From a virus, in the IMG/VR virus record IMGVR_UViG_3300010371_000075, positions 1 through 36,847 of that record: a stretch of 36,847 bases of DNA; one strand, written 5' to 3'. The notes below the pieces were generated by a model. That model searched no databases. It had not been told where the DNA came from and was given only the letters and a program-made list of their open reading frames with translations. The position numbers and the translations under genes were made by a program. Numbering within the stretch: position 1 is the first letter of the stretch; every line of letters starts with the position of its first letter. This document shows, piece after piece, positions 1 to 36,847 of this stretch.

Positions 1-254
1 AAGCGGGGCCGCCGGAGTGTGGTTTCCGGCCCTGGCCATCGGCTTCCGGGTCTACGGAATAGCGTCCACCAGCAGGATTTCAGTATACCCCGGTCGCCGG
101 CCCGCGCCTGATCGCACGTCGCCTGAGCTGACTATCGCCGGATGAGGCCTGACGGCCGGGGCGTTATCCATTATCCGGGTGCCGGGAAAATGGTTCTGTC
201 GGCGTGCGACTTGCAAGTTATTCAGCCGGATTCGCAAACGATGTCGGCGCGCGC
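1..254. other. left-end stretch without a defensible gene
   Basis: This stretch lies downstream of the last lysis gene (minus strand). I see no complete gene. One plus-strand frame is open from the window edge to a TGA at 143-145; its first codons are GC-ending (reads ...GVWFPALAIGFRVYG...), so it could be the tail of a gene outside the window, but 48 codons with no start cannot settle that. No convincing rho-independent terminator for the late operon is visible, only a short GGCGCGCGCC palindrome near 244-253. In a prophage this is where an attachment site could lie, but no tRNA-like sequence is seen. Confidence 0.3.
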
Positions 255-539
255 CTATCGCTTCGGTGCGGGTTGCGCCTTCTTCGGCGCCGGCCAGCAA
301 CCCAGCTTCACTCCCGTTTCGTCGTGATCCTTTATCTGGCGTGCGGTGCCATCGGTCAGCACGTCTTGCCGATCCGCAAATATCGGCTTCCACGGCGTGC
401 AGAAGTCCGTCTTGACGACGACGCGGTCAGCGCACCCAGCCATCATCGCGAAGCTTGCCAGCAGCAGAGGCAGGGTCAGCGTCTGCCACTTTCTGCGGCG
501 GAGCGTCGGGCAGCCTAGCGGTTTCGACTTCGACTTCAT
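255..539 (-). CDS. o-spanin, Rz1-like outer-membrane lipoprotein
   Basis: Outer-membrane half of the spanin pair that fuses inner and outer membranes in the last step of lysis. The 94-aa product has a basic N-terminus (RRRKWQ), a hydrophobic stretch (LTLPLLLASFAMM) and a lipobox MAGC with the acylated Cys at residue 36. The mature part is short, with two further Cys and a Pro/Lys-rich tail. The start lies inside the rz-like gene in another frame, the classical nested Rz/Rz1 arrangement, and the gene runs about 170 bases past the end of rz. The n-region is long for a lipoprotein, but I see no better start. It ends in TAG. Confidence 0.82.
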   Translation of the reverse strand: MKSKSKPLGCPTLRRRKWQTLTLPLLLASFAMMAGCADRVVVKTDFCTPWKPIFADRQDVLTDGTARQIKDHDETGVKLGCWPAPKKAQPAPKR

Positions 540-726
540 GGCGCACCTCGTTGGCCTTGACCTGCTCTGTGGCTGCCGTGGCGGCCTCCTGCGCGTCCCG
601 CGTCTTGCCCTGCTCCGCTGCCTTGCCCTTGGCCCGGCCGTACAGCACAGCGGCGCCCAGCGCGGCCAGGAACACGCCGGCACCGACGAGCCAGCCTCGC
701 ATCTTGGTCCATAGGGCGATCAGCAT
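427..726 (-). CDS. i-spanin, Rz-like inner-membrane protein
   Basis: Inner-membrane spanin subunit. The 99-aa product has one N-terminal membrane segment (residues about 10-29, GWLVGAGVFLAALGAAVLYG) followed by a charged Ala/Glu/Gln-rich helix likely to form a periplasmic coiled coil, as in Rz proteins. I chose the ATG at 726, which has a GGAG about 8 bases upstream and overlaps the previous stop by 7 bases; an ATG at 753 would add nine residues. The o-spanin gene begins inside it. Sequence identity to named Rz proteins cannot be judged here; the call rests on topology and the nested lipoprotein. Confidence 0.75.
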   Translation of the reverse strand: MLIALWTKMRGWLVGAGVFLAALGAAVLYGRAKGKAAEQGKTRDAQEAATAATEQVKANEVRHEVEVETARLPDAPPQKVADADPASAAGKLRDDGWVR

Positions 727-941
727 GCGGACAACTCCACTTCGGCCAGCCATTCACGTCGTCGGTCTTTGTCGTCGTTGAAGTAGGCGACGAGATAATT
801 CCTGCCGCCAGCATCGACGTTCATTTCGATGATTCGACCTTTGGTTTCGATCGCATCAATCAGCACCATCTGGTTCAAGGCGAACTTGAACGCGATGACG
901 TTCTGTCCGGAAAATTGGGTTGTGCCGGTGACGATGCTCAT
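720..941 (-). CDS. small conserved-type phage protein, unknown function
   Basis: Product of 73 aa with no membrane segment. The C-terminal half (GRNYLVAYFNDDKDRRREWLAEVEL) resembles small SH3-like beta proteins often found near phage lysis genes, but I cannot name a family. The start ATG at 941 overlaps the TGA of the upstream 31-aa gene (ATGA, 938-941), which makes it more likely than upstream in-frame ATGs at 953 or 995. It lies between endolysin and spanin genes and is presumably made late. Confidence 0.6.
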   Translation of the reverse strand: MSIVTGTTQFSGQNVIAFKFALNQMVLIDAIETKGRIIEMNVDAGGRNYLVAYFNDDKDRRREWLAEVELSAC

Positions 942-1033
942 GCGAGCCACCATAGCGCGAGAGCCTGCAGCACAAGCCCGGCGAGACATGCCCACGCGAT
1001 GCCGCGGGCGGTGTCGAGGTCGTCATCTTTCAT
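938..1033 (-). CDS. 31-aa single-span membrane peptide in the lysis cassette
   Basis: Tiny gene coupled on both sides: its ATG overlaps the endolysin TGA (1030-1033) and its TGA overlaps the next ATG (938-941). The product starts with a charged stretch (KDDDLDTARG), then has one hydrophobic helix of about 18 residues ending LALWWLA at the C-terminus. An acidic cytoplasmic head with one membrane span fits a small holin, pinholin or antiholin-like peptide, but function is inferred only from position and topology. The double overlap is the main evidence that it is real. Confidence 0.5.
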   Translation of the reverse strand: MKDDDLDTARGIAWACLAGLVLQALALWWLA

Positions 1034-1452
1034 GTCGTCGACCTGTAGAACACGTGGTCGCCGATCGTGGCCGTGGGCCGAAGCCCTGCGGTCCATGCCG
1101 GCGGCTTGACGACCTTCGGCGCGAAATAGTGCGTGGCGCCGTTCGTGCGATCGCGCAGCTTGCCACTGATCGCTGCGGCGGCCAGCACCAGCGCATCGGA
1201 GAACTGCGGGTCGCTCGCGGTCACGGCCAGCAGGCGCAGACGGTTCGGATCGTTGCCGTTCCAGCAGCTGAACTGCCAGGGTTTCGTGCACACCTCGCTG
1301 AAACCCTCGCCCCACCAATCCGGCTTGCGATCGTTGTGCAGGTCGATGTCGACGCGGTTCGTGATCACATTGGCCACCGCCGCCATGCCATCCATGCCCT
1401 GGTTGCGCGCCTCACCCCAGATCGTGCGCGCCAGCGTATCGAGGTCGTCCAT
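1030..1452 (-). CDS. endolysin, SleB-type cell-wall hydrolase (Hydrolase_2)
   Basis: Peptidoglycan hydrolase of the SleB/Hydrolase_2 family, cleaving glycan strands during lysis. The 140-aa product opens with the family signature LARTIWGEARNQG; Glu14 is the likely catalytic acid. It continues with AAVANVITNRV and the conserved KPWQFSCWN block, then a C-terminal DRTNGATHYFAP segment. There is no signal peptide, so release should depend on a holin. The ATG at 1452 overlaps the upstream stop as TGATG; a GTG one codon earlier is possible. It sits directly between holin candidates and spanins. Confidence 0.88.
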   Translation of the reverse strand: MDDLDTLARTIWGEARNQGMDGMAAVANVITNRVDIDLHNDRKPDWWGEGFSEVCTKPWQFSCWNGNDPNRLRLLAVTASDPQFSDALVLAAAAISGKLRDRTNGATHYFAPKVVKPPAWTAGLRPTATIGDHVFYRSTT

Positions 1453-1637
1453 CACGCATCTTCCTTCGGGACAATGCGCCCGTTCTTGACGGTGTAGTTC
1501 ACCGCCGGCAGCGGCGATGGATCTGGCGCACGATCGGCAGTGCTGCCCGATCGTGCGCCGGACATGAGCCTCGCGAACTCAAAGGCATCACTCATCTGCT
1601 TTCGCAAGCTCGCATCGAGCTTTTCGTAGAAGCTCAT
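1452..1637 (-). CDS. 61-aa protein of the lysis cassette, unknown
   Basis: Small soluble protein, beginning with SFYEKLDASLRKQMSDAFEFARLM (amphipathic helix) and ending in a Pro/Asp-rich segment and VNYTVKNGRIVPKEDA. No family is recognised. Start and stop are fixed by one-base TGATG overlaps with the holin-like gene upstream and the endolysin downstream. It is likely co-translated with both; a lysis-timing or chaperone-like role is only a guess. Confidence 0.6.
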   Translation of the reverse strand: MSFYEKLDASLRKQMSDAFEFARLMSGARSGSTADRAPDPSPLPAVNYTVKNGRIVPKEDA

Positions 1638-1876
1638 CACGCACCCGCCTGGTCGGTGTCGTCCGGCTTCGGCGTCTGGTCGATCAGCCGGCCGTAGACG
1701 CCGACCGCGGCCGTGACCAGCGTCGCGATCGCCAGCCACCCGGCCGGCACCGCGGCGCGCCAGTCCGCCGGCAGCGACAGCCAGATGCCGGGCAAGGCGC
1801 CGGTGATCGCCAGCGCATGCACGGACAGCCAGCGCCAGGCGCGTTTCCAGTCGGGGACGAGTTCCGGCTTCTTCAT
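1637..1876 (-). CDS. holin-like membrane protein, two spans
   Basis: The 79-aa product has a charged N-terminus (KKPELVPDWKRAWRW), a first hydrophobic helix (residues about 17-35), a loop with LPADWR, a second helix (about 42-62) and a polar acidic tail. This resembles phage holins of the kind found in GC-rich proteobacterial podoviruses. It would form the membrane lesions that let out the signal-less endolysin encoded 180 bases downstream. The ATG overlaps the upstream stop (ATGA). Two other membrane proteins in the cassette are alternatives, but this one best fits a holin. Confidence 0.7.
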   Translation of the reverse strand: MKKPELVPDWKRAWRWLSVHALAITGALPGIWLSLPADWRAAVPAGWLAIATLVTAAVGVYGRLIDQTPKPDDTDQAGA

Positions 1877-2238
1877 CGCGTCCACTCCTTCATCTGCTTG
1901 TCGGCTTTCGAGTCGCTCAGCCTGTCCACCTTGTCGCTGATCTTGTTGAGCTGCGCGAGGATTTCGGCGTACTTCGCCTCGCCGTTCTGCTGCTGGATTT
2001 TCAGCACCGCCACGTCGCGGCTGATCACTTCCTGCTGCGCCTTGATGCCGGGTAGGTTGTCGGTGGCATAGGCGACGCGCGCATAGCCCCAGGTGATCGC
2101 CACCAACACCGACAGGAGTGAGACCACGGAACACGCGGCAGCCAGCACCGTGCCTATCGTCCACGTGGGCTCGACGTGCGGCAGATGGTGCGAGCGGCGG
2201 ACGTCGCGGTCGGGTAGGAAGCGCTCGTATTCGGTCAT
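1873..2238 (-). CDS. single-span membrane protein with coiled coil
   Basis: Product of 121 aa: a hydrophilic N-terminus, one membrane span (residues about 28-51, GTVLAAACSVVSLLSVLVAITWGY), then a long heptad-like region (VISRDVAVLKIQQQNGEAKYAEILAQLNKISDKVDRL) predicted as coiled coil. Such proteins are common just upstream of phage holins. A role in holin regulation, or as a second lysis membrane protein, is inferred from position only. It starts 4 bases after the hydrolase gene and overlaps the holin-like gene by ATGA. Confidence 0.65.
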   Translation of the reverse strand: MTEYERFLPDRDVRRSHHLPHVEPTWTIGTVLAAACSVVSLLSVLVAITWGYARVAYATDNLPGIKAQQEVISRDVAVLKIQQQNGEAKYAEILAQLNKISDKVDRLSDSKADKQMKEWTR

Positions 2239-2242
2239 GCGG

Positions 2243-2962
2243 TCACCTTTTCATGAAATCCAGGACGGTGCCGGGGTCGATCTGACCAACAGTGCTTTCA
2301 GCATGTCCGCCACTGAGCTGATGCAACTCAACCGTATTCGCGCGCGTGGCCATCGCTTGGGTGTACTGCGGCAGGCACGTCGTGTCGCTGTCGCCGTACC
2401 AAAGCTGCATGGGGATGCCGTTCAACCCACCATTGCCAGCGATGACATAGGGGTTATGCGCCGCGCCATAGGTGGCATCCGAATAGCCGCCTGAATAGGC
2501 CGCGTCAACAGACGTCTGATACACCCGATTCCGAACGTCCTGGATGTTGACCACCGGAATAGCGGCGATGATGCAATCCACCAGCGTGGGGTTAGCCGCC
2601 GCCCACACCATCGCGTTCTGACCGCCCATCGACTGGCCTACCAGGATGATTTTCCCAGCAGCTACATCCTGCAGCGTGAGTAGGTAGTTCTTCGCCGTCG
2701 TGATCCGACTTATCGCTGTGTCGTTTCCCCACGTCGCGACACCGCCAAGATCGCACGACAGCATGGTATAGCCGGCGTCGGCAATGGCATTTATCAGCCT
2801 CGCTCGGCTTGCAATCGTCATCCATGTCAGTCCACCGCCAACGTCAGCTTCCGCGCCGTGCACGTAGAGAACCCCGGGCTTTGCGCCCTTCCTGCACTTC
2901 GGCCGCATGACGACATCCGCCTCGCCGGCGGTAACGCGACCGATGCCCGCGCTCGTCCACAT
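2243..2962 (-). CDS. alpha/beta hydrolase, probable virion-associated esterase
   Basis: The 239-aa product carries a full alpha/beta-hydrolase signature: an oxyanion HG (VLYVHG, residues 31-36), nucleophile elbow GQSMGG with Ser111, a catalytic acid in WYGDSD (Asp191 or Asp193) and His220 in LSGGHAEST. Substrate is unknown. The gene follows the tail-fibre gene with a one-base TGATG overlap and precedes lysis genes. A virion role such as removing ester groups from host capsule or O-antigen is therefore plausible, as proposed for tail-linked esterases in other phages. There is no signal peptide. A free enzyme used during infection is the alternative. Confidence 0.8.
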   Translation of the reverse strand: MWTSAGIGRVTAGEADVVMRPKCRKGAKPGVLYVHGAEADVGGGLTWMTIASRARLINAIADAGYTMLSCDLGGVATWGNDTAISRITTAKNYLLTLQDVAAGKIILVGQSMGGQNAMVWAAANPTLVDCIIAAIPVVNIQDVRNRVYQTSVDAAYSGGYSDATYGAAHNPYVIAGNGGLNGIPMQLWYGDSDTTCLPQYTQAMATRANTVELHQLSGGHAESTVGQIDPGTVLDFMKR

Positions 2963-4467
2963 CAGGTCGTCCTCACCTGCAGGTAAGGACGGTCATTGGC
3001 GTCACCGTACAGATATGCTGTTCCGCCACCAATGGCGAGAATCTGAAGCTTGAAGGTGTAGGTACTTCCGGGCGTCAACCCACTCACGCGCGTTTCGCGC
3101 GTCTGCGTCAGGTAATTTCCTGTGCCGGGTACGGTGATGTTGCTGGTGTTGAAACCATCGGCTACGGCTTGGATGCGAACGAATGCGCCAGTGAGTGAAT
3201 TTCGCACCGCGCCTCCGTAGGAAAGCACGACTGGCCGCTCGCCCACCTTGCACGTTACCGACAGCCCGGCGATGTCCACAGCAGTTGCCGAAGTCGTCGT
3301 CGTTGTATTCGTGATCTCGGCGTAACCTATTTCTGTGCCGCCACATGGAAGCACCGTCCATGTTGAGCCATCCGATCGGTAAGCTTCCTGCACGTCGGTG
3401 GCGTAGTAGATGACCCCTGCTGCAGCACTGGCGGCCGGCCGGCTGGCATAGGTGCCGCTCTGCGTCGATGGCGCCTTGCCATTGATCTGCGCCTGAAGCT
3501 TGCCCAGCGCGCCAAGCACGGTATCCGTGGCTGTGATGACCGTACTGGTGGCGGTGGACAGCCCGGTGAGTACAGCCGCGCGCACGTCGGTAGCGAAGTC
3601 GCGCCACGTCTTGTCGCCGCGCCGGTACTGGGCCGTGGTGCCGGCGGCGATGGCGGGCTCAGCACCCACCTGCGCCGGCGTGTAGTCGCCACTCGCAGGC
3701 GTCACGCTGCCCGTGCGGCCGTTGAAGCTGGTCACGCCAGCAGTCGGAACCAGCAGCTCCTGCCAGTTGGCCAGCGTGGACGCCGGTGCCGCGGTCAGGA
3801 TGAAGGACTTCGACAGATCCGTGCGGACCGCAACGTCGCCTTCCTGCGCAGACAGCGCCAGCATCGCCGCCTCGGTATTGACGACGAACGTCTCGGTGAT
3901 CGCCAACGCCGGCAGTTGGCCCGCGTCGAGCTTGCCTCCAGCATCGAGCGTGGCGAGGCCCAGCGGTTGCGCCTTCTGCAGCGTGATACGCGCATCGGCA
4001 CGCGCATCGGTGTAGTAGAGGTTGGTGCCCTCGGCGAGGTCGGTCGTGGTCGCTGCGCTGGTGCCGCTGATCCGTCCCTTCGCGTCGCGGGTGATCTTGA
4101 CCAGGGTGGCGCCGGTGCCGGAGTCGGTGAGGTCTTTCAGCGTGGCGGTGATCGACGTGCCAGCGGTGTAGGCGAGGTCGATGGTTGCGGTGTCGGCGAG
4201 GATGCCGCCCACTGCGTCCTGGGCGCGACGATCGGTGAACCAGAGGTTCCACGCGCCTTCTTCCAGGTCGTCAGTGGTATTGATCGAGCCATCGGAAGGA
4301 GTGCCGTCGCCGAACAGCGCCTGCAGCTTCGCCGTGGTGGCCAGGGAACCGTCCGGCATCAGCAGGTTCACGCCGATCTGCGCGCCGACCGTCGCGCCGG
4401 CTTCGACCGTCACCGCTTTCGCGGCGTTGCCGAACAACGGAACCTTGGCGAGCCGGCGCGTGGACAT
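2962..4467 (-). CDS. tail fibre / receptor-binding protein
   Basis: The 501-aa product has the low-complexity, Ala/Thr/Gly-rich character and short repeats of phage fibres. Two modules, DDLEEGAWNLWFTDRRAQDA and TDLAEGTNLYYTDARADAR, are versions of the widespread fibre repeat. SFNGRTGSVTPASGDYTPAQVG followed by a QYRRGDKTWRDF block is also a common fibre element. The N-terminus (residues 1-30) presumably docks to the virion and the C-terminal 130 residues bind the receptor. I prefer the ATG at 4467 (MSTRRLAK); a TTG at 4485 would add six residues. No clear ribosome binding site is seen at either. Confidence 0.82.
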   Translation of the reverse strand: MSTRRLAKVPLFGNAAKAVTVEAGATVGAQIGVNLLMPDGSLATTAKLQALFGDGTPSDGSINTTDDLEEGAWNLWFTDRRAQDAVGGILADTATIDLAYTAGTSITATLKDLTDSGTGATLVKITRDAKGRISGTSAATTTDLAEGTNLYYTDARADARITLQKAQPLGLATLDAGGKLDAGQLPALAITETFVVNTEAAMLALSAQEGDVAVRTDLSKSFILTAAPASTLANWQELLVPTAGVTSFNGRTGSVTPASGDYTPAQVGAEPAIAAGTTAQYRRGDKTWRDFATDVRAAVLTGLSTATSTVITATDTVLGALGKLQAQINGKAPSTQSGTYASRPAASAAAGVIYYATDVQEAYRSDGSTWTVLPCGGTEIGYAEITNTTTTTSATAVDIAGLSVTCKVGERPVVLSYGGAVRNSLTGAFVRIQAVADGFNTSNITVPGTGNYLTQTRETRVSGLTPGSTYTFKLQILAIGGGTAYLYGDANDRPYLQVRTT

Positions 4468-4542
4468 GCCAGCGTTGTAGGGCAAGGGGGGATAGGGTCA
4501 AGGCATAGCCATCCGCAACACCGGTGGACGCGGTATGCTCGC

Positions 4543-4734
4543 ATGATGCTCATGAGCCTCCTGCGTCTCTTCGTCGTCGGTCCGGCCGCCATCGCCATCG
4601 GCGTGCTTTTCGCGCTTGGCTTCGGTCTTGCGGGTGGCGTCGCAGTCGGCCTCTGCGTTCTGGCATGGCCGGCAGCTTGGGCCTTCGACGCTATTCGCCG
4701 CCGGCTACGACGTCACGGTTCCATGCCGCGTTGA
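4543..4734 (+). CDS. small two-span membrane protein on the opposite strand
   Basis: This 63-aa ORF is the only plausible plus-strand gene in the late region. It fills the gap between fibre and ejection genes. Two hydrophobic helices (residues about 8-30 and 32-50) with Gly-rich packing are followed by an arginine-rich tail (RRRLRRHG), a normal inside-positive topology. Codons are GC-ending like those of its neighbours. ATGs occur at 4543, 4546 and 4552, none with a strong ribosome binding site. It converges with and overlaps by 44 bases the 3' end of the segment read on the minus strand. It may be a moron or antiholin-like gene, or chance. Confidence 0.4.
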   Translation: MMLMSLLRLFVVGPAAIAIGVLFALGFGLAGGVAVGLCVLAWPAAWAFDAIRRRLRRHGSMPR

Positions 4735-5026
4735 ACGCCTTCTGGGCTTCGGCGCGCGTCTGCGCATGGGACCGAATCGAGGCATCGCGCTGCGCGTTGG
4801 GAATCAACGTCATGGGTGCCGCGGTGTAGGCGCTGCGGATCGCCTCGTTCTGGTCGCTCACCACCTTGCTCGCGGCCTTGTAGCGTCCGAACACGGCGGT
4901 CTCGTCAGCGACCACGATCTGCGGACGGCCGTCGGACACGATCACCTGGCCCGCCACGTGACCGTCGCGCGTCGTCTTGTACCGCTTGAAGTCCGCGCCC
5001 TTGAGCTCGGGTGAATCCTTGATCAT
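4691..5026 (-). CDS. C-terminal segment of the giant ejection protein, separated by an in-frame TAA
   Basis: From ATG 5026 this is 111 aa, but the same frame is open without a stop from 5107, directly after the TAA of the giant gene. The 27 codons before the ATG read as good protein (DRRETIERSLDKLRDTFERD) with GC-rich third positions, so the real unit is 138 codons continuing the upstream protein. I see no good ribosome binding site at 5026. It is most simply the orphaned C-terminus of a large polyvalent/ejection protein, lost by nonsense mutation or reached by read-through. It ends in TAG. Confidence 0.6.
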   Translation of the reverse strand: MIKDSPELKGADFKRYKTTRDGHVAGQVIVSDGRPQIVVADETAVFGRYKAASKVVSDQNEAIRSAYTAAPMTLIPNAQRDASIRSHAQTRAEAQKAFNAAWNRDVVAGGE

Positions 5027-5107
5027 GGCCAGCGCCGCCTGTTCGCCGTCACGCTCGAACGTGTCGCGCAGTTTATCGAGGCTGCGCTCGATCGTCTCGC
5101 GGCGGTC

Positions 5108-8100
5108 TTAGAACATCGCTTGCTGCGCGGCCTTGTCATCGACCGTCTTGGTGAAGCGGTTGACGATCGGAACGTCGCGCGATGTCACGGGCGCGTCGCC
5201 TGCCGCCATCTGGCCCAGCGTGGCCACGTCCACCACGAACTTGCCCGCGCCGCCGCCGAGCTTGTCCACGATGTACTGGATATCCTCGGGCGCCAGGTCG
5301 AACGCGCTCATGGGCGGCGGCGTGTAGTCGTCGCCACCGCCGATCCGGTTCAGTCCCTTGGACGCCACCTTGAAGATCTCCAGTGTGTCCGGGCGACCCA
5401 CGGTGGAGCGCGGCACATCGAACTTGCCGAACGGATTCTCTTTGCGGATCTGCCGGCCCCAATCATTGCGGTTGACTTGGATCGACAGCGGAATGCGCAG
5501 CGCAGTCGGCACCAAGCCGAGAGCGCCGTCGTCCAGCGGCACCGGCGAGAAGGACTGCACGCTCGCAGACATCACGTCTGCCGCGATCGCCATGCCGCTA
5601 TCCTGTGGCCGGTCCTCCCGGTGCATCATGGCATCGGTCACGCGGCCGGCCAGGTACGGCATGATGTTGAAGCCGTAGGGCATCGGGATCGTCAGCAGGT
5701 GCTGCTGGCCGCCGTCGTCCAGCCACGTGAACACCAGATTTCGCTGCTTCACGTAATCGGGAACCTTGTCCCAGATCGGCGTGCCGTCGTCGTCGTCCTG
5801 ACCCATGCCGTACATCACTGCGGCCACCTGCGCGGCAGCCAGCGCGCCCAGGTATGCCCACGTCTTGGGGTGCTTGGCCAGTGTCACCGTCCGTTTCGCG
5901 CCCTGCATCGAGGCATTGTAGAACAGCAGCCACGCATTGAGTTTCGAGCCGGCGTAGCCCTTGCGGTTGAAGTTGACCGTCATCTCCTTCGCGTAGGCGG
6001 CGGCCGCCTCGCGGCTCATGCCGCGCTTGCGCAGCGTCGCGTAGGCCGACAGGCGCAGGGCGTTCTCCACGCTGTCATTCATGGCACCGACCATGTCTGC
6101 AAGCGCGCGGCCGGCTCGGGCGATGCCGTGCGGGTTGTAGCTCCCCAGCCGGCCGTCGCCGATCTTGCGCGCCAGGTCCTCGACAGACGGCATGTGCACG
6201 TAACCCGTTTTCCCGCCGTCCTCGGCGAACTCACGCGCGAAGCGGTCGGCCTCGGTTGTCGGCGGTGCCCGGCGGGCCTCCTTCCATGCCGCACGAATAG
6301 CCTTCGGGTAGTACAGCGCCGCCTGCATGGCCGCCAGCTCGCCGTGCTCCACGCTCATGCCGGTCAGGCCGAACAGCGCGTCGCGCGCCGCGTTCACCGG
6401 GATGAAGGCCGGGTTGTAGCGCGTCAGCACCGACGAGAAGTAGCGGTTCAGCGCGCCGGCCGCCCGGGTCAATCCGCTCAGCTGGTCGACGCCGACCATG
6501 TTCAGCGCCTGCGCCAGCGGGGCAAAGTTGATCTGCACCTTGTAGACGTTCCCGCGGTGGCGCACAGCGATGATGGAGGGGTCGCTCCAGTCATGCACCA
6601 CGGCCTCGTAAACTTCGCCGGTAGCGTCCAGCTTGCGCTCGGTCTGCACCGGCTCCACCGACCACAGGGCGGGGTTCGGGTTGGCCAGTACCAGGCGCAT
6701 CACGGCGCGGCCCACACGCGCCTTCTCGCTGGCAATGATGCTGCGCTGCGCGTCGCCGATGATCTCGCCCAGGATGTTCTCGGCGCGGTTGCCGGCACCA
6801 CGGCCCAGCGCGTTCTTGACCGGCGAGGGTCGGGTGTCCAGGCCGCGCCCCGCACCCTGCGATGCGCCGTCGAACTCGTTCTCGCGCACCTGTTTTCCGC
6901 GCAGTGGCACATAGTGCTGATACTGCGCCTCCATCGCGTCGAACTGCTCCTGTGTGATCAGGCCGCTGTCCAGCAGCCGGCGACGCGTCTGGTGCGTCAA
7001 GGCATCCACACGACGCGCGAGCGGGGCCATGCGCGCCGTGTCGGCCCGGGCCAGGATCGCGTCCGCCTCGGCGTTCGTCATGCCGCTGCCGCCGTCCGGC
7101 ATGGCCGGGTTGATGCTGGCGATCTGGGCATTGCGCTCCTTGGCGTGGCGCGCGTAGAGGTATTCGTCCAGCTGCGCCGGCGTCACCTTGGCCCGATCCA
7201 TCGCCTGCACCAGCGGCACGATCCGGTCGGCCTCCAGCGCGTCGATGCCTTCCTTCACGCGGCCGTGCATCAGGTTTTCCAGCCGGTAGACGTTCTGGGC
7301 GTCGGGGATGGTCCGGCCCAGCGCCTCGGCGATGCTCCCTTGCACATCCCGCCATGCCAGCATCTTGTCGTCGAGCTGCGTGCGGGCGCGGCGCAGCGTG
7401 CCTTCGTTGCCCTCCCATTTGTGCGTGTCGAAGTTCCAGCCGATCGCCCCGCCGGCCGTGGGGCCGCCAAGCGTGCGTTGAGCCTCGGCCCGGCGCACAG
7501 CCGCATCGCTCCGCGCGTCTGCTGGCGTCCGGTGCGTGGTCGATTCGAGAATCGACGGACTGGACGGGTCGAAGGTGCCGCGGTTGCCGGTCTGATCCTC
7601 GGTCGAATCCAGCGCACTCTGCGGCTGGCCGATGGAGCCCTTGTTCTTCGCCGCCTGCCATGCCGCCTCCAGCAGGCTGCGCACGTCCTGGTCGGTGAAG
7701 ACGTGCTTGCCGAACAGGTCGTCGATCATCGCCTTGAGGCGGCGCAGGAAGTTGGCGATGGCCGCCTTCACGCTCTCACGGATGCCTGGCGGTACGTTCA
7801 CGCCATAGCGCTCGTTGATGTGCTCGTAGTTGCCGGTACGCACCGCGGCGGCCAGTTCCGCCAGCGCCTCCTCGGTCGCCAGCAGCACGCCATCGGCATG
7901 CGTCTTGCCGGACTTCTTCATCTGGTCGGCGATCTTGCGCTGCGCGTAAATCTCGTCCGCCAGGGCCTTCACGGTCGGGTTCTGGCGCGCGATGTTCAGC
8001 GCAGGATTGATCCGATCACCCAGCAGCGCGCGCAGGCCCTCATGTCCCGCGATCTCGTGCGCGGCATGCCATACGGCTCGCGCCGGCGTCTTGGTGACCT

Positions 8101-10684
8101 GAGTGAAGATGAACACCCGGCCGGTGTCGGGTGAGTACATCGCGGCCGTGACGCCCTTGCGGCCCAGCGCATTGCGCGACTCCACGCCCCTGCGCATCTT
8201 GTCCGGCAAGCCCTCGTAACCGTGCAGGTATTCCACGCGATCGGCCACCGGCCCCAGCGCCTCGCGCACGGCGGCGCGCAGGCCCAGGCGGTCGGCATCC
8301 TCGTTGCCGCGGGCAATCGAGCGCTGCCGCGGCTCGTCGGCGAAGTCGGTCAGCTTCGGTTCGTTGGTGCTGGCGCGACCGGCTTCGCCTTCGATGTCAA
8401 CCTGCTGCGGCCGGGGGCCGTCGAACAGGCCACCATCACCCGTGTCGGCGCGGCCACCGTTCAGGCCGTTTCGCTGCGCGTCCTTCGCCTCGATGGCCGC
8501 GCGGCTGTAGTCGCTGGACGTAGGCTCGGCGAACAAGCCGCGCTGGCTGGCTACCGGACGGGCGCCCTCGATGCTGGCGGCCGGCCGGTCGGCTTCGAGC
8601 TGGAAGCCTTGCGTGCTTTCGGCGACGCCGGAACCAGCGGCGGCAGGCCTTGCTTGATCCTGGCCAGCTCCGCCTTCACCACCGATCGGCGTTGCTCGGG
8701 TGTCAGTGCCACGGTTAGTCTCCTGATCTGCAATGTGCCGCGACAGCCGCCGGGCTTGCTCGGTCACCGAACCATCCCAGGTGGCGTCGATGATCTTCTC
8801 CGACGACACGCCGGCATCATGCGCTCGGCGCACCCATTGCGCCAGCGTCAGCGCCTCGCGATCGTCATCCCGCGACAGGTCGGCCTGGTGATCGCGAAGC
8901 TCCTGCACCGCTCGCACCCGGTCAGCCTCAGCCATGTCGGCCTGATCCTGCTCGAACTGCGCTCGGTCAGCTTCATACGCGTCGTCATATTGCTTGGCGA
9001 CGCCCCGAGCATAGTCGATGAACCGCCGTTCCTTGGCGTTCAGCGACTGCCCAGCGGCATACTTGTCCAGCGCCACGTGGGCCTGCTTCTCGCTGATCTT
9101 GCCGCCCTGCTCTGGACGCATGCGCCAGAAGTTCGATTCACCGTCCGGGCCAGGCTTGCCCACCCACGGCGTGCGGCCGATGACCTCGCCCGATGTGCGA
9201 CCGAAACTCGCGCCAGAGGAAATATCACCGTCAACCTCGCCGCCGCGGATCATCTGGCCACCGCGGGTTTCCCAGCCGATCTCGTTGCGCAACGCCTCGA
9301 CCGAGGCGCGGTCGTCCACCAGCGGTGTGGGCTCCGGCACCACGGGCGCGGCAGCTTCCGGTGCCTGCATCGGTGCCGCTGGCGTCGGTGGTGCGCCCTG
9401 CGCCGCTTCGGTCGCCACCCGCGCCCGGTCCATCGCCGCGCGCACGTCCGCCGGCGTCATGGCGCCAGCCTGCGGCATCTGCGGTGCCACGGCCTCGCCA
9501 AGGCTGGCGGGAGCTGCAGCGGCCGGCGCTTCCACCTGCTGAGGCACAGGCGCCGGCTCGGGCGCCGTATCGGCGCGGCCGGCCAGCAGCGCGGCCAACA
9601 TGGTGTCCAGGTCGTCGGGTGCCGGAGCGGCCTCGACAGGCGCGGCAACGGCAGGAGTACTCGTCGATGCCAGCGGTTCGACTACTTGCCCCGGCAGAGG
9701 CGGCGGCGTGCCGGCGGTGCGGCCGGTGAGTGCCGACACCATCTCGGGAACGTTGATCGCCACATGACCGCCGCCACCCAGCGCGCCGCCCACCACGGCC
9801 GCATCCAGTGCGCCGAGCAACTGATCCTTGATCGACGTTTGGTTGCCGGTGGCCTGGTCGTCGATGTACTGCTGCATCAACTGGGTCAGTCCTTCCTGGC
9901 CGCCTTCCGTCGCGACCGCGCGGCGCAGCGTGCCAGCACCAGCCTTGCTCATGATGGCCGGCAGGCCGATCGACTCGCCGATCTTCTCGGTGGCGCCCGT
10001 CAACGCGCCCGCGGCGGCCGCCTCGCGACGCGGCACACCCTGGCTGCGAAGGTCGGTGTATTCCTGCGCGCCGGTGGCCGCGCCCATCATTGCGCTACCC
10101 AGCTCGGGGTTCCGCGTGGCCAGTGCCAGCGCCAGCATCGGGAGGGATTCGGCGCCGGTGTTGCCGTAGTAGGCCGCCGCCTTGCGGACGCCCTCGACCG
10201 GGTTGGTGACCAAGTCGCCCAGCCCTGGCCGCGGGGTTTCGGCCTGCGCACCTTGGCGATCCGCGTTGATCTGCTTTTCCACGGCAAGCGACTGCGCCGC
10301 AACCTTGTCCGCCCCCAGCGGGTTGTCGCCGTAGAGCATCCGCGTGGGCAGCATCGCCTGGTCCACGACATCGGCGCCCGTGTGCAGAGTGGACGCCAGC
10401 GCCGATGCACTGCCGCGCTTGATCGCGTTCCAGAGGTTCGCACCTCCCAGCCCTTCGACCACCGGAGCGACCGGGTCGCGAGCCAAATTCGCCAGCCCCA
10501 TGGCACCCGCACCCAGGCGCTGCAGCAGGCTCGGAGCCTCGGTCGGCGGTGGCGTGGCGCTGCCTTGTGCATCAGGCGACCCGGTAGAGGCGAACGGGTC
10601 GTAATCGACCGGCGTCAGCTTGCGTGCAGGCGCAGGGGCGGCGGCCGCGAACGGGTCGAAGTCAACCGGGGTGAGGGTCGCCAT
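5108..10684 (-). CDS. giant virion/ejection protein with polyvalent-protein domains
   Basis: Probably packaged in the head and injected with the DNA. The 1858-aa product starts with two copies of LTPVD(F/Y)DPFA, then Ala/Pro-rich and Gly-rich helical stretches. A zincin-like motif HEIAGHEGLR sits near residue 875, of the HExxGHxGLR type seen in phage polyvalent proteins. Charged helical regions follow, then a hydrophobic segment near residue 1605 (WAYLGALAAAQVAAVMYGMG) in a C-terminal region resembling the polyvalent-associated domain LPD38. ATG 10684 lies 2 bases after the previous stop, so it is preferred over 10708. It ends at TAA 5108-5110, but the frame continues. Peptidase activity is inferred. 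Confidence 0.78.
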   Translation of the reverse strand: MATLTPVDFDPFAAAAPAPARKLTPVDYDPFASTGSPDAQGSATPPPTEAPSLLQRLGAGAMGLANLARDPVAPVVEGLGGANLWNAIKRGSASALASTLHTGADVVDQAMLPTRMLYGDNPLGADKVAAQSLAVEKQINADRQGAQAETPRPGLGDLVTNPVEGVRKAAAYYGNTGAESLPMLALALATRNPELGSAMMGAATGAQEYTDLRSQGVPRREAAAAGALTGATEKIGESIGLPAIMSKAGAGTLRRAVATEGGQEGLTQLMQQYIDDQATGNQTSIKDQLLGALDAAVVGGALGGGGHVAINVPEMVSALTGRTAGTPPPLPGQVVEPLASTSTPAVAAPVEAAPAPDDLDTMLAALLAGRADTAPEPAPVPQQVEAPAAAAPASLGEAVAPQMPQAGAMTPADVRAAMDRARVATEAAQGAPPTPAAPMQAPEAAAPVVPEPTPLVDDRASVEALRNEIGWETRGGQMIRGGEVDGDISSGASFGRTSGEVIGRTPWVGKPGPDGESNFWRMRPEQGGKISEKQAHVALDKYAAGQSLNAKERRFIDYARGVAKQYDDAYEADRAQFEQDQADMAEADRVRAVQELRDHQADLSRDDDREALTLAQWVRRAHDAGVSSEKIIDATWDGSVTEQARRLSRHIADQETNRGTDTRATPIGGEGGAGQDQARPAAAGSGVAESTQGFQLEADRPAASIEGARPVASQRGLFAEPTSSDYSRAAIEAKDAQRNGLNGGRADTGDGGLFDGPRPQQVDIEGEAGRASTNEPKLTDFADEPRQRSIARGNEDADRLGLRAAVREALGPVADRVEYLHGYEGLPDKMRRGVESRNALGRKGVTAAMYSPDTGRVFIFTQVTKTPARAVWHAAHEIAGHEGLRALLGDRINPALNIARQNPTVKALADEIYAQRKIADQMKKSGKTHADGVLLATEEALAELAAAVRTGNYEHINERYGVNVPPGIRESVKAAIANFLRRLKAMIDDLFGKHVFTDQDVRSLLEAAWQAAKNKGSIGQPQSALDSTEDQTGNRGTFDPSSPSILESTTHRTPADARSDAAVRRAEAQRTLGGPTAGGAIGWNFDTHKWEGNEGTLRRARTQLDDKMLAWRDVQGSIAEALGRTIPDAQNVYRLENLMHGRVKEGIDALEADRIVPLVQAMDRAKVTPAQLDEYLYARHAKERNAQIASINPAMPDGGSGMTNAEADAILARADTARMAPLARRVDALTHQTRRRLLDSGLITQEQFDAMEAQYQHYVPLRGKQVRENEFDGASQGAGRGLDTRPSPVKNALGRGAGNRAENILGEIIGDAQRSIIASEKARVGRAVMRLVLANPNPALWSVEPVQTERKLDATGEVYEAVVHDWSDPSIIAVRHRGNVYKVQINFAPLAQALNMVGVDQLSGLTRAAGALNRYFSSVLTRYNPAFIPVNAARDALFGLTGMSVEHGELAAMQAALYYPKAIRAAWKEARRAPPTTEADRFAREFAEDGGKTGYVHMPSVEDLARKIGDGRLGSYNPHGIARAGRALADMVGAMNDSVENALRLSAYATLRKRGMSREAAAAYAKEMTVNFNRKGYAGSKLNAWLLFYNASMQGAKRTVTLAKHPKTWAYLGALAAAQVAAVMYGMGQDDDDGTPIWDKVPDYVKQRNLVFTWLDDGGQQHLLTIPMPYGFNIMPYLAGRVTDAMMHREDRPQDSGMAIAADVMSASVQSFSPVPLDDGALGLVPTALRIPLSIQVNRNDWGRQIRKENPFGKFDVPRSTVGRPDTLEIFKVASKGLNRIGGGDDYTPPPMSAFDLAPEDIQYIVDKLGGGAGKFVVDVATLGQMAAGDAPVTSRDVPIVNRFTKTVDDKAAQQAMF

Positions 10685-10686
10685 GC

Positions 10687-11526
10687 TCAACCATCCACCC
10701 GCAGCCATTTTCCGGGGCGGTTCGGGTCGGGCACGTAGAGGTTGCCATCCGGTGCGCGGCGCGGCTCCACGGCAGCAGCCGGATGGCCCGGCGCCGCCGC
10801 AGCGGGCGCGCCGCCCGCGTCGCCACTGAAGATGTGGGTCAGCATGTCCACGAGAGGCGCCATGTTGACGGTCGGCTTGGCATCGGGCTTGCTGTTCTTG
10901 CGGTGCACGCCGGCCATCGCATCCGAGTTTCGGGCGCGGGCACGCGCCGCTACGGCACTGGCATTCGACGCGTCAGCCCGCGCGCCTTTCGCCATGATGT
11001 CGGCCAGGCCGACCTGCGTCGGCGTGTTGCCCCCCACCGCCGCCTGCTGGTCCGGCGTCACCATCGCACTGAGCAGCGTACCGTCCTGGATCGTGGAAAG
11101 GTTGACCGGCCTGCCGCTGCGCACCATGTTGATGCGGTTGAGCAGGTTCAGGTCGGCGTCGGGCGCCGTGGCCACTTCCATCGCCCGGTTCCCGAAGCCG
11201 ATGCCCTGCTGATCCTTCTGGTAGCCGGAGAGTTCGCGCGGGTCAATGCCGGCATGCAGCAGGCCGTTCACCAGCTGACCCTGCAGGGAATCCATGGCCT
11301 CCGGCACGAAGGCCTGGCCGGTGACAGGGTCGCGACCCGATACCACGCTGCCGACCAGTTCGGGCGTGATGCTCTGCAGGCCCATGTTCTTGTCGCGCTT
11401 CGTGCGCGCGTCCTCGAGCAATCCCGCCTGCCGCGAGCCGGCCTGATAGCCAGCCATCGCCAGCTTCTGGCGCTGCAGCGAATCACCGCCAGCCAGTGCC
11501 GCACCCAGTTCACTCCATCCGCTCAT
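10687..11526 (-). CDS. putative internal virion / DNA-ejection protein
   Basis: Product of 279 aa. Helical, Ala/Gly/Gln-rich N-terminus (SELGAALAGGDSLQRQKLAMAGYQAGSRQAGLLEDARTKRD), a middle part of polar helices, and a Pro/Ala-rich C-terminus ending in NLYVPDPNRPGKWLRVDG. No catalytic motif and no membrane segment. Such proteins are typical just upstream of the giant ejection protein in short-tailed phages, hence the call; I do not recognise a named family. It is separated by 2 bases from the next gene and by 12 from the previous one. Confidence 0.6.
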   Translation of the reverse strand: MSGWSELGAALAGGDSLQRQKLAMAGYQAGSRQAGLLEDARTKRDKNMGLQSITPELVGSVVSGRDPVTGQAFVPEAMDSLQGQLVNGLLHAGIDPRELSGYQKDQQGIGFGNRAMEVATAPDADLNLLNRINMVRSGRPVNLSTIQDGTLLSAMVTPDQQAAVGGNTPTQVGLADIMAKGARADASNASAVAARARARNSDAMAGVHRKNSKPDAKPTVNMAPLVDMLTHIFSGDAGGAPAAAAPGHPAAAVEPRRAPDGNLYVPDPNRPGKWLRVDG

Positions 11527-11538
11527 AGATCGGTTTCC

Positions 11539-12198
11539 TCAACTCTTGAACGGCATGTTCACGCGGAAGCCGTTGCCGGCGTCGTAGATGTCGCCGGTGC
11601 CATTCATCTGGCCACTGCCACCACCACCACCGCCCGCCCCGCTCGCTCGCGCCATGCCGTAGGCGCGTGCGCCATCGGCCACCGCGGTCAGCCACGGATT
11701 GGGCCGGATCGCCTGCAGACGCATCTGCGAGAGGAACTGGTCGGCAGCCGATCGGCGCTTGATCTCGTTGAGGTCGGAGCCGTAGCGCGACAGGTTGGCG
11801 GCCTCGGCCTGGCGCTGCAGCGACGGCGCGTCGATCGCGCTGAGCAGGCCGGCATTGGAGGCGCCGTAGTTGCTGATCCCCAGCGCGGCATCATTCGCCG
11901 CCTTCGTGTAGGCGCCCGACACGTTACCGACCTGGGCCAGCGGCCGCACGGCGTTCGGGTTTTCTGCCCTCAGCTTGGCCATGAACTGGTCGAGCAGGTT
12001 CGACTTTGCGGCATCTGGCGAGGACTGCGCGGTCTTCTGGATCAGTTGCTGCGTCTGCTGATTTTGCTGTTGCTGCAGGCCGTACTGCTGGCGCAGCTGG
12101 CGGGCCAGCTCGCTGTCCTGACGGCGGGCAACCTGGCGGTTGTTCGCATAGGTGGCGGTCGCAGCGAGGATGGTGGTTCCCACGGCTACCCAAGACAT
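11539..12198 (-). CDS. putative internal virion protein
   Basis: Product of 219 aa. The N-terminus (SWVAVGTTILAATATYANNRQVARRQ) is weakly hydrophobic and could insert in membranes during ejection. A Gln-rich helix follows (LRQQYGLQQQQNQQTQQLIQ), then a helical core and a Gly-run linker before INGDIYDAGNGFRVNMPFKS-like C-terminal residues. This layout is common in podovirus ejection proteins. It overlaps the upstream cupin-like gene by 13 bases, a sign of tight co-translation. The function is inferred from order and composition. Confidence 0.58.
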   Translation of the reverse strand: MSWVAVGTTILAATATYANNRQVARRQDSELARQLRQQYGLQQQQNQQTQQLIQKTAQSSPDAAKSNLLDQFMAKLRAENPNAVRPLAQVGNVSGAYTKAANDAALGISNYGASNAGLLSAIDAPSLQRQAEAANLSRYGSDLNEIKRRSAADQFLSQMRLQAIRPNPWLTAVADGARAYGMARASGAGGGGGGSGQMNGTGDIYDAGNGFRVNMPFKS

Positions 12199-12623
12199 GG
12201 CGTTTCCCCTTCCGCCATTGGCGGCAGTACATCGCTGGGGTCGACAATGTCGGCCTCGGCCGTTTCCAGATCCTGCGCGTCACACACCACGGTCGTGGAC
12301 CAGATCACGTCAGTTAGCGCGACGGCGACGCGCTTCGTACCCGGCGGCGAGACAACGACCTCCGGGCCCGTCAGCTCGACGATGCCAGCCTCGGTGGAAA
12401 CAGCGATCGTCCCGGACACGAGCACGTTGTGCTGCCCCTTGCGGTGCTTCTTGCCCGTGAGGGCGGTACCGGCCGGGATCAGGATCACGCGCGTCACCAT
12501 GCCGTGCCCGAAGAAGGTCTGTGCCGGGATGCACGCCTGCGGACACTGCGCAATCGCCGCCTCGAATGCCTTCACGGCTTCTGGCGACGGGTGACGAGGC
12601 AAGGTCAGGTCCGAACCATCCAT
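12186..12623 (-). CDS. cupin-like virion-region protein
   Basis: Product of 145 aa with a beta-rich core typical of a small cupin barrel: VTRVILIPAGTALTGKKHRKGQHNVLVSGTIAVSTEAG, with PAG, H-K-GQHN and SGT turns, then PEVVVSPPGTKRVAVALTDV. The His residues in HRKGQH could bind metal, but the full cupin metal set is not obvious. Similar proteins occur among the ejection genes of podoviruses, where their role is unknown. It overlaps the upstream gene by one base (TGATG) and the downstream gene by 13. Confidence 0.6.
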   Translation of the reverse strand: MDGSDLTLPRHPSPEAVKAFEAAIAQCPQACIPAQTFFGHGMVTRVILIPAGTALTGKKHRKGQHNVLVSGTIAVSTEAGIVELTGPEVVVSPPGTKRVAVALTDVIWSTTVVCDAQDLETAEADIVDPSDVLPPMAEGETPCLG

Positions 12624-13240
12624 CAGCGGCCTCCCGTCGCGCCGGCGCCAAAGCCGGGCTGATACCAGCCGCCAAGACCGGCGTTGAAGCTGTCACGCAG
12701 CGCCTTGGCGTCCTGGCTCTTCTGGTAGATCGAGGCGAAGTCGCCGAACGCATCACCGAAGGCATTGGCCGTGGCGGCCGGCCGCGAGGACTCGAGGTTG
12801 CTGCGCAGCGCGCTGGCGGCCTGCGACGCGGCACTGGTGGCGTCCAGACCGCCCTGCGCGGCGGCGATCAGGTTGGCGCGGGACTGTTCATCCTGGGAAC
12901 GCAGCGAGGCGCCAGCAGCCATGCCGCGTCGCGTCGTTTCGAGCACGCCCTTGAGGTAATCCTTGCCGGCCTGTGCGCCCAGGTCTGCCTGCACGCTGCC
13001 ACCGACCTGTCCGTTGCGGGCCATCGCAAAGCGCATCCGGCGATCGTTCAGCGCCTTCTGGTCGTCCAGTTGGCCCGTGTAGTAACTGGTCGTGTCGCGG
13101 GCCAGCTGGTCATATTGGCCGGCACGCGAGGGATTGTCGAAGATGCCGTTGATTTGCGCCGTCGATTCCGCGATCTGGCGCTGACGCGCCTCTTCGTTCG
13201 CCTGCGCCTGTTTGGCTGCCTTGTCGCTGCCACCACTCAT
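12623..13240 (-). CDS. putative internal virion protein (gp14-like position)
   Basis: Product of 205 aa, helical and polar: a Lys/Gln/Ala-rich N-terminal coiled coil (DKAAKQAQANEEARQRQIAEST), a central YYTGQLDDQKALNDRRMRFAMARNGQVGGS block, then Ala/Ser-rich helices and a Gly-rich tail. The RFAMARNGQVGGS stretch resembles that in small internal virion proteins of T7-like and BPP-1-like podoviruses. It has no enzyme motif. It overlaps the GNAT-like gene upstream by 4 bases and the cupin-like gene downstream by one. Confidence 0.6.
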   Translation of the reverse strand: MSGGSDKAAKQAQANEEARQRQIAESTAQINGIFDNPSRAGQYDQLARDTTSYYTGQLDDQKALNDRRMRFAMARNGQVGGSVQADLGAQAGKDYLKGVLETTRRGMAAGASLRSQDEQSRANLIAAAQGGLDATSAASQAASALRSNLESSRPAATANAFGDAFGDFASIYQKSQDAKALRDSFNAGLGGWYQPGFGAGATGGR

Positions 13241-13791
13241 GGCTGGTTGTCCTCCGCGATGCGCGCATAGGTGACGATGTCCTCGCCATGGGCGCCGGCG
13301 CGGCGACGGGTGCCCTCGTGGCGCATCCCCAGCGCCTGGGCGTACCAGTCAGTCGCCGCGGTGCGCGTGGCGATCGTGTCCACCGACAGCCGGCGCGCGC
13401 CCTGTTCGAACAGCTGGCCCATCAGCCAGCGCGTTGCCTTCGTGATCGTGCGCCAGTGCGTCGCCCAGCCGTCGGCCGTGCCGGCCATCCAGCCGCTCCA
13501 CACGCCGGGTAGATCCTGCTGAAAGCCACCGGCAGCCGCCGGCGCGCCCGCGTCATCGACCACCACGAAAGCCAGCCCCGGCGTAGCCATGAAGCCGCGG
13601 GCAGCGACCTCGGCGTCGTAGGCCTCGGCGCCGCTCATGGCCAGCCAGTGCGCGATTTCGTCCGCGCGCATGTGCTCGGCCAGCACCTGGAAGTGCCAGT
13701 TGCGCGGAGCGACGACATGGGACGGCGGGCGGCTGGGGTAGCGCATGGCCAGCAGCATCGGACAGGCCGCGCAAGGATCAAGGCGCGTCAC
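13237..13791 (-). CDS. GNAT-like protein, gp13-type internal virion family
   Basis: Product of 184 aa with an acetyltransferase-like pattern: FQVLAEHMRADEIAHWLAMSG, then GLAFVVVDDAGAPAAAGGFQ, then a C-terminal helix-strand (RRLSVDTIATRTAATDWYAQALGMRHEGT) typical of GNAT folds. GNAT-like proteins are known in podovirus virions (T7 gp13 type), and this gene has that position. Whether it still binds acetyl-CoA cannot be told. The GTG at 13791 overlaps the previous stop (GTGA), giving a CAAC-containing N-terminus; an ATG at 13746 is an alternative. Confidence 0.65.
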   Translation of the reverse strand: MTRLDPCAACPMLLAMRYPSRPPSHVVAPRNWHFQVLAEHMRADEIAHWLAMSGAEAYDAEVAARGFMATPGLAFVVVDDAGAPAAAGGFQQDLPGVWSGWMAGTADGWATHWRTITKATRWLMGQLFEQGARRLSVDTIATRTAATDWYAQALGMRHEGTRRRAGAHGEDIVTYARIAEDNQP

Positions 13792-14285
13792 GACCCCGCC
13801 CTCATGTCCTGCAGGTACAAGCTCACGGCCTGCAGTTGCCACTTCTGCCCACCGGGGTAGCTCACGCGCACGCTCATGGACGGCGCCATCACCGGCAGCG
13901 GAATGATCTGGCCCGGCACGGTGTCCGGCGGCACCGCGAAGTCGGTCGTGAACGTGCCCTGATTGCTCTGGTCGTAGCCGAGCGCAAACGTCGAGTTGCC
14001 GCTGCCAACCAGGTCGAAACCCACAACCTGCTTCGATACGCCCGGCCGGCCGAAGTCCAGCCATTGGTATTGCACGATGCCCGGAAACGCCTGCTGGCGC
14101 GTGGCGTCGCCTGCGAAATCCAGGGCGGTCGATGCGTCGTAGCGCAGCACGTCGTCACCGCTGCGCATGTACAGCGTGTCGTTCAGCATCACGAAATCGT
14201 CGATGGGGAACGGGAACACGTAGCGGCTCCATTTCCCCTTGCCGCCGTTGAGGGTGTAGACGTAGATGATCGTTGACTCGCTCAT
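13788..14285 (-). CDS. nozzle (P22 gp10-like) C-terminal part, separate ORF
   Basis: The 165-aa product starts with a strand-rich block, YVYTLNGGKGKWSRYVFPFPIDDF, then LNDTLYMRSGDDVLRYD, which to me is the C-terminal part of the gp10/nozzle beta-propeller of BPP-1-like podoviruses. There it normally follows the YYPGAGQYWLA segment in the same chain. Here that segment lies in the preceding ORF (14282-16540), and this part starts anew at an ATG overlapping its TGA (ATGA). It probably assembles with the other two parts as the tail nozzle below the adaptor. Confidence 0.65.
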   Translation of the reverse strand: MSESTIIYVYTLNGGKGKWSRYVFPFPIDDFVMLNDTLYMRSGDDVLRYDASTALDFAGDATRQQAFPGIVQYQWLDFGRPGVSKQVVGFDLVGSGNSTFALGYDQSNQGTFTTDFAVPPDTVPGQIIPLPVMAPSMSVRVSYPGGQKWQLQAVSLYLQDMRAGS

Positions 14286-16540
14286 GCGAACCCCGCTGCT
14301 TTGGCATGGGCTAGTGCTCGCGTGGCGCCGAGCGCATGGTTGTACAGCGCGAAGTCACTGCCGAAGCCGTTGAACGCATACGACGACAGGAAGGCGGCAG
14401 TACCAAGGAATTGCAGGTCGCCATAAAGCTGCGCGGCTCCGCCCGTGCCGGACGCGACCAGCATACCGTTCTCGTACAAGTTGGACACGGAGCCGTCGCG
14501 CTCGAAAATCAAATGCACGATCGACCCACTGGTCGAGTTGGGCGAAGCAATATCGGCCGCATCACAGCGCCCCGTCGCGAAGTTTCGCCCCGTGCCGCGA
14601 TAGAACAACCGCAGGCCCATACCACCCGTGGTACCGATGGCGCCGAACACCTGATCCCACACCGCGCCTTTGGTGGACACCTTCTTGACGACACATTCCA
14701 TAGCCCAGGCCGTCGTGCCACCGATGGCAACATCCAGCGCCACGTTGTACGGCACCGTGGCGCCAACCGCCGTGCCGTCACTACCCAGACTGGCTGTCGC
14801 CATGGCGCGCAGCGGAGGCGCGCCACGGGTGACCCCGACCGCCACGGTGTAGGTGCCGTGGTATCCGTTGCCGGAGCTGTCCGCCATCACCGTGCCGCTG
14901 GTTTCGTCGGCCTTCCAATAGCCCACCGGGCTATCAGCAAGAATGGCCGTGCTAAGCGTGTCCGTCGTCGCGGCTGCGTCAGGCAGGTCGACGATCGATC
15001 CGTCCGCATCCGTGACCCGCACCATCCAGGCATAGCTGGCCACCGTCGTGCGCGTACCGGTCACGAGGCCCGACGCGTCCATACTCAAACCCGTCGGCAA
15101 GGCTCCGGAAGCGATCGACACGGTACGCGGCAAAACACCGCCGCCAACGTCGTATTGGTAGTTGGCTGTTTCGCCAGTCCGGCCGTCCGGCAAGCCGCCA
15201 GTGATGACCAGAGGCTGCAGCGCACGAACCGCCAGCCAATACTGCCCGGCACCCGGGTAATAGGTCGCCAGCACCGGCGAGTCGTTCGCCGTGGCAATCC
15301 GGATGGATTCGCGCACCAACACGTCGACCGGCATGCCTACGTCGCCGGCCTGCAGGTTGACCGACGAGGCCGCAATGCCTATCGAGCGCACGCCGAGCGA
15401 GGACAGAAACAGCAGGTCATTCGCTACCGGCGCCAAAGCCTTGTTGTGGGTCGATGCCACCGGCAACGCGTCCAGCAGCGTGATGCTCGCCGGGTCGGGG
15501 TCGACTTGCCACATCTGGAAGCCTTCCGAGTTGAAGGCCACCAGGTTGGAGCGGTACAGGCCCATCGCCGCGATCGGGTTGGATCCGTACGTCTGCAACC
15601 CGAACGGCAGGTAGCCGGCATCGTCGGTTGCGCTCCAGTCCAGCGGATTGACCGTGGCGCAGTAGCGGATGATGTCGTTGTCCGCGGCGTAGACCTTGCC
15701 GGCGGCGATCGCGACGATCTTCGTGTTCGGGCAGTTGGCATCCTCGACACGCCGCGAGGCGGCAAGCCAGTCGATCGTGCCGTCATGCACCGCGCCCCCC
15801 ACCGATGTCGCCCAAGTCGGCTCGGTGGCGCCGCTTTTCAGGATCGGCGACGCCTCCCAGACCAGGCGCGTGGCGATCACGCCTTCCCACGTCACCTCGT
15901 TGTCGGTGACCGTGACACCGGTCGACGTGGGCCACACCGGCTCGGTCTGCGCGCTCTTCCCCGGATTGGCCTGCGTCGCCTTGAAGATCAAGCCCGCCGG
16001 CGGCTTGCGTCGCGCGTAGGTCACGACCAGATTGTCGCCCCAGATGGGGTCGGCCGAGTTCTGGTAGAGGTAGATGCCGCAGCGCGCGTAGGACGTGCCT
16101 GCCGGAGCTGTCGCCTGCACGCTCGATGGATGCCACGCCCCGCCACGGCCATCGTTGACGATGTTGCCGCTCACGGGCTGGCCGATCTGCGCATCGCTGG
16201 CGTCGAAGAACAGCACCTGCACGTAGCCGCGGGTGTGATCGACGTCCGAGGCGCCCTGCTGGATCATGCAGTTCGCGCTGATCGTCTCGCCCGGCGACAT
16301 CAGGAACTTGGCCTTGTTGAGCGCCAGGCCGCCGGCCGTCACGCCAGGTGCGATGCAGCAGTTCGCGTTGCTGTAGCCGCCAGTGCTGGAGAACGTGCAG
16401 CTGCCGGTATAGTCCCAGCCGCTGTTGCCCGCGGCGAAGTCGCCGTTCTCGGCGCTCGTGGCGTCCACGGCCGGCTGGCTCGCCGGGATCACCAGCGAGC
16501 CGGGTGGGTAGGTTTTCCCTGACTGCCATTTGTCGGTCAT
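14282..16540 (-). CDS. nozzle (P22 gp10-like) middle part with inserted sugar-binding-like, Ig-like and LamG-like modules
   Basis: Product of 752 aa. An N-terminal module (about 30-165, NGDFAAGNSGWDYTGSC...) looks like a carbohydrate-binding jelly roll. Propeller-like sequence follows (about 245-430: GKVYAADNDIIRYC, NPLDWS, FGLQTYGSNPIAAMG, AFNSEGFQMWQVD). From about 435 an Ig-like module appears (VGGGVLPRTVSIASGALPTGLSMD), then a LamG-like domain (ADSPVGYWKADETSG to the end). ATG 16540 overlaps the previous TGA; longer starts have no coding character. It likely forms part of the tail nozzle and adds host-surface binding. Domain identities are by pattern only. Confidence 0.68.
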   Translation of the reverse strand: MTDKWQSGKTYPPGSLVIPASQPAVDATSAENGDFAAGNSGWDYTGSCTFSSTGGYSNANCCIAPGVTAGGLALNKAKFLMSPGETISANCMIQQGASDVDHTRGYVQVLFFDASDAQIGQPVSGNIVNDGRGGAWHPSSVQATAPAGTSYARCGIYLYQNSADPIWGDNLVVTYARRKPPAGLIFKATQANPGKSAQTEPVWPTSTGVTVTDNEVTWEGVIATRLVWEASPILKSGATEPTWATSVGGAVHDGTIDWLAASRRVEDANCPNTKIVAIAAGKVYAADNDIIRYCATVNPLDWSATDDAGYLPFGLQTYGSNPIAAMGLYRSNLVAFNSEGFQMWQVDPDPASITLLDALPVASTHNKALAPVANDLLFLSSLGVRSIGIAASSVNLQAGDVGMPVDVLVRESIRIATANDSPVLATYYPGAGQYWLAVRALQPLVITGGLPDGRTGETANYQYDVGGGVLPRTVSIASGALPTGLSMDASGLVTGTRTTVASYAWMVRVTDADGSIVDLPDAAATTDTLSTAILADSPVGYWKADETSGTVMADSSGNGYHGTYTVAVGVTRGAPPLRAMATASLGSDGTAVGATVPYNVALDVAIGGTTAWAMECVVKKVSTKGAVWDQVFGAIGTTGGMGLRLFYRGTGRNFATGRCDAADIASPNSTSGSIVHLIFERDGSVSNLYENGMLVASGTGGAAQLYGDLQFLGTAAFLSSYAFNGFGSDFALYNHALGATRALAHAKAAGFA

Positions 16541-17310
16541 TGAGCGGCGATCCGGTTCTGCCCCGGACGACCGCCCGGCAGGTTGTCGTAGCGCCCGCCG
16601 CCGGGTGTGCTGCCGCCGCTGGGCGGCTTCGGTGTCGGGGTGGTGTCCACGTCCTCGATGACTTGCGCCCCTTCGGTCGTCAGCCATTCCGGCTCGTTGG
16701 CCGACGAGGTCGGGTTGTCGCCGTCCGCCTCGATCACGGTGTATTGCCAGCCGTTGTAGACGGTCGGCTGCACGACATCGCCCACGGTGTATTTCGTGGA
16801 TGCCTGCCACGCGGCCGGGTTGGGGCCGCCGGTCGCCTCGTAGGCCAGGCCGTTCGGCGTGGTCGGCTCGATCACCGCGCCACGCAGATACATCGTGTTG
16901 GCCTTCCACGAGCCGGCCGACTGCAGCCAGTAGTGGTACACACTGCCGTCACTGAACTCGGCAACCACGTACAGGAATCCGAGGAACGGCTTGGCGAAAT
17001 GGATTTCCTTGAGCGTGCCAGCAAAGGCGATATCCGGATGAGCCAGGACGTCGACGACGTATTCATCGCTGCCCGGGTCGATGACTTCCAGCGCGAAGAC
17101 GTGCAGCTTGCCCTCGAACGCGCACAGCCCTTTCGTGCCGGCGGGCAACGTGTGATCCAGCGTCGTGCCGCTGCGGCTGGTCGGTGCGCCGGAGGCATCG
17201 ACGTGGCCGTTGAGCAGATCGAACAGCGACTCCGGCGAGGCGCCGCCCTTGTCGCGCAGGCGCGTAATGCCGGTCTTGAGTGACCCTAGGTTGACCTGAC
17301 GCAGCGCCAT
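16537..17310 (-). CDS. nozzle (P22 gp10-like) N-terminal part
   Basis: The 257-aa product opens with the family signature RQVNLGSLKTGITRLRDKGGAS, then LLNGHVDASGAPTSRSGT, LPAGTKGLCAFEGKLHVFAL and FLGFLYVVAEFSDGSVYHYWLQ. These are blades of the nozzle protein that sits beneath the gp4-like adaptor. Two short repeats of the form xYxxGDVVxPTxxNGxxY follow, and the C-terminus is a Pro/Gly linker ending at TGA 16537-16539, where the next ORF begins in another frame. It overlaps the adaptor gene by one base (TGATG). I believe relatives carry this and the next two ORFs as one chain. Confidence 0.72.
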   Translation of the reverse strand: MALRQVNLGSLKTGITRLRDKGGASPESLFDLLNGHVDASGAPTSRSGTTLDHTLPAGTKGLCAFEGKLHVFALEVIDPGSDEYVVDVLAHPDIAFAGTLKEIHFAKPFLGFLYVVAEFSDGSVYHYWLQSAGSWKANTMYLRGAVIEPTTPNGLAYEATGGPNPAAWQASTKYTVGDVVQPTVYNGWQYTVIEADGDNPTSSANEPEWLTTEGAQVIEDVDTTPTPKPPSGGSTPGGGRYDNLPGGRPGQNRIAAQ

Positions 17311-18284
17311 CAGCTCACCGCCTTCGGTGGAATGGCCGGCGGCGCCAGTCGCTCGCCCGGCACATAGCGGCGCGTCTGGTGCGTAGCCGCAGTCAGGTCG
17401 CCCAGGAACGTGGTCAGCGCGCTCATGTGATTGGCCGCGTCCGGCTGGCTGTAGTGCGCCTTGGCGTAGGCCAGCGCGTGCAGCTTGACCGCCTGCGGGT
17501 CGATCGTGGTCACGTCGGTGTCGGCAGCGAACGGCAGCAAGCCGAAATCACCCTTGATGCGCAGCCGCCAGCTGTCGTCGGACGGCGCCGGGAACACCTC
17601 GATGCACTGCCGTATCTCGTAGCTGTCCGGAATGCTCGCGCCTTGGTAGCTGTAGCGCACCGGGTCGATGCCGCACACCAGCGGACGCCAGACGCTGTCG
17701 CCCTTGGAGATGCCCACCCAGCGCACGCGCGACGGGTCGAGCTTCTTCGTGCACGTATCAGCATTGGCCGGCAGGTCGTAGAAGCGCACGCCGGCGACCA
17801 TGTTCCAGGTGAACCAGCGCTCCAGTCGCAGCATGCGGAAGCGCTGGTAAAGCAGCGTCTGCGCCTCGATCAGGAAACTGTTCAGCAGGTCGGTCATTCC
17901 CGGTGGCGGCGATGCCAGCATGGCAGCGAAGCCCAAGCGCACCATCAGGTACTTGCGCAGGTCAGCCAGCGTCTCGGTCGGGTGATCGTCGTCGCACGCG
18001 CAGTTGTAGTTGCCGATGACGGTTGCGCTGACCGTGGCGACGTTGCTGGTGACGCCGCCGTACGTGGCGGTGTAGGTAAAGCTGTCCGTGCCGATGTAGC
18101 CCGCTGCCGGCGTGTACGTCACCGCGACGCCGGTCACGGTCGCCGTGCCGTGCAGTGGCTGCGTGACAGCGACCGCGGTTGGCGTGACGGCCACGCCATC
18201 GGCCGTCACCGCGGTTGGCACCGCGTTGCTCGCGCTGCCTTGGACGACGGTCAGAGATTCGTTGGAAGCGACGACGATGGGCAC
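17310..18284 (-). CDS. head-tail adaptor (P22 gp4-like) with N-terminal Ig-like domain
   Basis: Connects the portal to the tail nozzle. Residues from about 100 on match the podovirus adaptor pattern: ETLADLRKYLMVRLGF, helices with SFLIEAQTLLYQRFRMLRLERWFTW, then RFYDLPANADTCTKKLDPSRVRWVGI. The first 90 residues are different: repeated Val/Thr strands ending GYIGTDSFTYTATYGGVTSNVATVSATV, a bacterial Ig-like (Big/cadherin-like) module. At 324 aa it is about twice P22 gp4. The start is GTG at 18284 with GAGG about 7 bases upstream. A hairpin with a T tract lies just upstream. Confidence 0.75.
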   Translation of the reverse strand: MPIVVASNESLTVVQGSASNAVPTAVTADGVAVTPTAVAVTQPLHGTATVTGVAVTYTPAAGYIGTDSFTYTATYGGVTSNVATVSATVIGNYNCACDDDHPTETLADLRKYLMVRLGFAAMLASPPPGMTDLLNSFLIEAQTLLYQRFRMLRLERWFTWNMVAGVRFYDLPANADTCTKKLDPSRVRWVGISKGDSVWRPLVCGIDPVRYSYQGASIPDSYEIRQCIEVFPAPSDDSWRLRIKGDFGLLPFAADTDVTTIDPQAVKLHALAYAKAHYSQPDAANHMSALTTFLGDLTAATHQTRRYVPGERLAPPAIPPKAVS

Positions 18285-18310
18285 TGGTAACCTCGGCCTT
18301 GATCAGCAAA

Positions 18311-18336
18311 ACGGCCCGACCTTTCAGCCGGGCCGT
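18311..18336 (-). terminator. hairpin with T tract between head and tail genes
   Basis: On the minus strand ACGGCCCG pairs with CGGGCCGT (8 bp, loop of 10), followed directly by TTTT. It lies between the 131-aa gene and the adaptor gene, so it could be a partial terminator that lowers tail-gene transcription relative to head genes. The T tract is short, so read-through is expected. Confidence 0.6.
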
Positions 18337-18362
18337 CATCGGCAGTTGCGGCGCGGGCCGCG

Positions 18363-18758
18363 TTACTCGGCGTCGCCTTCCGCAGCTTCGGCCTTTGCCT
18401 TGCTCTTGCCGCCGGTCTTCTTGCCGCCGACGCGTTCCTCGGCCGCCTGCTTGCGCACCGCGGCGTCGTCGCCCTGCTCGTACGGCAGGCCGCTGTTCCG
18501 GGCCAGCGCACGCACCGAGCTCAAGGCGCGGCGCACCGCGTCGGGGTGGCCGCTGTACTTGGACTGCAGCCGCGCGTACTCGGTCGCGGCCGTACGCTCG
18601 CCGGCGTCCATCTCATGGTCGCCGGACTCGATGACGTCGTCCTCGCCGTGGATCTCGCGCAGGACCGCCACCTCGTATTCCGGCACGTCGAACGGAATGC
18701 CAAGGCCTTCGCGCTGGATCGTGCCGGTGACGAAGACCAGCTTCGCCGGGCCGCTCAC
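18363..18758 (-). CDS. small head-region protein, unknown
   Basis: The 131-aa product has a beta-rich start (GPAKLVFVTGTIQREGLGIPFDVPEYEVAVLREIHGEDDVI), a helical middle (TEYARLQSKYSGHPDAVRRALSSV) and a Lys/Ala-rich tail (GGKKTGGKSKAKAEAAEGDAE) typical of phage structural or nucleic-acid-contacting tails. The start is GTG at 18758, overlapping the previous TGA as GTGA. It ends in TAA, which shows that TAA is a normal stop in this genome. The position between head decoration and adaptor suggests a head-completion role. Confidence 0.62.
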   Translation of the reverse strand: MSGPAKLVFVTGTIQREGLGIPFDVPEYEVAVLREIHGEDDVIESGDHEMDAGERTAATEYARLQSKYSGHPDAVRRALSSVRALARNSGLPYEQGDDAAVRKQAAEERVGGKKTGGKSKAKAEAAEGDAE

Positions 18759-19102
18759 TGCACACCTTCCAGGCTGATCGTGGCGGTGCCGGTGCCGGCG
18801 GTGGTGACGTTCACCCGAACCCACAGCGGCACCTCGATTTCCTGACGCAGGTCGGAAGCACTGGTCAGGCTGACGATGTCGGTCCAGTTGGCATCGGAAC
18901 TGCCCGGTGCCGCCGGGCCAGCGGTCGGGTTGCCCTGAATCTTCACGACGCCCGAGCCGCCGATGGCGGCCTTGAGCGCGAGGAAGGCGTTCTTGCCCTG
19001 CCCGCCCGCGAAGGGCGACTTGTTGCAGAGGATGGGGGTCTGCGCGCCGGTGGACGTGATGTCCAGTGCGGTGGCGAGGGCCAAGGTCATAGCTTTGCTC
19101 AT
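18755..19102 (-). CDS. putative head decoration / stabilisation protein
   Basis: The 115-aa product follows the coat protein gene, the usual place for decoration proteins. It is beta-rich: LALATALDITSTGAQTPILCNKSPF, GQGKNAFLALKAAIGGSGVVKIQGN, then EIEVPLWVRVNVTTAGTGTATISLEG. Similar small proteins follow the coat gene in other podoviruses of GC-rich hosts, as far as I recall, but none with known structure that I can name. A good ribosome binding site (GAGAAGGA) precedes ATG 19102. Confidence 0.62.
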   Translation of the reverse strand: MSKAMTLALATALDITSTGAQTPILCNKSPFAGGQGKNAFLALKAAIGGSGVVKIQGNPTAGPAAPGSSDANWTDIVSLTSASDLRQEIEVPLWVRVNVTTAGTGTATISLEGVQ

Positions 19103-19118
19103 GGTTTCCTTCTCCGTC

Positions 19119-19140
19119 GCCGGCTACCAAGGCAGCCGGC
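19119..19140 (-). other. hairpin between coat and decoration genes
   Basis: GCCGGCT and AGCCGGC form a 7-bp stem with an 8-base loop in the 55-base gap. No T tract follows, so it is more likely an mRNA-stability or processing element than a terminator. Confidence 0.45.
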
Positions 19141-19157
19141 GTGGTAGTGGTTGACGG

Positions 19158-20213
19158 TCAGCTGATCGACAGCACGGCCATGGAATTGCGCTTCTTCGTG
19201 GTGATCGCGCAGTCGTTGGTCAGGCCGAAGTAGTGCGTGTACCGATCGTAGACGCGAGCCGGCGTGCGGTTGATCATCCAGCGGCCCTTGAACGGACGCA
19301 GGATGGCGCCGGCCTTGCTGTTGAGCAGGTAGCAGCGCTTCTTCCAGGGGTAGGTGATCGCGCCGAGGACGTCGTCCAGACGGTCGAAGTCCGGGTCCCA
19401 GATGACCTGCACGCCCTTGAAGCGCAGTTCCTTGGTCGACGGGTCGATCGTCACGCCACCACTGGTCGACGCGTTGACCATGATCTCGTGCGTGCTGCGG
19501 GCATCCTTGCGCAGCGCATCGTAGAAGTCGGAACCGCAGGGAATGAAGCTGGGCGCGATGCCGCCGTAGCGGGTGCACGCGCGGTGCATCTGCTCCAGTT
19601 CATCGACCAGTGTGCCGGCCGTGGTGGTGACGATGCCCAGGCTGATGTTGTTGCGCCAGAAAGCGTAGTCCACCGCCGAAAGGCCGCCGATCACGCCGGT
19701 GCTCGGAGTGGTGCTGCAGATCAGGTCCAGGCCCGGGAGTGCCTTGCTGGACTGCGATCCATCCTGCAGCACGTCGAGCGCCAGGTTCTCCTGCATGCCT
19801 TCCTTCGTGGTCGTCCAGCCTTCCTTGATCAGGTTGACCAGTTGCGACTTCTCGGCATCGGTCGGCACGGCCTCGGAATCGTCGGTCATGACGATGCCGT
19901 TGTTGGCCAGCTCGGTCTCGTTGAGCGTGAAGCCGTCGTGCTGCTCGTAGTGCTGGAACGGCGCCTTGCGTACCGTGTCCTTGCGCTTGTACGTGACCTG
20001 GTCGTCGCCGGTGTAGCGCTGGTAGTTGGAGTCGTTCGTGATGCGCACCTTCTCGTTGAAGATGCCGTTCATGAACAGACTCGGCTGCTTGTTGGCGATG
20101 AACCACTTGAGCGTGGGATGGTCGGTGTTGATCTGGTCGACCGGGTCGCCGGAGGCGTAGCTCTCCAGCTGGTAGTTGGCGCCGGCGATCAGCTGCTGGG
20201 TGTTGACGGGCAT
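19158..20213 (-). CDS. major capsid protein
   Basis: The 351-aa product is in the right place (after portal and scaffold) and has the size of an HK97-fold coat protein. It reads as a long N-terminal arm (PVNTQQLIAGANYQLESYASGDPVDQ) and an elongated loop region (NDSNYQRYTGDDQVTYKRKDTVRKAPF). Then come spine-helix-like EKSQLVNLIKEGWTTTKEGMQENLAL and a strand-rich P domain including PSFIPCGSDFYDALRKDA and KELRFKGVQVIWDPDF. I chose ATG 20213, with GAGGA about 9 bases upstream; the open frame further upstream lacks coding character. It is likely the most expressed gene, flanked by hairpins on both sides. Confidence 0.85.
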   Translation of the reverse strand: MPVNTQQLIAGANYQLESYASGDPVDQINTDHPTLKWFIANKQPSLFMNGIFNEKVRITNDSNYQRYTGDDQVTYKRKDTVRKAPFQHYEQHDGFTLNETELANNGIVMTDDSEAVPTDAEKSQLVNLIKEGWTTTKEGMQENLALDVLQDGSQSSKALPGLDLICSTTPSTGVIGGLSAVDYAFWRNNISLGIVTTTAGTLVDELEQMHRACTRYGGIAPSFIPCGSDFYDALRKDARSTHEIMVNASTSGGVTIDPSTKELRFKGVQVIWDPDFDRLDDVLGAITYPWKKRCYLLNSKAGAILRPFKGRWMINRTPARVYDRYTHYFGLTNDCAITTKKRNSMAVLSIS

Positions 20214-20237
20214 CGCGGTGTCCTCGAATGGAAAGGG

Positions 20238-20253
20238 CGGGCCTTTCGGCCCG
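20238..20253 (-). other. hairpin in the coat-gene leader
   Basis: CGGGCC-GAAA-GGCCCG is a perfect 6-bp GC stem capped by a stable GNRA tetraloop, in the 177-base gap before the coat gene and about 25 bases before its ATG. No T tract follows on the minus strand. It may protect the coat mRNA or mark a processing site. The rest of the gap shows nothing I can name. Confidence 0.5.
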
Positions 20254-20390
20254 GGTCTTCCCGCGTTCGAGGAGCGCGACCCCTCTTGCAGCGCTACCGG
20301 CAGCGACCCCGGCGTACAGCTATCGCGGCGCGGCCTTCTGGCCGCTGGTGTGGGTGCGACCATGCCGCGCCGCGATGGACTGTCAAGGCC

Positions 20391-21557
20391 TCAATCGCGC
20401 TGCAGCGATTTCAGGCCAGCCTCGAAGGCCTCCATATCGTTCTTCGGTTTCTGGCGCATGGACAGGTTGCCGCCGGTCGGCCGCACCGGCATATGCGAGA
20501 CCGGAACGCGAGGTGCAGGTGCAGGCGCCGGAGCGGGCGCCGCGGCAGGAAGTGTTGGCAGCTTGCGATAGGCGCGCTCGATCTTGTCCTTCCACTGCGA
20601 CGGGTGGACCGTCTCGCGGATCACGTCGAGCGTCGGTTGCAGCAGGGCAAGCTTCCGCGCGAAGTCCGGGTCCGTGGCCTTGAGCTGGTCATTCAGTGCG
20701 GTGATGTCGGTGATCGCCTGATTCAGCGCGGCTTGGTGTTGATCCTGCTGTGCGCGCGTGGTCTCGCGAGTTTCGACCACCGTCGAGGTGGCACGCTGCG
20801 CGGCAATTTCCAGCGCGCGTTTGCGGCTGATGTCGCCGTTGTTCACCTCTTGCAGCAGATCAGCGTGTGCCTCCAAGGGGTCGACGAGGCCAGGCACCTC
20901 CCGGCCGAGCCGGCGCCCCAGGTTCACCACCTCGCCCAGCATCGCGTCGAAGGCGGCGTTCTGCATCTTCGGGTCGTCCGAGTTCATCGCCTTGATGACG
21001 TTCAACGCGGAACCGAACTGCTCCGGGGTGGCGGTCGAGGCGAGAACCGTGTCCTCCCACTCCTGCGCGCGCTGCGCGCTCTCGATAACCTGCTCGATGC
21101 GGCTCGCATCGGTAATCTGGTGCTTCGCCAACGCCTCGCGCAGCGGGGTCAACTCCTTCACCTGACTGGTGAGCTCGCGGAAGCGCTCCTCGGCGCGGCC
21201 TTTCAGACCCAGCTCCTTCACGGCCTGATCGGTCTCCGCATCCGGCTCGGGAGCGGGTGCCGGCGCTGCGGCCGGAGCGGGGGCAGCCGCGGCAGGCTTG
21301 CCATCCGCGGCGGCCTCGGCCACGACGTCAGCGGCGGTCTTCGGCGCGCCGTCTCCGGCCAAGGTGGCCAGGCCCTTGTCGAACGCGGCCAGGTCAACCT
21401 GTTCGCGGTCGACGGCTGGCGTCGGTTCGCCACCATCCTCGCCTGCAGGCTGGCCGCCATCGGTGGGCGTGGTGCCGGCATCGGCAGCGGTTTGGTCGCC
21501 GGCAGGCAGATCGGTCGGCGTGTTATCGGGTGCGGTGGCGTCGGTAGCGGTAGTCAT
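20391..21557 (-). CDS. capsid scaffolding protein
   Basis: The 388-aa product is highly charged and helical, with no enzyme motif. It has a Thr/Asp/Pro-rich N-terminus, Ala/Pro runs (residues about 85-105), and long predicted coiled coils (KGRAEERFRELTSQVKELTPLREALAK). After a second Ala/Pro linker comes a short basic C-terminus (SMRQKPKNDMEAFEAGLKSLQRD) of the sort scaffolds use to bind coat protein. It lies between portal and coat as in P22-like podoviruses. ATG 21557 overlaps the portal stop (ATGA). Confidence 0.8.
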   Translation of the reverse strand: MTTATDATAPDNTPTDLPAGDQTAADAGTTPTDGGQPAGEDGGEPTPAVDREQVDLAAFDKGLATLAGDGAPKTAADVVAEAAADGKPAAAAPAPAAAPAPAPEPDAETDQAVKELGLKGRAEERFRELTSQVKELTPLREALAKHQITDASRIEQVIESAQRAQEWEDTVLASTATPEQFGSALNVIKAMNSDDPKMQNAAFDAMLGEVVNLGRRLGREVPGLVDPLEAHADLLQEVNNGDISRKRALEIAAQRATSTVVETRETTRAQQDQHQAALNQAITDITALNDQLKATDPDFARKLALLQPTLDVIRETVHPSQWKDKIERAYRKLPTLPAAAPAPAPAPAPRVPVSHMPVRPTGGNLSMRQKPKNDMEAFEAGLKSLQRD

Positions 21558-23986
21558 GCAGGCTCTCCTTCGGGGTTCGGTTCGAACGGAATGTCCGGGG
21601 TGGCAGGCAATGGCGGCAGCGCGACCGGCGAGGCATGCGGCGCATCCACCTGGGTCGGCGGATCGCCCGGCTGCGGCAGCGCGCCGCTGACCATCGCGTC
21701 CACCAGATCCTCGGGCAGCGTGGGTGCGCTGGCATGGATCAGCGCCACAGCTGACGCGGGGGTGATGACCTTGCCCCGCACGTCGGCGAGCACGGCGGTC
21801 AACGCCTGAATCTGCGGGCCAGACAGCGTCGTGTCCTGCAGCGGCGGACGATGCGGCTCGGGCGGCGGTGGCGGCGTGCGCGGCGCATCGGGGATGAACT
21901 GCTCAGCGTCCAGCCGATCTCCCATGCGGGAGACGGTCTCCACGACCAGCGCCACGATGCACGACGCGATCTCCTCGGGCGACGATCCGCGCAGCTGCCC
22001 GATGGTCTGGATCGCCTCGCGCAGCTGCGGCAGGAGCGTTGCCCACGCTTGACGCTTGGCGGCGGTGTCGGGTTTGCCAGAGGAGCCGGCCGTGATCGAC
22101 ACGGTCACCAATGCGCTCATGTCCTCGATCGTCATGTCCTCGGGCCACAAGGCCCATGGCCCGGCGATCTCCTGCACGTCCTCCTGGCTGAGCGTCGTCA
22201 GCGCAACCTCGGCGGTGTAGTGCGCCAGCTCGCCGAGCATCTCGTCCAGATCGTCGCGCATGTAGTTCTGCCGCGACTCGGTGCCCTGCTGCTGGATCTC
22301 CGCTTCGCCGAGTGTCTTGGCGGTGCGGATCGAGGATGACAGCGCCTCCTGGATGCCCCAGATCATTTCCAGATCCGCGAGGATGGCGCGGGTGTCGTAG
22401 AGCGCCATGTCGACCGGTGGGTACTGGATGTTCACCACGGACTTGCTGATGTCGTCACCGGGACGCACGGGCTTGAGCGGCACCATCTCGACGTGGGTGG
22501 CGCCTTCTAGCTTGGCGATCTCATCGGGCGAGTAGTTGGTCGCATCGAAGCCAGATTTCGGGATCACGCGCCGCCGGTGCTTGCGGTAGTTGCTGCGGAT
22601 CGAGTTGTATTCGTCCAGCAGGCGCTCCGATCGGGTGATCAGCGAACGCCCATGCCGATCGCCGTCGACGTGGCCGATCTGGTACTGGAATAACGGGTAG
22701 AAGCGGCTGGTCGCCGGACGCGGCGGGAACGGCGGCTTGGCGTAGCAGTCCATGCCCTCGAAGAACGTGATCACGTTGCTGCTCGTGCGGTCCCATACCT
22801 CCCACAGACACACGAACTGCATGCCTCCGGTCTGCATGGTGCCTTTGCGGTAGGCGTCGGCATCAGCCGGGTCAGTGCTGGTGGCCATGGCTCCGCTGTC
22901 GCCGGCCTGTTCGCTGTCGCGCGGTTTCTGCGGGTAGTAGGCGGCGGCCGTGCGCAGCTTGTCGGCGATCTGGGGGTGATCCTGCTTGGCCTGGTCGATC
23001 GTCATGAACACGCGATGCGCGATCCACGACGCATCGAGATACGCCGTCAGGTCCCGGCAGTCGGTGGAGACCTGGATGTCCTCGCCGGCCACGAAGTCGA
23101 TCGCGAACCCACGCGCCACGACGATCTCGACCTTTGCCTCCAGTGCCTGCGCCTGTCGCTCCAGCTCGGCGCGCACCTGGTCGTCGTCTGGTGCCTCGCC
23201 ATCGTCCAGTTCCTTGCGCAGTGCCGCCATGCGCGCGAGGTTGTCCTGAATGTCGTTCAGCTGGATCGCGATCTCCGGGTCTTCGCCCTTGCGCTCCAGC
23301 CATACCGCCTTGAGCCAACCGATCGAGATGGTGAGACTTGAGCCCACCAGCGGCTTGGCCTGTTTCTTGAGCTTGGCCTTCTTCCACAGCGTCGACACCA
23401 CCAACTCCAGCGTGCTGGAGAACTGCTCAGCGTTCTCGCGCAGGCGCTGATAGGGCTCCAGCAGCTTGGCTGCCTCCTGTTTGAGCATTGCGTCGGTGAT
23501 CTCGCTTTGCTGCGCCGGCGACGCCTGTGCACCAGGCAGGGCGGGTGACGGTGCCGGGCCGCCCTGGGTCCCCAGCAGCCGCGCGATCGCCTGCGGCATG
23601 GCCGGTGCCGTGACCTGATCACCGGCCTGCATCTGCTTGGCCACCATCGCCATGATCGCCTTCTGCGGTGGCGGCTCGGTCAGGCCAGAGGGCGTCACGC
23701 TCACGTCCGGGTCCTGCGCGTACAGGAACGAGCGCAGCACGTCGATGTAGCTCTGCGCGATCGGCACGTCGACCTCGAAGTGCGTGCGGTCGGCGCGCGC
23801 GTACTTCCGGTCGCGGGCGTAGCGCTTGCGCGCGTACTTGTCGAACTCGCGCGCCTCCTCGATGGCCTTCTGCCACGCCTTCACGTCCGCGCATTCGCGG
23901 GCGTAGGCCTGTTGATCCTCGCCCTGATAGTCGGCGTTCGCGGCCTGGATGCCCTGCTCCAGCGGCTGGGTTTCTTCGATCGTCAT
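21554..23986 (-). CDS. portal protein
   Basis: Dodecameric ring at the packaging vertex. The 810-aa product has the size and style of P22-type portals: N-terminal helices (KAWQKAIEEAREFDKYARKRYA), VDVPIAQSYIDVLRSFLYAQDPDVSVTP, a wing-like region, and the conserved centre YPLFQYQIGHVDGDRHGRSLI-TRSERLLDEYNSIRSNYRKH. After it come VVNIQYPPVDMALYDTRAILADLEMIWGIQEALS and a Pro-rich C-terminal tail. ATG 23986 is chosen; upstream in-frame sequence is overlap with terL. It follows terL by 10 bases and overlaps the scaffold gene by ATGA. Confidence 0.85.
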   Translation of the reverse strand: MTIEETQPLEQGIQAANADYQGEDQQAYARECADVKAWQKAIEEAREFDKYARKRYARDRKYARADRTHFEVDVPIAQSYIDVLRSFLYAQDPDVSVTPSGLTEPPPQKAIMAMVAKQMQAGDQVTAPAMPQAIARLLGTQGGPAPSPALPGAQASPAQQSEITDAMLKQEAAKLLEPYQRLRENAEQFSSTLELVVSTLWKKAKLKKQAKPLVGSSLTISIGWLKAVWLERKGEDPEIAIQLNDIQDNLARMAALRKELDDGEAPDDDQVRAELERQAQALEAKVEIVVARGFAIDFVAGEDIQVSTDCRDLTAYLDASWIAHRVFMTIDQAKQDHPQIADKLRTAAAYYPQKPRDSEQAGDSGAMATSTDPADADAYRKGTMQTGGMQFVCLWEVWDRTSSNVITFFEGMDCYAKPPFPPRPATSRFYPLFQYQIGHVDGDRHGRSLITRSERLLDEYNSIRSNYRKHRRRVIPKSGFDATNYSPDEIAKLEGATHVEMVPLKPVRPGDDISKSVVNIQYPPVDMALYDTRAILADLEMIWGIQEALSSSIRTAKTLGEAEIQQQGTESRQNYMRDDLDEMLGELAHYTAEVALTTLSQEDVQEIAGPWALWPEDMTIEDMSALVTVSITAGSSGKPDTAAKRQAWATLLPQLREAIQTIGQLRGSSPEEIASCIVALVVETVSRMGDRLDAEQFIPDAPRTPPPPPEPHRPPLQDTTLSGPQIQALTAVLADVRGKVITPASAVALIHASAPTLPEDLVDAMVSGALPQPGDPPTQVDAPHASPVALPPLPATPDIPFEPNPEGEPA

Positions 23987-23996
23987 GGCGGTGGCC

Positions 23997-25613
23997 TCAG
24001 TCGTAGTAGCGTTTGCGTCGGGCTGCTTCGCGTGCATCCTCGCGATACAGCCCCTCGATGTGCCGGCGGGTGAAAGGTTCAACGCGGTCGCGATCGTCCG
24101 CGTCGTCGTCAGCATCGCCTTCCAGCAGCAGATCCAGCGCGCGTCCGATCAGGCTGCAGCAGTCGACCTTGTCGTCGTAGCGCGCGGCGGGGAAGCTCAC
24201 CAGCTGCTCGATCAGAGCATCGCCCCAGATGCCATCGCGCACGTGCACGGTGCGGGCGCTCACGCGACCCAAAAAACCCTGCGCACGCGCAAGCTTGTCG
24301 GCGATGCTCGGCAGCAGGTGGCGCGCGGCGTAGGACTTCTTGCGGCGCATCGCACGACGCACCTCGGGGCCGATCGCGGACTCGATCACGCCGGACTCGC
24401 CGAACCACAGGATCGGCTTCCAGGTCTTGATCAGGCTGCAGGCGGCAGAGACCGACTTGTCCGTCGTGACTTGCCCGCTCCACCAGTCCAGCACCCAGAT
24501 GTCGCCTTCCTCGTCGATGCCGAAGATGCCGTGTTCAGTGAAGTCCGGGTTGTTTCCCTTTTGTCCGGCCGCGGCCTTGATCCTTTCCTTGGCGGCGAAG
24601 TCGCTGGCCATGTAGACCTTGAGCCGTTCGCGCTCGGGCGCACGGCTGAAACGCAGGAAGTCCGCCTTCTTGAAGTGGATGCCCTCGGCTGGCGCCGGAC
24701 GCTGCTGGTACAGGCTCGACCACGTGCGCGCGTTCGCCTGGTACATCCGCCAGTGGCGCTCGCTGAACCACTCCGGCCACATGTACTCGCCGATCTCCCG
24801 CCCAAGCGGATCGTCGGTGCGCTCGCACTGCGCCGGGATGCTCAGGACTTCCCACACCTGGCCATCACGGCATTCGACCGGACCGCTGCGGCCGTCGTAG
24901 TCCTCGGGCAGGATGCCGCCAGCCAGATCATCTTGGTGCCAGCGGGTCAGGATCATGATGATCGAGGCCTTCGGCTTGAGGCGGGTCAGGAAGTCGTCGT
25001 CGTAGGCGGCGCGGGTCTTGGCGCGGATGGTCTCGGATTCCGCTTCCTCGCGGCCGGCGACCGGGTCGTCGATGATGCCTAGGTCGCAGCGGCTGGACGT
25101 GATGCCGCCCAGCAGACCGGCGGCGTACAGGCCCGAGCCGTTGGTCAGCTCCCACTCGTCCGCCGCCTTGCTGTCGCCGACCAGGCGCGTGTCCTGCGGC
25201 CAGATGCTGGTGTATTCCGGACTGGCCACGATCTGCCGCGCTTTCTTGCTGGCGCGGATGATCGGCGTGCCGGAGTAGCTGGTCATCAGCACGCGCAGCC
25301 CGGGAAAAGCACCCATCGCCCACGTCGGCGCGACCACACTGCCATAGGTGGACTTCGCAGAGCCCGGTGGCTCGCAGATGATCAGGCGACCGTAGTCGGT
25401 GCGGATGCATCGCTCGATCGCTTCCATCGTGACGATGTGATGCTTCGCCACGTGCGTCTCGATCGGCTTGAACAGCCACTCGTCCGCGTCCTCGCTCACC
25501 GGCGCGCCGGGGATGGTTATGGCCTGGCTGAACTCCACGAGCGACTGCCGCGCCCGCTGGCGGCGCAGCAACTCGCGAGCGGCCTGCGTCGGCGTGAGGT
25601 TGCCGTCAGCCAT
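23997..25613 (-). CDS. terL: terminase large subunit
   Basis: Packaging motor and nuclease. The 538-aa product has an ATPase domain with Walker A CEPPGSAKST (residues 80-89), an adenine-binding region upstream, Walker B CDLGIIDDP with acidic residues at 182-183, and a coupling motif near MILTRWHQDD. The C-terminal nuclease domain shows ASDFAAKERIK with the first acidic residue and a late acidic cluster ARYDDKVDCCSLIGRALDLL. This is a full-length, apparently intact enzyme. It overlaps terS by 8 bases. Confidence 0.93.
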   Translation of the reverse strand: MADGNLTPTQAARELLRRQRARQSLVEFSQAITIPGAPVSEDADEWLFKPIETHVAKHHIVTMEAIERCIRTDYGRLIICEPPGSAKSTYGSVVAPTWAMGAFPGLRVLMTSYSGTPIIRASKKARQIVASPEYTSIWPQDTRLVGDSKAADEWELTNGSGLYAAGLLGGITSSRCDLGIIDDPVAGREEAESETIRAKTRAAYDDDFLTRLKPKASIIMILTRWHQDDLAGGILPEDYDGRSGPVECRDGQVWEVLSIPAQCERTDDPLGREIGEYMWPEWFSERHWRMYQANARTWSSLYQQRPAPAEGIHFKKADFLRFSRAPERERLKVYMASDFAAKERIKAAAGQKGNNPDFTEHGIFGIDEEGDIWVLDWWSGQVTTDKSVSAACSLIKTWKPILWFGESGVIESAIGPEVRRAMRRKKSYAARHLLPSIADKLARAQGFLGRVSARTVHVRDGIWGDALIEQLVSFPAARYDDKVDCCSLIGRALDLLLEGDADDDADDRDRVEPFTRRHIEGLYREDAREAARRKRYYD

Positions 25614-26181
25614 TCTTGTTGCCGTCTTCTTGCGGTTCCAGCGCCGCCCGCGCAGCGATCGCCATCAGCTGCTCGTCGGTTAGCTGGGTGCGTGGCGGAA
25701 TCAAGGGGTTTTCCTTGTCGCCTTGCAGGATGTGGCGCTCGCCGTAGCGGCGTGGGTCCCACTTCGCGAGCAGCTTCAGCCGAGTCTCGACCTGCAGCTT
25801 GCGATGGCCAAGCATGTCTTCGTTGCGACGCTCGGTCACGACCAGCTTGGTGCGACCATTCTTCTGCTTTACCGGCTCCAGCTTCTCGATCACGCCGAGC
25901 TTAGGTGTGTCGGCGATGCACAGAGCATCGTGCGCGATGGCGTCGTAGCCCAGGTCCCTGGCCGCATCGAACTGCGCCCGGATCGCCTCATCCTGCAGCC
26001 GCCAGTCGTTGACCGTCTTCACAGGTACGCCTAGATCGGCGCAGATCACCGTCATCGGTTCTTTGCCGGTCTCCAGTCGTGCGCAAATCGCGTCAGTCAA
26101 TGCCGCGCGGTCGTACTGCCGCGGCGCGCCACCCTTTCCGCTCGCCGGCTGGGGTGATTTGGCGCTCTTTTTCGCAGCCAC
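25606..26181 (-). CDS. terminase small subunit
   Basis: DNA-recognition subunit of the packaging complex. The 191-aa product has a basic N-terminus (AAKKSAKSPQPASGKGGAPRQYD), a helix-turn-helix-like segment (TVICADLGVPVKTVNDWRLQDEAIRAQF), a central helical part (DLGYDAIAHDALCIADTP) and the block RKLQVETRLKLLAKWDPRRYGER, frequent in small terminases of GC-rich phages. It lies directly upstream of terL and overlaps it by 8 bases. A pac or cos site would be expected in or near this gene; none can be identified by eye. Confidence 0.85.
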   Translation of the reverse strand: MAAKKSAKSPQPASGKGGAPRQYDRAALTDAICARLETGKEPMTVICADLGVPVKTVNDWRLQDEAIRAQFDAARDLGYDAIAHDALCIADTPKLGVIEKLEPVKQKNGRTKLVVTERRNEDMLGHRKLQVETRLKLLAKWDPRRYGERHILQGDKENPLIPPRTQLTDEQLMAIAARAALEPQEDGNKNG

Positions 26182-26184
26182 GAC

Positions 26185-26496
26185 TCAACCCTCCTCGCGC
26201 CGGATCGCGTCGTACAGCAGCGCCGGCACCAGCTGCGCGAAGTGCGCACGAAGGTCGTCGAGCAGATCCTGCAGGGTCGGAAAGACCGGCACGTCGCCGC
26301 GGGCGTAGCTGCCCACGTACCAGGCCATGTGTGCATCGACCAGCGCCGCGGTGGTGTTGGCGCCCTCGGCCAGCACGTAGACGTTGCCATCCTCGTCGCC
26401 CAGCACGAACGTGCCGGCCACCATCTGGTGCCGGTAGCGCTGGATGCGGTTGAGGATGGTCTGCAGCAGTGGGGTCATGTCGTCGCACGGATCCAT
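26185..26496 (-). CDS. unknown protein upstream of the small terminase
   Basis: Product of 103 aa from ATG 26496, or 97 aa from ATG 26478; neither has a strong ribosome binding site. A helical N-terminus (MTPLLQTILNRIQRYRHQ) is followed by a beta segment (GTFVLGDEDGNVYVLAEG) and helices (LQDLLDDLRAHFAQLVPALLYDAI). No family is recognised. It is the first gene after a putative promoter and a 20-bp palindrome, so it likely opens the late operon together with terS, 3 bases away. Confidence 0.6.
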   Translation of the reverse strand: MDPCDDMTPLLQTILNRIQRYRHQMVAGTFVLGDEDGNVYVLAEGANTTAALVDAHMAWYVGSYARGDVPVFPTLQDLLDDLRAHFAQLVPALLYDAIRREEG

Positions 26497-26534
26497 GCGC
26501 CCGATCGGCGTCAGCGACCCGACGAAGCGCCGAT

Positions 26535-26554
26535 GCGGCCCAACGTTGGGCCGC
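26535..26554. repeat. perfect 20-bp palindrome in the leader of the packaging genes
   Basis: GCGGCCCAAC followed by its exact reverse complement, with no spacer. It lies in the gap between the Cys-rich gene and the gene before terS, a few bases downstream of a putative minus-strand promoter. No T tract follows on the minus strand. It may be an operator, an antitermination or pausing hairpin, or a packaging recognition site. Confidence 0.7.
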
Positions 26555-26566
26555 TTGTAGGGGGCA

Positions 26567-26594
26567 CGTATAGCCTGCCGCTTGCGAGGATCAA
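26567..26594 (-). promoter_or_regulatory. putative promoter for the packaging/late genes
   Basis: On the minus strand TTGATC (26589-26594), a 16-base spacer and TATACG (26567-26572) each match 4 of 6 consensus positions. Transcription would start near 26560, just before the 20-bp palindrome. It is a by-eye match only. Confidence 0.4.
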
Positions 26595-26800
26595 GGCCGG
26601 CCACGCCGCAACCTGATCTCACGTGGATGCGATGTGAGGTGCCAGGCACCGCACAGTTCGCAGTGATACGCATGGTCTTCCACCTTCGGGTCTTGCCGGC
26701 GGCGACGCTTCCGGCGCAACTCGGAGAGCTTTCGCTCGGCTGAGCGCTGGTTGGCGTAGCGCCGTTTCGTGCATGGCGGCATAGGAGGGTTATTCGGCAT
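26591..26800 (-). CDS. small basic protein with a CxxC knuckle
   Basis: The 69-aa product has an Arg/Lys-rich N-terminal half (CTKRRYANQRSAERKLSELRRKRRRRQ) and a zinc-knuckle-like YHCELCGAWHLTSHP. This combination (basic helix plus Y-x-C-x2-C-G-x-W-H-L-T) recurs in small phage proteins of unknown function and suggests nucleic-acid binding with Cys/His metal ligands. It overlaps the preceding Cys-rich gene by 11 bases and lies in the run of small genes between RusA and packaging. Confidence 0.65.
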   Translation of the reverse strand: MPNNPPMPPCTKRRYANQRSAERKLSELRRKRRRRQDPKVEDHAYHCELCGAWHLTSHPREIRLRRGRP

Positions 26801-26948
26801 CGTCTTCCACTTCCCGCTGCCTGCACCAGTGCGGCTGCATCGGATACCGCGACACCTTGCGCAGCTCGCACCAGCCCAGCCCGGCCGACGGATTGATCAC
26901 GTCGCGGCGGAAGTGGATGCAGTCCTCGCACGTCACGGGTTCAGTCAT
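26790..26948 (-). CDS. small Cys-rich protein, probable zinc binder
   Basis: The 52-aa product has four Cys plus His in zinc-site spacing: TCEDCIHFRRD, then GWCELRK and HWCRQRE. Such short Cys-rich proteins are common in early-middle regions of phages; a function cannot be named. ATG 26948 overlaps the stop of the 41-aa gene upstream (ATGA). It ends in TAA. Confidence 0.6.
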   Translation of the reverse strand: MTEPVTCEDCIHFRRDVINPSAGLGWCELRKVSRYPMQPHWCRQREVEDDAE

Positions 26949-27070
26949 GGAAGTTTTGCCCTCTTGCCGCAGCGACGACACCTGCGCGAGAACCAGCTGC
27001 GGCTGCCGGCAGGAAAGCGCTCCATGATCATCTCCCAGGCGTGCAGATTGATGCGGCAAAGCCAGCTCAC
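26945..27070 (-). CDS. 41-aa Cys/Arg-rich protein, zinc-ribbon-like
   Basis: A gene short enough to be missed by usual cut-offs. GTG 27070 overlaps the previous TGA (GTGA) and its TGA overlaps the next ATG (ATGA). The product has WEMIMERFPAGSRSWFSRRC followed by RRCGKRAKLP, that is a C-x2-C-G-K half ribbon with basic flanks, plus one N-terminal Cys. Exact four-base overlaps on both sides and the Cys pair support a real gene; the role is unknown. Confidence 0.6.
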   Translation of the reverse strand: MSWLCRINLHAWEMIMERFPAGSRSWFSRRCRRCGKRAKLP

Positions 27071-27231
27071 AGCGGTAGCTCCGGTAGGTGCTTGCCCGTC
27101 GCAATCCATACTGCCGCGTCGCGAGCCTCGCGAATGTCGTCTTCAGTCGGCTCGGTTCCATTTCGCCGCATCGCCTCGGTCAACACGAACTCGCCAGCGA
27201 GCGCCCATTGCTCTGGAGTGAAGGCGCTCAC
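27067..27231 (-). CDS. 54-aa protein, unknown
   Basis: GTG 27231 overlaps the RusA stop (GTGA) and the TGA overlaps the next GTG. The product (SAFTPEQWALAGEFVLTEAM, then EPTEDDIREARDAAVWIATGKHLPELPL) is helical, with many acidic residues. No family is recognised. It is probably translated by coupling from rusA. Confidence 0.6.
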   Translation of the reverse strand: MSAFTPEQWALAGEFVLTEAMRRNGTEPTEDDIREARDAAVWIATGKHLPELPL

Positions 27232-27746
27232 AGCGGTAACTCCGGCGCGACGCGCTCGCGCACGATCGGGCTGATCGTCACGATCACACGCGCGCCGTGT
27301 TCGTCCGGATCTTCGCGGTACTTGTGGATCTCGTGATGCTGCTTGTCGTCCTCCCAGGCGATGCCGTTCAGCGCATCGCTCAGCACCTTCTCCGCGTTGC
27401 CCAGGTCGATGCACTGCACCGTGTCGGCCCAGTAGTCCGGGTCTTTGCGTGCTCGCTTCGCCCAGTCGAGCGGACGATGCGGATAGAGGTGCAGCTCGAC
27501 GCAAACGCGGCCAGCGAGCGGCCGAACTCCAGCCGCGATCGCGAGCTTCGCCACGTCGTCGCGGTACTGCTTCGCCTCGGGCGTGACGTAGGTCAGAGCC
27601 ATCGGCCGGCGTGAGCCCTTCGGCGTGATGATCCGCGTGGCCCAGTAGCGGTTGGCGCTGATCGGGTACGGCAGCGCCAGCGTGACACTCCGCGCGCGCG
27701 CGATGCTGGCGGAAACCTGCTCGGGCCTGATCTGAGGCGCGTTCAT
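27228..27746 (-). CDS. rusA: RusA-type Holliday junction resolvase
   Basis: Cuts Holliday and other branched DNA, clearing recombination and replication intermediates before packaging. The 172-aa product has the RusA signature: LPYPISANRYWATR near the N-terminus, then DTVQCIDLGNAEKVLSDALNGIAWEDDKQ with the conserved acidic residues, and a C-terminal strand RVIVTISP. It is longer than E. coli RusA (120 aa), with an extra N-terminal region and loop. ATG 27746 overlaps the stop of the HTH gene (ATGA); upstream in-frame ATGs look non-coding. It pairs with Sak4, nuclease and NinB genes on the other strand. Confidence 0.9.
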   Translation of the reverse strand: MNAPQIRPEQVSASIARARSVTLALPYPISANRYWATRIITPKGSRRPMALTYVTPEAKQYRDDVAKLAIAAGVRPLAGRVCVELHLYPHRPLDWAKRARKDPDYWADTVQCIDLGNAEKVLSDALNGIAWEDDKQHHEIHKYREDPDEHGARVIVTISPIVRERVAPELPL

Positions 27747-27958
27747 GCGCGGCGCTCGTAAACGTACGGCGGGGCGCCTGCACGCCTGGTGCGGCATCGC
27801 GTCCGGTACCGCACGACACGACGGCGGCTATGCAGCTCGTCGAGGGCGCGGCGCACAACGGTGCGCGACAGCGTCAGGCATTGGCTGAGCGCGTTGACCG
27901 TCATGGGGGCGAGCCGGAGAGCGGCGTCGACGCGGTGCTGTGCAGGAGATGGGCTCAT
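27743..27958 (-). CDS. small winged-helix DNA-binding protein
   Basis: The 71-aa product has a winged-HTH pattern: QHRVDAALRLAPMTVNALSQCLTLSRTVVRRALDELHSRRRVVRYRT, with helix-turn-helix over ALSQCLTLSRTVVRRALDEL and a basic wing. It may regulate the middle genes or bind at replication forks; the target is unknown. It overlaps both neighbours by 4 bases. Confidence 0.6.
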   Translation of the reverse strand: MSPSPAQHRVDAALRLAPMTVNALSQCLTLSRTVVRRALDELHSRRRVVRYRTRCRTRRAGAPPYVYERRA

Positions 27959-28275
27959 GTCTCGCTCCGGCGCGTGCGTTTCGCTGTTGCTTCGAGCTCC
28001 ATCTGCGCGTGCTCGATCGCCCCCCAGTTGCGGCGGACCTTCGCCGGATCGAAGCGCCCGTCGTCGTCCAGCAGGTCCTGGTTCGGCGCTTTGCCGTCGG
28101 CGACGAGTCCGCGCAGGTAGCAGGCTTGGCAGATGCCGCGCAGCGCGTCGAAGCGGTCTCTCACGAAGATGTCGGCCTTGCCGCGCTTGCGGATCGGCTC
28201 GCCGCTGGCGGTGGTGCCGATGTAAAGCGACTGGCAGCCGGGGATTTCGCAGTGCGTGGGGCGGTCGGGATTCAT
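27955..28275 (-). CDS. unknown protein with paired cysteines
   Basis: The 106-aa product carries HCEIPGCQSLYIG near the N-terminus and GICQACYLRGLV in the middle, two C-x2/4-C pairs that could form one zinc site. A helical C-terminal segment (NWGAIEHAQMELEATAKRTRR) follows. It lies directly after the replication gene and overlaps it by 4 bases, so a role in replication is possible. No family is recognised. Confidence 0.58.
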   Translation of the reverse strand: MNPDRPTHCEIPGCQSLYIGTTASGEPIRKRGKADIFVRDRFDALRGICQACYLRGLVADGKAPNQDLLDDDGRFDPAKVRRNWGAIEHAQMELEATAKRTRRSET

Positions 28276-29276
28276 GACACCCTCAACTTCCGCCCGAGGT
28301 CACGGATGATCTCGGCGGTCTTGGTTCGGTCGACGGGTTTGCCCACGACCACCTCGGGGTCGTCGGCGTCGAGTTTCGGCGACTGGTAGTACTCCCGCGG
28401 CTTGGCAGCAGCGGGTTGGCCAGGCATGGCAGGAGCGATGCTCTCGACGGCATCCTCCCATCGCTGCCCGTTGAGCCACGTCGAGGCGTGCGGGATGAAC
28501 TGCGGCTCCAGTTGCCACTTGGACGATGCGGCCTGGGCCTTGAGCGCAGCGAGGATCGTCGTGAGCAACTCTGCGTCGGGAGCGATCTTGTCGAACGCCT
28601 TCAGCGCAGCGGCGCGTCCAACCTTGCGGGGGTAGATGGCCCAGAACTCGCCGAAGCGGCTCGGTGGCTTCGGTGTCTTTGTCCTGCCCGGCTTCTTCGT
28701 CGGCGTGGTCGGTTCGACCAGCGTGAATTCGTCCGAATTTTCGGATTTGAGCGAGAGAGGGTTGGGTGGGGTAGGGTTGGGTGGGGTGGGGTTCTGGTTT
28801 TCAACTTTCAAAAAACCTTCTCGAAACCGTTCCGAGATGGTTCCGGTAACCGTTTGCGAAACCGTTTCGAGAACGTTTAGGTGCGCATCCGTCCAAAAGT
28901 CGCAGAACTCAAGCATGGCGCGGGCTGCGAAGGCTTTCGCCTCCCCTTTCGTGATGCTCTCCCAGTCGCTGAATCGCGCCTTCGCGATGTTCGCGTTCAC
29001 GATGCGGTTCCACGCCAGGAATTTGGGCATGAAAACGACCGAGTTCAGACGTATCGCCAAACCTTGTCGAAACAGTTCGGAGAAGGTTTGCGAAACGGTT
29101 TCAGGCGACCATTTCAGGTCGTCGAAGATGTACCCATCGGACAGACGGAAGCACCCCACGCCATTGGTGTTCGGCCCGGTGAGCAGGTAGACCATCAGCA
29201 GCTTGCCTTGATCCGAAAGCTTGCTGGCGTCCTCGGACTGCCAGAACGCGGACTGGACTTGCCCGTACTCACGCAT
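28272..29276 (-). CDS. replication initiation-type protein
   Basis: Probably recognises the phage origin and loads the host helicase. The 334-aa product starts MREYGQVQSAFWQSEDASKLSDQGKLLMVYLLTGPN, the winged-helix entry of phage O/DnaT-like replication proteins, with DGYIFDDLKWSPETVSQTFSELFRQGLA and FMPKFLAWNRIVNANIAK. A Pro/Thr linker rich in NPTPPNP follows, then the C-terminal block FWAIYPRKVGRAAALKAFDKI, common in such proteins. The gene has visibly lower GC than its neighbours and contains repeated DNA. ATG 29276 overlaps the preceding gene by 8 bases. Confidence 0.75.
   Translation of the reverse strand: MREYGQVQSAFWQSEDASKLSDQGKLLMVYLLTGPNTNGVGCFRLSDGYIFDDLKWSPETVSQTFSELFRQGLAIRLNSVVFMPKFLAWNRIVNANIAKARFSDWESITKGEAKAFAARAMLEFCDFWTDAHLNVLETVSQTVTGTISERFREGFLKVENQNPTPPNPTPPNPLSLKSENSDEFTLVEPTTPTKKPGRTKTPKPPSRFGEFWAIYPRKVGRAAALKAFDKIAPDAELLTTILAALKAQAASSKWQLEPQFIPHASTWLNGQRWEDAVESIAPAMPGQPAAAKPREYYQSPKLDADDPEVVVGKPVDRTKTAEIIRDLGRKLRVS
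28822..29106. repeat. four iteron-like repeats CGAAACNGTT inside the replication gene
   Basis: On the plus strand CGAAACCGTTCCGAGA (28822), CGAAACCGTTTCGAGA (28857), CGAAACAGTTCGGAGA (29068) and CGAAACGGTTTCAGGC (29091) share a near-palindromic core. They form two pairs, 35 and 23 bases apart. The region is lower in GC. Lambda-type origins lie within the initiator gene, so these may be origin iterons. They also encode the repeated peptide ETVSQT. Confidence 0.5.
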
Positions 29277-29433
29277 GATCGCCACCTTCCCCACGCTGTT
29301 GCTGCCGGTCGCGCGCGTTGCGCCGCATCGCATCCATCCGCAGCTGCGCCTGGGCGAAGGCCGCGGACTCGCGCTCCTCGGGGGTCAGCTCGAACGGGAT
29401 CGGATCGTCCTCGCCGCGGTCGATGACGTTCAT
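29269..29433 (-). CDS. 54-aa charged protein, unknown
   Basis: ATG 29433 overlaps the stop of the 85-aa gene (ATGA), and the end overlaps the replication gene by 8 bases. The product is acidic at the N-terminus (VIDRGEDDPIPFELTPEERE) and basic later (LRMDAMRRNARDRQQQR), likely helical. No family is recognised. Codon use and the exact couplings support it despite its size. Confidence 0.58.
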   Translation of the reverse strand: MNVIDRGEDDPIPFELTPEERESAAFAQAQLRMDAMRRNARDRQQQRGEGGDHA

Positions 29434-29687
29434 GCCCTCTTCCTCCCTGTTGATCCCTGCGGCTCCCCGCGATTCCCCGCGACTCCCCCGTCAATCCCCG
29501 TCAGTCCCTCGGCGTGCAGTAGGCGGTTCAGTACGCTGGCGCCATGGATTCGTTGCATGGCCCAGTCATGGAGGATTTCCCGGACGATCTCTTGTCGTTC
29601 GCGGCCCGTGCTGCGCGACTCGGCCTCAAGCACGCAATCAGCTTCGGGCGTGATCTTTCCGCGGAAGTCCTTGAGCTCGATGCCCAT
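29430..29687 (-). CDS. small protein, possible ribbon-helix-helix regulator
   Basis: The 85-aa product has a short basic strand-like start (GIELKDFRGKITPEAD) followed by two helices (CVLEAESRSTGRERQEIVREILHDWAMQRIHGASVLNRLLHAEG). This order recalls ribbon-helix-helix DNA-binding proteins. It is the second gene of the leftward transcript, 3 bases after the Cro-like gene, where lambdoid phages carry a cII-like activator. That role is inferred from position only. Confidence 0.55.
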   Translation of the reverse strand: MGIELKDFRGKITPEADCVLEAESRSTGRERQEIVREILHDWAMQRIHGASVLNRLLHAEGLTGIDGGVAGNRGEPQGSTGRKRA

Positions 29688-29690
29688 GGA

Positions 29691-29930
29691 TCAGCCTGCC
29701 TTCCGGTTGGCGATGGGCTGCGGCTCGCCGAACACGTCGGGCCGCAGTTCCTGGCGCGTGACGGCGCCGTCGGTGGCTTGTTCGATGGCCGCGCAGCGTG
29801 TCGCTGGCACCGGTCGAATACCGTTCTCCCATTGCCAGACCATGGCAGGTGTAACGCCCACGCGGCGGGCAAGATTGGCCTTGCTGTTTTCGCAGGCCGC
29901 GATAGCTCTCTGAATCGGGGATTTGTCCAT
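29691..29930 (-). CDS. Cro-like regulator, YdaS family HTH
   Basis: The 79-aa product is almost entirely an HTH domain: PIQRAIAACENSKANLARRVGVTPAMVWQWENGIRPVPATRCAAIEQATDGAVTRQELRPDVF. The last part is typical of YdaS-type Cro proteins. It should bind the operators in the divergent gap and favour lytic growth. Its recognition helix nearly matches that of the opposed regulator. The putative -10 box ends about 7 bases before the ATG and no ribosome binding site is seen, so the mRNA may be leaderless. Confidence 0.75.
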   Translation of the reverse strand: MDKSPIQRAIAACENSKANLARRVGVTPAMVWQWENGIRPVPATRCAAIEQATDGAVTRQELRPDVFGEPQPIANRKAG

Positions 29931-29936
29931 TCGCTG

Positions 29937-29965
29937 ACGATAGCAACGCTATTGCACGAATGCAA
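29937..29965 (-). promoter_or_regulatory. putative leftward promoter of the Cro-like gene
   Basis: On the minus strand TTGCAT (29960-29965), a 17-base spacer and TATCGT (29937-29942), the same -10 hexamer as in the rightward promoter at 31,060. Operator O1 overlaps the -10 box and O2 begins at the -35 box. Transcription would start at about the Cro ATG. Confidence 0.5.
29940..29952. promoter_or_regulatory. operator-like site O1
   Basis: ATAGC-AAC-GCTAT, a perfect 5-bp inverted repeat around 3 bases. It overlaps the leftward -10 box. The same site recurs four more times in the window. Confidence 0.65.
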
Positions 29966-29974
29966 TAGCGTTGC
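29943..29974. repeat. perfect 14-bp inverted repeat in the regulator switch
   Basis: GCAACGCTATTGCA and its exact reverse complement flank CGAA. The two arms contain most of O1 and O2, so the structure places two operators in mirror orientation between the divergent genes. Confidence 0.85.
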
Positions 29975-29977
29975 GTG
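29965..29977. promoter_or_regulatory. operator-like site O2
   Basis: ATAGC-GTT-GCGTG, the imperfect mirror copy of O1, with centres 25 bases apart. Confidence 0.55.
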
Positions 29978-29995
29978 GCGACAGGACTGGCTACC

Positions 29996-30502
29996 ATGAA
30001 TAGCATCGCTACCATGACGAAAGCCGCCCCACCTGTCCCCACGCGCTACTCGCTGGCGTTGAATGCCGCCATCATCGCCTCGGGCATCACGAAGGCAGCG
30101 ATCGCCAGCCACATGAACGTGAGCCCTGGGATGGTCTCGCAGTGGGCCAACGGCCTGCGACCCGTGCCAGCGGAGAAAGCGCAGCGCCTGGGCGACTATC
30201 TGAGCGTGGATCCCGCGAAGATCAGCGCGAAGTTCGCGGAGCACTGGGACACCGCGTCCAACGTCGTCCCGCTCCGGCAGCGCGCCGGCGAAGAGCCACT
30301 GCGACAAGACCTGCAGATAGCCCGCCTGGAGAACGACATCGACTCCCTACGGTTTGCGGTCGCGGCCTTGGTGTCGGCTATGACGGTCCACCGACCAGCC
30401 GAAGCGACGGACGTGGCGAAGACGATTCGCAAGAACGTTCCGCAGAAGTTCGTCCGCAGGGGCTATCTGCACGAGCTGCTGCAAGCGTTAGACAAGGGCT
30501 AG
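29996..30502 (+). CDS. CI-like repressor without peptidase domain
   Basis: The 168-aa product has an N-terminal HTH (residues about 20-60: IIASGITKAAIASHMNVSPGMVSQWANGLRPVPAEKAQRLGDYLSVDP). A helical C-terminal half follows (LQIARLENDIDSLRFAVAALVSAM, VRRGYLHELLQALDKG) that may dimerise. No S24/LexA-type catalytic Ser or Lys motif is visible, and it is shorter than self-cleaving repressors. It is divergent from the Cro-like gene. ATG 29996 has AGGA about 9 bases upstream; ATG 30014 is an alternative, and operator O3 lies between the two. Which regulator maintains lysogeny is inferred from size and position. Confidence 0.7.
   Translation: MNSIATMTKAAPPVPTRYSLALNAAIIASGITKAAIASHMNVSPGMVSQWANGLRPVPAEKAQRLGDYLSVDPAKISAKFAEHWDTASNVVPLRQRAGEEPLRQDLQIARLENDIDSLRFAVAALVSAMTVHRPAEATDVAKTIRKNVPQKFVRRGYLHELLQALDKG
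30000..30012. promoter_or_regulatory. operator-like site O3
   Basis: ATAGC-ATC-GCTAC, one mismatch from a perfect repeat. It lies within the first codons of the repressor gene if ATG 29996 is used, as for autoregulation. Its centre is 35 bases from O2. Confidence 0.5.
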
Positions 30503-30667
30503 GAATCGGCAGCGCGTAGGGTTTCCGCTCCTCCTCCCGCAACTCCAGAACACCTTTCACAAGACCACTCATCAAATCATCCATCGTTTCAGTCATGCCC
30601 TTCCCCTTGCCTGTGGTGGCAGTGGAGCAGGGTTCACTCGCACAGAATGAGACCGGGGGAGCACGTG

Positions 30668-30964
30668 GTGAAAACAGGGATACTCGCAATCGCGGTCGCG
30701 ATGACATTGGTCGGTTGTGTGACCAACTCCGGCATCCAGCCGGACGGTGCTGACGCCTACCGCATCATGTCGGCAGGGAAGACGGGCTTTTCGTCGTCGG
30801 CCAGTATGAAGTCCGACCTCTACGAGAAGGCCGCTGCCTTTTGCGGAAGCAAGGGCCGGGTGGTCGAAACGATCGAGCAGACCTCGCAGCAGGCTCGGCC
30901 CTTGGGCGGCTTCCCTGAGGCAACACTGCGGTTCCGCTGCGTCACCAGGTCTGCCGGAGGCTGA
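30668..30964 (+). CDS. small lipoprotein, candidate lysogenic-conversion or superinfection gene
   Basis: The 98-aa product has a typical lipoprotein signal (KTGILAIAVAMTLVGC, acylated Cys17), then a mature domain with DLYEKAAAFCGSKGRVVETIEQTSQQARPLGGFPEATLRFRC. Its two Cys could form a disulfide. Small lipoproteins with this kind of A-x-x-F/Y-C...FRC domain occur in proteobacteria. I chose GTG 30668 with GGGGGAG 6 bases upstream. It lies between the repressor and the early promoter and ends at its own strong terminator, so it can be expressed in the prophage. A surface or exclusion role is inferred. Confidence 0.68.
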   Translation: MKTGILAIAVAMTLVGCVTNSGIQPDGADAYRIMSAGKTGFSSSASMKSDLYEKAAAFCGSKGRVVETIEQTSQQARPLGGFPEATLRFRCVTRSAGG

Positions 30965-31007
30965 TCTTCATCATTGCCGGCAAACGGCAACCGACAAGCA
31001 CCACCAC

Positions 31008-31031
31008 AAGCCCGCTCCGGCGGGCTTTTTT
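31008..31031 (+). terminator. rho-independent terminator
   Basis: AAGCCCGC-TCCG-GCGGGCTT, a perfect 8-bp GC-rich stem with tetraloop that runs into six T. It closes the lipoprotein unit and insulates it from the early promoter that follows. Confidence 0.9.
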
Positions 31032-31047
31032 GTGTCCGAAATAAAAT

Positions 31048-31060
31048 GTAGCAGCGCTAT
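31048..31060. promoter_or_regulatory. operator-like site O4
   Basis: GTAGC-AGC-GCTAT, abutting the -35 box TTGACA of the early promoter; one mismatch from a perfect repeat. Confidence 0.55.
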
Positions 31061-31088
31061 TGACATGAACAGATAGCGTCGCTATCGT
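31060..31088 (+). promoter_or_regulatory. early rightward promoter
   Basis: TTGACA (31060-31065, perfect -35), 17-base spacer, TATCGT (31083-31088). Operators O4 and O5 overlap the -35 and the spacer/-10, so repressor binding should block it. It would start about 25 bases before the ATG at 31120, which has a good AGGGAG site, and drive the early and recombination genes. Confidence 0.75.
31073..31085. promoter_or_regulatory. operator-like site O5
   Basis: ATAGC-GTC-GCTAT; with flanking G and C it extends to a 6-bp perfect inverted repeat (31072-31086). Its centre is 25 bases from O4, the same spacing as O1-O2. Confidence 0.7.
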
Positions 31089-31119
31089 ATCCCACAGCCA
31101 CCACGGCCAGGGAGACGAC

Positions 31120-31314
31120 ATGTACATCCTCACGCAGCACACCAGCAACAAGCCGCCCCGCGCTTACCGCTTCGCCAACGACCGGGACATCTGGGTCGAG
31201 CTGGCGCCCTGGAAGAAGCTCGCGCTGTCGCCCGCCGAAGCCCAGCAGCTGATCGCCGAACTGCAGCGCGAGCTTGCCGCGGTCGAGGCCGAAGCGCGGG
31301 GGGCGGCGGCATGA
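31120..31314 (+). CDS. first early gene, small protein of unknown function
   Basis: The 64-aa product has a short beta-like start (YILTQHTSNKPPRAYRFANDRDIWVELAPWKK) and a C-terminal helix (PAEAQQLIAELQRELAAVEAEARG). AGGGAG lies 6 bases before the ATG. As the promoter-proximal gene it should be made at once after derepression, when phages often deploy host-takeover proteins. No family is recognised. Confidence 0.65.
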   Translation: MYILTQHTSNKPPRAYRFANDRDIWVELAPWKKLALSPAEAQQLIAELQRELAAVEAEARGAAA

Positions 31315-31661
31315 ACGCCCAGCATCCCGTCCAGACCATCAAGCAGCGCCGCGCCATCGCCGCGTACACCGCTGCCCAGCGCGGAGCCGATGCCGCCCGC
31401 GAGGCGCAGCTCGAGCTGGAGCGCCTGCTCGCCGCGAAGCGTGCCGGCGAGGAAGCGCGAGCCGCCCGCTACGCCGCAAGCCGCGAGTACGCGATGCGCT
31501 GCGTCGAGCGGGATGCGCTGGTGCGCCGGTCGGCGGACGTGCCACCCGCTGCCCCGACATGGCTGGCGTGGACCGCGATGGTCGCGCTGTCGGTCGTGCT
31601 GACCCTCGCCGCGTGGTCGTTCGCGGAATATCTGTTGCCGATGCTGTGGAGGCTGAAATGA
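31311..31661 (+). CDS. membrane protein with N-terminal coiled coil
   Basis: The 116-aa product is a long Ala/Arg/Glu-rich helix (residues 10-70) followed by one membrane span (about 87-108, LAWTAMVALSVVLTLAAWSFAEYLL) and a short tail. It is probably anchored with the helix in the cytoplasm. It overlaps both neighbours by 4 bases (ATGA). Unknown role; an early membrane protein could act in exclusion or host takeover. Confidence 0.62.
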   Translation: MNAQHPVQTIKQRRAIAAYTAAQRGADAAREAQLELERLLAAKRAGEEARAARYAASREYAMRCVERDALVRRSADVPPAAPTWLAWTAMVALSVVLTLAAWSFAEYLLPMLWRLK

Positions 31662-31957
31662 GCGGGCATACGCCGGGACCGTGGCGTATAGACCCTAGGC
31701 CGTTCAGTGGGTACGGCGCGGTACACGTCAGTGGCGGCCAATACATCGTCGCTAAAGCGCTAGGACAAACCCAATCGTGCGAGACGGAGGCTACAGCCAA
31801 TGCCCGCCTGATCGCCGCCGCGCCGAAGCTGCTGAAAGCATTGCAATCCATCGTCGCATCGCTTGCCGAACACGACGACGAGGGAATGATCGAGCACGCG
31901 GAGCAGATGATCGCGGCCCGCACCGCCATCGCCGAAGCCACCGGGGAGCAGCCATGA
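31658..31957 (+). CDS. HTPGPW-type phage protein, unknown
   Basis: The 99-aa product begins SGHTPGPWRIDP and contains ATANARLIAAAPKLLKALQSIV, the two signatures of a very widespread early phage protein (sometimes called Ead/Ea22-like). Its function is not known. ATG 31658 overlaps the preceding stop (ATGA), which decides the start within a longer open frame. Confidence 0.72.
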   Translation: MSGHTPGPWRIDPRPFSGYGAVHVSGGQYIVAKALGQTQSCETEATANARLIAAAPKLLKALQSIVASLAEHDDEGMIEHAEQMIAARTAIAEATGEQP

Positions 31958-32169
31958 GCGGGCAGATCGACGTGCTGGCTGTGATGAATCGCGCGTGCAC
32001 AGCCCTGAACGACGAAGGGTTGTTCAATCCTGGCGACGACCTTTGCAAAGCCCGCGCCGCCTTGGTCGAGCTGATTGACAAGGTGGACAGCGCTCTGGCG
32101 CTTGGCTGGAGCGACACCGCTGCCCGCGAACTGAGGGTCGCCCGCGCCCGCATAGGCGGTGCGAAATGA
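31954..32169 (+). CDS. 71-aa early protein, unknown
   Basis: Helical product (GQIDVLAVMNRACTALNDEG, LCKARAALVELIDKVDSALALGWSDTAARELRVARAR), with two Cys. No family is recognised. Start and stop overlap neighbours as ATGA, so it is part of the coupled chain. Confidence 0.6.
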   Translation: MSGQIDVLAVMNRACTALNDEGLFNPGDDLCKARAALVELIDKVDSALALGWSDTAARELRVARARIGGAK

Positions 32170-32495
32170 CCCGCGCCGAGTACTACCGCCGCCGCAGCGC
32201 CGCACGTCACGCGATCCGCGCCCGCGACATGCTGCCGCGCGACCCGTACACGACATGGCAGGACCGTGAGCGTGCGCAGCAGTTGGTGCAGGAGTGCGTC
32301 GGCCGGCTTCCTGGCTACGCCTACGCGCGCCCCTACGGCTTCATCGACCGGCAGACGCGGATGGCGCTCTACGCCCAGTTCCCGCAGTGGATCGTGCGTC
32401 GCAACCAGTTGTGGCATCGCCGACAGCGCGAGGCCATGCAGCGCCGGATTCGCGACACCGTGAACCGCATGGCTGCCGTGCGGGAGGTCGCGTGA
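32166..32495 (+). CDS. very basic early protein, unknown
   Basis: The 109-aa product is rich in Arg and aromatic residues (TRAEYYRRRSAARHAIRARD, ARPYGFIDRQTRMALYAQFPQWIVRRNQLWHRRQREAMQRRIRD). It is probably nucleic-acid binding by composition. No motif of a named family. ATGA overlap upstream, TGATG downstream. Confidence 0.58.
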   Translation: MTRAEYYRRRSAARHAIRARDMLPRDPYTTWQDRERAQQLVQECVGRLPGYAYARPYGFIDRQTRMALYAQFPQWIVRRNQLWHRRQREAMQRRIRDTVNRMAAVREVA

Positions 32496-32668
32496 TGTGC
32501 GACCTGACGACCCTTTCCGGATTCCCTTCCGCCGAGCTCGCCGCGGAGTTTGCGCGCATGTTCGGTCCCCCTTCGCCGGTCCCGGCCAGCCCGTCGCGAG
32601 ACGCGCTGCCGATTCCATCCCCTGGTCCTGCCGGGGCCGGCGATCCTCTTGTGGAGCAGCCCGCATGA
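32495..32668 (+). CDS. 57-aa early protein, unknown
   Basis: Product with a short helix (SAELAAEFARMFG) and a Pro/Ser-rich tail. The start is fixed by TGATG overlap with the preceding gene; the stop overlaps the next ATG. A low-information protein, supported mainly by the couplings. Confidence 0.48.
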   Translation: MCDLTTLSGFPSAELAAEFARMFGPPSPVPASPSRDALPIPSPGPAGAGDPLVEQPA

Positions 32669-32949
32669 CCGCCCTTGCCCCGTACATCCTCGATCACGTC
32701 ACGTACCGGCGTCCGGCATCCACCATCACTGCGCCTTGCGCGATCGTGGGCCGGGAATACACCGGCGTCGACGCAGACAACCGCCGGGCCTACATCGCGC
32801 AGTCGGCGGCGACGCGAAACGGCGTGGTCGCGCAGTTCGTGCTGCGGCAGAAGCCGCGTGTCCGCGTGAAACCGCGCATCCGCATCGCACCCCCTACCCA
32901 CGCGCTACCTCCCGAGCGCGTCCCAGCCGACGTCGATCCCCCTCTCTGA
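32665..32949 (+). CDS. 94-aa early protein, unknown
   Basis: The product has a beta-like N-terminal half (YILDHVTYRRPASTITAPCAIVGREYTGVDADNRRAYIAQ) and a basic Arg/Pro-rich C-terminus (QKPRVRVKPRIRIAPPTHALPPE). No family is recognised. ATGA overlap upstream; 76 bases without features follow. Confidence 0.52.
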   Translation: MTALAPYILDHVTYRRPASTITAPCAIVGREYTGVDADNRRAYIAQSAATRNGVVAQFVLRQKPRVRVKPRIRIAPPTHALPPERVPADVDPPL

Positions 32950-33025
32950 CGCCGGCTCAACCCGAGCGCAGCGGCTGTCTGCGCACCTATCACAAGAACC
33001 GGCACCGCGCCGGCAAGGAATCCAG

Positions 33026-33235
33026 ATGACCCTGACCCGCATCTACACCGTCACCGATGGCGAGACCGACGAGAAGTACCTCGTGCGCGCGGCGACCACC
33101 GCCCAAGCTATCGCGCATGTCTCACGGCGCTTCCGTGCGGCCGTGGCCACGCAGGAACAGCTGGTGGCGATGCTCGACGCAGGCGTCCCGGTCGAGACGT
33201 ACAAGGCGGCGAAGCAGGCGGAGTTGCTGCCGTGA
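33026..33235 (+). CDS. 69-aa protein, unknown
   Basis: The product starts with strands (RIYTVTDGETDEKYLVRAATTAQAIAHVSRRF) and ends in a helix (ATQEQLVAMLDAGVPVETYKAAKQ). The form (strand, ATTxAQA, helix) recalls small phage proteins that sit beside recombination genes; function unknown. It starts a new coupled run after a short gap, with AAGGAA upstream of the ATG. Confidence 0.6.
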   Translation: MTLTRIYTVTDGETDEKYLVRAATTAQAIAHVSRRFRAAVATQEQLVAMLDAGVPVETYKAAKQAELLP

Positions 33236-33327
33236 GCGGCCAGCCAGTCACCGAGGGCGAGCGCTACGCCAGCGAGCAGACGCCATCCGAACCGATCACC
33301 GATTACGCCGCACGCCGCGGCGAGTGA
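33232..33327 (+). CDS. 31-aa peptide before the Sak4-like gene
   Basis: GTG 33232 overlaps the preceding TGA (GTGA), and the ORF ends 8 bases before the ATPase gene. The product is polar (SGQPVTEGERYASEQTPSEP, ITDYAARRGE). It is too short to classify; it may serve mainly for translational coupling. Confidence 0.4.
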   Translation: MSGQPVTEGERYASEQTPSEPITDYAARRGE

Positions 33328-33334
33328 GGACACC

Positions 33335-34231
33335 ATGAGCCTGAAAATCACGAAAGCCGCCGAACCCATCGCCGTCGAGCGCCTGAACCTGTGCCTGTAC
33401 GCACAACCCGGTATCGGCAAGACCTCGCTGGCGTTCACCGCCGACGCGCCGCTGCTGCTGGACTTCGACCAAGGGGCGCACCGCGCCGCTAACCGCAAGG
33501 ACGTGGTGCGCGTCGCGCATTGGGGCGACGTCGCCGGTATCAGCGCGGACGACCTGGCGCCGTACCGCACGATCATCGTCGACACGGCCGGCCGTGCGCT
33601 GGACACGCTCACCGCCGACATCATCCGCCGCAACCCCAAGGCGGGCCGCGGTGGTGCCCTTACGCTGCAGGGATACGGCACGCTCAAGGCCGAGTTCGTC
33701 GCGTGGCTCAAGCTGCTGAACAGCCTGGGCAAGGACGTGATCCTGATCGCCCACATGGACGAGCAGCGCAACGGCGACGAGATCATCGAGCGCCTGGACG
33801 TGCAGGGCGGCAGCAAGGGCGAGATCTACAAGGCTGCCGATGCGATGGGTCGGATTGCGATCCGCGACGGCGCCCGCGTACTGAACTTCTCGCCCACGGA
33901 TGCCGCGTTCGGCAAGAACCCGGGCCAGCTCGACCCGCTGGTCATCCCGCACAAGGACGCACCGGAGTTCGCGGACTTCCTTGCGGGCGTCGTGCAGCAG
34001 ATCAAGGATCGGCTCAACGCGCTCACGGAAGACCAGCGGGCCGCGCAGGCGGTCATGGAGCACTGGCGAGTCACCATCGGCGACCTCGCCGAGCTGTCCG
34101 ACTTCAACGGCACGCTCGACGCGATCAAGGAAGCCCCGAAGGCGGCGCAGGCGCTGTTCAACAAGGCGGCTACGGATCGCGGGTTCGCCTTCGACAAGAA
34201 GGCCGGCGCCTACATCGAGCAGGCCGCGTGA
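33335..34231 (+). CDS. Sak4-like RecA-type ATPase, putative recombinase
   Basis: The 298-aa product has Walker A YAQPGIGKTS (residues 22-31) and Walker B RTIIVD (Asp83). Further family marks are LLLDFDQGAHR, GYGTLKAEFVAWLKLL, DVILIAHMDEQRNGD and QGGSKGEIYKAADAMGRI. This is the AAA_24/Sak4 type found in phage recombination modules, likely acting on single-stranded DNA in annealing or strand exchange. The C-terminal third (from about 225) is helical. It precedes a PD-(D/E)XK nuclease, the usual partner, here separated by an HNH gene. GAGG before ATG 33335. Confidence 0.83.
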   Translation: MSLKITKAAEPIAVERLNLCLYAQPGIGKTSLAFTADAPLLLDFDQGAHRAANRKDVVRVAHWGDVAGISADDLAPYRTIIVDTAGRALDTLTADIIRRNPKAGRGGALTLQGYGTLKAEFVAWLKLLNSLGKDVILIAHMDEQRNGDEIIERLDVQGGSKGEIYKAADAMGRIAIRDGARVLNFSPTDAAFGKNPGQLDPLVIPHKDAPEFADFLAGVVQQIKDRLNALTEDQRAAQAVMEHWRVTIGDLAELSDFNGTLDAIKEAPKAAQALFNKAATDRGFAFDKKAGAYIEQAA

Positions 34232-34749
34232 TGCTGTTCCGTGTATCCGAAGTCGAGTTGAGCGCGGCTCGCGTGCGTGAACTTCTTCATTACGAAGTTA
34301 GCACGGGAATCTTCACTTGGGCCGTCAACCGTCCAGGCCCAGCCAAGGCTGGCGATGTTGCCGGAACCAGCATGAAAAACGGCTATCGGAAAATCGGAAT
34401 TGATGGTCGCGAGTATCTGTGCCATCGGTTGGCGTGGCTTGTGACGAGTGGATCGTGGCCATCGCACCAGATTGATCACATCAATGGCGATCCGAGTGAC
34501 AACAGGATATGCAATCTACGGCCGGCAACGAACGCTGAAAATCACCAAAACCTTGGACTGAGAAAAACGAATACATCCGGGCACGCCGGCGTCACTTGGT
34601 TCGCTGATCGCGGCAAATGGGTCGCTCAAATACACGTCGCAGGCAAGCACAAATGCATTGGGTACTTCGACGACAAGCTGGCTGCTGCGGCCGCTTACAG
34701 AGAAGCGAAAGCTGAGTTTCACCCTTTCTCTCCATCCGTGAGGGCATAA
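34231..34749 (+). CDS. HNH homing endonuclease with AP2 domain
   Basis: The 172-aa product has an HNH centre CHRLAWLVTSGSWPSHQIDHINGDPSDNRICNLRPATNAENHQN (residues 64-107) and a C-terminal AP2-like DNA-binding domain (HAGVTWFADRGKWVAQIHVAGKHKCIGYFDD, 118-148). Such enzymes cut a target in phages lacking them and are copied in by repair. GC is visibly lower than around it, a sign of separate origin. The first residues MLFRVSE equal those of the next gene. ATG 34231 overlaps the Sak4 stop (TGATG). Confidence 0.88.
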   Translation: MLFRVSEVELSAARVRELLHYEVSTGIFTWAVNRPGPAKAGDVAGTSMKNGYRKIGIDGREYLCHRLAWLVTSGSWPSHQIDHINGDPSDNRICNLRPATNAENHQNLGLRKTNTSGHAGVTWFADRGKWVAQIHVAGKHKCIGYFDDKLAAAAAYREAKAEFHPFSPSVRA

Positions 34750-34751
34750 CC

Positions 34752-35351
34752 ATGCTATTTCGCGTAAGTGAATGTGAAGCCTTCCGACAATTCCGCGAGG
34801 ACGACGAAGCCGAGTTGCCGGCGTTCCTGGACTGGCTCCGCAACGATAACCCGTCGCAAGCCATGCGGGCCGGCACCGCGTTCCACGACGTGCTGGAGCA
34901 TGCACGCCCCGGCGAACTGGCATCCGCGGAGTCGCAAGGCTTCAAGTTCATCGTCGAGGTGGACGTCGAACTCGCCCTGTCGCCGATCCGCGAGGTGCGC
35001 GCGTCGAGGCAATACGGCGGCGTCACCGTCACCGGCAAGCTGGACGTACTGGACGGCCTGCGTGTCGAGGACCACAAGACCACAGGCCGCTTCGATCCCG
35101 ACCGCTACCTGAGCGGCTATCAGTGGCGCCTGTACCTGTCGATCTTCGGCGCCCAGCTGTTCCGCTGGAACGTGTTCGAGATGCGCGAAGTCGAGCCGAT
35201 GACGTACCTGGTGCACAAGTTCCACACGCTGGAACAGTGCCGCTACCCGGAGATGGAGCGGGACTGCGAACGGCTTGTCGCCGAGCTGGAAGCTTTCGCG
35301 CTGGTCCACATGCCGGAGCGTGAGCACTACGCGCTGGACGCCGCCGCATGA
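34752..35351 (+). CDS. PD-(D/E)XK nuclease, Cas4/RecB-like
   Basis: Probably the exonuclease partner of the Sak4-like ATPase. The 199-aa product has an N-terminal helix with AMRAGTAFHDVLEH (His45) and a core GKLDVLDGLRVEDHKTT giving the D-(D/E)xK set (Asp98, Asp107, Lys109). Then follows SGYQWRLYLSIFGA with the conserved Gln124 of the RecB-like motif. No iron-sulfur Cys cluster is evident. Its first codons (ATG CTA TTT CGC GTA AGT GAA) are less GC-rich than the rest and re-encode the start of the upstream HNH gene. Confidence 0.8.
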   Translation: MLFRVSECEAFRQFREDDEAELPAFLDWLRNDNPSQAMRAGTAFHDVLEHARPGELASAESQGFKFIVEVDVELALSPIREVRASRQYGGVTVTGKLDVLDGLRVEDHKTTGRFDPDRYLSGYQWRLYLSIFGAQLFRWNVFEMREVEPMTYLVHKFHTLEQCRYPEMERDCERLVAELEAFALVHMPEREHYALDAAA

Positions 35352-35515
35352 AGACGTGCACCAGATGGAAGCCGGGACACGTCTCGCTGCACGATCTTGC
35401 TGCAGCCGGCCGCAAGTCGCGCAAGGTCAGCCAGTGGGGCCGCGTCCCGTTCAGCACGGCCACGCTCAAGGCGATCCGCTTGGAGCGGATCAAGCGAGCT
35501 GCGGAGAAGTCATGA
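35348..35515 (+). CDS. 55-aa basic protein, unknown
   Basis: Product with KTCTRWKPGHVSLHDLAAAGRKSRKVSQWGRVPFSTATLKAIRLERIKRAAEKS composition split as a strand-like start and a basic helix at the end. ATG 35348 overlaps the nuclease stop and its TGA overlaps the ninB-like ATG (both ATGA). No family is recognised; DNA or RNA binding is possible. Confidence 0.58.
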   Translation: MKTCTRWKPGHVSLHDLAAAGRKSRKVSQWGRVPFSTATLKAIRLERIKRAAEKS

Positions 35516-35910
35516 CCGCCCAGGCCTTCATCCTCCCGCCCGACCCCGCCGACCGCGGGCGCATCGCCGACAACCTGCGCGCATTTGTGATGCAGGCGCT
35601 GCCCGGCAAGCGGCTGAAGGTGACGGTCGCCGAGGCAAAGAAGCGGCGCAGCGACGAGCAGAACCGGGCCTTGTGGGGTGTCGCGTACAAGGCGCTGACC
35701 GATGCCACGGGGAACGATGCCGAAGACCTGCACGAGTTCTTCCTTGGTGAGCACTTCGGGTGGCAAGTCACCAACGTCATGGGCCAGAAACGCCGCACGC
35801 CGTTGCGCCGCAGTTCGGGCCTGTCCACGGTCGAGTTTGCCGAGTTCTACAACTTCATCCAGCGCCGCGCTGCGGAGGCTGGGTACTACGTGCCCGATCC
35901 GGGCGAGTAA
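35512..35910 (+). CDS. NinB-like recombination protein
   Basis: The 132-aa product matches NinB (lambda Orf) in pattern. It has VTVAEAKKRRSDEQNRALWGVAYKALTDATGNDAEDLHEFFLGEHFG, then TPLRRSSGLSTVEFAEFYNFIQRRAAEAGYYVPDP. NinB binds single-stranded DNA and helps recombination mediators. The EQNRALW block and FAEFYNFIQ are the best marks. ATG 35512 is fixed by overlap with the 55-aa gene. It ends in TAA, so TAA works as a stop in this genome. It completes the Sak4-nuclease-NinB-RusA set. Confidence 0.85.
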   Translation: MTAQAFILPPDPADRGRIADNLRAFVMQALPGKRLKVTVAEAKKRRSDEQNRALWGVAYKALTDATGNDAEDLHEFFLGEHFGWQVTNVMGQKRRTPLRRSSGLSTVEFAEFYNFIQRRAAEAGYYVPDPGE

Positions 35911-35915
35911 CCCCT

Positions 35916-36098
35916 ATGGCGGTGAATGCGCAGGCTGATGCGCAGCTACGGTCAGTACAACTTGCGCCGCCAGCACATTTCGAGGCGTGCCACTGCCGAT
36001 ACCCGGCGCGGATCGGTAAGGAAAAAGGAAGCACTTTGTACAAGCCGGAGATCAGCACCGGCCACCGCCACCCATTCCAACACGCCAGGCCGGCGTAA
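35916..36098 (+). CDS. possible 60-aa protein after ninB
   Basis: An ORF 5 bases after the ninB-like stop, with a GGCGAG about 10 bases before the ATG. The product (AVNAQADAQLRSVQLAPPAHFEACHCRYPARIGKEKGS...) shows a C-x-C and basic residues but no known pattern, and codon use is less typical than in neighbours. It may be a real small gene or just spacer. Confidence 0.3.
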   Translation: MAVNAQADAQLRSVQLAPPAHFEACHCRYPARIGKEKGSTLYKPEISTGHRHPFQHARPA

Positions 36099-36130
36099 CC
36101 GGCCACCCTTCCCGACTGGAGCGACGCCAC

Positions 36131-36640
36131 ATGTTCAGCCTCACCGACCAGCAGACGAAGATCACCAGCTTCACGCCCCGCATGGAGAAACACGGCGACG
36201 AGAACGTTCTCGCCGGCACGCTCAAGCTGGAAACCACGTGCCATTCCAGCGTGCTCGACAACTTCGACAAGTCGCTGCGCAAGCTGCTGTACCGCAAGCC
36301 CTCACCGGGCGAGCAGTCGGAGCTGCCGCTGGGCGATAGCGACGGCCTCACCGCCCGCAAGCTGCCGCAGTTGCTGCCGCTGAAATGGGACGAGGATTTC
36401 CCCGGTTACAAGATCGCCATCCAATCCGGCCTGGCGCTCGACGAGGTCATCAAGCTGGACGACGTGGAGATTCACGGCTTCGCGTTCGAGGCGCTGGATG
36501 GCGGTAGCTGCACGGTGCGCTGGTCGGCGAATTTCAACCAGGACGGCAGGACGAGCGGCAAGCTCTGCCAGCTGATCCAGGAGACGGTCGAACTGTCGCT
36601 GATGCCACCGGAACGGGATGCCGAGGAGATGGCGGCATGA
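36131..36640 (+). CDS. phage protein of the recombination region, unknown
   Basis: The 169-aa product begins FSLTDQQTKITSFTPRMEKHGDENVLAGTLKLETTCHSSVLDNFDKSLRKLLYRKP and continues with LPLKWDEDFPGYKIAIQSG, DDVEIHGFAFEALDGGSCTVRWSANF and LCQLIQETVELSLMPPE. I recall proteins of this type near Sak4-like genes in phages of GC-rich proteobacteria; no activity is known to me. It is beta-rich and could bind single-stranded DNA. GGAG lies about 10 bases before the ATG. Confidence 0.7.
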   Translation: MFSLTDQQTKITSFTPRMEKHGDENVLAGTLKLETTCHSSVLDNFDKSLRKLLYRKPSPGEQSELPLGDSDGLTARKLPQLLPLKWDEDFPGYKIAIQSGLALDEVIKLDDVEIHGFAFEALDGGSCTVRWSANFNQDGRTSGKLCQLIQETVELSLMPPERDAEEMAA

Positions 36641-36847
36641 CCCAGAAATTCACCGCCGAGGAAGTGCGGAAAATAGCCACGAATTTGGATGAGCTGGTGG
36701 CCCCAATTACGCTCGAAGAAAATATTGTTCTGAATCGTGCAGCTGCGGCGTTGCGCGCCTACGCCGACACCCTGAGCAAGCCAGCCGACAGCGGGCGGGT
36801 GGATGGAATGGCGGACTTGCTTGCTGATTGGCGCCGCGCCGCTGACG
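36637..36847 (+). CDS. unknown protein, cut by the window end
   Basis: The first 70 codons are present: TQKFTAEEVRKIATNLDELVAPITLEENIVLNRAAAALRAYADTLSKP and more helical sequence. ATG 36637 overlaps the preceding stop (ATGA). No family is recognised; the early operon clearly continues to the right. Confidence 0.55.
   Translation, partial: MTQKFTAEEVRKIATNLDELVAPITLEENIVLNRAAAALRAYADTLSKPADSGRVDGMADLLADWRRAAD

What the first reader, a model, noticed from the sequence alone, without database searches (positions are those of the whole stretch)
4691..10684. A single in-frame TAA separates the giant ejection protein from 138 further codons
Seen: the frame of the 1858-aa gene stops at TAA (5108-5110) and stays open in the same frame from 5107 to a TAG at 4691-4693. 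The first 27 codons after the TAA have GC-ending codons and helical sequence (AAQQAMF*DRRETIERSLDKL), and no ribosome binding site precedes the first ATG (5026). A Tyr codon (TAC/TAT) at this place would need one base change to give TAA. TAA ends other genes here (18363, 26790, 35908), so it is not reassigned genome-wide. Options: nonsense mutation in a decaying prophage, read-through producing about 1997 aa, use of a suppressor tRNA, or a sequencing error.
Basis: partly seen in the sequence, partly recalled or inferred. Interest (0 to 1): 0.82.

Follow-up and report, generated by a model that had tools for sequence, protein, structure and literature searches.

The report
Premature stop in phage polyvalent protein
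One phage genome carries a premature stop codon in place of a nearly always conserved tyrosine near the end of a giant phage-particle-type protein; the 138 codons behind it are the protein's true, still intact end, so this is most likely an ordinary recent nonsense mutation (or a base-call error), not a new way of reading genes.

Summary
A TAA (5108-5110, minus strand) ends an 1858-aa frame, and 138 codons follow in frame to a TAG at 4691-4693. Relatives settle what the tail is. In 166 relatives whose LPD38-type C-terminus was found, each holds it in one open frame; only the window is split. At the TAA column 146 of 164 relatives have Tyr, none has a stop, and a median of 95 further residues follow. 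The two nearest relatives read FY-DR and YY-ER where the window reads F*-DR. The tail shows no clear decay: codon-position GC, pN/pS and window-only changes match the upstream part. No other virion gene comparable with those relatives is split. The window has no tRNA gene, no restart site after the TAA, no unusual downstream RNA fold, and no TAA beside 219 Tyr codons in 19 genes. I conclude: a derived single-codon nonsense change in a polyvalent virion-protein gene, too recent for decay, or a base-call error. True mutation is judged likelier, but reads or same-species genomes are needed. Programmed read-through, suppression and recoding are unsupported.

The parts
5111..10684 (-). main frame of the polyvalent virion protein, 1858 aa as cut by the TAA; LPD38 domain near its end
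   Evidence: translation; PF18857 LPD38 E 1.1e-26 at residues 1646-1849 of the 1866-aa frame from the alternative ATG 10708, above the gathering score; phrog_14770 E 2.1e-136, whose profile continues about 98 positions past the match
5108..5110 (-). in-frame TAA at the place of a near-invariant Tyr
   Evidence: Tyr in 146 of 164 relatives with a residue at this column, no stop in any; TAC in L002
4694..5107 (-). 138 codons of the protein's own C-terminus, now behind the stop
   Evidence: 58% identical to the G002 (L004) tail and 50% to the G001 (L002) tail, both inside single open frames of more than 2000 codons; upstream-like codon bias and pN/pS
4691..4693 (-). TAG, the stop at the end of the full-length frame
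   Evidence: the two nearest relatives' proteins end at the same aligned residue

Best explanation
The 1858-aa frame and the 138-codon tail are one gene, coding for an LPD38-type large polyvalent protein of a tailed phage. In this genome one codon, which in nearly all relatives encodes Tyr, has become TAA by mutation. The change is derived, confined to this record as far as the data reach, and too recent for the tail to have decayed. The predicted effect is a protein cut inside a long helix, losing its C-terminal helical bundle (last 139 residues including the Tyr). The cut protein is probably impaired in folding or in being packaged or ejected, so this copy is likely defective unless the tail is dispensable. 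Shown: one continuous gene in relatives, Tyr at the site, undecayed tail. Inferred: a true mutation rather than a base-call error, and the functional effect.
For: All 166 relatives in the census carry the C-terminus in one frame and only the window is split. The TAA column is Tyr in 146 of 164, ranks 51st of 622 well-filled columns for conservation, and is followed by a median of 95 residues. Nearest relatives L002 (2362 aa) and L004 (1927 aa) run through without a stop. The tail has the same codon-position GC as upstream (0.67/0.47/0.86 against 0.65/0.44/0.86). pN/pS of window to L004 is 0.46 in the tail and 0.46-0.50 upstream. The split of window-only changes between codon positions 1+2 and 3 does not differ from upstream, p 0.44 and 0.45. 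In the AF2 model of the L004 C-terminus (mean pLDDT 84) the Tyr (331) lies in helix 322-351, in a stretch with block pLDDT of about 84-97 (position).
Against: A single differing base in one assembled record could be a consensus error. There are no reads, and no same-species sequence was found. With the nearest relatives only about 63-65% identical over the C-terminal 780 residues, the tests for decay are weak. In one comparison (outgroup L098) the window tail has more lineage-specific changes than L004 (19 to 5, p 0.007), though the last 138 codons before the stop lean the same way (27 to 13) and other outgroups show no excess.
Confidence: 0.62

Rival explanations
1. Sequencing or assembly error: the phage encodes a sense codon (most likely Tyr) and makes the full 1997-aa protein; the TAA is a miscalled base in the consensus.
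For: Only one base distinguishes TAA from a Tyr codon; the tail shows no clear decay; no other virion gene comparable with the two relatives is split; no broken copy was seen among 159 relatives whose frame end is present.
Against: Consensus base errors in well-covered assemblies are rare (general knowledge); nothing in the sequence around the site (no homopolymer, no junction: homology runs through on both sides) points to one. Coverage is unknown.
Confidence: 0.28
2. Stop-codon read-through or a suppressor tRNA makes both an 1858-aa and a 1997-aa form.
For: The tail is intact and keeps coding signals after the stop.
Against: No relative has a stop there, so there is no conserved recoding site; no stable structure after the TAA, z -0.11; no tRNA gene in the window; UAA is the stop read by both bacterial release factors and is generally the least leaky (general knowledge); 219 Tyr codons and no TAA in 19 genes. 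The intact tail is equally expected from a recent mutation or an error.
Confidence: 0.06
3. The shortened protein is functional and the tail is being lost or is expressed as a separate protein.
For: The tail is poorly conserved in sequence and varies in length among distant relatives, so parts of it may be dispensable.
Against: A tail of at least 49 residues follows in all 159 relatives whose frame end is present; no start codon with a binding site after the TAA, the first ATG being an internal Met; the cut falls inside a confidently predicted helix at a conserved Tyr.
Confidence: 0.04

Closest known systems
LPD38 large polyvalent proteins of phages (PF18857; Iyer et al. 2017, PMC5512222)
   Same: LPD38 near the C-terminus, giant protein encoded among head and tail genes, match to the C-terminal part of phrog_14770 and phrog_616
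   Different: here the last 138 codons are cut off by a TAA; relatives have one frame
Phage N4 virion RNA polymerase gp50 (as described in PMC5512222)
   Same: giant virion polyvalent protein whose C-terminal region is needed for encapsidation; a model for what the lost C-terminus could do
   Different: no polymerase domain was detected here; homology to gp50 was not tested
Phage P1 DarB antirestriction protein
   Same: phrog_10089 (DarB-like antirestriction) matches with its best stretch at residues 909-1273, E 2.2e-17
   Different: methylase and helicase domains of DarB were not detected in the Pfam scan

Membership tests
LPD38 large polyvalent protein | LPD38 domain above the curated cut-off | tested here: met
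   PF18857, 94.5 bits against a cut-off of 27
LPD38 large polyvalent protein | gene near virion genes of a phage | tested here: met
   terminase, major head protein, internal virion protein and tail matches on the same strand
LPD38 large polyvalent protein | continuous C-terminal tail after LPD38 (a property of the relatives seen here, not part of the Pfam definition) | tested here: not met
   TAA splits it in the window only
LPD38 large polyvalent protein | packaged in the virion and ejected | not testable with these tools
   inferred from context (PMC5512222)
nonsense mutation (derived premature stop) | relatives have a sense codon at the site and an intact frame | tested here: met
nonsense mutation (derived premature stop) | present in the real genome, not a base-call error | not testable with these tools
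   no reads; no same-species record found
programmed stop-codon read-through | stop conserved in relatives with coding on both sides | tested here: not met
   no relative has a stop at the site
programmed stop-codon read-through | stimulating RNA structure after the stop | tested here: not met
   z -0.11
genome-wide reassignment of TAA | repeated in-frame TAA at conserved sense positions | tested here: not met
   none among 8294 codons of 19 genes

The most novel reading that the evidence does not exclude
In this phage lineage the TAA is a fixed, functional site: leaky reading (perhaps by a host or phage ochre-suppressing tRNA outside the window) sets the amount of full-length against C-terminally shortened polyvalent protein in the virion.
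Probability: 0.04. Interest if true: 0.75.

Novelty: new member of a known kind. Interest (0 to 1): 0.18.

Why it matters
As it stands it is an ordinary premature stop in one record, useful mainly as a caution: a single suspicious stop in a metagenomic phage should be checked against relatives and reads before read-through is proposed. A by-product of some use is the family census: LPD38 proteins almost always keep a tail of roughly 80-180 residues that starts at a near-invariant Tyr and lies beyond the Pfam match (which ends 17 residues before that Tyr here), so the tail is worth testing as a packaging or ejection part.

Tried and rejected
Separate downstream gene: rejected, no relative has one and there is no start site. 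Whole-genome recoding of TAA: rejected. Structured read-through element: rejected. Search for same-species copies to date the mutation: phage records by DNA and viral-contig scans gave nothing, the tail scan only L002, the first genome scan nothing, and 797 genomes of two orders only one chance-level hit each, E about 7e-4 and 1e-3. PDB fold search of the C-terminus: no match at E 0.001 or better; the BFVD matches below E 0.001 that carry a name are mostly polyvalent or uncharacterised phage proteins. Profile search of solved structures: one weak hit, E 0.33, not trusted.

Full report
Observation. The minus-strand frame from ATG 10684 runs 1858 codons to TAA 5108-5110, then stays open for 138 codons to TAG 4691-4693. 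The first ATG after the stop (5026) has no ribosome-binding site.

What the gene is. The protein matches PF18857 (LPD38, large polyvalent protein associated domain 38) at E 1.1e-26 close to the TAA, and phrog_14770, phrog_616 and phrog_10691 at E 1e-70 or better. In each of these three PHROG profiles the match stops 95-112 positions before the profile's end, the first hint that the protein normally continues. Around it on the same strand lie terminase, major head protein, tail and internal virion protein genes. Iyer et al. [quoted passage not shown] they describe the C-terminal region of N4 gp50 as required for encapsidation. A virion role for this protein is an inference from that context.

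Relatives. A scan with the tail alone found L002 (IMGVR_UViG_3300037742_000022), and a scan with an alignment found L004 (IMGVR_UViG_3300009986_000005). Both have one continuous frame, 2362 and 1927 aa, through the site. The window reads AAQQAMF*DRRETIERSL, L004 AAQAAMFYDRRETIDRSL, L002 AAQQSLYYERSDALNRSL. Wider scans added 160 loci from genomes and viral contigs, and annotated phages of Vibrio, Ruegeria, Burkholderia and Escherichia also have single genes that run on past this point.

Census. I built a profile without the window and searched all six-frame open frames of the fetched loci. It matched 166 relatives and the window. Each relative holds the match in one frame; the window alone needs two. 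In a MAFFT alignment of these, the TAA column has Tyr in 146 of 164 relatives with a residue there and no stop. Several of the 18 others have a Tyr one place earlier, as an alignment shift would give. A median of 95 residues follows. Seven relatives run off their contigs; of the other 159 none ends at the site, the shortest having 49 residues beyond it. With 0 of 159, the upper 95% bound on a C-terminus broken here is about 2% in these collections. The sample is the best hits of a few scans plus phage records and is not independent of phylogeny; 136 remain when C-termini more than 80% identical are removed.

Age of the stop. GC by codon position in the tail (0.67, 0.47, 0.86) equals that of the last 138 codons before it (0.65, 0.44, 0.86). 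Nei-Gojobori pN/pS for window and L004 is 0.46 in the tail, 0.50 in the last 138 codons and 0.46 further up; for the intact pair L004 and L002 it is 0.53 in the tail. Changes unique to the window fall at codon positions 1+2 against 3 as 35:21 in the tail, 30:25 and 123:94 upstream (Fisher p 0.44 and 0.45; against L004-unique changes in the tail, 28:34, p 0.067). Of the relative-rate tests on the tail, one (outgroup L098) shows an excess on the window side (19:5, p 0.007), but the region before the stop leans the same way (27:13), and outgroups L002 and L117 show none (20:15, 9:8). The length differences of the tail from its two nearest relatives are whole codons. The tail therefore shows no clear decay, which fits a recent mutation, an error or read-through alike; at this divergence the test cannot exclude a modest time without function.

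Against special decoding. There is no tRNA gene in the window, no TAA but 183 TAC and 36 TAT among 8294 codons of 19 well-supported genes, no unusual RNA fold in the 120 bases from the TAA (z -0.11), and no stop at this place in any relative. TAA probably ends the gene at 18363-19157, though that frame's codon bias is only moderate; the 35908 example is weak.

Is the rest of the phage decaying? A six-frame comparison with the two relatives shows collinear virion genes at roughly 30-65% identity and no other virion gene split in the window. Regions without a counterpart in those records could not be judged.

What the cut removes. An AlphaFold2 model of the L004 C-terminus (473 aa, 49 sequences, mean pLDDT 84, pTM 0.72) puts the Tyr (331) in the helix 322-351, followed by helices 404-428 and 437-472, with block pLDDT mostly above 90 in these helices (position). 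The TAA thus cuts the first helix near its start and removes the C-terminal helical bundle. No solved structure resembles it convincingly; predicted structures of other polyvalent phage proteins do.

Verdict. A derived nonsense codon in one gene is well supported (about 0.9 taking true mutation and base-call error together). True mutation against error cannot be separated without reads; I put true mutation at 0.62 and error at 0.28, a judgement and not a computed figure. Read-through, suppression or a functional short form share the rest.

Noticed in passing
window 5120-8134 and 8222-10738, + strand: Long open frames (1004 and 838 aa) lie opposite the polyvalent gene; they are probably shadows of its GC-rich third positions, since they match the relatives only antisense to the conserved gene.
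   Followed up: partly
window 21554-24115 and 23997-25613, - strand: The 853-aa frame (possibly the portal, no PHROG match) starts 119 bases inside the end of the terminase frame; its true start may lie further downstream.
   Followed up: no
window 33335-34231, + strand: A Sak4-like single-strand annealing protein (phrog_124, E 6.6e-43) is encoded on the strand opposite to the virion genes.
   Followed up: no
window 12186-12623, - strand: A short tail fibre or adhesin-like protein (phrog_12032, E 1.6e-30), 145 aa, lies among the genes upstream of the polyvalent protein; it shows no match in the two nearest relatives' records.
   Followed up: no
L098 (IMGVR_UViG_3300008267_000168): Another relative (61% to L004 over the C-terminus) in a 43.5-kb contig, with an intact open frame of 2347 codons through the site.
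   Followed up: partly
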